From Candidatus Saccharimonadota bacterium (GTDB lineage: Bacteria > Patescibacteriota > Saccharimonadia > Saccharimonadales > Saccharimonadaceae), in contig JAEETK010000005.1 of assembly GCA_016290315.1 (NCBI GenBank), forward strand, positions 1 to 52,478: a DNA stretch of 52,478 nt. The letters are read 5' to 3'. Made by a program: the position numbers and the translations under genes. Below the pieces are notes generated by a model. It did not search any database. It saw nothing but the letters and a program-made list of their open reading frames with translations, and was not told where the DNA came from. Shown one piece after another: positions 1 through 52,478 of this stretch; position 1 is the first letter of the stretch, and the number at the start of each line of letters is the position of its first letter.

Positions 1-287
1 TTGCGAATCAATATCTCCTCATTAGTAAAGTCGTTTTTTATTGAATATTCTGGATTGGAAGTGAACTTGTGAGAGACAAAGCTAAAATCGTCTAAATCTT
101 TAACCGCGACCACAATGTCAATAATAGGTTTTGCCTCGATGTTATCAATCGCCGTCGAACCGATATGTGATATTCGGATTGCATAGTCGCCGAAGTAATC
201 CCAAAGTTCATCAAGCTCCTGCGCGAACATTTGTCGCCAACGTGGGTTGTGTTTCTCTAATCTTACTTCACCTTCCTTTGTTCTCAT
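1..287 (-). CDS. GrpB-family (UPF0157) nucleotidyltransferase-like protein, C-terminus beyond the window
   Basis: This reading frame runs off the left edge, so only about 95 N-terminal codons are visible. It opens with residues resembling the GrpB/UPF0157 start (basic stretch, then H-N-P-R-W) and carries the family hallmark HIGSTAI followed by AKPIIDI at about residues 46-64. That is the nucleotidyltransferase-fold signature, with the GS pair and the downstream Asp. Members are often fused to or found near dephospho-CoA kinase, but their substrate is not settled. The ATG at 285-287 is chosen because an extended -10 (TGT TAATAT) ends 6 nt upstream, predicting a leaderless mRNA. No Shine-Dalgarno is visible. 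Confidence 0.8.
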   Translation of the reverse strand, partial: MRTKEGEVRLEKHNPRWRQMFAQELDELWDYFGDYAIRISHIGSTAIDNIEAKPIIDIVVAVKDLDDFSFVSHKFTSNPEYSIKNDFTNEEILIR

Positions 288-293
288 GTCTTT

Positions 294-319
294 ATATTAA
301 CATAATCGCATATTATAAT
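294..319. promoter_or_regulatory. Divergent leaderless promoters
   Basis: The 38-nt gap between two divergent genes holds a -10 for each. TAATAT on the minus strand (294-299) ends 6 nt before the GrpB ATG, and TATAAT on the plus strand (314-319) ends 6 nt before the ATG at 326. Both predict transcription starting at the start codon. Confidence 0.6.
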
Positions 320-325
320 GCGGTC

Positions 326-940
326 ATGAAACAGTCCAATCTTCGTAAGCTTGAGCGATATCTTTTTAATCACCTTAGCCATTATTATAAAGCCGCATTC
401 TTTATGGCCGATATTGTAGGTGTACTAATAGGTACAAAGCCGTCATGTATGCGCGTAGTAAGCGAAAAGGATTTGTACAAGTTCGACATCATGCGTTTCT
501 GCGAACTACTTAAATCAGTCAAGCTGTCAGTTATTTTCGAACGACGCTTCGTTGATGGCGAGTATATTCTTGAATTTTATGTGGCAAATACTCCCGAAGA
601 CGTTGCGCATCTTAGACTACTGTTTAAACAACTACAACAATGGGATAAAGATAGTAACGACAAGGCAAAGCTGAACATTGAGATTGGTAAGGCCTTAGGC
701 TATCCGCAGAGCGCGATAGAATACTACGCTGCTTTTAGCGCCTCAAGCCCAAGCGAAGACTCAGCAAAATCACATGCGCAGCGAATGGCTAAATATTATT
801 ACTATGCCCACTCCGAAGAACATCAGAATCAAGAATTTGCTGAGTATGATCGAAAAATTAATTTTGCTATGGATAAGTTTGCTCCTAGAAGCGCAAAAGA
901 GATGCGCAAGAAATACCCCAACAAGCGCTGGCTAGACTAG
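326..940 (+). CDS. Orphan protein of unknown function, 204 aa
   Basis: I do not recognise this protein. It appears soluble and mixed alpha/beta, with a helix-rich N-terminus (LRKLERYLFNHL), a central segment of alternating hydrophobic strands, and a charged C-terminus rich in Tyr, His and Glu. No signal peptide or membrane segment is evident. The frame is open upstream to 131, but that extension overlaps the divergent GrpB gene. ATG 326 is preferred because TATAAT ends 6 nt upstream, a leaderless arrangement. The 3' end overlaps the convergent ABC-F gene by 9 nt, and no hairpin terminator is seen between them. Confidence 0.6.
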   Translation: MKQSNLRKLERYLFNHLSHYYKAAFFMADIVGVLIGTKPSCMRVVSEKDLYKFDIMRFCELLKSVKLSVIFERRFVDGEYILEFYVANTPEDVAHLRLLFKQLQQWDKDSNDKAKLNIEIGKALGYPQSAIEYYAAFSASSPSEDSAKSHAQRMAKYYYYAHSEEHQNQEFAEYDRKINFAMDKFAPRSAKEMRKKYPNKRWLD

Positions 941-2575
941 ATCTGAGTTTAGGTAATAGTAGTACTCTAATTGCTCGCGCGAGTAGTTCTTGATAATTCC
1001 TAGCGCTGGTTTTCCAGGCTCATGGCTCGGTAGTACTAACATACGCGTTATGCCAACCTGCTCGACAAAGCTAGGATTGTGGCTAACCATAATTACGGTG
1101 CCGTCATAATCACGGAAGTTTTCGCCGATGATTTTTTGAGTCTCAGGATCAAAATGGTTGGTCGGTTCGTCCAGAATTATAAGATTGGCACGTTTCGTAA
1201 GAATCTTACACAATGCAACGCGGGCTTTTTCGCCAGGGCTTAGCACGGACACTCTCTTATATACGTCATCACCACGGAATAAAAAGTTAGCTAACATACT
1301 ACGCATTTCTGTATCGGTATAATCGTAAGATTTGACGTTATCTAAAATCGTTTCACGCTCGTTTAAGATTTCCAATTCCTGCGCATAGTATGCAACCGTT
1401 GTATTTTGACTGAAGATAATAGAGCCTTCGTCGGGTTTAAGTTGGCCAACTATCAGTTTCAGAAGCGTCGATTTGCCGATGCCGTTCTCACCCACAATCA
1501 AGAACTTCTCGCCACGCGTAAGCATGAAGGATAATTTTTCGTACAATGGCGGTTTGTCGGCATAGTGAAAAGTGAGATTTTGAATCTCGAGAGGTGTCTT
1601 CCCGGATTGTTTACTGGGCGAGACATTAAGGGTTACGCGCTGATATTCTTCCTCACGAAGCTCCAATTCGGCCATTTTGCGGTCGAGCATTTTTTCGCGC
1701 ACATGGCCTTGGCGAATTAGCGCCGTATTACTACGCTTGGCATTCCTGGCGCGCTCGACAAATTCTTGGATTCGTTTAATTTCGCGCTCCTGTTCGGTAA
1801 TTCGTCGATCTTGCTCGGCTTTTTCCTCTGCATACTGACGTCTAAATGCCGTATAGTTGCCGTTATATGCTTTGGTTTTATGGGTCGTCTTGTTTAGAAA
1901 TAGTGTTTTATTCGTTACCGTATCGAGAAACTCCACATCATGGCTAATTACTAATATCATGCCACGATAATTTCGCAAATAATTAGCCACAAATTCTTTC
2001 GTCTCGACATCGAGGTGGTTCGTGGGCTCATCTAACAATAGGAGTCCGGCGTTCTCAAATAACACCCGCGCAAAAGCCACCTTGGATTTTTGGCCTCCCG
2101 AGAGATCCTTCATCGGCATATCAATGAGGTTTTGTAGATTCATTTTCTCTACGATTTTTAGTAATTCGTAGTCGAAGTTTGCAACATCATAGGAGTCAAT
2201 CAGATCTTGTAGTTTAATAATGCGATCCATAATAGCTTGACTATCTGGATACCGAGCTAATTTCTCATATTCGCCGTTTAGCTGTTCTTGCAGCTCGTCT
2301 ACCGGTCGACCGGCAGAAATATACTGCCAGACCGTAACGTCATCCTGGCTAGAGTTAATGATAATTTCCTGTGGCAGATAGCCCAGACGCATTCCTGGCA
2401 GTTCAATATGTCCTTCATCGAGCTTTTCGATACCGAGAATAACCTTAAAAAGCGTAGATTTTCCGGCGCCATTAACGCCAACAACGCCCACTTTGTCCGT
2501 ATCTTCAAAATGAAAGTTGCAATCGTCATAGAGAGGCGTAGCGCCAAAATGTAGAGACAAATGTTCCGCTTTCAT
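932..2575 (-). CDS. ABC-F family ATPase, ribosome-associated translation factor type
   Basis: This protein has two ABC ATPase domains and no membrane segments, the ABC-F layout. Domain 1 has Walker A GVNGAGKST near residue 35, signature LSGGQ and Walker B LLLLDEPTNHLD. Domain 2 has GENGIGKST near 365, the variant signature LSPGE and LIILDEPTNH. A charged helical linker between them (about 245-320, rich in Glu/Arg) matches the interdomain arm that reaches the ribosomal P/E site in EttA/Uup-type factors. At 547 aa it is of normal length. Family members release stalled ribosomes or protect against antibiotics; which applies here cannot be told. The ATG at 2575 lacks a clear Shine-Dalgarno and has TATAAT about 22 nt upstream. 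Confidence 0.93.
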   Translation of the reverse strand: MKAEHLSLHFGATPLYDDCNFHFEDTDKVGVVGVNGAGKSTLFKVILGIEKLDEGHIELPGMRLGYLPQEIIINSSQDDVTVWQYISAGRPVDELQEQLNGEYEKLARYPDSQAIMDRIIKLQDLIDSYDVANFDYELLKIVEKMNLQNLIDMPMKDLSGGQKSKVAFARVLFENAGLLLLDEPTNHLDVETKEFVANYLRNYRGMILVISHDVEFLDTVTNKTLFLNKTTHKTKAYNGNYTAFRRQYAEEKAEQDRRITEQEREIKRIQEFVERARNAKRSNTALIRQGHVREKMLDRKMAELELREEEYQRVTLNVSPSKQSGKTPLEIQNLTFHYADKPPLYEKLSFMLTRGEKFLIVGENGIGKSTLLKLIVGQLKPDEGSIIFSQNTTVAYYAQELEILNERETILDNVKSYDYTDTEMRSMLANFLFRGDDVYKRVSVLSPGEKARVALCKILTKRANLIILDEPTNHFDPETQKIIGENFRDYDGTVIMVSHNPSFVEQVGITRMLVLPSHEPGKPALGIIKNYSREQLEYYYYLNSDLV

Positions 2576-2675
2576 ATCATTGACTTTATTTGACTATATT
2601 ATATAACAAAACTTTGTTTTTATCGATAATTCTATACCTATAATACTCCTTCGCCCCTCATGTTAAAATTAAATA

Positions 2676-2956
2676 ATGTATGAGGTGTTTCTGACGGCAA
2701 AGAGTATTAATGTTGCGCAATGGCGCAAGATTCTAACTTACTTCATGAATGCATGTTTTGTTCGCATTTGGTAAACAGGCGCTACTGCATAGCAAATATG
2801 CAGTTCGAGAAAGATGAGTATTTTCAATGGAAAAAGATTGTTATTGAGTGGATATTGTCGGAATAGCATAGAAGCAGGCGGGCTATGTAGCAACAAAAAA
2901 GCTCAAGGTTGCCACGAATATTGACGATGATATAATTACCTGTGATATGACTTGGT
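2676..2956 (+). pseudogene. Decayed gene remnant, possibly a NYN/PIN-like RNase
   Basis: Three short protein-like stretches follow one another in all three plus frames: 32 codons from ATG 2676 (including VAQWRKILTYF), 22 codons from ATG 2798 (FQWKKIVIEWIL), and about 28 codons from 2872 (KQAGYVATKKLKV then NIDDDIITCDMTW) ending in TAG at 2954-2956. The order, a helix then K-x-x-G-Y-x-x-x-x-K-x-L then an Asp-rich segment, resembles the middle of NYN-domain proteins common in CPR genomes. At least two frameshifts separate them. The coding-remnant reading is moderately supported; the NYN assignment is tentative. The hppA promoter lies inside the 3' end of the remnant. Confidence 0.4.
2909..2936 (+). 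promoter_or_regulatory. Promoter of the membrane pyrophosphatase gene
   Basis: TTGCCA (2909-2914), a 16-nt spacer and TATAAT (2931-2936) give a good vegetative promoter. Transcription from about 2943 would leave a leader of about 58 nt ending in the strong Shine-Dalgarno AAGGGAGG at 2985-2992. Confidence 0.65.
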
Positions 2957-3000
2957 AGACGCACTAGAGTTAATTGCACATTAAAAGGGAGGAATAAAAA

Positions 3001-5181
3001 ATGAAGATTGACTCAATTATCTACTCTGCAACAATTGCGATAATTGTGACAGCCTTCGTTCTTATCAGGCGGAACTTCGTCGATTTAAGAAATCACGATG
3101 AAGGCACCGACGAGATGAAAGAACTGGCTGGCATCATTCGCGACGGCGCGCAGACATTTCTCAGACGAGAATATCGCGTGATCGTCCCTACGGTCCTTAT
3201 GTTCACATTAATCTACTCACTGTTTATGGAGCCCACGGCCGGGCTCGCGTTGGCATTTGGCGCTACGCTCAATATGATTGCCGTAGAAATCGGCATGAGG
3301 GGCGGGACCTATGGCAACGTACGCACAACAAATGCCGCCAAAGAAACCAAAGCACTTAGTCGTACTATGAGAATAGCGCTTTTAGCTGGCAGCATTAGTG
3401 GCTACTCGGTTCCGGCTTTTTGTCTTTTTGGTTTCACGGTAGTATGGTTACTGTCCGGCGGCGCACGAACAGATTTGGTGGGCAGTGGGTTACTCGGACT
3501 CAATGTCTGCAACCCTGTCACGATGCGCTTGGGTTGCTATTCGCTCGGTTTTTCCGTAATCGGAATGTTTAATCGAGTGGCTGGCGGCAACTACACAAAG
3601 GCGGCTGATATTTCGGGGGATCAGCTCGCAAAGAGAGTTCATAACCTTCCGGAAGACGATTCACGTATGCCGACAACCATTTGCGATTTCATTGGCGACT
3701 GCGTTAATGACATTGCGGGAAATATCTCCGACCTTGGCGAGAGCTTTGCAGCTACACCTGTCGCTTGTGTGCTGATTGCGATGCAGGCATTCAAGGACAA
3801 CCCCGAAATGCTGAAGGCTGCATGCTTATTGCCCTTCATATTCTTATCTGGAGGTCTGCTTAGCAGTTTAGTCGGTGTTTCCTCGGTAATATTCGTAAAC
3901 CGCAAGAAAACTATTATCGATGCCGACGGCTCGAAGAGAGTTGTCTCGCGTGAAATAACCGATCCGGGCTTAGAGCTGGATATGGCGACTTACGCATCAG
4001 CGGTCCTGGTATTCGTAATTGGCCTGCTTGGTACATACTTCGTCTTCAAGGACGTTGACAACTTGACCCAGTACGGTTTTACCTATGGCTGGATTTCGCC
4101 GTGGATTGCATCTATATTAGGAATTTGCAGCTCTGTACTGGTTGGTAAAATTACCGAGTATTACACAAGCATGAAGTATCCGCCGGTAAAGATGCTGGTC
4201 AAAATGGCGTTCGAAGGTGACCCCTTCGTCGTCACAACAGCAGACGCGGTCGGTTATCTTTCTTGCGGAGGACCCATCTTAGTAATTGGCATTTCGATGT
4301 TTATATCCTATCGAATTTGCGGCAATTACGGTATAGCAATTGCCGGCTTAGGAATGCTTTCCTTTGTTGGCACTACGGTATCAATTGACGCCTTCGGCCC
4401 CATTGCGGATAATGCTGGAGGTATCGCAGAGGCCTGCCACTTAGACCACAAGATTCGTAGCAAGATTACCGATCCGCTTGACGCCGTCGGCAATACTACT
4501 GCAGCCATCGGAAAAGGCAACGCGATAGGCTCTGCAGCATACGCAACGGTAGCCCTCATCATGTCTTACATCGGGAGCTATAATAACGAAGACGCAACTC
4601 TGCTGTCGGTGATTGTCAGTATGCTTATCGGCATAATGATTGGCGTTGCGCTGGTGATGGTGTTCAGCGGCATGCTGTCCAACAATACTATGGACTCAGC
4701 AAGCGCTTTAGCCGATGCGACAGAAAAGCAGCTCCATGAGAACCCTGGAATTATCGAAGGTACCGTTAAGCCCGACTATTCCGCCATCATCGAATTGGCC
4801 GCCAATAATGCATTGAGGCACATGTTCGTACCGTCACTCATGGCACTTGTTACGCCGATTATTTTCGGCTACACGTTTGGCCCGGATTTCGTGCTGGGAA
4901 TTCTGGTTGGTAGTACTGGAGCAGCAATCTCGCTCGCGCTCTGGAACGGTAATTCTGGAGGCGCCGCAGATAACGCTAAGAAAGCTATCGAAATAATGAG
5001 AGCGGAAGCAGCTGAACCTAGCCAGGAGCTGATTGCGGCTCATAAAGCCTCCGTTACTGGCGACACGGTCGGCGATACCAGAAAAGACGTTGTCGGTGTC
5101 GCAATCGACATTTTCATCAAGTCAATGGCAACTGTAGCGAATACGTTCGCTATGTCATTCAAGTCATATCATTTATTCTAA
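3001..5181 (+). CDS. hppA: Membrane-bound ion-pumping pyrophosphatase (mPPase), divergent
   Basis: Membrane pyrophosphatases hydrolyse PPi and pump H+ or Na+ across the membrane. At 726 aa with about 16 hydrophobic segments this is full length. Family landmarks are GGNYTKAAD near 195-203, FGPIADNAGGIAEA near 465, DAVGNTTAAIGKG near 494-506 and TGDTVGDTRKD near the C-terminus. Ala at 501 (GNTTAA) is the residue normally found in K+-dependent enzymes. The first substrate loop is unusual: Asp203, Asp207 and Lys211 are kept, but the Glu of the D-x7-K-x-E motif is Val213. In the next motif Asp229, Asp233 and Asp237 remain while both Asn of DNVGDNVGD are Phe230 and Cys234. It is monocistronic, with its own promoter, strong Shine-Dalgarno and terminator. 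Function is secure at family level; activity and ion are not. Confidence 0.9.
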   Translation: MKIDSIIYSATIAIIVTAFVLIRRNFVDLRNHDEGTDEMKELAGIIRDGAQTFLRREYRVIVPTVLMFTLIYSLFMEPTAGLALAFGATLNMIAVEIGMRGGTYGNVRTTNAAKETKALSRTMRIALLAGSISGYSVPAFCLFGFTVVWLLSGGARTDLVGSGLLGLNVCNPVTMRLGCYSLGFSVIGMFNRVAGGNYTKAADISGDQLAKRVHNLPEDDSRMPTTICDFIGDCVNDIAGNISDLGESFAATPVACVLIAMQAFKDNPEMLKAACLLPFIFLSGGLLSSLVGVSSVIFVNRKKTIIDADGSKRVVSREITDPGLELDMATYASAVLVFVIGLLGTYFVFKDVDNLTQYGFTYGWISPWIASILGICSSVLVGKITEYYTSMKYPPVKMLVKMAFEGDPFVVTTADAVGYLSCGGPILVIGISMFISYRICGNYGIAIAGLGMLSFVGTTVSIDAFGPIADNAGGIAEACHLDHKIRSKITDPLDAVGNTTAAIGKGNAIGSAAYATVALIMSYIGSYNNEDATLLSVIVSMLIGIMIGVALVMVFSGMLSNNTMDSASALADATEKQLHENPGIIEGTVKPDYSAIIELAANNALRHMFVPSLMALVTPIIFGYTFGPDFVLGILVGSTGAAISLALWNGNSGGAADNAKKAIEIMRAEAAEPSQELIAAHKASVTGDTVGDTRKDVVGVAIDIFIKSMATVANTFAMSFKSYHLF

Positions 5182-5212
5182 ACAAACAGTAACTGTCGAT
5201 CTTTCAAAAAGT

Positions 5213-5239
5213 ATCCACCGGCTAAGCCGGTGGATTTTT
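5213..5239. terminator. Bidirectional Rho-independent terminator
   Basis: A perfect 10-bp stem (ATCCACCGGC / GCCGGTGGAT, loop TAA) is followed by a T-run on the plus strand and, read in reverse, also by T5. It closes hppA and can serve the convergent gene at 5296. Confidence 0.9.
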
Positions 5240-5295
5240 CTTGCATATAACCTTTCAATGCTAGTTTCGGTTTTTTCGATAAGACCGAGCAAAAA

Positions 5296-5601
5296 CTATT
5301 TCTTCTCTTTTTGGCGAGGGTTGCGGGCGCGATAATTAATAAACTTGCGAATTTCACTATAAAAATACACATTCCCCAGTATGAAACTGGGCACAAACAG
5401 GACTATCGTCGCTGCAGCGACATTTAGTAGCGCGATATCGAACGAATAAAAGATTGCAAATAATGCCGATAGTGCGGCGGTTATAAATAGTGCAAATGGG
5501 ATAAAGTAGGCAAAGAAGAAAACCGTTCGCCCATATAAAGATTTGTGAAACTCGTAGAATTGTTTGCGAAGGCCTTCGCGATCAAGATCATATATGCTCA
5601 T
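5296..5601 (-). CDS. Small two-helix membrane protein, 101 aa
   Basis: An N-terminal amphipathic stretch (about 1-25) precedes two hydrophobic helices (about 27-50 and 56-78) and a very basic tail ending RQKEKK. This resembles the small 2TM-domain membrane proteins found beside sensors in other bacteria, but there is no partner here and no function can be assigned. ATG 5601 is supported by an extended -10 (TGC TAAGAT, 608-613 reversed) ending 6 nt upstream, so the transcript should be leaderless. Confidence 0.7.
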   Translation of the reverse strand: MSIYDLDREGLRKQFYEFHKSLYGRTVFFFAYFIPFALFITAALSALFAIFYSFDIALLNVAAATIVLFVPSFILGNVYFYSEIRKFINYRARNPRQKEKK

Positions 5602-5683
5602 GCTTTAATCTTAGCACATTTATATTCAACCGATAGACTTAAATGCATGATAAGATAGTATTGATTGTATAGGAGAAGAATGG

Positions 5684-6955
5684 ATGAGCAATGAAGGTTA
5701 CGTCAAAGTAGAGGCAGAAGCTACTATTAATAAAAATGGTCAAATAGTTGGCTGGAAGGATTTAGAAAGTGGCCCAGATTCAGAGTATTGGTCGGAAGCT
5801 TCGCTCAGTTCCATTGAAGAAAATAATAAAGAGCGTGCTAGGTTATTCACCAAGCTAGGAGGCGCAGCCTTGAGAATAGGGCCGATAGAGCCGAACAAAT
5901 ATTACCCGTATTCCGAAGATACTTCAAACTTACAAAAAGGCGACAAAGTCCGCGGCTTTAAATTTGTACCATACGACCGCAACGAAGAAAAGAAACTCGA
6001 GGAGCTAAATAGCGCCTTCGCAAGTAAAGCTGCGGTCGCCGACGAGTTGCGCATTAGGGGTAATAAGTCTTTCAATTACCGCGCAAAAGTACCGAAATCT
6101 TTCGAGGGGCAAAAAGATGCGGCACGGTTCTATATCGGGCCACTGGACTACAGAGAAACAACCAGTTACGAAGGAAAATTCGGCGATAATGGCAAAGGTA
6201 GATACAGCGAAAAGCATGAAAAAATTGTCAGAAAGTGCAAAGATGCTTTTTTGTCCCAGGATCGGAATGATGAAAATATTGAAGATAAAATCGCAGGCAG
6301 GATGCTAGAGGCCTTTTTCCATCCGTTAGTCCGAAGTGGTTTTTTTGATTCGCCCGATGGAGAACCAGCGGCAGCCATACTCACGAGCGATTACGATGAT
6401 TTTGTAAATAAAGCGGACTTTGCATTATTTATTCCCGTTGAAGGATTAGATAAAGACGGCAATACATGTATTGTGCATCAGCCAATTTGCCTAGATTTAA
6501 CTATTGGGACCGGAAAAGGCAAAGTTGGCAAAATCCATGAAAACTACGACAAGCGGCACGGTTTTACGGATATCGTTTACCCGTCAACCTGTTCTGGCGA
6601 TGCGTTACCAGAAATGAAGGATGTTCCGCATTTTGCTCTTTGTTTGCCTCGCGATAAAAGTGAGTTCTCTAGTTTTTGCGAAAGCCAAGCAAGTGGCAAT
6701 CTACCACCTAAAGAAATCGGCGATCTTATTTACTATGAGCTATTCCGTCAGGCTGAACAGTGGGCGGCCTACTATTCCAGATTAGACGGCGACGACAACA
6801 GACGTAAGGCAAATATATACATCAACTTATCTAGGTGTTTCCAAAAGAAGCTGGGAGTAATTGGCAAAAAATCAAACGGTAGCGTAAGGCTGGACGTACT
6901 CGACCAAAGACACCCTGGAGCCTTAAGGTTTATCCATAGTTACAGAACTAAGTAA
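5684..6955 (+). CDS. Large orphan cytoplasmic protein, 423 aa
   Basis: I do not recognise this protein. It is hydrophilic, rich in Lys, Asp, Gly and Tyr, and has no signal peptide or membrane segment. Residues about 245-290 contain NKADFALFIP, a spacer, then CLDLTIGTGKGKVGKI. The spacing of an Asp, a hydrophobic strand with an Asp-x-Thr, and a following Lys-rich turn faintly recalls a PD-(D/E)xK nuclease core, but the key acidic/Lys pair is not canonical, so this is only a hint. The start is fixed by AGGAG at 5671-5675, 8 nt before ATG. An overlapping ATG at 5680 is out of frame and closes at once. It stands alone. Confidence 0.65.
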   Translation: MSNEGYVKVEAEATINKNGQIVGWKDLESGPDSEYWSEASLSSIEENNKERARLFTKLGGAALRIGPIEPNKYYPYSEDTSNLQKGDKVRGFKFVPYDRNEEKKLEELNSAFASKAAVADELRIRGNKSFNYRAKVPKSFEGQKDAARFYIGPLDYRETTSYEGKFGDNGKGRYSEKHEKIVRKCKDAFLSQDRNDENIEDKIAGRMLEAFFHPLVRSGFFDSPDGEPAAAILTSDYDDFVNKADFALFIPVEGLDKDGNTCIVHQPICLDLTIGTGKGKVGKIHENYDKRHGFTDIVYPSTCSGDALPEMKDVPHFALCLPRDKSEFSSFCESQASGNLPPKEIGDLIYYELFRQAEQWAAYYSRLDGDDNRRKANIYINLSRCFQKKLGVIGKKSNGSVRLDVLDQRHPGALRFIHSYRTK

Positions 6956-6980
6956 GATTATCGCGACATGTTTTAGTTAT

Positions 6981-7011
6981 ATATAAAAAGAGCGGCCGCA
7001 TTGGCCGCTCT
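6981..7011 (-). terminator. Terminator of orphan cassette A
   Basis: A stem of about 9 bp, AGAGCGGCC / GGCCGCTCT, is followed on the minus strand by CTTTTTATAT. The T-run lies on the minus side, so it serves the gene at 7018. Confidence 0.88.
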
Positions 7012-7017
7012 GAGGCT

Positions 7018-7572
7018 TTAATCTACCGGAGCCGGTCTCACCGGCGCGTAGCAAGCAAGCATTCCGCGCGTAGCAATGAAGCCCCGTTCAAGTTCATTCG
7101 GAGGCTCGGGGGCCCAATCCCATTGCTTAAGCCGCTTCTCATAGAAGTCTGCACGGGCCTTAGCGTCGGGGCTATCCCACAAAAGCTCGCGAACAGTCAG
7201 ATTCTCATCTCCAATCTGATAATAGCCGAAAAGCTCATCGCAATTCGGCCAAATCGCGCGCGCGCTTTCTTCGACGCATCTCCAGGCAGTATCTTCAAGC
7301 TGCGCAAGTGTGTCGAACTTGGATTCGAGCTGCCCTGCAGATCGATAGAATCCCTCCTTCGACCACTCCATGTCATAATTTACATAGAGATAGTCTCCGA
7401 CGTCCATTGTGGCTTCTTCTTCATGGTCGCCAAATGACCGCCCCCTTTCAAATGCGTCCTTGGCTTTCTTAACCCTTCCAAGCTGACAATATGCCTCTCC
7501 GAGCTTTCTCGCTACGTCGATATACGCTAAGAATGCCGCTCTATAAAGCTCTAAGTTACGGCTGTGTTCCAT
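7018..7572 (-). CDS. Orphan cassette A: helical TPR-like protein, 184 aa
   Basis: No family is recognised. The N-terminal 45 residues form one plausible tetratricopeptide-like unit (LGEAYCQLGRVKKAKDAFERG); the rest is acidic and rich in Trp, Tyr and Glu. There is no signal peptide. The frame is open further upstream, but ATG 7572 is chosen because the exceptional Shine-Dalgarno AAGGTGGTGA lies 5 nt before it. The gene has its own consensus promoter and terminator and stands alone between unrelated units. Its Arg/Ala/Glu-rich codon content looks more GC-rich than that of nearby housekeeping genes (judged by eye). Confidence 0.65.
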   Translation of the reverse strand: MEHSRNLELYRAAFLAYIDVARKLGEAYCQLGRVKKAKDAFERGRSFGDHEEEATMDVGDYLYVNYDMEWSKEGFYRSAGQLESKFDTLAQLEDTAWRCVEESARAIWPNCDELFGYYQIGDENLTVRELLWDSPDAKARADFYEKRLKQWDWAPEPPNELERGFIATRGMLACYAPVRPAPVD

Positions 7573-7615
7573 TTTTATCACCACCTTCCTGACGAATAGA
7601 CACAACTCTAGGTAT

Positions 7616-7644
7616 ATATTACCATATTCGTCTTTGTTTGTCAA
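7616..7644 (-). promoter_or_regulatory. Promoter of cassette A
   Basis: On the minus strand: TTGACA (7639-7644), a 17-nt spacer ending ATATGG, and TAATAT (7616-7621). The leader is about 37 nt. Confidence 0.75.
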
Positions 7645-7764
7645 TATGCAACTCGTTACCATCGGAGCGCATCGGTGTTTATGGTATCGTATGCGTAATT
7701 TGGCGACTATGGCCACTAAAAGATCTTTTTATGAAAGAAGGTTGCGCAACATGTCTCATAGAGT

Positions 7765-7999
7765 ATTGGGCGAACCTCCAGAGGCGAATTCTACTCCGTA
7801 AATTAAGGATAAAAAACACACCCTGCGGGGTGTCTTTTTATCCTTAATGGCTGGGGATGAGGGATATAAACAATGCGCCGTTGTCGCAAGCGACCGGGCA
7901 TTGGGCGAACCCCCAGAGGCGAGCCCAACTCCGTTAGCGAAGAAACAAAAAACAGCCCTGCGGGCGTTTTTTATTTCTTCGTGGCTGGGGATGAGGGAT
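7765..7999 (-). repeat. Two direct repeats derived from the tRNA-Gln 3' end plus a long hairpin
   Basis: Units at 7765-7865 and 7900-7999 have the same order. Each begins (minus strand) with the last 18 nt of tRNA-Gln including CCA, then a hairpin with arms of about 20 nt, then a 35-nt block matching at 30 of 35 positions. The hairpin ends differ but stay paired (TTAAGGAT/ATCCTTAA in one, GAAGAAA/TTTCTTC in the other), which is compensatory change. The distal unit (tRNA copy at 7848-7865) lacks the rest of the tRNA. A 34-nt spacer between units forms its own hairpin around GTCGC-TT-GCGAC. The central stems with T-runs also look like terminators. Confidence 0.75.
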
Positions 8000-8056
8000 T
8001 CGAACCCCCGAATGGTGGGACCAGAACCCACTGCCTTACCACTTGGCGAATCCCCA
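7982..8056 (-). tRNA. tRNA-Gln (anticodon CTG)
   Basis: A full cloverleaf: acceptor TGGGGAT/ATCCCCA, D-arm with GGTAAGGC, anticodon stem GTGGG/CCCAC with loop TTCTGGT (anticodon CTG), and T-arm containing GGTTCGAATCC. Discriminator G and an encoded CCA (7982-7984) follow. The 3' end is duplicated downstream (see the repeat at 7765). Confidence 0.95.
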
Positions 8057-8068
8057 ACGGTCTTAACT

Positions 8069-8097
8069 ATTTTAATACAATCATTTCAAAAATGCAA
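8069..8097 (-). promoter_or_regulatory. Promoter of tRNA-Gln
   Basis: On the minus strand: TTGCAT (8092-8097), 17-nt spacer, TAAAAT (8069-8074), ending 12 nt before the tRNA. Confidence 0.65.
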
Positions 8098-8169
8098 AAG
8101 AGCGTTATTTCAGAATATGGTATGATAGAATAGAATAAAAGCATAAGAACTACAAACAGGAAAACTAGG

Positions 8170-9918
8170 GTGGAACATAATAATACAGACCTAAAAACCT
8201 ATCATTCGCTTGATTCCGTTGAGGAAGTCGAGGAATTTTACCAGGCAATCCGTCGCGAACGCCTAACGCATAAACTATCGCCTAATCGTCCGTACTGTTA
8301 TTGGACAATTGAAACTTACGACAAGTCTAATGGCATTAGGGGTGGTGGAGGCCTCGGTGTCCTAGCGGCCGATATGCGTCGTGTAGCCGAGCAGTTACAA
8401 GTGCCTTTTGTGTTAGTGACACCCTTTTACCCATGGGAATCGCATCAGAAAATGCAGAACATGGAGCAGATTGATTATCACGAAGAGCGCAACTATCGAG
8501 AATTTGGTTTTAATTACGTCGATAAGGTACGTATTAAAACATCGACTAGCTCAGTAGAGCTTGACGTTGTCGAAAAACAGCTTGGTTCCTCCCGTTTCTT
8601 ATGCATTACGGAGCCAAATTTTGGCGAACTTTATTCTGGCGAATCAGGATCAGACCATCGCCTCTATCAGGAAGTCGCCCTAGGTTTTGGCGGTTACCAG
8701 GCATTAAAACTGGTCGGTCTTCGCCCTGCCGTTATTCAGCTAAACGAAGTCGCAACATTCTTTGCAGCCGTGGCGCGCCTCGACGAGCTAGTCAGCTCGG
8801 GTATGGACTTTTATGAAGCTGTGGTTTATACGAGGAAGCACACTTTGTACACAAACCACACTCTCGTTCAGGCGGCTGAGGCAACTTTCCATTACAGTCA
8901 GTTTGAGCAGTATGTCTTCCCTAATATTAAATCTGTGGCCGTGAAGCGATGGCTATCAGATAAGTTTACCGATGGAATGATTAGGCTTTCTACTCCGACC
9001 GTAGAGATCGCAGAATTGCGTAGTGGTGTTTCTATCCTGCATGCAAGAGTCGCCAACTATCGTGACATTAATGGCGCAAAGATTAAATTCAAGAGCGTCA
9101 CGAACGGTATCCATATGCGCACTTGGGTACTCCCAGAGATTATGAATTTTTATCGCGAGCATGGGGTGCTTGACCGTTTTGACCTTCCCACTACGCGCGG
9201 CTTCGAAGAAGCAGTTGATGCCATTACGGCTACGCAAATTCGCAACCTAAAAAGTCTCGGCCGTAAAAGGTTGAATGAGATTTTGCAGCACCGTACCGAT
9301 CAATATGGAAACCAAATTCATATTCCAGAAGACGCATTCTTGTTCGATTTCAAGCGCCGTTTCGTAGATTACAAGAGGCCAACCCTACCGTTCAATGATC
9401 CGGATCGCCTAGCACGCATTCTTCAAGATAATAACGCGCACTACATTCTAGCAGGACGCGTACATATGGGTGATTCGAATATGTTCGGTAAGTTAATGAA
9501 TACTTTACACCTAATTAACAGTCACCCAATTCTCCGTGAGCGCGTACACTACTTGCCGGATTACGACGAGGAGTTAGGCCTAGGCTTATCGCTAGGCGCC
9601 AACAGCTCAATCAATACACCTATCGTCGGCCTTGAGGCTTGCGGTACGAGCTGGATGAAAGATATTGCAAACATGGGTCTTCTAATCTCCACTCATGATG
9701 GCGGCGTAGCGGACCGTAGCTCAGACAACTACCTAACTATCGAGGGCAAGAATGAGGAGCAAGAGACCGAAAACCTTTACAAACAGATGGAAGTTGCTGC
9801 AAAAGCATGGCACAACGACCAAGAGCTAGAATATTGGATTCATAAAGAGCTTAAAGCTTACCTTGACGTTTGTTCCGGCTCGCGTATGATGCGTGATTAT
9901 CTGAACTATTTGTTCTAA
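8170..9918 (+). CDS. Alpha-glucan (glycogen-type) phosphorylase, GT35
   Basis: GT35 enzymes release glucose-1-phosphate from alpha-glucans using PLP. Visible landmarks are the N-terminal glycine loop GGGGLGVLAADMRR near residues 58-71, SVTNGIHMRTW near 308, and the PLP-lysine region NTPIVGLEACGTSWMK near 482-497, with Lys497 as the Schiff-base candidate. At 582 aa it is well below the roughly 800 aa of classical glycogen phosphorylases and near the short bacterial/archaeal alpha-glucan phosphorylases. The usual ASGT(S/G)xMK reads ACGTSWMK. The start is GTG at 8170, with AGGA about 10 nt upstream. No other glycogen gene is in the window, so the substrate may be scavenged glucan. Confidence 0.88.
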   Translation: MEHNNTDLKTYHSLDSVEEVEEFYQAIRRERLTHKLSPNRPYCYWTIETYDKSNGIRGGGGLGVLAADMRRVAEQLQVPFVLVTPFYPWESHQKMQNMEQIDYHEERNYREFGFNYVDKVRIKTSTSSVELDVVEKQLGSSRFLCITEPNFGELYSGESGSDHRLYQEVALGFGGYQALKLVGLRPAVIQLNEVATFFAAVARLDELVSSGMDFYEAVVYTRKHTLYTNHTLVQAAEATFHYSQFEQYVFPNIKSVAVKRWLSDKFTDGMIRLSTPTVEIAELRSGVSILHARVANYRDINGAKIKFKSVTNGIHMRTWVLPEIMNFYREHGVLDRFDLPTTRGFEEAVDAITATQIRNLKSLGRKRLNEILQHRTDQYGNQIHIPEDAFLFDFKRRFVDYKRPTLPFNDPDRLARILQDNNAHYILAGRVHMGDSNMFGKLMNTLHLINSHPILRERVHYLPDYDEELGLGLSLGANSSINTPIVGLEACGTSWMKDIANMGLLISTHDGGVADRSSDNYLTIEGKNEEQETENLYKQMEVAAKAWHNDQELEYWIHKELKAYLDVCSGSRMMRDYLNYLF

Positions 9919-9927
9919 AAAACACTA

Positions 9928-9957
9928 AACCGGTATTTGCAAAAATGCCGGTTTTTT
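9928..9957 (+). terminator. Terminator of the phosphorylase gene
   Basis: A 10-bp stem (ACCGGTATTT / AAATGCCGGT with one G-T pair, loop GCAA) is followed by T6. The -35 of the secE promoter lies in its loop. Confidence 0.92.
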
Positions 9958-9992
9958 GATATACTCTTGACAAGAGTCCGAAAGGACTATTT
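9937..9992 (+). promoter_or_regulatory. secE promoter nested in the terminator, with a 5' GAAA stem-loop
   Basis: TTGCAA (9937-9942), a 17-nt spacer and extended -10 TGA TATACT (9958-9965) predict a start near 9972. The transcript would then open with AGTCC-GAAA-GGACT (9975-9988) followed by T5, either a stabilising 5' stem-loop or a weak attenuator. Shine-Dalgarno GGGAG follows at about 9998. Confidence 0.55.
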
Positions 9993-10008
9993 TTAATGGG
10001 AGTAATTA

Positions 10009-10428
10009 ATGGCAAACGTAACCAGAATTAAAGCGAAGGACGACGGCGCAAAGAATAAAGCCAACAAGTCCGATGACGCAGAAATTACTCGCAAGGTCAC
10101 CATCAAGGCCAAGAAAAGCGAGAATAAAAAGGTCCGCGCCAAAGAAAATGCGGAAGCCAAAAAAGCAGCAAGAGCCGAGAAAAAAGCCGAAAGAAAAGCC
10201 GCAAAGCAAGGTAAGAAAGTATTTATTCTTTTCCGCCCATTTGCCGCAATCGGTCGTTACATCAAAGAATCCTTCCAGGAAGTACGCCAAGTACGTTGGC
10301 CGGACCGCAAGTCAACCTGGAAAATGACACTATCGGTAGTGTTATACGTTATCTTGATTGCAACAATCATCATGCTACTAGATGCGTTCTTTACCTTTAT
10401 CTTTAGTAAAATATTAAGCAACGTTTAG
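10009..10428 (+). CDS. secE: SecE preprotein translocase subunit with long basic N-terminal extension
   Basis: SecE clamps SecY in the Sec translocon. The conserved core lies in the last 65 residues: amphipathic helix [20 protein letters not shown] followed by one membrane helix (about 105-133). Residues 1-75 are almost entirely Lys, Ala, Glu and Arg, a low-complexity soluble extension. That makes the protein 139 aa rather than the usual single-helix length of about 60-70. The extension may contact ribosomal RNA, but that is inference. nusG follows 13 nt downstream, the classic secE-nusG order. Confidence 0.95.
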
Positions 10429-10441
10429 GAGAATTTACAAA

Positions 10442-10993
10442 ATGGCAGTTAACCGTTATGATGGATCTCGCGCATGGTACGCTATTAGTACCTACTCGGG
10501 TTATGAAGATAAGGTCGCAGATTCCATCAAACAACGTATCGGTAGCGTCGATCTTGCAGATAAAATATTTGACGCCATCGTTCCAAAGGAAAAACAAATC
10601 GAAATCAAGAACGGCAAGCGTCGCGTCGCTGATAAGAAAATCTTCCAGGGATATGTATTAGTGGAAATGTGCCTCTCGGACGAAACCTGGTATATCATCC
10701 GAAATACGCCTGGCGTAACTGGCTTCGTTGGTACTGGCACCCAGCCAACGCCAGTCTCAAACAAAGAGATTGAAAAGATTAAGAAGCGTATGGGTGTTGA
10801 AGATCCGAAGTTTACCGTCAACTATGAAATCGGCGAAGTCGTCTCGGTCACCGATGGTCCATTCAAAGGCTTTGAGGGTACTATTTCCGAAATTGACGCC
10901 AATAAGGGCAAACTCAAGGTGCTTGTCTCGATGTTCGGTCGCGAAACAGCCGTCGAGCTCGACGCCTTACAAGTTAAGAAAATTGACGACTAA
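10442..10993 (+). CDS. nusG: Transcription termination/antitermination factor NusG
   Basis: NusG binds RNA polymerase through its N-terminal NGN domain and links it to Rho or the ribosome through its C-terminal KOW domain. The NGN domain starts at [15 protein letters not shown] and runs to about residue 110 ([10 protein letters not shown]). The KOW motif is [17 protein letters not shown] near 140-156. The length of 183 aa is typical. AGGAG lies about 10 nt before ATG. It shares a transcript with secE and ends at a strong terminator. rplK, normally next, is separated by orphan cassette B. Confidence 0.97.
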
Positions 10994-11002
10994 AAACATC
11001 AC

Positions 11003-11030
11003 GAGGAGCCATAATAATGGCTCCTTTTTT
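11003..11030 (+). terminator. Terminator of secE-nusG
   Basis: Stem GGAGCCA / TGGCTCC with loop TAATAA, then T6. Confidence 0.92.
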
Positions 11031-11035
11031 GTGTA

Positions 11036-11064
11036 TTTAAAAAATCCCCGGGGAAACCGGGGAT
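11036..11064 (-). terminator. Terminator of orphan cassette B
   Basis: On the minus strand the stem ATCCCCGG / CCGGGGAT is followed by T6. Confidence 0.88.
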
Positions 11065-11098
11065 TAGTCTTGTTAGTACGGGGCGGCCTACATTGAGC

Positions 11099-11674
11099 TC
11101 AAACATTCGAAAGTTTGTACGGCGGAACACATCTTTTGTCGAAATAGATATGAAAAATCGACGATTTAGCTATCGCAGTGGCGAGATCGTAAACCAGGAT
11201 ACAATATTTACTACCGTAATTAAACTCGTTTATGAACGCCACGAGAAAATCAACAAGTGCTCGGCCAAGTAAATCTTTTTCTATAGCGTCGCCATAGGCT
11301 GCGGCTTTTCTGACGGCATCTATTGCTTCCTTTAAGTGCGAAGAAAACGACGATTCGTCAAGCGTGTCGCCTCGATATCCGGTCTTAAATATGAAGGCTT
11401 CCCGAAGAAATGCTTCCAGATTTATTTCGACTTGCTTTAGCTCGCCAAATACTGGATAGTAGAACGACTTAATCTCATGTCCGCTCTCGGTGAACATATA
11501 GGTTACGTTTATCATTGAGTCGATCATGTCCGTAAACTCGGGAGCGTTGGCTTCGATATCTTCATCACTCATTTTGGCCGCGAGTGCGTCTCGTACTGCC
11601 CGCACGAGATAGTCGTTGGTTCCATACGCGTGCGATAATATGGAAGTCACACGAAGCATGCCATTCTGGTCCAT
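11099..11674 (-). CDS. Orphan cassette B, second gene: soluble helical protein, 191 aa
   Basis: Not recognised. It is predicted mostly helical and acidic, with hydrophobic stretches (FLVAFINEF; ILVYDLATAIA) too broken for clear membrane helices and no signal peptide. The long frame could start at 11785, but ATG 11674 is chosen because GGAGGTGGGT directly precedes it. That Shine-Dalgarno begins inside the stop codon of the upstream 64-codon gene, so the two are probably translationally coupled. TGA is the stop codon. The pair sits between nusG and rplK, opposite to both. Confidence 0.6.
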   Translation of the reverse strand: MDQNGMLRVTSILSHAYGTNDYLVRAVRDALAAKMSDEDIEANAPEFTDMIDSMINVTYMFTESGHEIKSFYYPVFGELKQVEINLEAFLREAFIFKTGYRGDTLDESSFSSHLKEAIDAVRKAAAYGDAIEKDLLGRALVDFLVAFINEFNYGSKYCILVYDLATAIAKSSIFHIYFDKRCVPPYKLSNV

Positions 11675-11684
11675 ACCCACCTCC

Positions 11685-11879
11685 TTAGTAGCCACTATAC
11701 GGCTGCGGGATACCACCGCTAGACTGAGATTTTTCGGCAATGCAGCTCGCATCTTTAGGCTCCGCATCGCTATTCCTGGCCTCATTCATCACGCAATTGT
11801 TCAGATCAACCTCATAGGGGCGCGGAATATGGTCCCCACTCGTACTAGCGCCTGCGTTTCCTTTCTCATCTTTACCCAT
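11685..11879 (-). CDS. Orphan cassette B, first gene: small polar peptide, 64 aa
   Basis: A short hydrophilic reading frame rich in Ser, Gly, Asp and Pro with two Cys (about residues 29 and 46) and the repeated pattern (I)PxPY near 23 and 58. No known family. It is accepted because it has a strong Shine-Dalgarno (AAGGGAGG, 9 nt before ATG), a consensus promoter, and its TAA abuts the ribosome-binding site of the next gene. It could be a leader peptide controlling the downstream gene or a small partner protein. Confidence 0.5.
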   Translation of the reverse strand: MGKDEKGNAGASTSGDHIPRPYEVDLNNCVMNEARNSDAEPKDASCIAEKSQSSGGIPQPYSGY

Positions 11880-11927
11880 TACTAAAACCTCCCTTATAAA
11901 AGAACTAGTTTTTTAGCTACATTCAAT

Positions 11928-11956
11928 ATTGTAACATTTTTTTCTGTTTTTCGCAA
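11928..11956 (-). promoter_or_regulatory. Promoter of cassette B
   Basis: On the minus strand: TTGCGA (11951-11956), 17-nt spacer, extended -10 TGT TACAAT (11928-11933). Confidence 0.65.
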
Positions 11957-11983
11957 AAGACCAGCCCTAGCGATGCGGGCGGC

Positions 11984-12076
11984 TTGCTAATGTGGCGAAA
12001 ATAAGGTATAATTAACAGCGTTACGCACGTTTAATTAAACGTAATTTCCGACGAAGCGCTTCAAAGTCGGAGAAGG
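11984..12076 (+). promoter_or_regulatory. rplK promoter and structured leader
   Basis: TTGCTA (11984-11989), 17-nt spacer and TATAAT (12007-12012) place the start near 12019. The leader then holds a perfect 16-nt palindrome ACGTTTAATTAAACGT (12027-12042), extended by TTACG/CGTAA, and a second stem TCCGAC...GTCGGA (12047-12071) enclosing GAAGCGCTTC. Such leaders in L11 operons are often autoregulatory targets of L1; here that is only a possibility, as rplA is on another transcript. AGAAGGA precedes the ATG. Confidence 0.6.
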
Positions 12077-12088
12077 AATATTAATAAA

Positions 12089-12514
12089 ATGGCAAAGAAA
12101 TGTATCGGCAACCTCAAGTTGCGCATTCCTGGTGGCAAAGCTACGGCTGGGCCCCCAGTAGGTAGCACCCTTGGTCAGTGGGGTCTTAATATGATGGACT
12201 TTATCAATCCATTCAACGAGAAGACCAAAGAATTCGCTGGCAAGAACGTTATCGTCCATATCAAAGTTTACGAAGATCGTACTTTTGATTGGGTTTGCCT
12301 CGGACAGCCAGTAGACGATTTAATCCGCGAAAAAATCAAGCTAGATAAAGGTAGCGGGAAGCCAAACACTGAGAAAGTTGGCAAAATCACGATGGCTCAG
12401 ATTAAAGAAATTGCCGAGATTAAGAAAGATCAGCTTAACGCGATTGACGAAGCTGGCGCTTGCAAAATCATTGCTGGCACCGCACGTTCGATGGGCGTAG
12501 AAGTTGTCGACTAA
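12089..12514 (+). CDS. rplK: Ribosomal protein uL11
   Basis: uL11 organises the GTPase-associated centre with 23S rRNA helices 43-44. The N-terminal domain opens with the family pattern LRIPGGKATAGPPVGSTLGQ and the C-terminal rRNA-binding domain ends with GTARSMGVEV. The length of 141 aa is normal. It forms a monocistronic unit with its own promoter, leader and terminator, which is unusual because rplK is normally co-transcribed with rplA. Confidence 0.98.
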   Translation: MAKKCIGNLKLRIPGGKATAGPPVGSTLGQWGLNMMDFINPFNEKTKEFAGKNVIVHIKVYEDRTFDWVCLGQPVDDLIREKIKLDKGSGKPNTEKVGKITMAQIKEIAEIKKDQLNAIDEAGACKIIAGTARSMGVEVVD

Positions 12515-12520
12515 TCATCA

Positions 12521-12548
12521 AAAAGCTCCCCAGATGGGGAGTTTTTTG
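12521..12548 (+). terminator. Terminator of rplK
   Basis: Stem CTCCCC / GGGGAG with loop AGAT, then T6. Confidence 0.92.
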
Positions 12549-12555
12549 GTTTATT

Positions 12556-12855
12556 TTATTTTACTGCAAAGCCCGTCTCGAGCTCCGATTTAACATAATC
12601 TGGATCAACGCGTAGCCAATACATGGTCATAAATACGGTGACTGCATCTATATTACGGTTTCTTTCGTAGATTTTTTTCGCCGTCCAGCCATCTATCTCG
12701 AGCGCCGGCGAGTAGTCGTAATTTTGGTTTTTTCTCCACGTTAAGAATTCGTTAGCAATATCGTCGTATTCAGCGAGCTGTTTAGCATAATATTCAGCAT
12801 CACCAGTACTATATTTTAGCTCGTCGGTCAGACATTTTACGATTTCCTCACTCAT
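12556..12855 (-). CDS. Small acidic helical protein, candidate partner or immunity protein, 99 aa
   Basis: Not assigned to a named family. It is acidic and helical, with a pattern of the kind found in small phage/accessory proteins: Y-D-D-I-A-N-E-F-x-x-W near 30-40, then a D-G-W-T-A-K-K-I segment near 55-62, and a C-terminal V-F-M-T-M-Y-W-L-R-x-x-P-D-Y-V helix. Its ATG overlaps the stop of the upstream metallopeptidase-like gene by 4 nt (ATGA), so the two are translationally coupled. The size, charge and order fit a cognate inhibitor or immunity protein; that is inference. Confidence 0.6.
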   Translation of the reverse strand: MSEEIVKCLTDELKYSTGDAEYYAKQLAEYDDIANEFLTWRKNQNYDYSPALEIDGWTAKKIYERNRNIDAVTVFMTMYWLRVDPDYVKSELETGFAVK

Positions 12856-14402
12856 CTTCGTCCTCCTTTCTTTAACAAGTACGAGCTGACGACCATACTT
12901 CCGAATTTACCGCCCATATCAAATGATTCACGCTCCATCGTTTGGTCCCTATATTTGGAGTAGCTATCTTCCGCAGAAATATAATCAAAGCCATTAATTA
13001 CATACATCTCGCCGCGTTTGTCGCTATGCAGCTTACCGTACTCTTCTTGATATGCGTGCAAAAATTCATGAGCTATAGTGTCGGCAATCTCATTGATAAC
13101 CTTCGTCGTAACATACTCTTCGCCACTGTTTTTATAATCGTTTCGCATACACGTCTCGATATATTTAGCATTAACTTGGAGCACTTTGCTCGTTGGACTA
13201 TAGAAGCCGTAGGTGCCATCTTTATCTTCGTCGGACGTATCGATTATTACTTTTATGCCAACACTCTCAAGCTTAAACAGCTTCTTGAAGGTGTGCTCGA
13301 GTGTCTTAATCATAGCTGCATAATTCTTCCCGTCTGGGCCGAGGCTGTCTGCGGCTCTATCTATCTCGGCTTCAGGTATCTTCTTGATCAAGCTATCCAC
13401 ATAGGACCGCGTCTCTGCACGGTCGTTTGCGTTTGGATGGTAAATATGCTCAGCTAACTCACGGTAATACTCGCCCAACTCTGAAGCGCTACAATGTTTT
13501 TCTCTACATAGGTATCGGATAGCAAGGTCCACGTCACGCTGCATAGCAGGCGAACCTTTAATTTGGCCGTTATCGCGATCGGCTAAGTAAGCAAGCGTAT
13601 GCGCGCGACGCTCCCTGTATATGCGCCCGCACGCATCATATTCTAGGCCATCTTGATCATAATCCATCACTAAGTCGGCTTCATCTAGCGTAAGGTAATC
13701 TGGGTCAAACCTACCATCGGCACGAAGTTGCGTAGCAGCGATATCAATAGCACGAACTTTCTCGTTATTGTAGTATTCCATCCGCTCTTTGGCATAATTA
13801 GCCACACTTTTGCCTGCTTGTTTCGCCCAATAGTTCAAAGCCCACATTTCGCGCTGACTAATGCGGCCACGATTTGAATAGTAGGCGCTTATCACCTGCC
13901 CTTCATTGTATCGCTGAGCAAGAGTAAGCTCTAATTGTTCTTTGATAAATTTCTCACCGCCAAACCTAGCGATAAGCGCCCTATCTGTCGCAGAGAGTGC
14001 TTTGCCGTCAAAAACACTAGCCTCATAAGCCTTAACGGTATTATGCAGGCGTTTTAGGTCTGGTTTGATTGCAGATTCCCTACCGCCAACTATTTGCCCA
14101 ATCTCTTGATTAGTCAGCTCGTCTGGTATTGGGCTCTCGCCAGGCGGCAATTCTTCCATAGGAAGTGGTTCGATTAATTCGTACTGCGGCCCCTTGTCGC
14201 CAAGTTCATCTTTCTCGGTTGGAACATCAAGATCTGACCAATCGCCCTTATCGTTCGTTTCGACTTGCGAATCGTCGCCCTCTGGAGTATCCTCCGGGCT
14301 ATCTGTTGGCGTTTCATCGGCTTTATCAAGCTCGTCCCACGGCGTATTATTGTCCGCATCGGCGGGCGCAACCTCTGCGCTTGTTTTCTCTCCTTGTGCC
14401 AT
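12852..14402 (-). CDS. Putative zinc metallopeptidase with acidic disordered N-terminus, 516 aa
   Basis: The C-terminal region contains TIAHEFLHAYQEEYG near residues 440-454. This is an HExxH zinc site of the HEFxHAYQ type seen in putative metallopeptidase domains of effectors and mobile elements. Residues about 1-100 are acidic and rich in Asp, Glu, Pro and Thr, likely disordered. About 110-330 is a helical charged region with Asp-rich turns (DYDQDG near 247), and 330-430 leads into the catalytic domain. No classical signal peptide is seen, so any export would need another route. ATG 14402 follows an extended -10 (TGG TAAAAT) by 8 nt. The gene and its partner sit between rplK and rplA on the opposite strand. 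The third zinc ligand cannot be assigned by eye. Confidence 0.7.
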   Translation of the reverse strand: MAQGEKTSAEVAPADADNNTPWDELDKADETPTDSPEDTPEGDDSQVETNDKGDWSDLDVPTEKDELGDKGPQYELIEPLPMEELPPGESPIPDELTNQEIGQIVGGRESAIKPDLKRLHNTVKAYEASVFDGKALSATDRALIARFGGEKFIKEQLELTLAQRYNEGQVISAYYSNRGRISQREMWALNYWAKQAGKSVANYAKERMEYYNNEKVRAIDIAATQLRADGRFDPDYLTLDEADLVMDYDQDGLEYDACGRIYRERRAHTLAYLADRDNGQIKGSPAMQRDVDLAIRYLCREKHCSASELGEYYRELAEHIYHPNANDRAETRSYVDSLIKKIPEAEIDRAADSLGPDGKNYAAMIKTLEHTFKKLFKLESVGIKVIIDTSDEDKDGTYGFYSPTSKVLQVNAKYIETCMRNDYKNSGEEYVTTKVINEIADTIAHEFLHAYQEEYGKLHSDKRGEMYVINGFDYISAEDSYSKYRDQTMERESFDMGGKFGSMVVSSYLLKKGGRR

Positions 14403-14467
14403 CTATCGTTATTTTACCATAAGCTAATAAAAAAACGATACAAAAAACTACAGGCTTACCGCTCTAC

Positions 14468-14560
14468 TTGATTTTCTATCCGTTTTGTGCTACAATTAGA
14501 AGAGTTAATTTTAATTGTCGGGAGAGTATTTACTCGCTTGTACCGCGAAAGGATGTTTTT
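14468..14560 (+). promoter_or_regulatory. rplA promoter and leader
   Basis: TTGATT (14468-14473), 17-nt spacer and extended -10 TGC TACAAT (14491-14496) give a leader of about 58 nt. It contains GAGTA-TT-TACTC as a small stem, a possible L1 autoregulatory site, and AAAGGATG before the ATG at 14561. Confidence 0.6.
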
Positions 14561-15448
14561 ATGGCCAAAGAAGAAGCCAAAGAAATTATCGATACTCCAG
14601 TAGAAGAAGTTACTGAAGAGAAATTTGCTAAAGCTGGCAAAAAATCTAAAAAACACGTTGAAGAAGTAAAAGCTGAAGAAGAGCGCCAAGCTCGCAAAGC
14701 AGAGCGCGCTGCTGAGCCAGAAAAGAAAGTTGGGCCAAAGCCCGTCACTCGTAGCCGCCTAGAGCGCCGTGGTAAAAACTACCGCAAAGCCAATGAAAAA
14801 GTCGAGAAAAACAAAGCTTACAGCCTCGAAGAGGCGGTAAAACTCGCAATCGAGACTAGCCCAGTTAAGTTTGACGCCACACTAGAAATGCATTTCCGCC
14901 TCGGCGTAGACCCACGACAGGCAGATCAGAACATTCGTGCAACCGTCACTTTGCCAGCTGGTACTGGTAAAGACGTGCGTGTAGCTGTATTTGCGCCACT
15001 AGATATCGCTAAAGCAGCAAAGGCCGCCGGTGCAGATATCGCCGAGGATGAAGAATTCACGAAGCGTCTCGATAAAGAACAGCTAGATTTCGACGTTCTT
15101 ATCTCTACTCCACAATATATGCCAAAACTCGGTAAGTACGCCCGTCTTCTTGGTCCAAAAGGCTTAATGCCGAATCCAAAAGCTGGTACGGTTACTACCG
15201 ACATCGAGAAGGCCGTCAAAGAAGCAAAGGCCGGCAAGATTGAATACCGCGTCGACAAACAAGCTATTGTCCACGTAGGTCTTGGCAAGCTTAGCTTCGG
15301 CGCAGACAAATTAATGGAGAATATCAACGCTTTCATAGAAAGCCTAAAAAGCCAAAAACCTGCATCTATCAAAGGTCAATATGTTAAGTCCGTCTACATC
15401 TCCACGACCATGGGTCCTAGCATACTAGTTGAAAATATCTACAACTAA
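14561..15448 (+). CDS. rplA: Ribosomal protein uL1 with charged N-terminal extension
   Basis: uL1 forms the L1 stalk at the ribosomal E site and often represses its own operon. The family core starts near residue 70 (KAYSLEEAVKLAIE) and includes LGPKGLMPNPKAGTVT near 200 and the C-terminal KSVYISTTMGPSI. Residues 1-65 are a Lys/Glu/Ala-rich extension, making 295 aa against the usual 230. The open frame reaches back to 14468, but ATG 14561 is preferred: the promoter lies inside the longer frame and a Shine-Dalgarno-like AAAGGA sits just upstream. SecE carries a comparable charged extension. Confidence 0.95.
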   Translation: MAKEEAKEIIDTPVEEVTEEKFAKAGKKSKKHVEEVKAEEERQARKAERAAEPEKKVGPKPVTRSRLERRGKNYRKANEKVEKNKAYSLEEAVKLAIETSPVKFDATLEMHFRLGVDPRQADQNIRATVTLPAGTGKDVRVAVFAPLDIAKAAKAAGADIAEDEEFTKRLDKEQLDFDVLISTPQYMPKLGKYARLLGPKGLMPNPKAGTVTTDIEKAVKEAKAGKIEYRVDKQAIVHVGLGKLSFGADKLMENINAFIESLKSQKPASIKGQYVKSVYISTTMGPSILVENIYN

Positions 15449-15461
15449 CGGATCAACAGTT

Positions 15462-15491
15462 CAAAAAATCCCCCAGTTGGGGGATTTTTTA
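15462..15491. terminator. Bidirectional terminator between rplA and the convergent membrane genes
   Basis: AAAAAATCCCCC / GGGGGATTTTTT with loop AGTT; T-runs occur in both directions. Confidence 0.93.
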
Positions 15492-15496
15492 GTGTT

Positions 15497-16102
15497 TTAT
15501 TCTGGGAAGATGCTTCCATCGGCCTGCCTACAAGCAAGATACCCACTCGGAAGATCGTCATCGATATAGCTATAATCTTTCATGAAATCTAAGACCTCTT
15601 TTGAATAGTTAGAACAATCACCTACAGCCTGCGCGCCCTTAACTATTGTCTGCCATTCCGCATCACTCGTAGTGCTCTTGTACCACACTCCGGCACCACC
15701 AGTACCAGATGCGCCGACGCCACCGATTGCATAGAGATACTTTCCGTCATTCGTGAATTCAAGTTTATTAATAGTCAAATATACATCTTCGTCCGACGAG
15801 ACGCCGGCCACCTTTTTCAACCCTTCTATATCAATCCGCGTAAGCCTATCCGACATTTCTTCTCGCTCATCGCCGTCACCCTTCTCAAGTTGCGAGATTT
15901 TTTCTTCTTTTTCTTTTAGTTGTTGTTCTACATCAGCCAGCCTATTCGTGTCGCGGTTGCCCTTTGCGATAATCATAGCGGCAAACGCACCGCCAATAAT
16001 TAATATCACTAAGAGAACAATAGAACAAATCATCCAACTTTTGCCGCTTTTCGTATTTGCAGCTTCTTTCGCGTTATAGTTCGCGTCGACCATACTCGAC
16101 AT
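15497..16102 (-). CDS. Membrane-anchored coiled-coil protein, 201 aa (paralogue of the next gene)
   Basis: A short cytoplasmic N-terminus leads to one membrane helix (about 23-46), a coiled coil (about 55-85, VEQQLKEKEEKISQLEK), and an external domain of about 115 residues. The external domain carries the pattern G-T-G-G-A-G-V-W-Y-K-S...W and two Cys (about 163 and 191) that may form a disulphide. The same architecture and a similar domain (TGGSGAAIVYYKE...W) occur in the adjacent upstream gene, so they are tandem paralogues. No family name is known to me. The gap between them is 3 nt, so they share an operon. Confidence 0.7.
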   Translation of the reverse strand: MSSMVDANYNAKEAANTKSGKSWMICSIVLLVILIIGGAFAAMIIAKGNRDTNRLADVEQQLKEKEEKISQLEKGDGDEREEMSDRLTRIDIEGLKKVAGVSSDEDVYLTINKLEFTNDGKYLYAIGGVGASGTGGAGVWYKSTTSDAEWQTIVKGAQAVGDCSNYSKEVLDFMKDYSYIDDDLPSGYLACRQADGSIFPE

Positions 16103-16105
16103 CGT

Positions 16106-16681
16106 TTATTCTCCTACTAGCACTGAATATCCATCATCGGATAAGCAGAATTTTATGCCTTTTAATACCATCTTCTGTTCGCTGTTCAGGCCAGAGCATG
16201 TCATCTGATGACCCTCCCAGAGTTTCTTCCATTTGCTGTCGCTAGAGTCGTTTTCTTTATAATAAACAATAGCAGCCCCCGAACCACCAGTAGAACCATA
16301 GGAGGCATCCACGACTATATATTTTTGCTCACTTTGAGTTAGGATATTTGCGTTTTGCAATACAAATTTATCCTTTGGCACCCCGGTATCAATTATCATC
16401 TGCTCTTTTAGCCCGTTCAGGTCAACTGATATCTTATCGGTCGCAACCTCCGCTTCGGTCGGCTCTTTTACTTCTGCCTGCGTCGCGGCTGGCTTATTCT
16501 TTAGCTCGGAAATTTCATTGTCCTTTCTAGCTATTTCTTGATAAGCCAAAACCTGCATAACTACAAGCGCAACTAGGCCCGCCAATAAAATACCTACCAC
16601 TATAATCCAGCCAATATTGCTTTTATGTTTTACCGACGCAGGCACATCGCCATGTATGCGCGCATCAAACGAATCTTGCAT
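16106..16681 (-). CDS. Membrane-anchored coiled-coil protein, 191 aa (paralogue)
   Basis: This is the first gene of the pair. It has one membrane helix (about 24-47), a short coiled-coil/linker rich in Lys, Glu, Ala and Pro, then an external domain matching the neighbouring gene around GSTGGSGAAIVYYKE and two Cys near residues 161 and 178. AAGGAG lies 8 nt before ATG and an extended -10 (TGC TAAAAT) lies about 30 nt upstream. As an epibiont-type genome, such surface proteins could contact the host cell; that is speculation. Confidence 0.7.
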   Translation of the reverse strand: MQDSFDARIHGDVPASVKHKSNIGWIIVVGILLAGLVALVVMQVLAYQEIARKDNEISELKNKPAATQAEVKEPTEAEVATDKISVDLNGLKEQMIIDTGVPKDKFVLQNANILTQSEQKYIVVDASYGSTGGSGAAIVYYKENDSSDSKWKKLWEGHQMTCSGLNSEQKMVLKGIKFCLSDDGYSVLVGE

Positions 16682-16734
16682 GTATTACTCCTTCTTTGTT
16701 TTTATTTTAGCATGAGCGGTATCGTCATTGGCAA

Positions 16735-16766
16735 TAAAAATATGCCCCTCTCGAGTTGGGGCATAT
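16735..16766 (-). terminator. Terminator of rpmG
   Basis: Minus-strand stem ATATGCCCC / GGGGCATAT followed by T5. Confidence 0.88.
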
Positions 16767-16769
16767 CTT

Positions 16770-16979
16770 TTAGCGCTTCTTTTCCTTTACTTCATTGCGA
16801 CCAAGATTTTTCTTCGTTTCCGTGAAGATCACATGTTTGCGCAAAACTGGATCATACTTGCGAAGACTTAGCTTGTCTGGCGTATTCATAGTGTTCTTCT
16901 TGGTATAGTAAAGGCGAATACCAGATTCTTCGGACACCATGCCGACAAGCTTACGCTTGGTATTATTTTTCTTTGCCAT
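16770..16979 (-). CDS. rpmG: Ribosomal protein bL33
   Basis: bL33 lies near the E site of the large subunit. The 69-residue protein shows the family pattern: basic N-terminus, a Y-x-T-K-K-N-x-x-N-x-P-x-K-L motif ([16 protein letters not shown]) and [17 protein letters not shown]. The two CxxC zinc pairs of the zinc-binding form are absent, so this is the C-minus type. The extended -10 TGC TAAAAT ends 9 nt before ATG, giving almost no leader. Confidence 0.95.
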
Positions 16980-17102
16980 ATTGGGACTATTTTAGCATAT
17001 CTGTTGAGTTTTGTAAAATACAAGAAATAAGGCTTTGTTACATAACGATGTTTTTACGATTCTCTCGAAATAAGCTATTATTTATATTAAAGGAGTTAGA
17101 AG

Positions 17103-17414
17103 ATGAAGATTATCGAGGGAACGAAAGAAAACTTCGCAGAAAAAGTCTTAAAGAACAAAAAGCCGGTACTGGTCGACTTTAGCGCTGAATGGTGCCCGCC
17201 ATGTCAAGCTCTGCATCCAGTCCTAGAAGAACTGGCGGAAGAACGAGACGATTTTTTGATTGTTACTGTAGATATTGACGAAAATCCTGACTTAGCCGAC
17301 CAATATGAAGTTTCCTCAATTCCCTGCGTTATGGTTTTTAAAGACGGTAAAGAAGTCGATCGAAGGGTTGGCCTACAACCTAAAAAACGCTTAATAAAGA
17401 TGGTGAGTGAATAA
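17103..17414 (+). CDS. trxA: Thioredoxin with WCPPC active site
   Basis: This is a 103-aa thioredoxin fold with the redox motif W30-C31-P32-P33-C34 and the cis-proline loop SSIPCVMVF near 74-81. The usual WCGPC is WCPPC, a change known to raise the redox potential in other thioredoxins. An extra Cys follows the cis-Pro (IPC). Shine-Dalgarno AAGGAG sits about 7 nt before ATG. The stop overlaps the trxB start by one base (TAATG), so the pair should be translated together as an NADPH-dependent disulphide-reducing system. Confidence 0.95.
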   Translation: MKIIEGTKENFAEKVLKNKKPVLVDFSAEWCPPCQALHPVLEELAEERDDFLIVTVDIDENPDLADQYEVSSIPCVMVFKDGKEVDRRVGLQPKKRLIKMVSE

Positions 17415-18313
17415 TGTATGATATCGCAATTGTCGGCGGTGGTCCAGCCGGCCTTACGGCAGCAATTTATGCTGTCCGAGCAAATAAAAAAGTACTCGTA
17501 CTAGAGTCGGTAGCCTGCGGGGGGCAAATAATCAACACTTCCAAAATTGACAACTATCCAGCAGCACCTGGTATCACTGGTTTAGAATTTGGCCAAACCC
17601 TACAAAAGCAGGTCGAGGATTTAGGTGCGGAAATTGAATTTGAAAACGTCGTAAAGATATCGCATGATAGCAAATCCAATCTTATCATAACGGAGGACGA
17701 CCAATATAAAGCCAAGGCGGTCATTCTTGCCAACGGAACCGAACCTCGCAAGCTTAATCTTGATAACGAGGATAAATTTACTGGCTTCGGAATATCTTAT
17801 TGCGCAACCTGCGATGGCGGTTTCTATAATGGTAAAACTGTGGCCGTAAATGGTGGAGGCAATTCCGCCCTGCACGAGGCGCTATATTTGTCCGGTATAG
17901 CCGAAAAAGTATTTTTAATCCACCGTCGCGAAAGCTTTCGCGGAAGCGAAGATTTGGTTAAAAAAGTCCGTGCGGCAAAAAATATTGAACTCGTATTAAA
18001 CTCTACTATCGTAGCCCTAAACGGCGACCGAAGACTCCAGAGCATAACCGTAGACCATGGTGGCAAAACCGAGGAAATATCACTTGATGGGTTATTTGTG
18101 TCAATCGGCAGAATACCAAAAGCGAAAGATTTGATTGATGGATTAAAAGTAGACGAAAGTGGCTATGTTATAGCAACGGAAAATTGCGAAACTAATATTA
18201 GTGGCATATTTGTGGCCGGAGACGTCCGCAAAAAGGACCTTCGTCAGTTGGTGACGGCTACCAGTGACGGCGCAATAGCCGCAACGGCCGCATTAAACTA
18301 CCTAGCAGAGTAA
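17414..18313 (+). CDS. trxB: Thioredoxin reductase
   Basis: This flavoprotein transfers electrons from NADPH through FAD to TrxA. It has the FAD-binding GGGPAGLTAAIYA at residues 8-20, the redox-active CATCDG near 131-136, the NADPH-binding GGGNSALHEA near 153, HRRESFRGSE near 175, and the C-terminal FAD motif GIFVAGDVR near 266. The length of 299 aa is typical of the low-molecular-weight type. It ends against the stop of a convergent membrane gene, with no obvious terminator in between. Confidence 0.95.
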   Translation: MYDIAIVGGGPAGLTAAIYAVRANKKVLVLESVACGGQIINTSKIDNYPAAPGITGLEFGQTLQKQVEDLGAEIEFENVVKISHDSKSNLIITEDDQYKAKAVILANGTEPRKLNLDNEDKFTGFGISYCATCDGGFYNGKTVAVNGGGNSALHEALYLSGIAEKVFLIHRRESFRGSEDLVKKVRAAKNIELVLNSTIVALNGDRRLQSITVDHGGKTEEISLDGLFVSIGRIPKAKDLIDGLKVDESGYVIATENCETNISGIFVAGDVRKKDLRQLVTATSDGAIAATAALNYLAE

Positions 18314-18718
18314 TCACTCTATGAGCATGTTTTGCGTTATAAAGTAGACCGTAAGAATAATCGCAACGGATAAACCTATCATCCAAGAACTCTCCAATAA
18401 AAGTACGGCGGTTTTTTTAAGCGTCGACAGGAGACGTTCAATGAATTCTTTTCGACGTTCGCGCTGTTTTTTACGCCGCAATGCTTCTCTTTTTGCCTCG
18501 TCCTCGTCTTTTTTGCGGTCGGGTTTTTTAGTTTCTTTTGGTAGTGGAGTGTTCTCCGTCCTAACGATTACCTCGACAGGTTCCTCGTTTGAGCTAGTGA
18601 ATAAGAAGGACATTAATAACCATATCGCTATACCACCAGCGATTAGTAGAAATACAGTAGTACCATCAAGCTGAAGCGTAGCGCCGAATATAGACATATC
18701 CTTCATATCTGTTTTCAT
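18314..18718 (-). CDS. Two-helix membrane protein with highly charged middle, 134 aa
   Basis: Not recognised. Hydrophobic helices at about 18-40 and 105-130 flank a Lys/Arg/Glu-rich segment (about 62-95) that is probably a cytoplasmic helix or coiled coil. There is no signal peptide cleavage site. ATG 18718 is the first in frame. The stop immediately abuts the convergent trxB stop. Confidence 0.55.
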   Translation of the reverse strand: MKTDMKDMSIFGATLQLDGTTVFLLIAGGIAIWLLMSFLFTSSNEEPVEVIVRTENTPLPKETKKPDRKKDEDEAKREALRRKKQRERRKEFIERLLSTLKKTAVLLLESSWMIGLSVAIILTVYFITQNMLIE

Positions 18719-18783
18719 TATACACTAGCACAATATGCCAAGGTGCATGATGGTATAATACTAATAGATTAAGAAAGGATATT

Positions 18784-19545
18784 ATGTTTGATTTTAAGGA
18801 ACAAGTCGCCGTTGTGAGTGGCGCTTCTAGTGGACTCGGCAAACAAATGGCGCTTGCTTTAGCTCGCCAAGGCGCAAGCTTAGTAATTCTCGCACGTCGC
18901 TTTGAGCGCCTAGAGGCTTTTAAGCCCGAACTCGAGAAAGCAGGGGCGCCTAAAGTATTACCTATAAAATGCGATGTTACTAGTACTGAGGATATTGAAG
19001 CCGCGGCCGCGAAGGCTGAAGCGGAGTTTGGTAAGGTGGATATACTTTTGAACTGTGCAGGGTCTTCAAAGGACAAAGGTGTAACCGAGATGAGCGATGA
19101 TGAATGGGATTTCACCATAGCCACCGACGAGACTTCAGTTTTCAAGATGACTAGGGCTTTCGCAAAAATTATGCAGAAACAAAAGTACGGTAGAATTATT
19201 AATATTGCCTCAATGTATGGCCTTGTAGGTAATACTGAGATTCATACAGTTGCCTATCACGCCTCCAAGGGCGCAGTGGTAAACTTTACACGAGCCGTAG
19301 CGGCTGAATTAGCCACCGACGGTATCACATGTAACGCAATTTGCCCTGGTTATTTCTATACCGAATTGACTACTGAAGTCCTTGACACTGATCGTTTCCA
19401 GGAATTTGCCAAAAGCCACGTCCCAATGCAACGCTATGGCCAAGCCGGAGAGCTCGATGCCGCCCTACTTTTCTTAGCCAGCAAAGAAGCTAGTTATGTT
19501 ACTGGCGTAATTTTACCCGTAGACGGCGGTTATACGGCCGTGTAA
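18784..19545 (+). CDS. Short-chain dehydrogenase/reductase
   Basis: An NAD(P)-dependent oxidoreductase with a classical SDR fold. Glycine motif SGASSGLG at 13-20, NCAG near 87, catalytic Ser in NIASMYG near 141, and YHASK near 155-159 are all present. The C-terminal GVILPVDGGYT is typical of FabG and gluconate-5-dehydrogenase-like enzymes. Arg in LARRFERLEA at about residue 38 suggests NADP(H). With no fatty-acid genes nearby, the substrate cannot be named; a sugar or polyol role is as likely as 3-ketoacyl reduction. TATAAT lies about 24 nt upstream with AAAGGATA before the ATG. Confidence 0.9.
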   Translation: MFDFKEQVAVVSGASSGLGKQMALALARQGASLVILARRFERLEAFKPELEKAGAPKVLPIKCDVTSTEDIEAAAAKAEAEFGKVDILLNCAGSSKDKGVTEMSDDEWDFTIATDETSVFKMTRAFAKIMQKQKYGRIINIASMYGLVGNTEIHTVAYHASKGAVVNFTRAVAAELATDGITCNAICPGYFYTELTTEVLDTDRFQEFAKSHVPMQRYGQAGELDAALLFLASKEASYVTGVILPVDGGYTAV

Positions 19546-19578
19546 ATGCTTATGCATGAGCCAAGCCTGAAACTGCGG

Positions 19579-19623
19579 TATAATATACAACTAGGCAAGA
19601 CCTAGAACATTACATTGGAGGTG
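19579..19623 (+). promoter_or_regulatory. VanZ-like gene -10, 5' stem-loop and strong ribosome-binding site
   Basis: TATAAT (19579-19584) predicts a start near 19591, where a small stem CTAGG-CAAGA-CCTAG (19591-19605) begins. GGAGGTG follows at 19617-19623. The -35 is weak. Confidence 0.45.
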
Positions 19624-19628
19624 TCGTC

Positions 19629-20057
19629 ATGAAGAAACAGGCTATACGGTGGGCCCTAGTAGTCATATGGCTATTATTGACGGTCTACCTATCACAACAA
19701 AATGCCGCTGAAAGCGCTGCTACTTCTGGATGGTTGGCGCAAAAGATTTATGCACTAATCAGATTAATCGGCATCAATGTGTCGTATCGTGGATTCCATA
19801 CGCTCATTCGCAAGATGGCACATTTTGGCGTGCATTTCGTTTTAGCTTGGCTAGGCTATCGTGCACTATTAGCCACTTGCAACAAACGCCTGAATGCGAT
19901 TATTGTTACCTTTTTATTCTTCGGGTCGATCGCTATCTTAGACGAAGCTATCCAGAGCGTCGCTCCTGGGCGCGCCATGATGGCATTTGATGCATTTATT
20001 AATCTGTGCGGGATTACAGCTGGAACCATCGTAGGAATAGCCAAGACTAGGCGGTAA
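19629..20057 (+). CDS. VanZ-like membrane protein
   Basis: A 142-aa integral membrane protein with about four hydrophobic segments (8-27, 70-88, 95-113, 121-138). The VanZ-family features are an N-terminal VxWLLLTVYLSxQ segment, a conserved HxxxHFGVHFVLAWLGYRAL-like helix start (KMAHFGVHFVLAW) and the D-E-A-I-Q-S-V-A-P-G-R motif near 109-119. VanZ proteins affect teicoplanin sensitivity and cell-envelope integrity by unknown means. It is monocistronic with a very strong Shine-Dalgarno. Confidence 0.88.
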   Translation: MKKQAIRWALVVIWLLLTVYLSQQNAAESAATSGWLAQKIYALIRLIGINVSYRGFHTLIRKMAHFGVHFVLAWLGYRALLATCNKRLNAIIVTFLFFGSIAILDEAIQSVAPGRAMMAFDAFINLCGITAGTIVGIAKTRR

Positions 20058-20060
20058 ACA

Positions 20061-20086
20061 AAATGCCCCACGCTGGGGCATTTTTT
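20061..20086. terminator. Bidirectional terminator
   Basis: Stem AAATGCCCCA / TGGGGCATTT followed by T6 on the plus strand; it overlaps the stop of the convergent CYTH gene. Confidence 0.9.
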
Positions 20087-20660
20087 ATTTCTTGTTTGCC
20101 CATTCTGGCGGGTCAATATCGAAAAGAATTTCAGGCGTATGTTGGTTTACGACTTCTGGATCCACGCCAAAATAATGCCGATAGGTCGTATCAACGGATC
20201 CGTATTTAGCCTGTTTTTTATCAAAGCCGAGCTTTTTTGCAGTTTCCCAGACAGACTTTTCCGTTGGGCCTTCTATCTCCATAAAGGTCGGAATCCACGG
20301 CCATGTATCGATGCAGATTTCGACCTTGCCAAACCGCCAAATTTCTCGTTTTGTTTCTTGTTTGGCTTTTATTTCTAAGCCACACCCCTTCAAGAACAAA
20401 ATCGCATCATCATAACTATTAACTTCTATATTTACCTCTTTGGTGCCCATGATAGAGTGGTCGTTGCTAACGTTCTTGTAGGTCATTACGATTTTGTCGC
20501 CTTCATCACGCACGCGCGCAAAAGAATGCTCGCCCGTATAAAATACGACGCGACGCATAAGTGTTTCCGGCTTAATCATTTTTGCGCCGATTTCGGAAAG
20601 TTTAGCACGCACATCATCTTTATTTATGTCTAAAAATTGAGCTTCAATTTCGTTTTTCAT
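20085..20660 (-). CDS. CYTH-domain protein (class IV adenylate cyclase / triphosphatase type)
   Basis: CYTH proteins act on triphosphorylated substrates inside a beta-barrel tunnel lined with acidic and basic residues. The N-terminus has EIEAQ where the signature ExExK is expected, so the Lys is Gln. Downstream are FARVRDEG near 49, MTYK near 60, KREIWRFG near 110 and VEICIDTWPWIPTFMEIEG, matching the family's hydrophobic-D-x-W-P...E-I-E-G strand. ATG 20660 is chosen over a longer frame because the extended -10 TGT TATAAA ends 6 nt before it (leaderless). Whether it makes cAMP or hydrolyses polyphosphates is unknown. Confidence 0.85.
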   Translation of the reverse strand: MKNEIEAQFLDINKDDVRAKLSEIGAKMIKPETLMRRVVFYTGEHSFARVRDEGDKIVMTYKNVSNDHSIMGTKEVNIEVNSYDDAILFLKGCGLEIKAKQETKREIWRFGKVEICIDTWPWIPTFMEIEGPTEKSVWETAKKLGFDKKQAKYGSVDTTYRHYFGVDPEVVNQHTPEILFDIDPPEWANKK

Positions 20661-20716
20661 ACCTGTTTTATAACACAGCTTCCCACTAAACAGAAGCCCC
20701 GCAATGCGCGACAATG

Positions 20717-20742
20717 AAAAACCCTGGGGACAAGCCCCAGGG
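20717..20742 (-). terminator. Terminator of orphan cassette C
   Basis: Minus-strand stem CCCTGGGG / CCCCAGGG followed by TTTTTC. Confidence 0.92.
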
Positions 20743-20772
20743 CAACATGATTTGATGGTTTTAAAGTTGACC

Positions 20773-21399
20773 TTATTCAAGCCCTTCTTCGGGTTCTTCG
20801 TACTCAAAGGCCCATATTCCGTCAGCTTCCAGGAAGAAGTCTTTAATAGTCTGAATCGCCTCGAGCGCGCAAGCGTAGTCTTCGTCGGACTTGGCGCCAG
20901 ACACACATACATAGATGCCGCAATAGTCATCATACTCAACGGAGGGCTCCCCGTTGACGGTGCTACATTTCACCCTCTTTACGACAACACAGAGCGCGCC
21001 GCGATGCGCCGCATAGCCGTATTCCTCCGTGCGATTCGCCCGAAGAAAATCAAGACCAGACACCAGGCCAACACCCAGATCCTGAGCGAGCGAGCAATCT
21101 GCAATCTTGAGCGCGGAATACCCATAGCAATCTACGGTCGCTTTGCGCCCATCTTCGACAACATTGATCACTCGGCTGCCACCGGGCGAGACCGGGAAGA
21201 CAAACTCGTAATCTACGATGTCGGGAGCGGGACCACTGAAGTCACTCAGGCCGCCGAGCCACTCGTCTGCTTCGGCGCAAAGCGGATACCCCAGAATGCG
21301 TATTGCGCCGTTTCCGGTTTCGCGGAATACAGATATCTCCTTGGCTTTTGTTCTTACGGTGTCGCGAATCGCCTTCGCCAGATCGGTAAATCCTCTCAA
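20773..21399 (-). CDS. Orphan cassette C: soluble acidic protein, 208 aa, TTG start
   Basis: Not recognised. It reads as a compact alpha/beta protein with several Cys and an acidic tail (EYEEPEEGLE), no signal peptide and no membrane segment. The frame could begin at GTG 21411 or 21408, but those lie inside the Shine-Dalgarno. AAGGTGGTGA is centred so that TTG 21399, 5 nt downstream, is the likely start, the same spacing as in cassette A. Codons look GC-richer than the neighbours. It has its own promoter and terminator and is opposite to the adjacent HD-domain gene. Confidence 0.6.
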   Translation of the reverse strand: MRGFTDLAKAIRDTVRTKAKEISVFRETGNGAIRILGYPLCAEADEWLGGLSDFSGPAPDIVDYEFVFPVSPGGSRVINVVEDGRKATVDCYGYSALKIADCSLAQDLGVGLVSGLDFLRANRTEEYGYAAHRGALCVVVKRVKCSTVNGEPSVEYDDYCGIYVCVSGAKSDEDYACALEAIQTIKDFFLEADGIWAFEYEEPEEGLE

Positions 21400-21429
21400 T
21401 AGTTTCACCACCTTTCATTAATGTGCAAA

Positions 21430-21491
21430 TCGTCAATAAATGACGAATCAATAGTTGTTTTAATTATAACATATTTTTGCTATATACACAA
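21430..21491 (-). promoter_or_regulatory. Promoter and leader of cassette C
   Basis: On the minus strand: TTGTGT (21486-21491), 17-nt spacer, extended -10 TGT TATAAT (21463-21468). The leader contains a perfect 6-bp stem TCGTCA/TGACGA (21430-21446) about 10 nt after the predicted start. Confidence 0.7.
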
Positions 21492-21585
21492 TATGCAGCC
21501 AAGCGAGATACGGGCGCCCGTCTCCTTTTCGTGATAAAATTTATTCTATAGTAAAGACAGTATCAGCTATATTTCAGGAGATAGA

Positions 21586-22629
21586 ATGAGTTACCTAAGC
21601 CAATTACCGAGCACAATAAAGGATTACTTTAAAATCTTGGAGCCTGTTTTTCCAAAATGGCTTGAAGATTATATAGAGGTACCAGCTATGCTACGATCGG
21701 CATCGATAAGTGATAGTTGCGGAATTTGCTATACCGCCCTAGAATCGTACAATTTCTTTTTTTCAAATTTAGACCATTCAGTTGCCGTTGCGCTAATAGT
21801 TTGGCATTTCACGCATAATAAAGAGCAAACTTTAGCTGGATTATTTCACGATATCGCTACGCCCGCTTTTAAACATTGTATTGATGTAATGAACGGCGAT
21901 GGAGCACGACAAGAGTCGCTCGAATTGTTAACGTCGCAGTTTATCGAGAATTCGCCCGAAATTATGCGTCTGCTTAAGAGAGACCACATAAAGTTGGAAG
22001 ATATTGATAATTATCATATTTACCCAATTGCAGATAACGATGCGCCACGCCTCGCGGCTGACCGTCTCGAGTATTCATTCTCGAATGCATTATCGCGCTA
22101 TAGCAAATTTAGCCTAGATGATATTAGTGAGCTTTATGAAGATATTGAAATCCAAGAGAATGAAGACGGATTGCCAGAACTAGGTTTCAAAACAAAGAAG
22201 TTGGCGCGCAAATTCGTAAAAGTTACTAGCGAAATGGCCGTTATTTATCGCAATGAGTGCCCGAGATATTCCACTCACTTTATCGCCGATGTTTTAAGAA
22301 GGTTAGAAATGTCTGGCAAAATCCACGTTAGGGATCTATTCGAAAAGAGGGAGGGCGAAATCTTGGACTTAATCGAAAAATCCGAATGGGGCGACATATT
22401 TAAGAAATGGCGAAACGCTAAGAAAGTAGAGAACTCCGAAGTAGAGCCCGAAGACGTATATTGGGTAAGAGACACATTAAAGGTAAGATACATCGACCCG
22501 CTCGTCAATGGAGAACGCATTTCGAAAATATGCAAAATCGCCAAAAGGTATATTGATAAGAATTTGGGCTACAAGATGGAGGGATATCTTTATATCCCAG
22601 GCATAACATTCCATTCGGAACTAAGCTAG
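21586..22629 (+). CDS. HD-domain phosphohydrolase
   Basis: The HD superfamily uses a His...HD...Asp metal site to cut phosphate esters. Here the ligands are His64 (LDHS), His88-Asp89 (FHDIATP) and a later Asp in AADRLEYS near residue 165. The order and spacing resemble dGTPase/YfbR-like or (p)ppGpp-type members, but the 347-aa length and C-terminus give no closer match. The C-terminal third is charged and helical. AGGAG lies 6 nt before ATG. It is monocistronic, ending in a hairpin terminator. Confidence 0.85.
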   Translation: MSYLSQLPSTIKDYFKILEPVFPKWLEDYIEVPAMLRSASISDSCGICYTALESYNFFFSNLDHSVAVALIVWHFTHNKEQTLAGLFHDIATPAFKHCIDVMNGDGARQESLELLTSQFIENSPEIMRLLKRDHIKLEDIDNYHIYPIADNDAPRLAADRLEYSFSNALSRYSKFSLDDISELYEDIEIQENEDGLPELGFKTKKLARKFVKVTSEMAVIYRNECPRYSTHFIADVLRRLEMSGKIHVRDLFEKREGEILDLIEKSEWGDIFKKWRNAKKVENSEVEPEDVYWVRDTLKVRYIDPLVNGERISKICKIAKRYIDKNLGYKMEGYLYIPGITFHSELS

Positions 22630-22631
22630 CA

Positions 22632-22662
22632 AAAAGCCCCGGCTGGTTGCCGAGGTCTTTTC
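22632..22662. terminator. Bidirectional terminator after the HD gene
   Basis: Stem GCCCCGGC / GCCGAGGTC with one mismatch, followed by T4 on the plus strand and T5 on the minus strand. Confidence 0.7.
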
Positions 22663-22687
22663 GCCCTAGAATAGAACGACGAGGAGC

Positions 22688-22816
22688 TTATTTGATAATA
22701 TCAAAGTCGGGGTATCCCGCCTTATGCATCGCTTCGATTACCGATGCGGCGTCCTTAGGTCTGAGGAAAATAGCGGGAACAAAAAACTCGCAAACATTTC
22801 TGTTTACGAGTTTCAA
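22688..22816 (-). pseudogene. Possible C-terminal gene fragment next to tRNA-Thr
   Basis: A 42-codon frame from TTG 22816 to TAA 22688 reads as plausible protein, including VCEFFVPAIFLRPKDAAS and ending AGYPDFDIIK. No Shine-Dalgarno or ATG is present, and the first 12 codons coincide with the tRNA-Thr terminator. It may be the 3' remnant of a gene cut by a recombination event at the tRNA. The assignment to a family is not possible. Confidence 0.35.
22781..22811 (-). terminator. Terminator of tRNA-Thr
   Basis: Minus-strand 11-bp stem ACTCGTAAACA / TGTTTGCGAGT with GAAA tetraloop, then T6. Confidence 0.85.
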
Positions 22817-22827
22817 TAATCATTCTA

Positions 22828-22903
22828 TGGAGCCGCGACCGGGATTTGAACCCGGGACCTCATCCTTACCATGGATGCGCTCTACCAACTGAGCTATCGC
22901 GGC
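22828..22903 (-). tRNA. tRNA-Thr (anticodon GGT)
   Basis: Acceptor GCCGCGA/TCGCGGC, D-arm TAGCTCAGTTGGTAGAGC, anticodon stem CATCC/GGATG with loop ATGGTAA (anticodon GGT), T-arm GGTTCAAATCC, discriminator T, and encoded CCA at 22828-22830. Upstream on the minus strand are TTGAAG (22935-22940), 17 nt and extended -10 TGG TAAAAT (22912-22917). Confidence 0.95.
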
Positions 22904-22951
22904 ATGGGTATATTTTACCACAGATAAGCGGTAGCTTCAAGCGTAAGGCGA

Positions 22952-23317
22952 TTATTCGTCAAAATGGTTCTCGAAATCGTCCATTATCCTATCGCGGGTC
23001 TTGTTGAACTCCTGACGCGAGTCTTCGAAGTCTTTGTTGATCTTGATTGCAAAAAATATAGAAAAACCAATTATTACGAGCGTAGCAATTGCAACGACTA
23101 CGACAATAACCTTTCTAAACTTCAGCGATTGATCAACGCTGTCGAGCAATTTTAGTTGAATATCTTTTGCTTTTAATCTGACTTCTGGATCTACGAAATC
23201 TTTATCGTATTCCACGGCATAAGCGCGGCGGCAGTTTGGGCATTTGACATTCGCCTCGCCAACATCGAATTCTAAGTTAGCATGGCAATTTGGGCATTTT
23301 TTCTCTATAATCTTCAT
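22952..23317 (-). CDS. Zinc-ribbon membrane protein, 121 aa
   Basis: The N-terminal 30 residues hold two CxxC pairs (KKCPNCHAN and VKCPNCRRA), a zinc ribbon. A helix follows (about 40-65), then one membrane segment (about 69-92) and a charged coiled-coil tail (about 93-121). The likely topology is a cytoplasmic zinc ribbon with the tail outside. It is last in a six-gene operon beginning at parA and its ATG overlaps the previous stop by 4 nt. No specific function is known. Confidence 0.7.
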   Translation of the reverse strand: MKIIEKKCPNCHANLEFDVGEANVKCPNCRRAYAVEYDKDFVDPEVRLKAKDIQLKLLDSVDQSLKFRKVIVVVVAIATLVIIGFSIFFAIKINKDFEDSRQEFNKTRDRIMDDFENHFDE

Positions 23318-23562
23318 TCTTTAACAATTCCTTCCCTAGAATCCATAACGGAACGATTCAGCTCTTCTTGCCGCCTAACCTTTTCGTCGTAGCTAGTAGT
23401 GCTGTCAGTCCAAATCTCATCTGGTTTTTCCTGTTTTGTTATTTTAGCTTGTAGGTATGTGCCGCCAAAACAGATAAATGTGACTACAATCAGCAGAAAA
23501 CAAAAGAATATCATCTTTTTGCTCGCCTGTTTTTCCCAAAATGCTTCTCTTTTTTTAGCCAT
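23314..23562 (-). CDS. Small single-pass membrane protein, 82 aa
   Basis: A basic N-terminus, a membrane helix at about 14-35, and a polar external tail with Asp, Glu and Ser. It overlaps the upstream gene by 1 nt (TAATG) and the downstream gene by 4 nt, so all three are translationally coupled. It probably works with its neighbours, a surface protein and a zinc-ribbon membrane protein, but there is no recognised family. Confidence 0.6.
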   Translation of the reverse strand: MAKKREAFWEKQASKKMIFFCFLLIVVTFICFGGTYLQAKITKQEKPDEIWTDSTTSYDEKVRRQEELNRSVMDSREGIVKE

Positions 23563-24791
23563 TACTTAATTTCCGTTCCGCCCCATTCTACCACCGTGAA
23601 GCCTTGACGACTAATCGGCGATAGCTGCTGTGGCTTTGTTTCGATTTCAGTGTCGAGATTTTGATATTCCATCACAATGCGAATCATTGTATCTGGCTTT
23701 GGAGTGACGATTAATCCCATATTTTTCTCTATTTCAGCCGCGGTCTGAAAGCGAATGAAAGTGTATGGTTTTTCTTCGAGAATACCCGCCCAATAGGTTA
23801 TAAACTCCTCGCGTTCTTTGAAATTCAGGCCCAAAACCGCAAGTTTTTCGTCCAAGAATGACTCTACTTTTTCTCGAGACACTACAAATCCCTCTTTGAG
23901 ACTGTCCGAGCTATACTTCTTAGTGTTCTTCGACTCGTAATATAATGCGTAATATTTTTTACCATTTTGATCCGTGAGCGTGCCGTTCGGCCGTGCTGTT
24001 ACAGTCCATCCTTTTTGGTAATCTGGGTAGTCTGTGGTTAAGCACTCAGGGTTACTTAGCATGACATTAACCTTTGTAGTCTTCGTTGGATACAGATACA
24101 CTATTGGTTTTTTGACTGGTATGTCAGCTGTATTATCATGCTCGCTCGCATCCCAACTAATCGTAACCGTCTTCGGCTGAATGTTCTGAATCTGAATAAG
24201 AGCCACGCTACCTCTAACACTAGAGTCTCCCCTAAGTGTCGAGTATGACCCATAAATATGAATATTGTAAGACTCGTCGCGTGTTACTTTTTCGATATCC
24301 ATCACGCTAAAACCAGCAGCTTCCTTTGCGACTGCGATAATAGATCCAGTCTTAAAGAAATCGGAACCAACGGAATAGACAAATGGAGCACCGTCATCGT
24401 CCTTGACCGAATTTATAACATCCACAAAATCGTCTAGCTCCGACGAGCTGCGAATTATTGCATACTCCTCGTCTTTAACTCCATTTAGCGCCAAGAAAGA
24501 GTTCGTAGCTTCCTCGGAATCGCTCGATGGTGCATTATAATCAACATAAACGCTATCGTAATCAACTTCAATTGACTCTATTATTGGCCTGACGGCAGTC
24601 TGTTCACTTTGCTCGTCAGTATTATTAGTACATTTATTCGATACCTGAATACCTATAAGCACTAGACCAAGTACGAATACGGCACCAAAGGCTACTACTA
24701 AAATTGTCGTCATTGCTATCTTGGAATCAACATAATTCTTCGATACGGCTTTTTCGTTGTTCTGGCTCGACTCGCCACCCTTTTCTTCCAT
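23562..24791 (-). CDS. Membrane-anchored surface protein with a KPxxYLYP domain, 409 aa
   Basis: A short cytoplasmic N-terminus, one membrane helix (about 27-49), an acidic linker, then two external regions. Residues about 225-409 contain KKPIVYLYPTKTTKVNVML, YPDYQKGWTVTARPNGTL near 262 and a C-terminal GFTVVEWGGTEI. I recall these landmarks from conserved extracellular domains of unknown function in Gram-positive bacteria and CPR genomes. Finding it downstream of frr and upstream of two small membrane proteins suggests a surface complex. Whether it is covalently attached or only membrane-held cannot be told. Confidence 0.72.
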   Translation of the reverse strand: MEEKGGESSQNNEKAVSKNYVDSKIAMTTILVVAFGAVFVLGLVLIGIQVSNKCTNNTDEQSEQTAVRPIIESIEVDYDSVYVDYNAPSSDSEEATNSFLALNGVKDEEYAIIRSSSELDDFVDVINSVKDDDGAPFVYSVGSDFFKTGSIIAVAKEAAGFSVMDIEKVTRDESYNIHIYGSYSTLRGDSSVRGSVALIQIQNIQPKTVTISWDASEHDNTADIPVKKPIVYLYPTKTTKVNVMLSNPECLTTDYPDYQKGWTVTARPNGTLTDQNGKKYYALYYESKNTKKYSSDSLKEGFVVSREKVESFLDEKLAVLGLNFKEREEFITYWAGILEEKPYTFIRFQTAAEIEKNMGLIVTPKPDTMIRIVMEYQNLDTEIETKPQQLSPISRQGFTVVEWGGTEIK

Positions 24792-24811
24792 GTTGCGTTT
24801 TTGCCCTTTCC

Positions 24812-25354
24812 TTAGATTTTCATTATTTCTGCTTCTTTTTCAGAGAACAACTTGTCAATTTCAGCATTAAAGTCTTTGATAATATCATCAACTTCTTTTT
24901 CGGCGCGCTTCTTGGCATCCTCAGCTAATTCAGCAGCCTTAATATCCTTACGCGCATCATCACGTGCTTTACGAAGGGCAATTTTCGCCTCCTCGACCTT
25001 TGCGCTCGTAGTCTTTACGATTTCCTTACGGCGCTCTTCTGTAAGCGGAGGAATCGGCACGCGAATTACGCGGCCATCATCAGACGGGTTGAGACCGAGT
25101 GATTGGTCGGCGCGAATAGCAGCGGAAATCTTACCAATGTTTGACGCGTCGTATGGAGTGATCAAGAGCATAGTTGCGCCCTGGACGGTCACGTTGGCAA
25201 TTTGATTCAGTGGCGACATTTGGCCGTATACCTCTGCCCTGACATTAGCAAGCATATCAGGATGCGCACGACCAGTGCGTACTTTTTTTAACTCTTCTTT
25301 AAAATGTTCGACCACGGTGGTCATCTTGGTTTTTACGCTGTTAGTATTGAACAT
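24812..25354 (-). CDS. frr: Ribosome recycling factor
   Basis: RRF splits post-termination ribosomes with EF-G. The 180-aa protein has RTGRAHPDML near 26-35, the hinge region, IRVPIPPLTEERRKE near 105-119, and a long C-terminal helix ending FSEKEAEI. It overlaps parB by 22 nt, so translation is probably coupled. The parA-parB-frr order links segregation to translation genes in this genome. Confidence 0.97.
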   Translation of the reverse strand: MFNTNSVKTKMTTVVEHFKEELKKVRTGRAHPDMLANVRAEVYGQMSPLNQIANVTVQGATMLLITPYDASNIGKISAAIRADQSLGLNPSDDGRVIRVPIPPLTEERRKEIVKTTSAKVEEAKIALRKARDDARKDIKAAELAEDAKKRAEKEVDDIIKDFNAEIDKLFSEKEAEIMKI

Positions 25355-26211
25355 AGTTTTTCAAACTCCTTCTCGTCTTTAAACTTTAGTACAATATCGC
25401 CGGAACCACGCGCATTCGTGCGAACCTTTACGCCAACCCCTAGCTTTTTGCTAAGTGCAGCAGCACGAGACTCACTCTCGGCGCTCACTGGGCGTTCCTC
25501 GGCTTTCTGGGCCGCTTTAGCACGCGCTTTAACTTCCACCATATATTGCTCGACTTTACGAGCGCTCCAGCTTTCGTTGATGATTTTCGGCAAAACTGCC
25601 TTGATTTGCTCTGGCGTAGCGGTAATTAATGGACGCATTTGCCCTTCGGATAGTTTATGCTCGACCATCGCATGCTTCGCTTCTTCTGGCAGGCTTAACA
25701 AGCGCATAGTGTTAATGACAGCGGACTCGCTCTTACCAACACGCTTAGCGACTTCCTCGGAACTCATATTGAATTGGTTTTTGAGTTTCGCATAGGCGGT
25801 TGCCGTCTCGATGGCATTTAGATCTTCGCGCTGAACGTTTTCGATAAGCGACAGCTCCAGCCGGTTCTGCGCATCTAATGATCGCACAATTGCGGGAATT
25901 TTTTCTATTTCGGCAATTTTAGACGCGCGCCAACGACGTTCTCCAGCAACGATCTTATATTTGTTGCCGTCTTTCGTTACAACAATGGGTTGCAATACGC
26001 CATGTTCTTTAATCGAGTTGGCCAATGCTTGTAGTTGCTCAGGTTTAAAATCGCGTCGCGGCTGGTCGGGGTCCGGCTCAATGTCGGACACCTTTATTTC
26101 ACGCAATTTGCTATCTTTGGCATCTTCGTCCGCCGTTGGATCAAAAGTGGAGTCGATACTCTCCGTCGGAATTAACGCCTCAAAACCTCTCCCTAGTCCG
26201 CGTGCGCTCAT
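25333..26211 (-). CDS. parB: Chromosome partitioning protein ParB
   Basis: ParB is a CTP-dependent DNA clamp that loads at parS. The N-terminal CTPase region has QPRRDF near 51 and the GERRWRA motif near 94-100. The helix-turn-helix is SSEEVAKRVGKSESAVINTM near 134-153. A C-terminal dimer domain follows after about 220. The first residues (SARGLGRGFEALIP) are the typical ParA-contacting peptide. At 292 aa it is normal. I did not find a perfect parS palindrome by eye, which does not exclude one. Confidence 0.97.
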   Translation of the reverse strand: MSARGLGRGFEALIPTESIDSTFDPTADEDAKDSKLREIKVSDIEPDPDQPRRDFKPEQLQALANSIKEHGVLQPIVVTKDGNKYKIVAGERRWRASKIAEIEKIPAIVRSLDAQNRLELSLIENVQREDLNAIETATAYAKLKNQFNMSSEEVAKRVGKSESAVINTMRLLSLPEEAKHAMVEHKLSEGQMRPLITATPEQIKAVLPKIINESWSARKVEQYMVEVKARAKAAQKAEERPVSAESESRAAALSKKLGVGVKVRTNARGSGDIVLKFKDEKEFEKLCSILTA

Positions 26212-26981
26212 TTTTCAATCCTTTCCAATACTTCATCAGCTAACGATTTGTATGCTTTCGCGCCTTTGCTAAAGCGGTCGTACTGGCCAATAGCAACACC
26301 ATGACTTGGAGCCTCGGCCAAGCGAACGTTGCGCGGGATTGTAGTCTCAAATACCTTGTCTTTAAAATATCGCTTCAGCTCTGCTAGCGTTTGTGAGCTA
26401 AGGACCGTGCGACGATCATACATCGTAGCAAGAACGCCGAGTAATTTGAGCTTTGGGTTCATTGCTTTCTTGACTAGATTCATACTCTCAAGTAGCTGCG
26501 CAACGCCTTCTAGTGCGTAGAATTCCGTCTGAACTGGAAGCAAAAGATAATCAGCAGCAATCATGCCATTAACCGTCAGTAACGATAAGCTCGGCGGACT
26601 ATCGATAATAATATAGTCGTATTCATCCTTGATTGAATCAATAGCCTTCTTTAGAATGCGAAATTTGTCTTCCATATCAGCCATTTGAACTTCGACGTTC
26701 GCGAGCTCGGGCATGGTTGGCGCGACAAAAAGCTTCTTAATTTTTTGATTAGCCTGGCAAATTACATTCTTAAATTCAGTCTCACCAAGCATGACATCGC
26801 ACATAGTTTCTTTGAGGTTGCGTTTGTCTATGCCGAGTCCAGAGGTAGCATTTCCCTGAGGATCAAAATCTATTAACAATACTGTTCTGTTTTTCTTTGC
26901 AAGATAAAATGCTAAGTTGATAGACGTCGTAGTCTTACCAACACCTCCTTTTTGATTGGTAACCGTAATCACCTTTGCCAT
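26208..26981 (-). CDS. parA: Chromosome partitioning ATPase ParA
   Basis: A deviant Walker ATPase that drives segregation with ParB. It shows the deviant Walker A KGGVGKTTTSINLA at 10-23, Walker A' region FDPQGNATSGLG near 40, and Walker B YDYIIIDSPPSLS near 118. The length of 257 aa and lack of an N-terminal DNA-binding domain fit chromosomal Soj. TAAAAT ends 6 nt before ATG, so the operon mRNA should be leaderless. Its stop overlaps parB by 4 nt. Confidence 0.97.
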   Translation of the reverse strand: MAKVITVTNQKGGVGKTTTSINLAFYLAKKNRTVLLIDFDPQGNATSGLGIDKRNLKETMCDVMLGETEFKNVICQANQKIKKLFVAPTMPELANVEVQMADMEDKFRILKKAIDSIKDEYDYIIIDSPPSLSLLTVNGMIAADYLLLPVQTEFYALEGVAQLLESMNLVKKAMNPKLKLLGVLATMYDRRTVLSSQTLAELKRYFKDKVFETTIPRNVRLAEAPSHGVAIGQYDRFSKGAKAYKSLADEVLERIEK

Positions 26982-27022
26982 ATGTCTATTTTATAATAAT
27001 CTCCACTTTTATTAAAGAGGTA

Positions 27023-27970
27023 TTACCAAATATAAGACTCTATAATCTCCGGTAATGGAATTTCTAATAGAATAAGGCCCCCCTCTTCGGCACGCTCGCC
27101 GATATAATGGATTAGGTCGACTTCTTCCTCGAAATAATGAATTTTTGGGTTTTCGGGGTCAGTACCAGTAGTGCTACCCAATACGCAAATATCCGTTAAA
27201 AGTTCTGTATTTATAGTTTTAATCTTTTCCGCATCATCAATGATGACAGTTTTTGCTGGAGATTCTAATGCCATTATTGTCGCACAGCCAAGCTTTACGT
27301 CATCCGCGGCTACATAGGCCGAATCGTCAATTACAATAGTTCCACCAATGCCCTTTGCTGGTGACATGCGACCATGCAGTGGCACAATGGAGTCGGTACC
27401 GGCGATTAATTTTTCTTTTGGTATCTGGAATTGCTTGCCAACTGCACAAGCCATAATAATCGGACGAATATTGTGTTCGCCAAGTATTTTGATTTTAACG
27501 TGAAGTCGGTCGCGCTCTTCGTCGATAAAGTCACCTTCATAGCCATCAAGCGAGAAACTGCTATTCTCAAAGTAGAAGTCGGCCGGGAGCTCATCGCCAT
27601 AAGTATATATGTTGGGATTCTTGAGGTATTTTGCGAACTCTTGCGGAACGTCATTAAAGTTCACAAACACGCGCCTAGCGATATTCGCAATCGAGAAGAA
27701 ACGTTGCGCCTCTTCGTCGGTTCGGCAACTAGTAACTACGACAATATCTGGCTCTATTTCTGGAAAATCTGCTGACGACTTGTAGTCAAGAATAACAATA
27801 TCAGCATCGACGTTTTTATTCACGCCCATAGTTACGACGAATTGCTGGCCGAGTATCATACCAAGGGCACGAATTGCAGATTTGCGGCCATACGAGCCCG
27901 CCACTACAATAGTTTTGATTTGTGGATTTTTCTTTAGATATCTTTCAATACGAGCTTTTGGTCCAAACAT
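27023..27970 (-). CDS. Mur-ligase-like protein with altered P-loop
   Basis: The fold of the Mur ligase central and C-terminal domains is visible: GEHNIRPIIMACAVGKQF near 168-185, LHGRMSPAKGIGGTIVIDDSAY near 202-223 (the GRM and DD/Y elements). However, the ATP-binding loop reads G25-S-Y-G-R29-K30-S31 instead of GxxGK(T/S)(T/S): the invariant Lys is Arg and the next Thr is Lys. At 315 aa it also lacks the usual N-terminal domain. It may be a non-catalytic regulator or bind another ligand. It follows the DUF308-like gene by 2 nt. Confidence 0.7.
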   Translation of the reverse strand: MFGPKARIERYLKKNPQIKTIVVAGSYGRKSAIRALGMILGQQFVVTMGVNKNVDADIVILDYKSSADFPEIEPDIVVVTSCRTDEEAQRFFSIANIARRVFVNFNDVPQEFAKYLKNPNIYTYGDELPADFYFENSSFSLDGYEGDFIDEERDRLHVKIKILGEHNIRPIIMACAVGKQFQIPKEKLIAGTDSIVPLHGRMSPAKGIGGTIVIDDSAYVAADDVKLGCATIMALESPAKTVIIDDAEKIKTINTELLTDICVLGSTTGTDPENPKIHYFEEEVDLIHYIGERAEEGGLILLEIPLPEIIESYIW

Positions 27971-27972
27971 GG

Positions 27973-28605
27973 CTATTTCTTCGCCTCCTTACCGGAAGCG
28001 CCAAGTGCTTTCTTACGCCTAGCCGAACGCTCAGCGTGTAGCTCTTTCATTTCATCCTTTGAATGAATACCAAAGAATAGATCGGTAAGACCGTTAATTA
28101 AAAGATAAGTCCCAAATAGCATAATATGAGCCACGTCGCTAATGTTCCCAGCGTTAAAGATAACAAAGCCTAGAACACAGCCGAGCATACCGTTTACTAC
28201 CCACATGAAGCGATCGGTAAGGTTATCAAAGCTGCGAAAACCCATTACGACTGTGATAATTGATGCGGCTAATACATAGGCGGCAAGCATTGATAGGCGA
28301 AGTGGCAGAAGTTCTGCGAGCGTAGCGTTAGGGTTCACAGTATAAAGAAGCGCAACGGAAATCGCCATCTCGACGACGCCTAAACCAAGCGGAAAGCCCC
28401 AGTTGCGCTGACGGCTAGAGCGATGCGCAACATTGATAACTTCGATAATCGCTAGTGCAAGCATTGTCCAGCCAACAACTTGAATTAAGAAGTTGACGTC
28501 TTGACGATGCGTAAACATCATATAAAATCCCGCAAATAGCGAAACAATGCCTTTTAGGACAAAAACACCCCAATGGCTTTCAATATATTTTCGTTTTGTA
28601 CTCAC
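27973..28605 (-). CDS. HdeD/DUF308-like membrane protein, 210 aa
   Basis: About six hydrophobic helices arranged as repeated pairs (12-35, 39-60, 70-92, 100-122, 132-152, 156-178) with a basic C-terminal tail rich in Arg, Lys and Ala. This is the HdeD/DUF308 pattern, associated with acid stress in enterobacteria but of unknown role elsewhere. The start is GTG 28605, fixed by AGGAG 9 nt upstream. It heads a two-gene unit with the Mur-ligase-like protein. Confidence 0.75.
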   Translation of the reverse strand: MSTKRKYIESHWGVFVLKGIVSLFAGFYMMFTHRQDVNFLIQVVGWTMLALAIIEVINVAHRSSRQRNWGFPLGLGVVEMAISVALLYTVNPNATLAELLPLRLSMLAAYVLAASIITVVMGFRSFDNLTDRFMWVVNGMLGCVLGFVIFNAGNISDVAHIMLFGTYLLINGLTDLFFGIHSKDEMKELHAERSARRKKALGASGKEAKK

Positions 28606-28673
28606 TTCAAAAAGCTCCTATTTCTTTAATTTAAGTATATTTAAAACAAGAGCGTTTTGCAAGTTGGAACAAT

Positions 28674-29696
28674 TTAGACGTGACGAATTTTGGCGCGTAT
28701 TTTTTCAATCAAATAGTTAATTCGATATTTGCCAGGCTGAATAACCAAATCGTGTGCGTGCAAGTACTGAAGTTCGTACACGCCAAAGCTTCGCTTAAAC
28801 TGGCTAACACCATAGAAACGATGTTTCGTATCGTTCAAGCCGGTAATCCCCCAAAGATTATAGCGTTCAATGCCGCGCTCACGCGCATCTTTCATCGCCA
28901 TCTCGTGAAGCAGTAGCACACCTTTGTGCTTGAGCCCCAACGACGTAGATGCCGCATAATGATAAGAAGCCTCATTGCCGTAGAAAATAATATAAATTTG
29001 CGCAAGAATCTCACCTTCGTAACGTGCGGTATATAATTTTACCTCGTCATACTTAGCAAAAGCTTCGAATTGTTTTTGCAGGAAGTCTTCCGAAAAAGCC
29101 ACGAATTTATGACGATCCGCTGTCTCCATCTGAGTTTTATAAAATTCAGGGATACAGGAAGGATCCGTGCTGACTTCGGTCGTAATTCCCTCATCTTTGT
29201 GCGCCTTGCGGAAGTTGCGGCGCAGACTCTGCGAGAAGCCCGCAAATACTTCGTCTTCCGATTTGCTAATATCCACAACACCGGCATATTCCACGGATAG
29301 ATACATCGGAGCTGGCTTTAGGCCGAGCTTTTCGAATAACTTGCGGTTATCTTCACCTTCAGTAATCTGCGGACGCACGCGTACGAATACGCAGTTGTTA
29401 GCCTCGCCCTGCTCCTTAATATCTTTAAATATCTCTTTGACTAGCTTTTTATTGCTCCAATCGAGAATTGGACCACCAGCAATTGCCATATAGGTGCCAC
29501 GCTTAGCGGTTTCTACTTGTCCGACATAGGCGGCCTGGATTTTGTTTTTATCGTCAACGGCTATGCGGCGAACGACCGTTTTGCCGCGCGATTCGTGAAA
29601 CTCGCCCCATGCCCAGCTTTGCAAAAAGTTAGCCTCATCATGGCTCGTCACAAACTTGTCCCATTTTTTCTGATCAGTAGCGTCAATAATCTTCAT
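28674..29696 (-). CDS. FemAB/FemX-family aminoacyl transferase (1)
   Basis: FemX-type enzymes add amino acids from aminoacyl-tRNA to the peptidoglycan stem peptide, building cross-bridges. The 340-aa protein has the family opening ANFLQSWAWGEFHESRG near 22-38, GGPILDW near 75, SLRRNFRKA near 160, and a C-terminal GNEASYHYAAST...YNLWGI region typical of tandem GNAT folds. ATG 29696 is preferred over a longer frame because the extended -10 TGC TAAAAT ends 7 nt before it (leaderless). A second FemAB protein lies upstream; the two share landmarks, suggesting duplication with each adding a different residue. Confidence 0.92.
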   Translation of the reverse strand: MKIIDATDQKKWDKFVTSHDEANFLQSWAWGEFHESRGKTVVRRIAVDDKNKIQAAYVGQVETAKRGTYMAIAGGPILDWSNKKLVKEIFKDIKEQGEANNCVFVRVRPQITEGEDNRKLFEKLGLKPAPMYLSVEYAGVVDISKSEDEVFAGFSQSLRRNFRKAHKDEGITTEVSTDPSCIPEFYKTQMETADRHKFVAFSEDFLQKQFEAFAKYDEVKLYTARYEGEILAQIYIIFYGNEASYHYAASTSLGLKHKGVLLLHEMAMKDARERGIERYNLWGITGLNDTKHRFYGVSQFKRSFGVYELQYLHAHDLVIQPGKYRINYLIEKIRAKIRHV

Positions 29697-29715
29697 GCTA
29701 CTTATTTTAGCACAG

Positions 29716-30732
29716 TTATAAATGACGGCGTTTTTTGCGTACTTCTTCCAGGAGATGAACGGCTTTATAATGTATCTTTTTGACCGGTAAGTCGTGCGCT
29801 GGCACAAAAGTGACCTGCTCGCCACCAAAACCGCACTTAAAAGTCGTCACTCCCGAGTAACGATGATGTGGCGAATTGGGCGGCGCAATACCGAAGAGAT
29901 TGTAGCGTTTAATGCCCATCGCCTTGGCATCTTTTATGATTTGCCATTGCAAAGCGTGTGCACCCGGCAGCTTTCGTCCCTCATCAGTCGATGCGGCTTC
30001 GTGATAAATCGCCTCTGGCTTTTGTAATAGGATTAACCCTTTAGCCAACTCTACGCCATCGAGCGTGGCCGTATATATGCGCGCATTATCGCCGAAAGCC
30101 TCACGTTGCGCTTGGATAAACTTACGCGAAGACGGAATGAAGCCCTGCCGTTCGGCGGTTTTTAGTTGGATGTCGTAAAAATTATCGAATGCTTCTTTGG
30201 AATTATCGGAATCGACTTTGATGCCAAGCTTAGCGCTGCGGCGCACATCGTAACGAGTCTGGCGGCGCATGTCGGCCAATAGCTCGCCTTCGCTCTTCGT
30301 TAAATCGAGCATAACAGTATGCTCGGCATGCAGATGCATCGGCGACTTTACGAGCCCCATTTCCGCTAAAAGCTTCTCCATTTCGGGCGAATCGTAGACA
30401 TTTGGGCGCATACGCACGAAGACGCACCTATTTTCTACCGCTAGCTCACGAACCTTGTCGAGGAAGAATTTTAGTACTTTCTTGCCTTTATTCCAATCTA
30501 GTAATGGCCCGCCAGGTATTTCTAGATATCTCCCGCGCTTTGCCGGCTTTAAAACAATGACAGCCGAAGCCACCATCTTGCCGTCCTTTTCAACGCCGCG
30601 ATAAAATACCTGCTCTTTATCGATCTCATATACTTTGCCCCAGGCCGAGGTCTGCAAGAAATTAGCCTCCGGGTGAGCCTTAAAAACGTATTTGTCTAGC
30701 TCTTCCGGCTTTAGTTCTACGAATTTCAACAT
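29716..30732 (-). CDS. FemAB/FemX-family aminoacyl transferase (2)
   Basis: The 338-aa paralogue of the adjacent transferase. Matching landmarks are ANFLQTSAWGKVYE near 23, GGPLLDW near 75, RRQTRYDVRRSAK near 157, and AIYHEAAST...YNLFGI near 255-290. It is the fourth gene of an operon MurF-like, hydrolase, FemAB-2; its start overlaps the hydrolase stop (TAATG). The context supports a role in precursor cross-bridge synthesis at the membrane. Confidence 0.92.
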   Translation of the reverse strand: MLKFVELKPEELDKYVFKAHPEANFLQTSAWGKVYEIDKEQVFYRGVEKDGKMVASAVIVLKPAKRGRYLEIPGGPLLDWNKGKKVLKFFLDKVRELAVENRCVFVRMRPNVYDSPEMEKLLAEMGLVKSPMHLHAEHTVMLDLTKSEGELLADMRRQTRYDVRRSAKLGIKVDSDNSKEAFDNFYDIQLKTAERQGFIPSSRKFIQAQREAFGDNARIYTATLDGVELAKGLILLQKPEAIYHEAASTDEGRKLPGAHALQWQIIKDAKAMGIKRYNLFGIAPPNSPHHRYSGVTTFKCGFGGEQVTFVPAHDLPVKKIHYKAVHLLEEVRKKRRHL

Positions 30733-31415
30733 TATTTTTCCAGCTCCTTATATTGCGCCGCGATTTCCGCCGCCGTCTCTTTAATGTCTTTGAGGTAATG
30801 CGAATGGCGCCAACCTTCTTTTACGGTTAACGAGGAATTGCTGAGCAACTCGTGCATCTTTTTGCCTTGACGCAGAGGAGTCATCCGATCATCGGTGCCC
30901 CATACTATTCTGGTCTTAGTCGTGATTTTACTCAAATCCAGTTTCTTATCAGAGTCAAGCATATTTGTCATTGTTTTCTTCATATTGTCAGGAGCGTCGT
31001 TATAGTCATGCACGCCTAGTACCTTGTAGACGACCTTGCGCGCAAGCTTACTCTTTCTGAGCGGCGCAAACGCCTTAGACATCTTGCGCATTAGGCTATT
31101 CTTTAGCGATGGCTCATAAATTCCAGCCGAGTCAAGCAAAATTAAGCCGCTCAAATAATTCGACCCCTTTTGCTCAAGCATGTTCAACAGAATGCGCCCA
31201 CCATTGCTATGGCCAAGCGCGATTGAGCCCTTTGGGATTTCTTTTGCTGCCCATTCCGCATAATCGTCGATAGTATAAACTTCGTCCGATTGCGTGCCAA
31301 GACCAGGAACGCGTAGCAGTACTGCATTTATCTTATAGCTCTTAAGTTCTTTGATAACTTCTTCCCACGGTTCTGGTATATAGGTCCAGCCGTGAATAAT
31401 ATACAATTTCTTCAT
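30732..31415 (-). CDS. Alpha/beta-hydrolase in the cell-wall operon
   Basis: A small (about 227 aa) alpha/beta-hydrolase fold: oxyanion loop HGWTYIPEPW, nucleophile elbow GHSNGG near 93-98, acid GTDDRMTPL near 185, and a His in GWRHSHYLKD near 207. The catalytic triad is therefore complete. Although the frame opens at 31430, ATG 31415 is preferred because it overlaps the upstream stop as TGATG. Placed between a MurF-like ligase and a FemAB transferase, it might trim or activate a wall precursor, but the substrate is unknown. Confidence 0.85.
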   Translation of the reverse strand: MKKLYIIHGWTYIPEPWEEVIKELKSYKINAVLLRVPGLGTQSDEVYTIDDYAEWAAKEIPKGSIALGHSNGGRILLNMLEQKGSNYLSGLILLDSAGIYEPSLKNSLMRKMSKAFAPLRKSKLARKVVYKVLGVHDYNDAPDNMKKTMTNMLDSDKKLDLSKITTKTRIVWGTDDRMTPLRQGKKMHELLSNSSLTVKEGWRHSHYLKDIKETAAEIAAQYKELEK

Positions 31416-32689
31416 CAATTTAGCCCCCATTGCGCTCGGCGCTTCTTGTAGAGTGCAGTTTGGCGAGGAAGCTTCGCGGCATCGTCTGGGTTTTCGAGTA
31501 ACTTTTCAATAATCCATTCGAGATATTGGCTACCCTTAAACATGATTGTTTCACCCCCCTTGAGGTTATTTTCGAGATATTTTAAAGCAGCATCTGGTTT
31601 GCGGAACGCCATCGCGCGTACGCCCTTCTTTTTTTGAAGAACTGGATAGGTATATTTTGTCGTGCGTCGACCTACCATCAATATCTGCTCAACATTCATG
31701 CTAGCTAATAACTCCGCCAGACGTTCGTGTTCTTCTTTTTCAACACTACCCTGGTCGATAATGTCACCAATTACGAGCCACTTGTGTTCGGCCTCCATTT
31801 CCTCGAACGTCTCGAGCATAGTTTGCATACTAATAATGTGAGCATTATAGCTGCTATCGATAATCTTGATATCATTCTTACCTTTGAAGAAATTGTTGCG
31901 ACCGGGTGGCGTAATATAATTGCTTAGATTGTAGTTTACCTTGACGTCCAGATAATCCATCAGCTTTTCGAGCATTAGCAACTGAATCGTTGCGTCGCGC
32001 GGAATTGGGTCATGAAATGTAAACTTACGCTTCGTAAAGGTAAATACTGCACGGTCTGGCTGAACTTTATAGCTTTTAAGCTCATTTTTACTAACCTTTA
32101 CAACCTCCGCATTAATATCGTTGGTCTTTTCGACCATAGTTTTATTGTCGCCATCAATCAGTACGAGTTTTTTAGTATTATGCGGAATGGTAGCAAACTC
32201 ATGCGCAATCGCTTCATCAAGAGATTTAAATTTCCCTTTTTTGACTACCTCGTCGAAACACATAGCGTGCGAACGCCCAAGACTAACCCAAAGTGACACT
32301 TCTGGCTTTAGCCATCTAGAGATATATTCTGCCCGTCCCGGAAAATCGCCATCGGTCTCTACAATGTAATATTTTTCTTTATGACGAAAAGTGAATGCAC
32401 GAATTGGTGATTTTAGAATTAGCTTTACCCATTGCATCTTTGAGCCAGTTACGCCGTGTTCGCCTAAAATGTCAAAAGCGATTCCGAAAGCGGAATTAGC
32501 ATTATGCGAGTAGTGCGCTTTGCGACCAAGCTGAGTCTCGATTAAGTTAAGCATCGTCGTCTTGCCAGCGGACCCAGTAATCATAATTATTCGCGGTCGC
32601 CAGCGCTTTAGCGAGATATTCGCCCAGAACTTAAAATACCCCGCAACTACAAAATATAATTTATCACTAATTCTCGATTTTAAATCCAT
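31415..32689 (-). CDS. MurF-like Mur ligase
   Basis: Mur ligases couple ATP hydrolysis to addition of amino acids or dipeptides to UDP-MurNAc peptides. This 424-aa protein has an intact P-loop G39-S-A-G-K43-T-T, the Mur-type NSAFGIAFD segment near 64, VETDGDFPGRAEYI near 110, and a C-terminal ligase domain with PPGRNNFF near 260. It has an N-terminal hydrophobic helix (about 10-27), which is unusual and may tether it to the membrane. The extended -10 TGG TATAAT ends 6 nt before ATG (leaderless). It leads the operon with the hydrolase and FemAB-2. Confidence 0.85.
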   Translation of the reverse strand: MDLKSRISDKLYFVVAGYFKFWANISLKRWRPRIIMITGSAGKTTMLNLIETQLGRKAHYSHNANSAFGIAFDILGEHGVTGSKMQWVKLILKSPIRAFTFRHKEKYYIVETDGDFPGRAEYISRWLKPEVSLWVSLGRSHAMCFDEVVKKGKFKSLDEAIAHEFATIPHNTKKLVLIDGDNKTMVEKTNDINAEVVKVSKNELKSYKVQPDRAVFTFTKRKFTFHDPIPRDATIQLLMLEKLMDYLDVKVNYNLSNYITPPGRNNFFKGKNDIKIIDSSYNAHIISMQTMLETFEEMEAEHKWLVIGDIIDQGSVEKEEHERLAELLASMNVEQILMVGRRTTKYTYPVLQKKKGVRAMAFRKPDAALKYLENNLKGGETIMFKGSQYLEWIIEKLLENPDDAAKLPRQTALYKKRRAQWGLN

Positions 32690-32705
32690 GGATTAATTAT
32701 ACCAT

Positions 32706-32736
32706 CAAAAACCGCCCCATGAGGACTACGGGGCGG
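32706..32736 (-). terminator. Terminator after the Erm/KsgA-like methyltransferase
   Basis: Minus-strand stem CCGCCCC / GGGGCGG followed by T5. Confidence 0.85.
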
Positions 32737-32764
32737 TAACTATATTATACCACATCTGTGTGGT

Positions 32765-33316
32765 TTATTGCCCACGTTTTTTTAATTCTAAAAGCACCGT
32801 CGGTACCGCTGGAGGCGGCGTAAAGTAATTTGACTTCAATGGGAGGCGAATACGCGGGGCGTATTGAATATAGAGCTGTTTGCCCAACTGTGAGGTGTAA
32901 TGTCGGTCATTATTGAGAAGTTTTAGCGCAAATTGCTTCTGCAAAATCAAGTATATGGCATCTGGCGGATTCTTTGCTTCGTCAAGCTTGTGTAGAATCG
33001 CCGAGCTCAGATGAAACGGAGGGTTAGCAAAAATCTTATATGGGCCGTCCAGCAATTCCATTTCAAGAAAATCCTTTTCTACTATCACGACATTGTCGCA
33101 TCGCTTCGTATTTTTACGCAGAAGAGCGGCCGTCTCAGCATCCGGCTCAACGGCTATTACCTGTTTGCACCTACGCGCAAGGGCCGAAGTGATTACACCA
33201 GATCCGGCGCCAATATCTATAACAACATCACGCTTCTTTATATTGCTATGGCCAATCAAATAACCAGCCAACTTGGGGCTGCGTAGAAAATGTTGCGATA
33301 ATTGATATTTACGCAT
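32765..33316 (-). CDS. Short KsgA/Erm-type rRNA adenine N6-methyltransferase
   Basis: SAM-dependent enzyme of the KsgA/Dim1/Erm superfamily. It shows the entry QHFLRSPKLAG, motif I DIGAGSGVIT near 34-43, motif II VIAVEPDA, and motif IV NPPFHLSS near 98. The C-terminal F-x-P-P-P-A-V-P-T-V-L-L-E-L is also typical. NPPF is the form of some actinobacterial Erm enzymes, against NLPY in KsgA. At 183 aa it lacks most of the C-terminal domain of KsgA (about 265 aa). It could be a minimal RsmA or an Erm targeting 23S A2058. It overlaps the SpoU-type gene by 8 nt. Confidence 0.82.
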   Translation of the reverse strand: MRKYQLSQHFLRSPKLAGYLIGHSNIKKRDVVIDIGAGSGVITSALARRCKQVIAVEPDAETAALLRKNTKRCDNVVIVEKDFLEMELLDGPYKIFANPPFHLSSAILHKLDEAKNPPDAIYLILQKQFALKLLNNDRHYTSQLGKQLYIQYAPRIRLPLKSNYFTPPPAVPTVLLELKKRGQ

Positions 33317-33860
33317 CTTTCGGTAATAATCCTAACTGTCGCACGGCTTCATACATCGCAACTGCACTAGCGCAACCAACGTTGATAGAGCGAGTGGAGC
33401 CGAGTTGTTCGATATAGAATGCGCCGTCGGATTTATCTAATAACTCTTGAGAAATGCCGTCAGATTCTGAACCAAATATTAAAATCGAGTTTGGTTTGAT
33501 TTCTGTTTTTGCAAGCGCCTTCGCTTCTGGACGATTGTTGTCGACGGCAATAATAGACATATTACGGGCGCGCGCGTCCTTTATAAATTCATCAACTGTC
33601 GAAAAGTGATCGATATGTAAGTATCTATCCGTCACCATTGCGCCACGGCGGTTATATTTGCGCTTGCCAATGATATGCACGCGCGCCACATTGAAAGCGT
33701 TCGCATTGCGCACAATGGTGCCGATGTTAAAATCGTGCGCCAAGTTCTCTATTGCGATTTCTAGAGGAATCCGAGATTTATCGAGGTCGGCAACAATCTC
33801 CTCATTGCTAAGGCCTTTGTATTTATCTATGAGATTGCGCGTATCGTCGCTCGGATTCAT
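33309..33860 (-). CDS. SpoU/TrmH-type RNA 2'-O-methyltransferase
   Basis: The SPOUT knot motifs are clear: motif 1 NIGTIVRNANAF near 45-56, motif 2 LIFGSESDGIS near 127-137, and motif 3 GSTRSINVGCASAVAMYEA near 152-170. At 183 aa it is a single SPOUT domain without a substrate-binding extension, similar to small TrmH-like enzymes. The RNA target cannot be named. Its ATG overlaps the upstream stop (TAATG) and its stop overlaps the methyltransferase start, forming a coupled three-gene operon. Confidence 0.9.
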   Translation of the reverse strand: MNPSDDTRNLIDKYKGLSNEEIVADLDKSRIPLEIAIENLAHDFNIGTIVRNANAFNVARVHIIGKRKYNRRGAMVTDRYLHIDHFSTVDEFIKDARARNMSIIAVDNNRPEAKALAKTEIKPNSILIFGSESDGISQELLDKSDGAFYIEQLGSTRSINVGCASAVAMYEAVRQLGLLPKDA

Positions 33861-34156
33861 TATTTCTTGGTATTTTTACTGCTTTGTTTTTCGATGCGAG
33901 CTTTAGATTTTTCGTTCTGCTCGTGCGATTCAATTATAAAACGAATCAACGCCCAAACAATAACATTCGCCAACATCGCCGCAATGGCAATTAGCGGCAC
34001 GATAAGTAGCGCCACGCCAGCGGATTGATTAATCAATGCAACAACACCAGCTATGACAAATACTATCACTGCAACCGATGCATAAGTCCAAGTCAAAAGG
34101 CCAATTTGCCTTTTTTCACGATACATTCTAGATAATTTTTCAAATAAACTTTCCAT
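33860..34156 (-). CDS. Small membrane protein, 98 aa
   Basis: Two hydrophobic segments (about 19-41 and 44-70) between a charged N-terminus and a Lys/Ser-rich tail. No family is recognised. ATG 34156 is preferred over a longer frame because the extended -10 TGC TATAAT ends 6 nt before it. It leads the coupled RNA-methyltransferase operon. Confidence 0.65.
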   Translation of the reverse strand: MESLFEKLSRMYREKRQIGLLTWTYASVAVIVFVIAGVVALINQSAGVALLIVPLIAIAAMLANVIVWALIRFIIESHEQNEKSKARIEKQSSKNTKK

Positions 34157-34162
34157 GTCTTC

Positions 34163-34212
34163 ATTATAGCACAAATTCCTATTTTTGTCAATCCATGGCA
34201 ATGTGATAGAAT
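34163..34212. promoter_or_regulatory. Divergent leaderless promoters
   Basis: Minus-strand TGC TATAAT (34163-34168) ends 6 nt before ATG 34156; plus-strand TTGTCA (34185-34190), 16 nt and TGA TAGAAT (34207-34212) ends 7 nt before GTG 34220. Confidence 0.65.
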
Positions 34213-34219
34213 ACTTAAA

Positions 34220-34915
34220 GTGAAAGACGCATTAATCGAAGAATTGGAGAAAGGCATTGATGCCGACCGTAGCGAACGCACGCAGCATTATTTTGGCATA
34301 TTTCCTGGCGGCTATGGCGAGGGCGATGTCCTACTTGGCATTCCGACACCGTATATCCGCAAGTCCGCCAAAGACTATAATAAGATGCCACTCTCCGAAC
34401 TCCGTGAGTTACTCCAGTCTCCCGTCCACGAATATCGTTTTGCAGCTCTCGCCATCATGAAAGACCAGTATCGCAAGAATGACGAGGCCATTATTAAACT
34501 CTATCTCGATAATCTTGACTACGTTAATAACTGGGATCTAGTCGATTGTTTCGCGTCACATTTAATTGGGCGATGGTGCCTAGAAAACCGCGACGAAAGC
34601 GTATTGGCCGCCCTTAACCAGTCAACTGATTTGTGGCGACGACGCATCTCGCTGGTCGCCTATATGGCCTTCTATCGCAAGAATCTCCTCGGTAATGGTC
34701 TCGAAATGATAGATCGGCGCATTGATGATTCCGAAGATTTAATGCATAAAGCCTGCGGTTGGATGCTACGAGAGATCTATAGCAAAGTCGATAAGCACCT
34801 AGTGGAGTCGTATTTAATTGACAATTACCCACGGCTCTCACGCACAACTCTGCGCTACGCGATTGAGCATATGCCAGAGGAACAGCGCCTCCAATATCTA
34901 CATGGAGATTTTTAA
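34220..34915 (+). CDS. AlkD-like DNA alkylation repair HEAT-repeat protein
   Basis: AlkD-family proteins are HEAT-like glycosylases that excise N3/N7-alkylated purines without base flipping. The 231-aa protein shows the entry FGIFPGGYGEGD near 27-38, GIPTPYIRKSAK, NNWDLVDCFASHLIG near 105-119, and HKACGWMLREI near 176. Trp and Asp of NNWDLVD are the region expected to line the lesion pocket. The start is GTG 34220, placed 7 nt after the extended -10, so it is leaderless. The stop overlaps the next gene by 1 nt (TAATG). Confidence 0.92.
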   Translation: MKDALIEELEKGIDADRSERTQHYFGIFPGGYGEGDVLLGIPTPYIRKSAKDYNKMPLSELRELLQSPVHEYRFAALAIMKDQYRKNDEAIIKLYLDNLDYVNNWDLVDCFASHLIGRWCLENRDESVLAALNQSTDLWRRRISLVAYMAFYRKNLLGNGLEMIDRRIDDSEDLMHKACGWMLREIYSKVDKHLVESYLIDNYPRLSRTTLRYAIEHMPEEQRLQYLHGDF

Positions 34916-35142
34916 TGTCACGCGCCCAAAATAACCGCCCCGCCCCATATAATCCGCCGCGTTGTTGGGTTGGAGACAAAAATAAAGTATGCTATCCCGA
35001 CGAGACAACGGCAGAGATGAGCGCGCGTTTAGTAGAAGCCGAGCATGGCCTAGCGGCTAACTCTTTGACCTGTTATCGTTGCGAGTATGGCAACCACTGG
35101 CACTTGGCAAATAATAACACTAAAAATCGCCGCCAGCGTTAG
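34915..35142 (+). CDS. Small zinc-binding protein, 75 aa
   Basis: A basic protein with Cys/His arranged as CWVGDKNKVCYPDE...LTCYRCEYGNHWHLA, a likely zinc finger of the CxxC plus HxH kind found in small phage and actinobacterial proteins that pair a YRC with a WHL end. It is coupled to the AlkD-like gene by TAATG and may assist DNA repair or be an independent regulator. No terminator is evident within 30 nt. Confidence 0.65.
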   Translation: MSRAQNNRPAPYNPPRCWVGDKNKVCYPDETTAEMSARLVEAEHGLAANSLTCYRCEYGNHWHLANNNTKNRRQR

Positions 35143-35384
35143 ATTTCCGCGTAGCCTTGTTTTTGCGTATTTGCTTTAACTATACGAAGATGTCAAATCT
35201 TTTATACCAAAATACACCCTTTTATACCTGTTCTTACAGATAATTAGCGATGGATAGTTAGAGTATAAATTTACGCCGTCCTTCCAGAGGTCACTAGAAG
35301 AACCTATCTGGCGATATTGTACAAAAATCTTGGACAACTTCGCATATATGCAAAAACACAAGACGCGCGCCTATAATAAGGCAT
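35143..35384. other. Intergenic stretch without a convincing gene
   Basis: About 240 nt between the zinc-finger gene and the tig terminator. A TTG-initiated 61-codon frame on the minus strand (35176-35361) has a plausible C-terminal part (KDGVNLYSNYPS) but no Shine-Dalgarno, so it is not called. A plus-strand TATAAT sits at about 35371. Confidence 0.4.
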
Positions 35385-35422
35385 CAAAAATCGCCGGCCT
35401 ACCGAATAGCAAAACCGGCGAT
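35385..35422 (-). terminator. Terminator of tig
   Basis: Minus-strand stem ATCGCCGG / CCGGCGAT followed by TTTTTG. Confidence 0.88.
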
Positions 35423-35429
35423 TAGCGAA

Positions 35430-36755
35430 CTATTTTTTAGCCTTTTTGGTGGCAGCTTTTTTAGCTGGTTTCTTGGCGTGTGGCTTATTAATTTCAACAA
35501 GCTTGTTCATAGTTCGATCAACACGCATGCGATTGCGAATGCTGACGGCAACGTCGGGATTCTTGAGTTGCTCGAGTGCCTTCGGGTCGTTCTTGTAGAC
35601 GGCGCGCATTTCGACAACCTGCTGTGCGGCTTCTTCTTCGGAAACCTCAATGCCGAGCGCATCGGCGAGCTTTTGTACTACGATACTACCGATAACGCGC
35701 TTACGGGCAGTTTCGCGAAGCCCTTCTTCCCACTCCTCGAGCTTTTGCTTGGTTTGCTCGAGGTATTGCTCGAATTCCATACCGCGAGAGCGGAGGTTGC
35801 GGAACATATCCTCTTTCATATTCTCAAACTGCTCTTGAACGAGCGAAGCTGGTGCCTCGGTTTTTGAATGGGAGACGATTTCGTTCAAAAGGCTGTCTTT
35901 GTATTTTTCATCAGCCTCATAGGTGGCACGAGATTTAAGATTCTTCATGATATCTTCGCGAAGCTCTTTGAGAGTCTCAAAAGCGCCAGATTTCTTTGCG
36001 AGATCATCGTCAATTGCCGGAACATTAATCTCGGAAACTTGCTTTAAGAGAATCTCAAACACGGTCTTTGCGCCGGCAAGTTCTGCGCTAGCGTAATCTT
36101 TAGGAAAAGTAATGTCGAGATCGAATTTGTCGCCAACCTCGTGGCCAACAATGCCGTCTTCAAAGCCAGGAATAAATTGTCCAGATCCGAGGCGAAGATG
36201 ATAATCCTTTGCAGATCCACCGTCGAAAGCTTTGCCATCTTTCTTACCCTTGAAATCAATAATGACTTCGTCGCCATTCTTAGCTGCGCGCTTTACAACT
36301 TTTGGCTCAGCGTAACTTTCAGCGATACGGCGAAGAACATCCTCGACATCATCGTCAGTGACCTCTGGTTCATCATAAACGACCTTAATGTTCTCATAGT
36401 CGCCAAGTTTGACGTCTGGCATAATGTCGGAAGTAATCGTTAGCTCTGCCATTTCACCAGGAACATATTTCTTAACATCTACGTGCGGAATGGAGATTGG
36501 AGTTAGGCCAGCCTCGGTATATAGCTTCGGGATGGCTTGGCGAACAACAATATCAAGGGTTTGCGAAGCAAGATCGTTTGGATCGACGTGCTGTTCAACG
36601 ATGTTTGCCGGAGCTTTGCCGTTGCGAAAGCCTGGCACTTTAATATTTCGAGCGAGACGCTCGAGAGCCTTCAGACGTGCAGGCTCAAAGTCTTTTTGAT
36701 CGAACTCAACGGTAAATTCTACCGATGTACTGAGTTTTTTGCTGGTAGATTTCAT
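35430..36755 (-). CDS. tig: Trigger factor, ribosome-associated chaperone
   Basis: Trigger factor binds nascent chains at the ribosomal exit tunnel. The ribosome-binding N-domain carries VPGFRNGKAPANIVEQHV near 38-55 (the GFRxGKxP signature). The PPIase domain contains DEVIIDFKGKKDG near 165, and the C-terminal domain is long and helical. A Lys/Ala-rich tail (AKKPAKKAATKKAKK) is added. At 441 aa it is full length. The extended -10 TGT TATAAT ends 7 nt before ATG, so the mRNA is predicted leaderless. Confidence 0.97.
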   Translation of the reverse strand: MKSTSKKLSTSVEFTVEFDQKDFEPARLKALERLARNIKVPGFRNGKAPANIVEQHVDPNDLASQTLDIVVRQAIPKLYTEAGLTPISIPHVDVKKYVPGEMAELTITSDIMPDVKLGDYENIKVVYDEPEVTDDDVEDVLRRIAESYAEPKVVKRAAKNGDEVIIDFKGKKDGKAFDGGSAKDYHLRLGSGQFIPGFEDGIVGHEVGDKFDLDITFPKDYASAELAGAKTVFEILLKQVSEINVPAIDDDLAKKSGAFETLKELREDIMKNLKSRATYEADEKYKDSLLNEIVSHSKTEAPASLVQEQFENMKEDMFRNLRSRGMEFEQYLEQTKQKLEEWEEGLRETARKRVIGSIVVQKLADALGIEVSEEEAAQQVVEMRAVYKNDPKALEQLKNPDVAVSIRNRMRVDRTMNKLVEINKPHAKKPAKKAATKKAKK

Positions 36756-36798
36756 AGGAGAAATTATAACATGAACAGATAGAGATTATAAAGCGTAA

Positions 36799-38394
36799 CT
36801 ATTTTATAACACTAATGCCGTTATTGTAATCCGTACGAAAATGCCGCAAGACATTGCGCGGCTCAACTTCTTGCTTTAAGCCCGGATTCAAAATATCATA
36901 CGGATCAAAGACTCCTTTAATCTTGCCATAAATTGCTAGGGTATCCGTATCTTCGCTTGGTCGAGTAAACATAGCCAGGAAACGTCCCTCTGGAGCATCG
37001 CCACAAGGATAACCATCGCAATGCTGAACGAGCTTCAGATATTTGCGCAAAAAGTCGATTAAGGCCTTACGTCCTTCAGAAGTCGCAGGCGAGAAACTCG
37101 GGCGAACCGTAAAAGTATTAAAATCGACCGAGCCATATATAGCCAGCTTTAGCTTTAGTTTCTCTGTCATTAGGCGCAAGCCTTGGAAGAACTCCGCTTG
37201 GCGCTCCTCTGGAATATACGATCCGTCTACGAGTGGCAAGAAATAGTTTGGATTAGCATCGTTCAAGAACGCCAAAAGATTCTCATTTACGGCTATAAAA
37301 TCGCGTGTATTTTTGATATCCTCTATCACTAATCTATCTTTGCCAGATAAGGCTTTGCGAAGTTTGCGGAATTTACGGCGGCGATCACGGCGCGCATCGT
37401 CTTTCGCATTTGCAACAATCAAAAGGCCATCGTCTGGGGCTTTTCGGTAAAGACCACAAGCTTTCCCGGTGCTGCCTGCTTGATTAAAAATAGACGTATC
37501 ATACACTTCTATATCGGTAAATTTGATTTTCTTTAAGATTTTGCAGACGCGTACAAAATCTTTACCATCGCTACACGGGATTGCAAACCAGTCTGGACTC
37601 TCAAATACCGGCTCGACACGCAAAATCACCTCCGTGATGATGCCGAGAGTCCCCTCTGAACCACAGATTAATGGCAATATGTTAAAGTTACGCCTTTCTC
37701 GTACAGACTTGATGCCAGCGTAACCTGAGCGATTTTGAGTCGTAAGCGCGATTTTCGCCACAGTCTCGGATTTTTTATCGAGAATCTCTTTTATTTGACG
37801 ATAGATTTCGCCTTCTAGGTTCTTCTGTTCAAGCTTCTTCTTTAGACCCCAGCGGCCGTAGTTTGCTGTTTGAATTAGACTGCCATCGCTTAGGACAATT
37901 TCCGCTTCTTCAATAAAATCCGTAATCGTCTTCGGTTCGGTATTCACGCTTGCGGAAGCATTTTTTGCAATCAAGCCTCCAATTGTTTCGTGCGGGTCGC
38001 CACTGACTGGCAGGTCGAGACCGTGTACGCCAAGCGACTTTTTAAGTTCGCCCAGAGTTACGCCCGCCTGAACGCGAATTAGCCGTTGGCGCACATCAAT
38101 TTCCTGAATATGATTGAGCTTCTCCGTAGAAATAATAAGACCGTTACCAATACTTGAACCCGTCTTGCTGTAGCCAGCACCGCGCACTGTAATTGGAAGA
38201 GATATTTTTTTCGTAGCCAGCTGGTTAGAAAATCTGACAAGACGGCGAACGTCGCGCGTATTAGCCGGAACCGCCACTATGCGCGGATGAAACTTCAAAA
38301 GCGAACGGTCGGTAGAGTACTGCTCCAAAACATTAGGCGCACTATAAACAACGCCATCGATATGCTGATTTAAATAAATCGCAATACGGTTCAT
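36799..38394 (-). CDS. FAD-linked oxidoreductase (GlcD / D-lactate dehydrogenase type)
   Basis: A vanillyl-alcohol-oxidase-fold flavoprotein. The FAD-binding domain has TVRGAGYSKTGSSIG near 70, GDPHETIGGLIAKNASA near 130-146 and GSEGTLGIITEVILRV near 240-255. The C-terminal domain is of the FAD-linked oxidase type, ending with the FDPYDILNPG motif. The 531-aa protein lacks the C-terminal Fe-S domain found in larger glycolate/lactate oxidases. D-lactate or a related 2-hydroxy acid is the best guess. It is monocistronic and its ATG has GGTGG upstream. Confidence 0.88.
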   Translation of the reverse strand: MNRIAIYLNQHIDGVVYSAPNVLEQYSTDRSLLKFHPRIVAVPANTRDVRRLVRFSNQLATKKISLPITVRGAGYSKTGSSIGNGLIISTEKLNHIQEIDVRQRLIRVQAGVTLGELKKSLGVHGLDLPVSGDPHETIGGLIAKNASASVNTEPKTITDFIEEAEIVLSDGSLIQTANYGRWGLKKKLEQKNLEGEIYRQIKEILDKKSETVAKIALTTQNRSGYAGIKSVRERRNFNILPLICGSEGTLGIITEVILRVEPVFESPDWFAIPCSDGKDFVRVCKILKKIKFTDIEVYDTSIFNQAGSTGKACGLYRKAPDDGLLIVANAKDDARRDRRRKFRKLRKALSGKDRLVIEDIKNTRDFIAVNENLLAFLNDANPNYFLPLVDGSYIPEERQAEFFQGLRLMTEKLKLKLAIYGSVDFNTFTVRPSFSPATSEGRKALIDFLRKYLKLVQHCDGYPCGDAPEGRFLAMFTRPSEDTDTLAIYGKIKGVFDPYDILNPGLKQEVEPRNVLRHFRTDYNNGISVIK

Positions 38395-38461
38395 AATCCA
38401 CCCTTAATCATCACATTTTATTTTATCACATAAAAGCACGAGCTTGATGTTTTTAGGAAGA

Positions 38462-38494
38462 AAAAAGACCCCCCGCGGAAGTTTAGGGAGGTCA
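38462..38494 (-). terminator. Terminator of orphan cassette D
   Basis: Minus-strand stem GACCTCCC / GGGGGGTC (one G-T pair) followed by T6. Confidence 0.8.
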
Positions 38495-38536
38495 AATGGA
38501 GATTGCGTCGGCAAGGATCCGTCTTGCTACGCGAGC

Positions 38537-38932
38537 TTAGTCCTGCCGCATCAGTGGAAATCCAGCCTTTCGGCGCAAGTCGTACGCCTGATACTGGCAA
38601 ATGTAGTATTTCATTCCTTCCACCGTTGTAGCTTCAAGGGTAACGCCATAGTACATATCCTCTACTCGCTTGACGCTTAATATGCCGGCGGTTACGAACA
38701 CGCGTTCGTTATTAAGAACCTTCCAGCTCGAGCAATTGCGAAGATAGCCGTAGACACAAAAGCCGCGTGCGGCTTCCTCCTTATCGGAGAAAAACACCAA
38801 TTCGTCGCCAATCTCTGCGTACGCGAAGAAGTTATAAAGGCGCCGCGCATACCCACTTTCCCATCTCGTTTTATAGTAGTCCTCGCTTGCGGCGATGCTC
38901 CATAAATCAATGTACTTCTGTTCCTGTTCCAT
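38537..38932 (-). CDS. Orphan cassette D: small soluble protein, 131 aa
   Basis: Not recognised. It is rich in Tyr, Glu and Arg with a single aromatic-rich core (YNFFAYAEIGDELVFF) and no signal peptide. Two ATGs are adjacent. The one at 38932 is preferred because the run AAAGGGGGG lies 5 nt before it, while only 2 nt separate it from ATG 38935. It has its own promoter (38970-38997) and terminator. It resembles cassettes A and C in layout though not in sequence. Confidence 0.6.
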   Translation of the reverse strand: MEQEQKYIDLWSIAASEDYYKTRWESGYARRLYNFFAYAEIGDELVFFSDKEEAARGFCVYGYLRNCSSWKVLNNERVFVTAGILSVKRVEDMYYGVTLEATTVEGMKYYICQYQAYDLRRKAGFPLMRQD

Positions 38933-38969
38933 CATAGCCCCCCTTTCTAATAGCGAACAACTGTTTGCG

Positions 38970-38997
38970 ATTATATCATATTTGTGTTCTTTTTCAA
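38970..38997 (-). promoter_or_regulatory. Promoter of cassette D
   Basis: On the minus strand: TTGAAA (38992-38997), 16-nt spacer, TATAAT (38970-38975). An imperfect stem (38953-38968) overlaps the predicted start. Confidence 0.7.
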
Positions 38998-39003
38998 GGT
39001 ATA

Positions 39004-39032
39004 TTGATGTTTTGGTGTTTTTCCGGTATAAT
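39004..39032 (+). promoter_or_regulatory. Promoter of tRNA-Leu
   Basis: TTGATG (39004-39009), 17-nt spacer, TATAAT (39027-39032), 18 nt before the tRNA; back-to-back with the cassette D promoter. Confidence 0.75.
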
Positions 39033-39050
39033 TTGCTTTGTAGTTACCGC

Positions 39051-39135
39051 GCGCGAGTGGTGAAATTGGTATACACGTATGCCTTAGGAGCATATGCCTT
39101 CGGGCGTGCTGGTTCAAGTCCAGTCTCGCGCACCA
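39051..39135 (+). tRNA. tRNA-Leu (anticodon TAG)
   Basis: Class II tRNA with acceptor GCGCGAG/CTCGCGC, anticodon stem TATGC/GCATA with loop CTTAGGA (anticodon TAG), a variable arm (GCCTTCGGGC), T-arm GGTTCAAGTCC, and encoded CCA. Confidence 0.95.
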
Positions 39136-39142
39136 AGATGAA

Positions 39143-39204
39143 ATTAAGTCCTCTTTGAGGTCTTTTTTCATCTGTTGAGAAGCGGTTCGAGCCGCCTCTT
39201 TTTT
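39143..39204 (+). terminator. Tandem terminators after tRNA-Leu
   Basis: First: AGTCCTC / GAGGTCT (one mismatch) then T6. Second, 10 nt on: a GCGG/CCGC stem with flanking GAG/CTC pairs, then T6. Confidence 0.75.
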
Positions 39205-39326
39205 AGCTTTTAAACATTCTTCACCTTCAGTCACCGGAATTAGGTATTTAACAGGGGTAAACTCGATGATTTAGTCCGAAGCTTGAGATTGGCGCTCGGT
39301 TACTTAATCGTTGGCCGTTTGCGCAT

Positions 39327-39354
39327 AAAAATAGACCACTCCGTTGGGGTGGCC
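39327..39354 (-). terminator. Terminator of orphan cassette E
   Basis: Minus-strand stem GGCCACCCC / GAGTGGTC (imperfect) followed by TATTTTT. Confidence 0.7.
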
Positions 39355-39368
39355 TTTTTAGTTGCATA

Positions 39369-39878
39369 TCAAGCCTTGATTGTCATAGAAATTATCGCAA
39401 GAGTCTTGGCGAAAGAGATGTCCTCCTTGATTGCCAGCACTGCACGTTCAAATATGCCTTGCCTCTCTAAAAGCGATCGGAGTTTCTCAACGTGAAGGCA
39501 AATAATTAAATCCTCGGGTTCAAACACGCAGGATGCATACTCTGGAGTCGCTCCAAGCGTGGAGATGGTTAGAGAAAATATGCTAAATCTTGCCAATTGC
39601 TCAGGCGTAAGAATCTGATCCGGCTTAACCGACGTGTATCGCTTTGCTTCACATAAGAATCTTCTCCTGTCAATGAATGACACGAGCGCCTTAATGAGTT
39701 CTTCCTCTTTTTCTTTGGGGATTTCCTCCATAGCCATGACATCAATAAAGGATATCAAGCCAGATTTTTCTTTGGTTTCAAGATGACCACCTTTTTCATT
39801 GAGCTCTTCAATAGTTGCATCAAGTATACTTAAGTCCCCGTCAAATAATATATTTTTTAATTCCTCTTGGCTTACCAT
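39369..39878 (-). CDS. Orphan cassette E: helical soluble protein, 169 aa
   Basis: Not recognised. Strongly helical and acidic at the N-terminus (SILDATIEELNEKGG; IPKEKEEELIKALV), with hydrophobic patches near 95-110 and at the C-terminus. There is no signal peptide. GGGAGG lies 6 nt before ATG. It has its own promoter and terminator. The gene lies downstream of an unrelated tRNA and upstream of an eroded region. Confidence 0.6.
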   Translation of the reverse strand: MVSQEELKNILFDGDLSILDATIEELNEKGGHLETKEKSGLISFIDVMAMEEIPKEKEEELIKALVSFIDRRRFLCEAKRYTSVKPDQILTPEQLARFSIFSLTISTLGATPEYASCVFEPEDLIICLHVEKLRSLLERQGIFERAVLAIKEDISFAKTLAIISMTIKA

Positions 39879-39927
39879 GTTTTACCTCCCAAATATAGCT
39901 CGCTATGCAATTTTAAGGTGCGGTTAT

Positions 39928-39956
39928 ATTGTATAATAGTTGTCTTATTCTGTCAA
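39928..39956 (-). promoter_or_regulatory. Promoter of cassette E
   Basis: On the minus strand: TTGACA (39951-39956), 17-nt spacer, TACAAT (39928-39933). The leader has a small stem ATAGC-GA-GCTAT. Confidence 0.75.
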
Positions 39957-39988
39957 GTCAAATGTGTAGCCATCCTACTGCCGCACCG

Positions 39989-40020
39989 AAGAAAACCTCC
40001 GATTTATCGGAGGTTTTCTT
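39989..40020. terminator. Bidirectional terminator beside gene remnants
   Basis: A perfect 14-bp stem AAGAAAACCTCCGA / TCGGAGGTTTTCTT with loop TTTA and T-rich ends in both directions. The intact gene it once served is probably the remnant at 40048-40172. Confidence 0.85.
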
Positions 40021-40047
40021 TATGTCTGCCCGCCTTCGTTAGAGTGG

Positions 40048-40172
40048 TTACATATCCTGCTTCTCTAGGCCAATAAGGTGCATCTTCTCATTGTCGCCAA
40101 AAGACTGGACATAATCGTACACTGTTACTAAGTTATAGCCTTTTTAGCGAAATAACGCCTTCCTAGATTGTT
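40048..40172 (-). pseudogene. C-terminal remnant of a frameshifted gene
   Basis: Read on the minus strand, a protein-like stretch YNLVTVYDYVQSFGDNE followed by KMHLIGLEKQDM ends in TAA at 40048. Upstream in another frame, NNLGRRYFAKK joins it after a one-base shift (GCTAAAAAGG). No start or full domain remains. The family is not identified. It lies directly downstream of the 2H-type gene and upstream of the strong terminator at 39989. Confidence 0.45.
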
Positions 40173-40186
40173 ATTTAGAAGTTGGC

Positions 40187-40963
40187 CTACTTGGCTTCCG
40201 TTTTATCGGTCACCACTTTACCTTGTACGAATAGCCCATAAGTACCAGTAAGCTCGATCGGCTCATCTAATTCTTGGAACTCAAGCAAGCCAGTTTCTTT
40301 TGCTAGTGCCCCCTCCGCGTGCGATAAAGTTATATGTAATGGTACTTCGTAATTATCGCAGGCCTGCTGGACTGCCGGGTCGTCTGCTTCGACGCGCACA
40401 AGTAATCCCTCTACTCGTCCATTATTGCCATAACCAATAGCGGTTATTTTTGCGCCACTACCAAGCTGATCTAACTTTAAATTTTCAACTCCTGGACGAT
40501 AACCGATTGTGACGTGGGGATGTTCAATTTGGTGCTCTAGGGTTGCCGGAGCTTGAGAATATAAGGATTCCGAATCCAAAAAGAGTCCGCAGTACTCAGT
40601 CTTTGCACCTAAAAGTTCAATTTGGCGTTCTTCTTCGCTCATGTTAGCAAATGCTTCCGTCTTTTCTAAATCTATAAGCGACTCATTATAAACTAGAGCA
40701 TGCGAATTCCAATAATCTTCGCACTCCTGGCGCTCGGCTTCATTTATATTGCCTGGATCCCAAGGTTCGCGCGGAGCGGCTTCGCCAATAAAAGCCGTGA
40801 TTAGTACATAAGCATTTCCATCCTCGGCCAAGCTCTCGTCTTTTAGTAGAATCACCATCATAGAATTACACGGTTGCGGCTCGCGATTCTTTACCATTGG
40901 AGTAGGGCCGCTACGCCCCTTACGGAATACCATTACAACATCGTCATCCGGCCGTAACTCCAC
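40187..40963 (-). CDS. Putative 2H phosphoesterase-like protein, probably 5'-truncated
   Basis: Two HxT motifs, His150-Val-Thr152 (HPHVTIGY) and His210-Ile-Thr212 (LHITLSHA), are about 60 residues apart, as in 2H phosphoesterases (LigT/CPDase type), which act on cyclic or 2'-phosphate RNA ends. The N-terminal domain (about 33-100, ITAFIGEAAPREPWD and YWNSHALVYN) is conserved-looking but unassigned. The only in-frame start is GTG 40963, with no Shine-Dalgarno or -10. In-frame, protein-like codons continue upstream for 31 codons (including ERFIRKQIDFEHAIG) to a stop near 41057, where the GC-rich cassette F begins. The gene has therefore probably lost its true 5' end. Confidence 0.6.
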   Translation of the reverse strand: MELRPDDDVVMVFRKGRSGPTPMVKNREPQPCNSMMVILLKDESLAEDGNAYVLITAFIGEAAPREPWDPGNINEAERQECEDYWNSHALVYNESLIDLEKTEAFANMSEEERQIELLGAKTEYCGLFLDSESLYSQAPATLEHQIEHPHVTIGYRPGVENLKLDQLGSGAKITAIGYGNNGRVEGLLVRVEADDPAVQQACDNYEVPLHITLSHAEGALAKETGLLEFQELDEPIELTGTYGLFVQGKVVTDKTEAK

Positions 40964-41034
40964 GCAGTTAGATTTACCAATTGCATGTTCAAAATCTATT
41001 TGCTTTCGAATGAAGCGTTCGCCCTGAGTATCGA

Positions 41035-41063
41035 TTGTATGGAGCGCCGCGGGAAACTATTCT
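41035..41063 (+). promoter_or_regulatory. Putative promoter of cassette F
   Basis: TTGTAT (41035-41040), 17-nt GC-rich spacer, TATTCT (41058-41063). Weaker than the other cassette promoters. Confidence 0.4.
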
Positions 41064-41082
41064 GAAGCTCAAGGAGGTACAT

Positions 41083-41487
41083 ATGAAAAGAAAATTCGAA
41101 GGAATTGAAATCATTCGCGAAGACCGGATGCACGTCTACGGGCGTTACAAGTCCGGTGGCGCCGACCACGAAGCCGGCGACCTCGTCATGCTGCCGAAGA
41201 ACGTGCTCGCTCAGGCCCTCGACTGGATCGAAGACATGGTCGTGATTCGTAGCGGAGTCTTCTACGGATCAATTACGGCAATCTGCCTGATCGGCGTGAT
41301 TGTCTTCGGGAAACTGCTCTACGAGCTGGACCCCCGGACATGGGGCGTGAGCGGCGACGTCATCTTTATCGCCATAGTCACCGTAGTGTTCGTAGCCCTG
41401 GCCGCCCTGTTTGCATACTGGTGGATCAGCGAATCGATCATCCCGTGGGTGCAGCGGAAAGCCTACACGGCTAAAAACAGAGCATAA
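41083..41487 (+). CDS. Orphan cassette F: two-helix membrane protein, 134 aa, GC-rich
   Basis: An N-terminal soluble part (about 1-60, basic/acidic) leads to two membrane helices (about 65-85 and 95-122) and a basic end. Not recognised. ATG 41083 has the near-ideal AAGGAGGT 4-5 nt before it, so the longer frame from 41035 is rejected. The codon usage (GCC, GTC, CTG, GGC, CGG) is visibly richer in GC than flanking genes, pointing to acquisition. The adjacent 2H-type gene appears cut at this cassette's edge. Confidence 0.6.
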   Translation: MKRKFEGIEIIREDRMHVYGRYKSGGADHEAGDLVMLPKNVLAQALDWIEDMVVIRSGVFYGSITAICLIGVIVFGKLLYELDPRTWGVSGDVIFIAIVTVVFVALAALFAYWWISESIIPWVQRKAYTAKNRA

Positions 41488-41532
41488 ACGCTTGCTCCTG
41501 ACGGAGCGTCTTCAATAACATGACTCAACCAC

Positions 41533-41585
41533 CCCCGGAAGAAGGGTTAGCTAACTGCAATACCCGCCCCTTCCGGGGCTTTTTT
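41533..41585 (+). terminator. Large terminator of cassette F
   Basis: Outer 9-bp stem CCCCGGAAG / CTTCCGGGG, inner GGGT/ACCC, then CTTTTTT. A smaller hairpin GCTCC-TGAC-GGAGC lies just after the stop codon. Confidence 0.88.
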
Positions 41586-41596
41586 CATGCAAAAAA

Positions 41597-42319
41597 TTAA
41601 TTACTAAAAATAGCATTGACTACTGGCGGCTCGGGCGCTTTTGGCGGCGCAGTAGGTGTAACTGGCGTTAGTGGGATAAAATTAGGATCATTCAAGAAAG
41701 GGTTTTCTTGGGGGCTTGCCGTTGATGGAGTCATCTGAATTGTTTCCGTATGGTCGTCAACCTCGCCGCTCGCTTCTTGATTGGTTACTAATGGCTGAGA
41801 TACGGGCGCAGCCTGAGGTGTAGGGTTATTTATCGGTCCTGCCGGAGCGATAGGTTCCGAGGGGGCGATAGGCTCGACGGACTCATTCCCTGTTGCTATG
41901 CCGCCCCCATCGGGCGAATACATGAGTGGCGGAAGGTCACCTTCTGGAGGCTGCTCGATAACTGCATCGGCAGGAATGGACAACTCAATCGCATCAGCAA
42001 TTAAAGTAATTGTGCCTTGGCCACTTTCTATATTAACGCTACCGCCATCATCAATCTGGACGTTCTTAATCCAAAAGCCAAGCGGCATATCAATAGTCAT
42101 GCTAACATTGGAAATGCGCGAGAAGGCAAAATACCAAATTCTACCGCTATTTTCGCGCGGCCAATCTTCACCATCAATCACCTCCTCAATCGAAAATGCC
42201 AAACCAGAGCTATCGAATTGCAAATTCCCCAATGCGAAGCCGCTAAATCCCCCCACTGTCTCCACGTACTGCCTGATTTCTTCTATATCGGTTATGATTT
42301 GGTATCCATCCTGCTCCAT
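41597..42319 (-). CDS. Protein with beta-rich head and Pro-rich tail, 240 aa
   Basis: Not recognised. Residues 1-130 look like a compact beta domain (WYFAFSRISNVSMTID; GTITLIADAIELSIPAD). From about 130 to the end the protein is Pro, Ala, Thr and Ser rich (PIAPSEPIAPAGPINNP), a disordered tail. There is no N-terminal signal, so it is probably cytoplasmic. AAGGGA precedes ATG by 7 nt. It is monocistronic. Confidence 0.6.
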   Translation of the reverse strand: MEQDGYQIITDIEEIRQYVETVGGFSGFALGNLQFDSSGLAFSIEEVIDGEDWPRENSGRIWYFAFSRISNVSMTIDMPLGFWIKNVQIDDGGSVNIESGQGTITLIADAIELSIPADAVIEQPPEGDLPPLMYSPDGGGIATGNESVEPIAPSEPIAPAGPINNPTPQAAPVSQPLVTNQEASGEVDDHTETIQMTPSTASPQENPFLNDPNFIPLTPVTPTAPPKAPEPPVVNAIFSN

Positions 42320-42356
42320 AATATTCCCTTACTAATAATATTTTAACATAAGCATT

Positions 42357-43238
42357 TTAGAAACTTCGCGAAGAGCCACCGCCACCTGAGCGACCGCCGC
42401 CACCAGAGTGTCCGCCACCGCCCGAGCGACCAGAATGAGAATGTCCACCACCAGAGCCGCCACCTGCAATTAAGCTAAACCCGAAAAACGCCGCAACAAA
42501 ATTGATGAAAGAAAACATCAGTGGGAGCTCATACCATCCTTGTACGTAGTTCGTTAGCCCGTCGATAATTAAGGGTATAGTAAACAGTTCAAGGATAATA
42601 AACAAAGTTGTTTTATGCTTTAGGCTACCATTACTAAATAACGAACCAATTGAGCTAGTGATGGCGCACAATATTACGCCAATTAGACAAAGGCTAACAC
42701 TATTGTCCTTTTTAGCTACGCGCGTTGGCGCGACGTCGCTATCGTAATCGTATTCCTCAGCAACCACCTGAAAGAGGGCCTGATAGCCATTTCGAACACC
42801 CTCATCGAAGTTGTCCTTGCGAAAGTATGGAATTATATATTCGTCCTGAATCCGTCCGGTTTTGCCGTCTGGTAAAGCGCCTTCAAGCCCATATCCAACC
42901 TCGATACGCGATTGCCTATCTTCGAGCGAAAAGAGAAATAAGAGACCGTTATTCTTCTCTTTGTCGCCGACGCCATAAGTACGGAACAGTTCTGTAGAGT
43001 ATTCCTCAATGCTTCTTCCTTCAAGGCTTTTTACTGCTACGACTACAATTTGCGCCCCCGTAGCCTCATCTAACTTGAGGCTATTATTGTAGATGTAGCT
43101 TTCCGTCTCATCGCTAAGAACACCAGCAACGTCATTAACGTAGAATCGCTCCGACTGTGGAACAATAGCTAAGACATTTGGCGCAAAGATACACGCTGAC
43201 GCAAACGCAATTAGCAATATTTGGCAAAAACGTTTCAT
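42357..43238 (-). CDS. TPM-domain secreted/membrane protein with Gly-rich tail
   Basis: An N-terminal signal peptide (about 1-24, ending VLA) precedes a TPM (YgcG-type) domain with FYVNDVAGVLSDE near 32, IVVVAVKSLEG and LLFLFSLEDRQSRIEVGYGLEG near 102-123. Two or more membrane helices lie at about 180-200 and 212-262, and the last 35 residues are a Gly/Ser/His repeat (GGGHSGGGGRSGGGG). TPM proteins often sit beside LemA, as here: its ATG overlaps the lemA stop by 1 nt. The function is thought to be envelope-related. The Gly-rich tail is typical. Confidence 0.9.
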   Translation of the reverse strand: MKRFCQILLIAFASACIFAPNVLAIVPQSERFYVNDVAGVLSDETESYIYNNSLKLDEATGAQIVVVAVKSLEGRSIEEYSTELFRTYGVGDKEKNNGLLFLFSLEDRQSRIEVGYGLEGALPDGKTGRIQDEYIIPYFRKDNFDEGVRNGYQALFQVVAEEYDYDSDVAPTRVAKKDNSVSLCLIGVILCAITSSIGSLFSNGSLKHKTTLFIILELFTIPLIIDGLTNYVQGWYELPLMFSFINFVAAFFGFSLIAGGGSGGGHSHSGRSGGGGHSGGGGRSGGGGSSRSF

Positions 43239-43834
43239 TACTTGGAGTTGGCATTATCGAAATTAACACTCGGAACTTCTTCTTTCGATTTGTCGGTAAC
43301 TTCAAAGAATTCTTTCTTTTGTTTCCCCATCATTCCCGCAACGATTGAGGTAGGAATTGATTCGATTTTTGTATTGTAGTCCTTTACGGCCTCGTTGTAA
43401 TCTTTACGCGACGTAGCGATACGGTTCTCGGTCCCGGCGAGTTCATCTTGAAGATTGATAAAATTCTCACTACTCTTAAGGTCTGGATAATTTTCAACAA
43501 TGACATTTAAATTATTTAGAGCGGTATTTAGTTTATCGTTAGCAGCGCTAAGCTCCTTAATAGTGCTGGCGCCAGAAATATCCTTACGCGCCTCGGTAAT
43601 TTCATTGATAATCTTTTCTTCATGACTCATATACCCCTTAACGGTATCCACGAGATTAGGAATCAAATCTGCTCGACGTTGAAGCTGAGTTTTAATGTCT
43701 GAAGCTTTTTGGTCCACCTCATTCTCCAATGCAACAATAGAGTTGTGCGCGCTAAAGTAAAAACCAAAAATTACAATTGCTATAGCAGCAATGATCCCAA
43801 TGATGCCGATTGCAGCCATACCTTTTTTCTTCAT
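43238..43834 (-). CDS. lemA: LemA-family membrane protein
   Basis: One N-terminal membrane helix (about 8-28), followed by a helical bundle with the LemA signature: N-E-V-D-Q-K-A-S-D-I-K-T-Q-L-Q-R-R-A-D-L-I-P-N-L-V near 37-61. This region starts the family's conserved VKxQYQRRxDLIPNLV-like motif. At 198 aa it is normal. Extended -10 TGT TATAAT lies about 26 nt upstream and AGGAG sits 9 nt before ATG. It is first in a two-gene operon with the TPM protein. Confidence 0.92.
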   Translation of the reverse strand: MKKKGMAAIGIIGIIAAIAIVIFGFYFSAHNSIVALENEVDQKASDIKTQLQRRADLIPNLVDTVKGYMSHEEKIINEITEARKDISGASTIKELSAANDKLNTALNNLNVIVENYPDLKSSENFINLQDELAGTENRIATSRKDYNEAVKDYNTKIESIPTSIVAGMMGKQKKEFFEVTDKSKEEVPSVNFDNANSK

Positions 43835-43944
43835 TTAAGAGTCTCCTATTTTTTATGCCTATATTATAACATTCAGCACAATATCCCGCCCCTATTAAGG
43901 AGCTCCCGAACGCATTTTTTTATTTTTTGTTATAAAATGATTGT

Positions 43945-44649
43945 ATGAAGAAAGCTGTAATACGAAGATATCATGTAGCTATTGCAATCGTAATTGCATT
44001 GTTCGCCGGTATCGTAATTGGAAATTTAAACATTACTCATTTTAGCGAAAAGCTCCCCACCTTGCCGTTGCCAGAAGTAACTGATGGTCAACGCGGTGAG
44101 CTCGGCATCGATAAGAATATTAACGAGTCCACGATAGATAAATATCTTGGACGCGCGGACAGCATCTATATAGACGTGCGCATGCTCGACGACCCTGCTA
44201 ACTATGAAGCTATCGATGGAGATAGTAAACTTTCCGGGCTCGTGAAAGGTTTTGAGGTAGTGCCGTACCCTTATCTGGCCAACGTCGTTGGATTGCCGAA
44301 AGAAGTCGGCGAAACATATACAGGTAAGACCCTCTTTACGCAAAATGATAAAGGCGAATATCATGCAAATTACAAAGAGTCGATGACAATTCTTGAAGAC
44401 CTTTTCCCGAAGGATAAAAATATTTTTCTGATGTGTGGTGGTGGCGGCTACTCTGGTATGACTAAAAGCATGCTCGTCAAATTAGGCTGGGACACCAACA
44501 AGATATACGTCGTGGGCGGTTATTGGTTCTACGAGGGGCAAAATGACTTTAAAATTAAGAACGGCGACGGCAAAGATGCTACATATGCCTTCTGGAAAGT
44601 CCCCTATCACAATATCGATTTCTCAAAATTGACAGAAAACAAAAAATGA
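43945..44649 (+). CDS. Membrane-anchored rhodanese-like protein
   Basis: An N-terminal membrane helix (about 10-30) leads to an external rhodanese-type domain. It has IYIDVRMLDDPANYE near 72-86 (the D-x-R element) and the active loop MCGGGGYSG near 172, with Cys173 as the catalytic candidate. Rhodaneses move sulfane sulphur or sense redox state. TAAAAT ends 6 nt before ATG (leaderless). Its stop region overlaps the next gene by 4 nt, coupling it to a thioredoxin-like membrane protein. Confidence 0.78.
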   Translation: MKKAVIRRYHVAIAIVIALFAGIVIGNLNITHFSEKLPTLPLPEVTDGQRGELGIDKNINESTIDKYLGRADSIYIDVRMLDDPANYEAIDGDSKLSGLVKGFEVVPYPYLANVVGLPKEVGETYTGKTLFTQNDKGEYHANYKESMTILEDLFPKDKNIFLMCGGGGYSGMTKSMLVKLGWDTNKIYVVGGYWFYEGQNDFKIKNGDGKDATYAFWKVPYHNIDFSKLTENKK

Positions 44650-45146
44650 CCAAACAAAAAAAGCCAATTAGCCCAAAACCAAACAAAGTTGCCCTGATTT
44701 TAATCACGGCGCTTTGTCTTGCGATGTTCTTTGGCGGATATTTTATCCTTCGAGCCATGACTCCAAAAAAGTTTAGACTCACAGAAGAGCTATATGGGAC
44801 AAGTGAAGTAATAGATATCGACAAAAATGACTATGAAAAATTGCTAGAAGATAAAAAATCATTCGTGGTGATGGTTGATAAGCCCGATTGCTACACGACG
44901 GCCAATATGCGCGAGTATATGGCAAACTTCCCAGAAGATATGCAGTTTAAATATTATCGAATTATGTGGTCGCAAGCCAGAGAGTCCAGCTTGCACGAGA
45001 AAGTAAAATACGTGCCGTCAGTCGCAATCATACAAAATGGCGCCGTAGTGGACTTTTTGGATGCGAATTCGGATGAAGATGCGTCGAAATTCAATAACGC
45101 CGAAACGCTACAGAGCTGGCTAAAAGACTATATAATTTTTAATTAA
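44646..45146 (+). CDS. Membrane-anchored thioredoxin-like protein lacking CxxC
   Basis: One membrane helix (about 18-38), then a thioredoxin-like fold: strand SFVVMVDKPDCYTTANM near 73-89, where the expected CxxC is C-Y-T-T, and the cis-proline loop YVPSVAII near 121-128. Only one active-site Cys remains, so it may be a one-cysteine partner or a binding protein rather than an oxidoreductase. It is coupled to the rhodanese-like gene. Together they may handle an external thiol or persulphide, but this is inferred from context. Confidence 0.65.
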   Translation: MTKQKKPISPKPNKVALILITALCLAMFFGGYFILRAMTPKKFRLTEELYGTSEVIDIDKNDYEKLLEDKKSFVVMVDKPDCYTTANMREYMANFPEDMQFKYYRIMWSQARESSLHEKVKYVPSVAIIQNGAVVDFLDANSDEDASKFNNAETLQSWLKDYIIFN

Positions 45147-45153
45147 GAGCATG

Positions 45154-45179
45154 AAAACCCCTCTAGTTTCCTAGAGGGG
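45154..45179 (-). terminator. Terminator of orphan cassette G
   Basis: Minus-strand stem CCCCTCTAG / CTAGAGGGG with loop GAAA, then TTTTC. Confidence 0.85.
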
Positions 45180-45217
45180 GTGAGAGTTAACCGGTTGCAG
45201 TAGAAAATCAGTAGAAA

Positions 45218-45787
45218 TCAGTACAGATCCGTCAGGTCCATTTCGGTGGCCAGATCCATGTCGTCCGCTTCGTATCCTTCTTCGGGTGCTTCGACGACCG
45301 CTTCGTTTCCGTAGTGATCACTCAGCCATTCCGAGATTCTGGCGCCCGCGTCTCCGTTGAGGAAACGTGACGTCATAACGATAGCAAAGCGTTCGTTGTC
45401 GCGCACAATGGCGATTCTGGCCGTGTCGCTTGCCAGCTGATAGTATAACGGGATAGTGTATCCCGATTTCACCATCGGGCGGTGCTCGTCAGACATCCCC
45501 CTGACCGTGTCGCAGAGATAATCGACAAGTCTGTAGAACTCGTTGTCATCCTTCGGCTTACGAAGTGCCTCATGATCTTTCTGGCTGAAATTTTCAATTT
45601 TTTCAGCGCAGCTCGGTTTTCTTCCGAGCAGAGAATCGTTGAGCTGCCTCAGCCTGCTGACAATGGCCTTCACCTCAATCCAGGCTTCAACCAGTGTTGC
45701 AAATGTCTGACAAGATCTGAACCTGTTGATGTAAATTACGTTCTGGATCTCATCAATTGTACCGATAGCGCTAGTATTATTTTCCAT
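45218..45787 (-). CDS. Orphan cassette G: acidic-tailed soluble protein, 189 aa
   Basis: Not recognised. Mixed alpha/beta with several aromatic residues, a central basic-acidic patch and an acidic tail of Asp/Glu (EADDMDLATEMDLTDLY). There is no signal peptide. ATG 45787 is selected from a longer frame because AAGGAGGGG lies 4 nt upstream. Codons are GC-rich compared with the neighbours. It has the strongest promoter and longest structured leader of all cassettes. Confidence 0.65.
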   Translation of the reverse strand: MENNTSAIGTIDEIQNVIYINRFRSCQTFATLVEAWIEVKAIVSRLRQLNDSLLGRKPSCAEKIENFSQKDHEALRKPKDDNEFYRLVDYLCDTVRGMSDEHRPMVKSGYTIPLYYQLASDTARIAIVRDNERFAIVMTSRFLNGDAGARISEWLSDHYGNEAVVEAPEEGYEADDMDLATEMDLTDLY

Positions 45788-45810
45788 AGTCCCCTCCTTA
45801 TGGGTGCTGG

Positions 45811-45863
45811 TTTTTATTCCTCTTTTCGCCCACCGGTTCGATGAACAAGAAGAGGAATAAAAA
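45811..45863 (-). promoter_or_regulatory. Long inverted repeat in the cassette G leader
   Basis: Perfect 14-nt arms TTTTTATTCCTCTT (45811-45824) and AAGAGGAATAAAAA (45850-45863) flank a 25-nt loop, ending about 23 nt before the start codon. It may be a cis-regulatory RNA structure; a transcribed terminator is also possible, since T-runs flank it. Confidence 0.6.
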
Positions 45864-45911
45864 TCCAAAAACAAATACTATCTTTCTACTGTAGAACGGT
45901 TTAAAAGTGCG

Positions 45912-45966
45912 GTATGATTAATAAATCATACTAGTTCATTATAGCATATATGTCCGATATTGTCAA
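45912..45966 (-). promoter_or_regulatory. Consensus promoter and 5'-terminal stem-loop of cassette G
   Basis: On the minus strand: TTGACA (45961-45966), exactly 17 nt, extended -10 TGC TATAAT (45938-45943). The predicted start at about 45931 coincides with the first base of a perfect 8-bp stem GTATGATT-TATT-AATCATAC (45912-45931). Confidence 0.8.
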
Positions 45967-45994
45967 TACATATATACTAATATCGCATTATTGT

Positions 45995-46699
45995 CTATTG
46001 AATACTCTGTTCGACCAGTGTATAAGCGTCGTTGTTAGCATTTGTGATTGCGATGGATTGCCAATTATTTTGAGCCTTCATTTTGACAAATATCTCATCA
46101 CCAATTTTTACTTCGCGATGGAATATAATCCGAACCGCGCGAGCATCAAATTGACTTACTTCTTTTATTAGGTCCAAATAGGTCGAGTTGTGCATGTGAC
46201 CATTTAAATCCATATCCGCTTGGCGAATGATTACCTGGTGCGAAATGTCGTACTTCTCCAACACGGAAAGGCGTTTTCGCGACTGGCTCGACAGTGCAGC
46301 GCGGGCGCTAGTAGCGTATTTCGATAAACGCTCCGCGCCAAGACGGATGATTGTTTTGTTTTTCAAGCCTACAATCATCCATTTCGAACTGGCGGCAGCG
46401 ATTTTTTGACCACGACAAAACATCTCAAAATCACGCCAAACGTAACGAGAATTTGCTTCGCGAGGCCATGTGCGGACCGTAACCTCTTCGCGATATTGCG
46501 GGCGAGAGTATACTTCCAAATTCCATTCCACTATCACCCAGCTTAATCCCTGGGCATTAAGCGACCGAATATCGTCCCCCGTTCTAGCAGAATCCTCATC
46601 GGAAGTATTCTCCATCAACTCCAAAATGGCCTTATTTGTCAGCGCGTATGTAGCATCTACGTCCTCAAGGCGCAAGATAAAATTCCGTCGGTACGGCAT
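45995..46699 (-). CDS. Acyl-ACP thioesterase-like protein
   Basis: A double hot-dog protein of the FatA-type thioesterase family. It shows the N-terminal RRNFILRLEDVDATYALTN stretch in shorter form, a WVIVEWNLEVYSRPQYREEVTVRTWPR-like core (here SWVIVEWNLEV), and the second domain's ADMDLNGHMHNSTYLDLI near 163-180 with Asp, Asn and His as catalytic candidates. The 234-aa size is typical of bacterial members. Its start abuts the upstream stop. An enzyme of this kind is odd in a genome with no fatty-acid synthesis genes in view; it may act on host-derived acyl-CoA or acyl-ACP. Confidence 0.85.
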   Translation of the reverse strand: MPYRRNFILRLEDVDATYALTNKAILELMENTSDEDSARTGDDIRSLNAQGLSWVIVEWNLEVYSRPQYREEVTVRTWPREANSRYVWRDFEMFCRGQKIAAASSKWMIVGLKNKTIIRLGAERLSKYATSARAALSSQSRKRLSVLEKYDISHQVIIRQADMDLNGHMHNSTYLDLIKEVSQFDARAVRIIFHREVKIGDEIFVKMKAQNNWQSIAITNANNDAYTLVEQSIQ

Positions 46700-47425
46700 T
46701 TATCCCTTTCGGACAGGGGACACATCCTCTTCCGTGTTAGGTTCCGATTCGTCGAACTGTGGATTAATCTGGGGCGCATTATACCCGTCAAGATTGTCGT
46801 CAATTTTATAGACGCGAGAGCCGCAAGTTTTCACCTCTTCAACATTCGAAATACCTTGGAATCCGCCACTAATAGTGATTTCTACGCATCCTCCAATGTC
46901 TTTTTCAACATTACTTAGGCGTAAAACCAATGGCGAGCTAAGATCCTCATTAGCACTATCCGCAAAGCCAGCCTCAATACCTACACTTCTGCCAGCCTTA
47001 CAGTAGCTAGCGGGATCGTACCAAATGAAAGGTTCCCCATTATAGTTTGCGTAGCCAGTAATGGCGTTTTTAAGTGCTAGACAGTCGCCTTGCACAATAG
47101 TGGAGACAGAATCGCCATTATTTACAGTGCTCCAGATTCGCGCAATTCGGCGTTGCTCGTCTTGATTTAGTCCATAATCTTGACCGCCAGCTTCGAGTGA
47201 ATAACCAAACGGAAAATCATCTATAAACTCGTCTTTTATAAATTTAACAAAGAAAAGCATCCCAACAAAAGGCGCAATAAACATAATAATAATTATCACG
47301 ACTACAATTATGACGGCTGAATTATTTGAAGATCGCCCACTTGCGTAGCCGTTATTGTTGGGTATGTGATTTGCAGAATTATTTTCACCTGGCCGAATCG
47401 GTTCAGCCATAAAACCATTACTCAT
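46700..47425 (-). CDS. Membrane-anchored external protein with Cys-rich domain, 241 aa
   Basis: A polar N-terminus rich in Asn, Gly and Ser leads to one very hydrophobic helix (about 37-63), then an external domain of about 130 residues with four Cys (about 112, 141, 178 and 198) that may form two disulphides, and an acidic tail. Not assigned to a family; the layout resembles the 15.5-16.7 kb paralogue pair. AAGGAG lies 8 nt before ATG. It is co-transcribed with the thioesterase-like gene, whose start directly follows its stop. Confidence 0.65.
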   Translation of the reverse strand: MSNGFMAEPIRPGENNSANHIPNNNGYASGRSSNNSAVIIVVVIIIIMFIAPFVGMLFFVKFIKDEFIDDFPFGYSLEAGGQDYGLNQDEQRRIARIWSTVNNGDSVSTIVQGDCLALKNAITGYANYNGEPFIWYDPASYCKAGRSVGIEAGFADSANEDLSSPLVLRLSNVEKDIGGCVEITISGGFQGISNVEEVKTCGSRVYKIDDNLDGYNAPQINPQFDESEPNTEEDVSPVRKG

Positions 47426-47453
47426 CGATGACTCCTTCTTATTTGTATTCTAA

Positions 47454-47488
47454 CAAAAAAGCAGAGCGTTTTGTAGCGCCCTGCTTTA
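47454..47488 (-). terminator. Terminator of the Hsp20 gene
   Basis: Minus-strand stem GCAGGGCGC / GCGCTCTGC-like arms (imperfect) followed by T6. Confidence 0.75.
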
Positions 47489-47512
47489 CTTTGAACGATG
47501 GGTATTTTCGTT

Positions 47513-47992
47513 TTAGCCTTCAATGGCAATATATTTTTGTTCTTCCGGCAAATCCTTCTTTGGCTCCGCTTTCGGAACAGTAAGAGATAGGACGCCATTC
47601 TTATAAGAGGCTTTTATGCCGTCCTTTTTAATGTCGTCGCCAACATACCAGCTACGACTCATCGAACCAAAATGACGCTCCTTGCGAATTAGACGGCTAC
47701 CATTCTTGCGTGGCTTGCCGTTTTTATCTTCACGCTCCTCGACATCCTCGCTTTTTTCGGCACTAATTGTTAGCATGCCTTCATCGAGTTTAATTTTAAT
47801 ATCTTCCTTCGTGAATCCTGGAAGATCAATTTCAAGATTATAAGCCTGTTCAGTTTCGCTGACATCTGTCTTCATAAGGTTATGTCCGCGCCCGCCACCA
47901 AGCGCCGGCAACATTGGACGACGCCCAAAGATTTCGTCATCGAAATCGTTAAACATTTCGTCAAAAAGGCTCTCAAATCCCGAGTGAATCAT
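47513..47992 (-). CDS. hsp20: Small heat-shock protein (Hsp20/alpha-crystallin)
   Basis: An ATP-independent holdase. The alpha-crystallin domain spans about 45-150 with YNLEIDLPGFTKEDIKIKL near 51-69 and the late strand YKNGVLSLTVPKAEPK near 130-145, containing the family G-V-L motif. The N-terminal arm is short and Phe/Asp-rich. At 159 aa it is typical. Expression should be heat-induced through HrcA: a CIRCE operator overlaps its promoter about 105 nt upstream. AAAGGAAAAAG precedes the ATG. Confidence 0.96.
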   Translation of the reverse strand: MIHSGFESLFDEMFNDFDDEIFGRRPMLPALGGGRGHNLMKTDVSETEQAYNLEIDLPGFTKEDIKIKLDEGMLTISAEKSEDVEEREDKNGKPRKNGSRLIRKERHFGSMSRSWYVGDDIKKDGIKASYKNGVLSLTVPKAEPKKDLPEEQKYIAIEG

Positions 47993-48080
47993 CTTTTTCC
48001 TTTCTTTATTTATTAGTGTGAGGTAAGTTAGTTGCTAGCCGTTATATCTTATCCTGTCGGCTGCTTTCGCTTATGATTCC

Positions 48081-48123
48081 ATTATATGCCATATAATTAG
48101 CACTGTCAAGCCGAGAGTGCTAA
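48081..48123 (-). promoter_or_regulatory. CIRCE operator overlapping the Hsp20 promoter
   Basis: TTAGCACTG-N9-GAGTGCTAA (48097-48123) matches the CIRCE consensus (TTAGCACTC-N9-GAGTGCTAA) with one change. Inside it is the -35 TTGACA (48104-48109, minus strand); 17 nt on is TATAAT (48081-48086). HrcA binding should block polymerase. hrcA itself lies at the right edge of the window. Confidence 0.93.
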
Positions 48124-48126
48124 TTT

Positions 48127-48654
48127 TTATATTTTACGGTAAATTTTGATACATGCAGCGGCGTATTTTTTGTCGCTAAGTAGCTCTAAGTAAGCGAATT
48201 GCGGCGGAGCTGGGGCTTCTGGGTGCGACAGGACTAAATAGCCGCCCGGCACGAGGTGTTGAATTAAAGAGGCCACTATCTCGTACTGTGGGTTATCGTA
48301 TGGCGGATCGGCAAAGATAATACCATAATCACCGTCAGGAACGCGTACGAGCGTGGATCGGTCCGCTAGCTGGAGATTTACTAAGTTCTTCTGAATAGTG
48401 CGGATTGCTTTGGGGTGCTTTTCCATAAAATCCACATGCGATGCGCCGAGCGAAAGAGCCTCGATGCCGATGGCGCCACTACCGGCGAAAGCATCCAATA
48501 TGCGCCTTCCGGGAACCTCGTCGCGCAAACGATTAAAAATCGCAGAACGCTCACGCTCGCCCATGGGGTGTGTAGCATTGGTTTTTGGCGCGTCGATTAA
48601 TCTCCCGCCATATTCCCCAGAAATGATACGTATTTGCGAACTGCTTCTTGCCAT
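48127..48654 (-). CDS. rsmD: 16S rRNA (guanine966-N2)-methyltransferase RsmD
   Basis: The entry IRIISGEYGGRLI, GERERSAIFNRL near 32, motif I DAFAGSGAIGIEALSLGA near 54-71 and the catalytic DPPY near 115-118 are all present, as expected for RsmD. The 175-aa size is normal. It is the last gene of the hrcA-grpE-trmD-recG operon and lies 6 nt after recG. Its stop sits 4 nt from the CIRCE element of the Hsp20 gene. Confidence 0.96.
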   Translation of the reverse strand: MARSSSQIRIISGEYGGRLIDAPKTNATHPMGERERSAIFNRLRDEVPGRRILDAFAGSGAIGIEALSLGASHVDFMEKHPKAIRTIQKNLVNLQLADRSTLVRVPDGDYGIIFADPPYDNPQYEIVASLIQHLVPGGYLVLSHPEAPAPPQFAYLELLSDKKYAAACIKIYRKI

Positions 48655-48660
48655 TTTAAC

Positions 48661-50664
48661 CTAATTCAATGTCGTTAATCGTTGATATTTGCGAACCGAA
48701 TTACTTAATTCTTTATACTCTAGCATATTATATCCTTGCCGTCTAAATTGTTTTACTAGGCCGTCCGCCTTATGAACAAGCTTAGTGTCGGTAATTGTTG
48801 CGATGCGCAAATCCAATGCGCCATGTTGCAACGAGCCATATAATTCGCCCGGTCCGCGCAGTTTTAAATCGACCTCGGCTAAATAAAAGCCGTCTTGCGA
48901 GCGTTCGATTTCTCGCAACCGCCTTGTCGGTGCGTCAGAGTTCGAATTGATTAAGTAGCAATACGAGGCGTCACTGCCTCGACCAACGCGACCACGTAGC
49001 TGATGTAGCTGGGATAAGCCGTATTGATCTGCGTCTGCAATTACCATTACGGTAGCATTTGGGACATTAACGCCAACTTCAACTACGGTCGTACTAACAA
49101 GGATGTCGATTTTCCCTTTGGAAAATAAAGTCATAATTTCGTCTTTTTCGGCAGGCTTCATTCTGCCATGCAAAAATGCCACATTGTAGTTCGGGAATTG
49201 ATGGGCGATTTTTTGCGTTTCCTTTTTAACGTTCGACAGTTCACTAGCGCCCTTGTCGTCGATTTTCTTGCAGATATAGTAGACTTGATGCCTTTTTACT
49301 AATTCCTGTTCAATACTTTGCCACATTTGCTTCGTAGAATTCGGTGAGATAATTTTGGTTGTGATCGGTTGGCGACCAGCTGGAAGCTCATCCAGGATCG
49401 AAACACTAAGGTCGCCAAATATCGTCAGCTGTAATGAACGCGGAATCGGCGTTGCGGTCATCGATAACAAGTGCGGCATTGTATGCGCCTTAGCAAGAAG
49501 CTTTTGGCGCTGGGCAACGCCAAAACGATGCTGCTCATCTATAATAGCTAAGCCAAGATTTTTAAACTCCGTATCGTCCGTAATGAGAGCATGCGTTCCT
49601 ATTACCAGGTCGACTTCCCCATTCTTAATATGTTTCTTTAATTCAGGTTTATGCTTGGTTGAGCCGGTTAATAATGCGATACTCAAACGGTCTTTAAATA
49701 ATTGCGAAAGTGATTCGGCGTGCTGCGTAGCGAGAACTTCCGTAGGAGCCATAATAGCCGCTTGTAATCCAGACATAGCAGCCACAAAGCAGCTCAGTGC
49801 CGCCACCATTGTTTTGCCAGAACCAACATCGCCTTGCAGTAGGCGATTCATTGGAATTTCTTGTTCCATATCTTGAATTATTTCCCAAGTCGCACGACGC
49901 TGCGCATTTGTGAGTTTGAAAGGTAGACCGCTAATAAAATCTTTGAGCTGCTCCATGTCGCCACGAATGGCCTGTGTGCGCAATTTTTGGTTCTCTTCGC
50001 GGTTCAGCTGGGCGGCAAGCAATAAGCTAAATAATTCTTCAGTAGCAAGATACTCGCGACCAGCCTTGGCGGCATCTAGCGTTTCTGGAAAATGCACATT
50101 TAGTAGCGCATCAGCCCTGCCTGCATAATTAGGGATCATGTCGGGAATTAGGGCGATACTATTCCGAATTGTTTTAATGAACTTTTTAAAGTCTTGTGAT
50201 TTTACCGAGCCGCGCATTGGATATACGGGTTGAATTTTGGCCGTGCTAGCCTTTAGGTCATAATCGTCGGCAAGCGTGGCGGATGGGTTTGAAATTTGAT
50301 ACCGTCCATAAGACAACGCCATCGTGCCAGAGAAATAATAATCTTTACCTGCGTCGAATTGTTTTGCGCGATAGGGCTGATTGAACCAGACGGCTTTGAT
50401 GGCGCCAGTTTTATCGCGCAAAGTAGCCTCAACGATAGTAAGATTACGGCGCATGCGTCTGACGGTGGTTTCCTCCACTTTTGCTTTTACGGTCACTTTC
50501 CCGGGTTTTAATTCTGCGATGTTTTGCGCTTGCTGAAAATTCTCGTAGTCGCGTGGCAAATGATAAACTAGATCACGCAGCGTAAAAATACCAGCCTTGT
50601 GTAATACCTCAGCCGTTTTTGAGCCAATCCCCTTCACCTCTTGAATAGGCGCTGCTAAATCCAT
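48661..50664 (-). CDS. recG: ATP-dependent DNA helicase RecG
   Basis: RecG reverses stalled forks and migrates branched DNA. The N-terminal wedge domain (about 1-180) begins with an HhH-like VKGIGSKTAEVLHKAGI. Helicase motif I is LLQGDVGSGKTMVA near 277-290, motif Ia APTEVLATQH, motif II DEQHRFG near 375, motif III MTATPIPR, and motif VI QLRGRVGRG near 560. The length of 667 aa is full. TATAAT ends 6 nt before ATG within the 14-nt gap after trmD, so a secondary leaderless transcript is possible. Confidence 0.97.
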   Translation of the reverse strand: MDLAAPIQEVKGIGSKTAEVLHKAGIFTLRDLVYHLPRDYENFQQAQNIAELKPGKVTVKAKVEETTVRRMRRNLTIVEATLRDKTGAIKAVWFNQPYRAKQFDAGKDYYFSGTMALSYGRYQISNPSATLADDYDLKASTAKIQPVYPMRGSVKSQDFKKFIKTIRNSIALIPDMIPNYAGRADALLNVHFPETLDAAKAGREYLATEELFSLLLAAQLNREENQKLRTQAIRGDMEQLKDFISGLPFKLTNAQRRATWEIIQDMEQEIPMNRLLQGDVGSGKTMVAALSCFVAAMSGLQAAIMAPTEVLATQHAESLSQLFKDRLSIALLTGSTKHKPELKKHIKNGEVDLVIGTHALITDDTEFKNLGLAIIDEQHRFGVAQRQKLLAKAHTMPHLLSMTATPIPRSLQLTIFGDLSVSILDELPAGRQPITTKIISPNSTKQMWQSIEQELVKRHQVYYICKKIDDKGASELSNVKKETQKIAHQFPNYNVAFLHGRMKPAEKDEIMTLFSKGKIDILVSTTVVEVGVNVPNATVMVIADADQYGLSQLHQLRGRVGRGSDASYCYLINSNSDAPTRRLREIERSQDGFYLAEVDLKLRGPGELYGSLQHGALDLRIATITDTKLVHKADGLVKQFRRQGYNMLEYKELSNSVRKYQRLTTLN

Positions 50665-50678
50665 ATCTATATTATATC

Positions 50679-51335
50679 TTAGTCGTGAGGTTCGGTCGGA
50701 GAGTTTTCAGCACGCCATTTGGCAATCTCGCCATGATTGCCGGATAGCAAAATTTCTGGCACTTTCATTCCGCGAAATTCCTCTGGACGAGTATATTGCG
50801 GATATTCATAATTGTCACCATCGGAGAAACTTTCGATTTCAGCAGATGTTTCGCCGCCTAGAACTCCGGGAATAAGGCGCACAATCGAATCAATCACGGC
50901 CATAGTTGGGATTTCGCCACCCGTCAGAATAAATTTGCCAATTGAAACCTGGTAGTCGACTAGCGTAGTAATGCGCTCGTCATAGCCTTCGTAATGCGGA
51001 CAGATGAAAATATAGTTTTGCCCCGCTGTCGCTAGCTCGCGCGCACGCGCCTGGTCCCAAATACGCCCTTTCGGTGTCATTAAAACTACCTTCGCGTCAG
51101 GATTGCGAGTTTTTGCGTCCTCGACGGCGGCAAAAATTGGTTCTGGTTTTAGCAACATACCATCACCACCACCATACGGCGTATCGTCTACCTGATGACG
51201 CGGACCTAATCCAAATGGTCGCAAATCAATAATTTCAAACTCTACTAATTTTCGATCTTGCGCCTTCCAGAGCATCGATTGATTAAAGACTTTATCGAAC
51301 ATCTCTGGGAATAATGTAATTACCGATATCTTCAT
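50679..51335 (-). CDS. trmD: tRNA (guanine37-N1)-methyltransferase TrmD
   Basis: TrmD makes m1G37 to prevent frameshifting. The SPOUT knot is visible: LFPEMFD near 8, VDDTPYGGGDGMLLKPEP near 49-66, ICPHYEGYDER near 110-120 and SIGKFILTGGEIPTMAVIDS near 131-150 (GDxxxTGGE region). The C-terminal P-Q-Y-T-R-P-x-E and LLSGNHGEIAKWR complete it. At 218 aa it is normal. It starts in a 4-nt overlap with grpE. Confidence 0.97.
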   Translation of the reverse strand: MKISVITLFPEMFDKVFNQSMLWKAQDRKLVEFEIIDLRPFGLGPRHQVDDTPYGGGDGMLLKPEPIFAAVEDAKTRNPDAKVVLMTPKGRIWDQARARELATAGQNYIFICPHYEGYDERITTLVDYQVSIGKFILTGGEIPTMAVIDSIVRLIPGVLGGETSAEIESFSDGDNYEYPQYTRPEEFRGMKVPEILLSGNHGEIAKWRAENSPTEPHD

Positions 51336-51856
51336 TCTTTGGAGACTTTTACCATTGCAGGACGAATCACCTCGCCGTCATATGTATATCCAGCGCGCAA
51401 TTCTTCTGCAATAACTTCATTATCGCCATCACCCTCAACCAATACCGCATCATGCAGATCAGTACTAAAGGCATCGCCTGGCTTAGTAACAATCTTTGTG
51501 AGGCCGATTTCGCGCAGAGTTTTTTCTAAGTTTTTAGCAAGTGGACCAAGGGTATCAGGGTTAGCGGCAATAGCGCGATCAATATCGTCAAGTAGCGGCA
51601 GGACCTTTTTGACAGTCGCAAAACGGGCGGAATTAGCATAACTTTCACGCTGCGAATCAACTTGGCGACGGAAATTTTCGAAGTCGGCACGCGTGCGTTG
51701 AAGGTCGGCCGTCAACTCGGATATCTTAGCATCCTGCTCATTATTTACAACGTCTTGATTGATATCGTTCGCAGTATTTACATTTTGTGCCGTATCAATT
51801 ATTTTTTCGCCCATATTTTTTTCGGCTGTATTATCGTCTTTATCTTTCTTAGTCAT
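51332..51856 (-). CDS. grpE: Nucleotide exchange factor GrpE
   Basis: GrpE releases ADP from DnaK. The 174-aa protein has a disordered N-terminus, a long coiled coil (about 40-85, [21 protein letters not shown]), and the head domain with LLDDIDRAI near 90 and a C-terminal beta region carrying [18 protein letters not shown]. It overlaps hrcA by 8 nt and trmD by 4 nt. dnaK is not next to it, unlike in many bacteria. Confidence 0.96.
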
Positions 51857-52478
51857 AAATTATATCCTCCAACATTATTCCGGCATGTCGCACTAACGAC
51901 ATGACGCGCTTGTATGATTGACGCGTGGGGCCAAGCACGCCAATATAACTACGGTCCGAGTAAGGCGAACGAAAACGAGAAATAATCAAAGAAACATTTG
52001 AAGCTTTGCCGATTGGATTTTCGGTGCCAATGTAGACATTTATAGCTTCGTTTGGCTGAACCTCCAACAGCCATGGTTTAATATTGTCTAGAAGCGCACC
52101 AACCGCCTGTACTTGGGCGGCTTGCAAGAATTCTGGTTGCGAGAAGAGGTTACCAAAGCCAGAAATGTAGATTTGATCGCCAATTGTAGCTAACCCAAGA
52201 TTGCCCGTTAAATTAACGAGACTATCAACCGCCGTGCGAATAGCATAGTCGGCACGAGTTTGCGCCTGAATACGCGTCGCAAGCGCACGCGTGGGGCGAT
52301 CTTCTTTCTCAATGTTGATGCGACGGTCGGAGTCGGCACCATCTTCGTGGTCGATTTTTTCTTGGAGCGAGTTGACGTATAGACGATATCCTGCATCGGT
52401 CGGTACGCGCCCCGCCGAAGTGTGCGGCTGCGTAATATACCCCATCGCCTCTAGCTTGACCATCTCCGAACGTATAGT
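51849..52478 (-). CDS. hrcA: Heat-inducible transcription repressor HrcA, 5' end beyond the window
   Basis: HrcA represses chaperone genes at CIRCE. The visible part starts within the N-terminal winged-helix domain ([19 protein letters not shown] then [17 protein letters not shown]) and runs through the GAF-like domain to the C-terminus ending with [16 protein letters not shown]. At least the first 40-60 residues lie off the right edge; the ATG inside the visible sequence (52463) is not the start. Its own operator would lie outside. The CIRCE upstream of the Hsp20 gene is a direct target. Confidence 0.95.

Follow-up and report, generated by a model that had tools for sequence, protein, structure and literature searches.

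What do two copies of a tRNA 3' end, each followed by a hairpin, record behind the tRNA-Gln gene of a member of the Saccharibacteria? The window analysed here is a stretch of 52,478 nucleotides, contig C23 of the Saccharibacteria assembly G000; the sister genome is G171, with a contig published as MAG RUI495. A preliminary description of this DNA had read the two copies as a duplication in which compensatory change kept a hairpin paired, and had added that integration at a tRNA attachment site also leaves a duplicated tRNA end. Based on the analyses reported here, we suggest that the two units are modules inserted serially at the tRNA-Gln 3' end and the remnant of a cassette array, with a recombinase acting in trans and the core of the unit as its site; we put the probability of this reading at roughly two in three. 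Within this reading, an array of inserted modules is highly probable, while the assignment of the unit core to the recombination machinery, for which its place and shape argue, falls a little short of even odds. Little is known about how Saccharibacteria, with their very small genomes and their life on other bacteria, acquire genes; such arrays would be a route of gene exchange between them.

The tRNA-Gln locus and its two units

The locus comprises the following features (window positions):

7982..8056, minus strand: tRNA-Gln(CTG), the anchor (ARAGORN and Rfam tRNA)
7982-7999, minus strand: 18-nt 3' end of tRNA-Gln, ATCCCTCATCCCCAGCCA, the repeated segment (sequence comparison)
7848..7981, minus strand: proximal complete unit of 134 nt, consisting of terminator, P1/P2 segment, P3 core and tRNA-Gln 3'-end copy
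7938..7981, minus strand: proximal terminator hairpin, starting at CCA+1, stem CGAAGAAA.../...TTTCTTCG
7904..7937, minus strand: variable P1 5' strand and P2 region, covering most of the 35-nt block (7900-7934)
7871..7903, minus strand: P3 core hairpin CAATGCCCGGTCGCTTGCGACAACGGCGCATTG; one side has two bulges, and the terminal stem varies
7848-7865, minus strand: second copy of the tRNA-Gln 3' end including CCA, the right end of the proximal unit
7765..7847, minus strand: distal truncated unit with a G171-type terminator and P1/P2 segment, cut within the core at 7765
7803..7847, minus strand: distal terminator hairpin, directly after CCA, stem TTAAGGAT.../...ATCCTTAA
7757..7764: deletion scar, from flanking DNA to distal unit (blastn of the window against G171 locus L064)
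7018..7716, minus strand: flanking gene beyond the far end of the array, conserved in position in G171
7847..8125, plus strand: spurious 92-aa open frame (MAGDEGYKQ...), antisense to unit and tRNA, over non-coding conserved elements

The preliminary description had placed the repeat correctly, with all of its features on the minus strand, and much of what it reported was borne out: the 18-nt tRNA-Gln end is duplicated together with CCA (7982-7999 and 7848-7865), the two 35-nt blocks agree at exactly 30 of 35 positions, and both units encode the peptide ASGGSPN. The proposed unit length of 100-101 nt, however, has to be revised, as the full proximal repeat measures 134 nt and the distal copy is cut within its core at 7765. 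A second conserved half (7863-7903), with a hairpin of its own, sits after the 35-nt block and runs into the tRNA-end copy. Both terminator stems pair over their whole length, and pairing of the P1 stem is weak in the proximal copy. The flanking gene at 7018..7716 has no Pfam match.

The outer stem had been taken for one duplicated stem with compensatory change; instead, each stem comes from a module of its own. The terminator of the proximal unit matches the one behind tRNA-Gln in G144 (L097) at every position, and the distal unit shares 93.4% identity over 91 nt with units of G171 (L064). Because the two units match different genomes, we reject a local tandem duplication with compensatory change. 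Positions 6900-7756 of the window are 90.6% identical to G171, and this homology ends 8 nt before the distal unit; after 7756, the sequence jumps into the middle of a unit at 7765. At the position of the scar, G171 retains additional genes and units: beyond the homologous flank, its array runs gene, unit, second gene, second unit, third gene, with two units flanking a single-gene cassette at this same locus. Therefore, the matches to G144 and G171 and the jump after 7756 point to two modules that differ in origin, and to a deletion scar, in the window.

The unit behind other tRNAs and its predicted fold

The proposal that the 35-nt block might occur near other tRNAs in relatives held well beyond chance. 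With the 136-nt G171 unit as query, 42 of the 45 genomes of the genus gave matches, some of them through the tRNA-end part only, and 75 unit copies were collected in 61 sequences. A same-strand tRNA end lies 42-339 nt upstream of 49 of the 71 full copies, and other full copies are at contig edges or within cassette arrays. The tRNA species ahead of units are Gln(ttg) (14), Ser(gga) (10), Gln(ctg) (8), Ser(cga) (7), Lys(ctt) (6), Glu(ctc) (2), Arg(ccg) (1) and Arg(tcg) (1); these counts are not independent events, and all genomes are draft assemblies, many of them broken at these repeats. Behind every one of these tRNA species the core is conserved, and the flanking segments vary with the tRNA. 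The right end of a unit is the T-stem/acceptor 3' strand of its own host tRNA, of which 12-18 nt are copied. The left segment pairs better with the right end of its own tRNA than with those of others (mean score 8.0 vs 6.0; Wilcoxon p 5e-10, for copies that are not independent), and by eye the left segment in other genera resembles the reverse complement of the T-arm of the host tRNA.

Pairing was assessed with a structure model built on sequences of the genus. In 52 aligned units, 86.4% of the cells of a P1/P2/P3 three-way junction are paired, compared with 34-52% when the partner is slid by 1-3 columns, and cells with double changes number 194 against 79.5 in shuffles. P3 alone is paired in 95.8% of cells over the 52 sequences, with double changes at 8 of 16 pairs. 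Thus, the claim that pairing is under selection stands as far as conserved pairing goes, but the covariation sits in the P3 core hairpin and the P1 stem, which the preliminary description had left aside. The covariance model that it had suggested as a check finds the proximal unit at G000:C23:7849-7940 (E 5.8e-14, with this sequence in the training set) and also reaches other genera behind tRNAs, giving weak matches in three (g15, g24, g41) and one match in g2. Seven matches outside the genus were inspected, the g2 match not among them: five lie directly behind an annotated tRNA-Glu or tRNA-Leu, a sixth follows a tRNA in which bases are masked, and the seventh follows a tRNA 3' end located where its contig begins.

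Nearly all units open with a hairpin at CCA+1 that differs in sequence and has arms that pair. We considered this hairpin as a feature specific to the unit and rejected the idea, because an ordinary tRNA-Leu in the window, which has no unit, carries the same kind of long-stem terminator from CCA+1 (39136-39176). Most simply, the CCA+1 hairpins would therefore be tRNA terminators, renewed by each module that is inserted.

A conserved three-way junction with covariation could also belong to an RNA, and the unit might be a gene-less cassette encoding a small structured RNA, for instance on the opposite strand, where the complement of the tRNA 3' end would be followed by the P3 hairpin and a stop at the terminator, and which would act on the tRNA or its processing. 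Such a transcript would match the host tRNA 3' end by its complement, and a promoter might include GATATAAAC, whose position upstream of the core on the opposite strand is constant. However, no consistent -35 box is seen by eye, and the terminator precedes the core on the tRNA strand. Compared with Rfam, the unit gives only tRNA matches above the gathering score and no family even at a permissive threshold. Moreover, P3 and the terminal stem, read in either orientation, contain 6 G-T and 1 A-C among some 780 cells; so few G-U or A-C cells would be unusual for RNA helices that vary, and as a soft argument this near-absence fits a structure formed by DNA. We regard the RNA explanation as unlikely.

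Three further observations concern units in unusual settings. Units without a tRNA in L057, L054 and L059 are in islands whose genes resemble restriction-modification and helicase genes by eye, and which may be defence islands. In L061 (23-520), three tandem 105-nt units are overlain in antisense by an open frame of 165 aa, which consists of repeated 35-aa blocks and could be annotated as a repeat protein. Finally, identical tandem triplets of the unit are present in G243. More generally, arrays and units account for repetitive spurious frames near tRNA genes.

Cassette arrays and candidate enzymes

Upstream of several tRNA-less units is DNA that has only the final 5-9 nt of a tRNA at its end. 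Tracing such ends revealed arrays whose single-gene cassettes share their borders, TTCCTTATAGATTGTTAATGCCTGAACAATTCGCCCCCACCA behind tRNA-Met, -Ala and -Val and ...GTTAAAGCCTGCTTAATTTTGCCCAGCCA behind tRNA-Gln. The Met-type end pattern has 45 matches in 15 of 45 genomes and the Gln-type pattern 11 matches in 9 of 45, with no match to either pattern reversed; in the family, such ends occur in two genera. The 41 cassettes mapped have a median length of 958 bp (range 564-2308), and in 29 of them the largest open frame is antisense to the tRNA. Arrays in the genus hold 3-7 cassettes of about 1 kb each, for example:

L163 2162-10074, L169 1281-6725, L167 4648-7785 and L162 6412-9595: arrays of 3-7 single-gene cassettes, behind tRNA-Met or tRNA-Ala where the contig includes the anchor

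Among the products of the cassette genes are methyltransferases, an acetyltransferase, a peptide deformylase, a short-chain dehydrogenase, a serine hydrolase, a peptidase S51, and NUDIX and HD proteins. The genome of the window itself has cassette ends behind tRNA-Met and tRNA-Ala. Given the cassettes of G171 at the same locus and the arrays across the genus, the window is therefore best seen as a deletion-scarred remnant of a tRNA-anchored cassette array. Arrays behind tRNA-Met and tRNA-Ala contain cassettes and no units; therefore, the unit is not required for cassette insertion as such.

Cassettes change position between genomes. A methyltransferase cassette that is inside an array in G152 lies directly behind tRNA-Met in G217, and another cassette, the last of the G152 array, lies directly behind tRNA-Met in G000 and is followed by the same DNA in both. 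In other words, G000 has tRNA-Met, the shared cassette and the flank, and G152 has extra cassettes on the tRNA side. A LysE-like cassette is common to G144 and G152 and, at Gln loci, one cassette is common to tRNA-Gln(ttg) of G136 and the G171 array. Pairs of shared cassettes are about 95% identical or more across the gene and right end and, where the neighbours differ, identity collapses at the tRNA-like GCCCCCACCA; on the left side, identity climbs only beyond the first 5-15 nt after CCA, which differ. From these breaks on both sides, crossing over would thus take place in the tRNA-like end or just 3' of it. A GTTAAWG motif lies about 20 nt upstream of the cassette border ((G)CCCCCACCA or CCCAGCCA) and is not the crossover point, because the sequence after it stays with the cassette. 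A conserved peptide at cassette ends, WWGRIVQALTIYKEDI, looked partly coding and was rejected on account of stops and the lack of a conserved start. In reverse complement, the right ends of cassettes, such as L162 7396-7440, read W(W/L)G(R/K)IxQALTIYKEDI, and in part of this stretch third positions change more; stops occur here as well, and a conserved start is lacking.

The sequences compared give good support to serial insertion, to sharp borders, to cassettes changing position and to extra cassettes on the tRNA side; serial site-specific insertion is strongly supported. In the mechanism that we propose, modules and cassettes would enter one after another at the tRNA 3' end, with crossing over in the terminal ~10 nt of the tRNA or immediately 3' of CCA. 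Each would begin at CCA+1, usually with a terminator, so that the tRNA transcript would still end properly, and the tRNA-like 3' end at its far end would restore the target; in the window, a deletion would then have left two units. The reaction would be catalysed by a tyrosine recombinase acting in trans, and the three-way-junction core may be used as a folded recombination site in the manner of attC, with a P1 stem that replicates the host tRNA's T-stem/acceptor sequence.

As to the enzyme, no recombinase could be linked to the arrays among the 45 genus genomes surveyed. Tyrosine recombinases (PF00589) are present in 39 of the 45, nearly all as one Xer-like protein of ~310 aa; this single Xer-type protein is the best candidate, as a guess. 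Xer was not found in the assembly of the window, where only a different tyrosine recombinase occurs, on a probable contaminant contig. That contig (L246, G000:C74; assembly contamination 8.43%) carries an integrase and the tandem repeat RSDRRSPTGHMVKPYQAAAP. Serine recombinases (17/45 genomes) and Y1 transposases (4/45) are too patchy to be the common enzyme, and second tyrosine recombinases (G144 and G236, among few genomes) are absent from other cassette-bearing genomes. The cassettes inspected hold accessory genes and no integrase, and the units of the window are non-coding. Viral contigs contain no exact match to the core or to a cassette end, and phage carriage is thus not supported. In L095 (5797-7800), an integrase-bearing element adjoins tRNA-Arg(TCG); ahead of the resident unit, at ~7641-7672, lie a displaced T-arm and 3' end.

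These data also bear on whether the loci are ordinary tRNA-gene islands, that is, integrase-bearing elements that were inserted and then lost, leaving displaced tRNA fragments behind. The idea that the tRNA end had served for integration is right in that its copy marks insertion there, but modules without an integrase, and not an ordinary island with its own, occupy the site. That tRNA 3' fragments mark island ends and that L095 has one integrase-bearing element beside tRNA-Arg and a unit agree with islands; the conserved core between fragments common to many tRNA species, cassettes mostly of one gene without an integrase and arrays of up to seven do not, and cassettes with the same gene and sharp borders at differing positions and in differing genomes largely refute this explanation, which we consider very improbable. 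Least probable is a selfish palindromic repeat, REP-like or moved by Y1 enzymes, that favours tRNA ends and multiplies by tandem duplication: the bulged hairpin, the dispersed copies and the identical triplets in G243 would suit it, but Y1 transposases occur in only 4/45 genomes, the 12-18 nt of host tRNA copied at the right end exceed the need of such enzymes, the two units of the window are of different lineages and not tandem copies, and copies are mostly confined to tRNA and cassette contexts.

Comparison with known systems

Insertion of modules at a tRNA 3' end, with a 3' fragment copied at the far border, is shared with tRNA-gene islands (Islander) and tycheposons, and the displaced fragment by which islands are recognised is present here as the 18-nt copy at 7848-7865 and as shorter copies at other borders. 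Islands recovered by Islander, however, contain an integrase and have size peaks at 13.6 and 39.9 kb; three or more in tandem are seldom found (4 in 3919) (PMC4383910). By contrast, the modules described here are 0.1-2 kb long, have no integrase and form arrays of up to seven.

Small modules shuffled without a recombinase of their own are known from Acinetobacter plasmids, where small gene modules between pdif sites are moved site-specifically and this is attributed to host Xer (PMC6449649). They are the nearest case of integrase-less modules. They differ in that pdif sites are dif-like sites on plasmids, while the sites here are tRNA 3' ends on chromosomal contigs and a role of Xer is a guess.

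The arrays resemble integrons, including CALIN arrays that lack intI, in having small single-gene cassettes with shared ends, positions that differ between genomes and extra cassettes beside a fixed anchor; the cassette genes, too, resemble those of integron cassettes. At least two sites less than 4 kb apart with exchangeable cassettes, as asked of an integron, are found here (3-7 cassettes, median 958 bp); in sequence, the sites are not those of attC. When folded, an attC site shows extrahelical bases, a central spacer that stays unpaired and a terminal structure that varies, and its sequence is conserved only in AAC and GTT (PMC2727003). The unit core, in the fold predicted from covariation, is likewise a hairpin that bulges on one strand and varies in its terminal stem, but the borders are CCCCCACCA/CCCAGCCA-like and have no AAC...GTT boxes with the crossover. 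Unlike in integrons, the anchor is a tRNA 3' end and the genes mostly face the tRNA. Surveys of integrons demand IntI or clusters of attC (PMC9668308); none of the four tyrosine recombinases of the genus that were compared with the IntI model TIGR02249, from incomplete assemblies, reaches the integron integrase cut-off (50.5 to 129.2 bits, cut-off 265).

In the open-licence papers searched, we found no earlier description of such arrays, which probably also explain why assemblies of these genomes frequently break at these sites. As a tentative proposal, with the odds somewhat against it, Saccharibacteria may have an integron-like form of gene capture, in which tRNA 3' ends are the platform, folded three-way-junction DNA adapted to the tRNA is one site, a host recombinase, perhaps Xer, is the enzyme, and shuffled cassettes provide accessory genes to reduced genomes. 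The core shares the look of attC without its boxes and no enzyme at the level of IntI is among the four tested, so the arrays behave as a cassette platform but, by these features, are outside the integron family. Such a system would show that integron-like capture can arise with another anchor and probably another enzyme.
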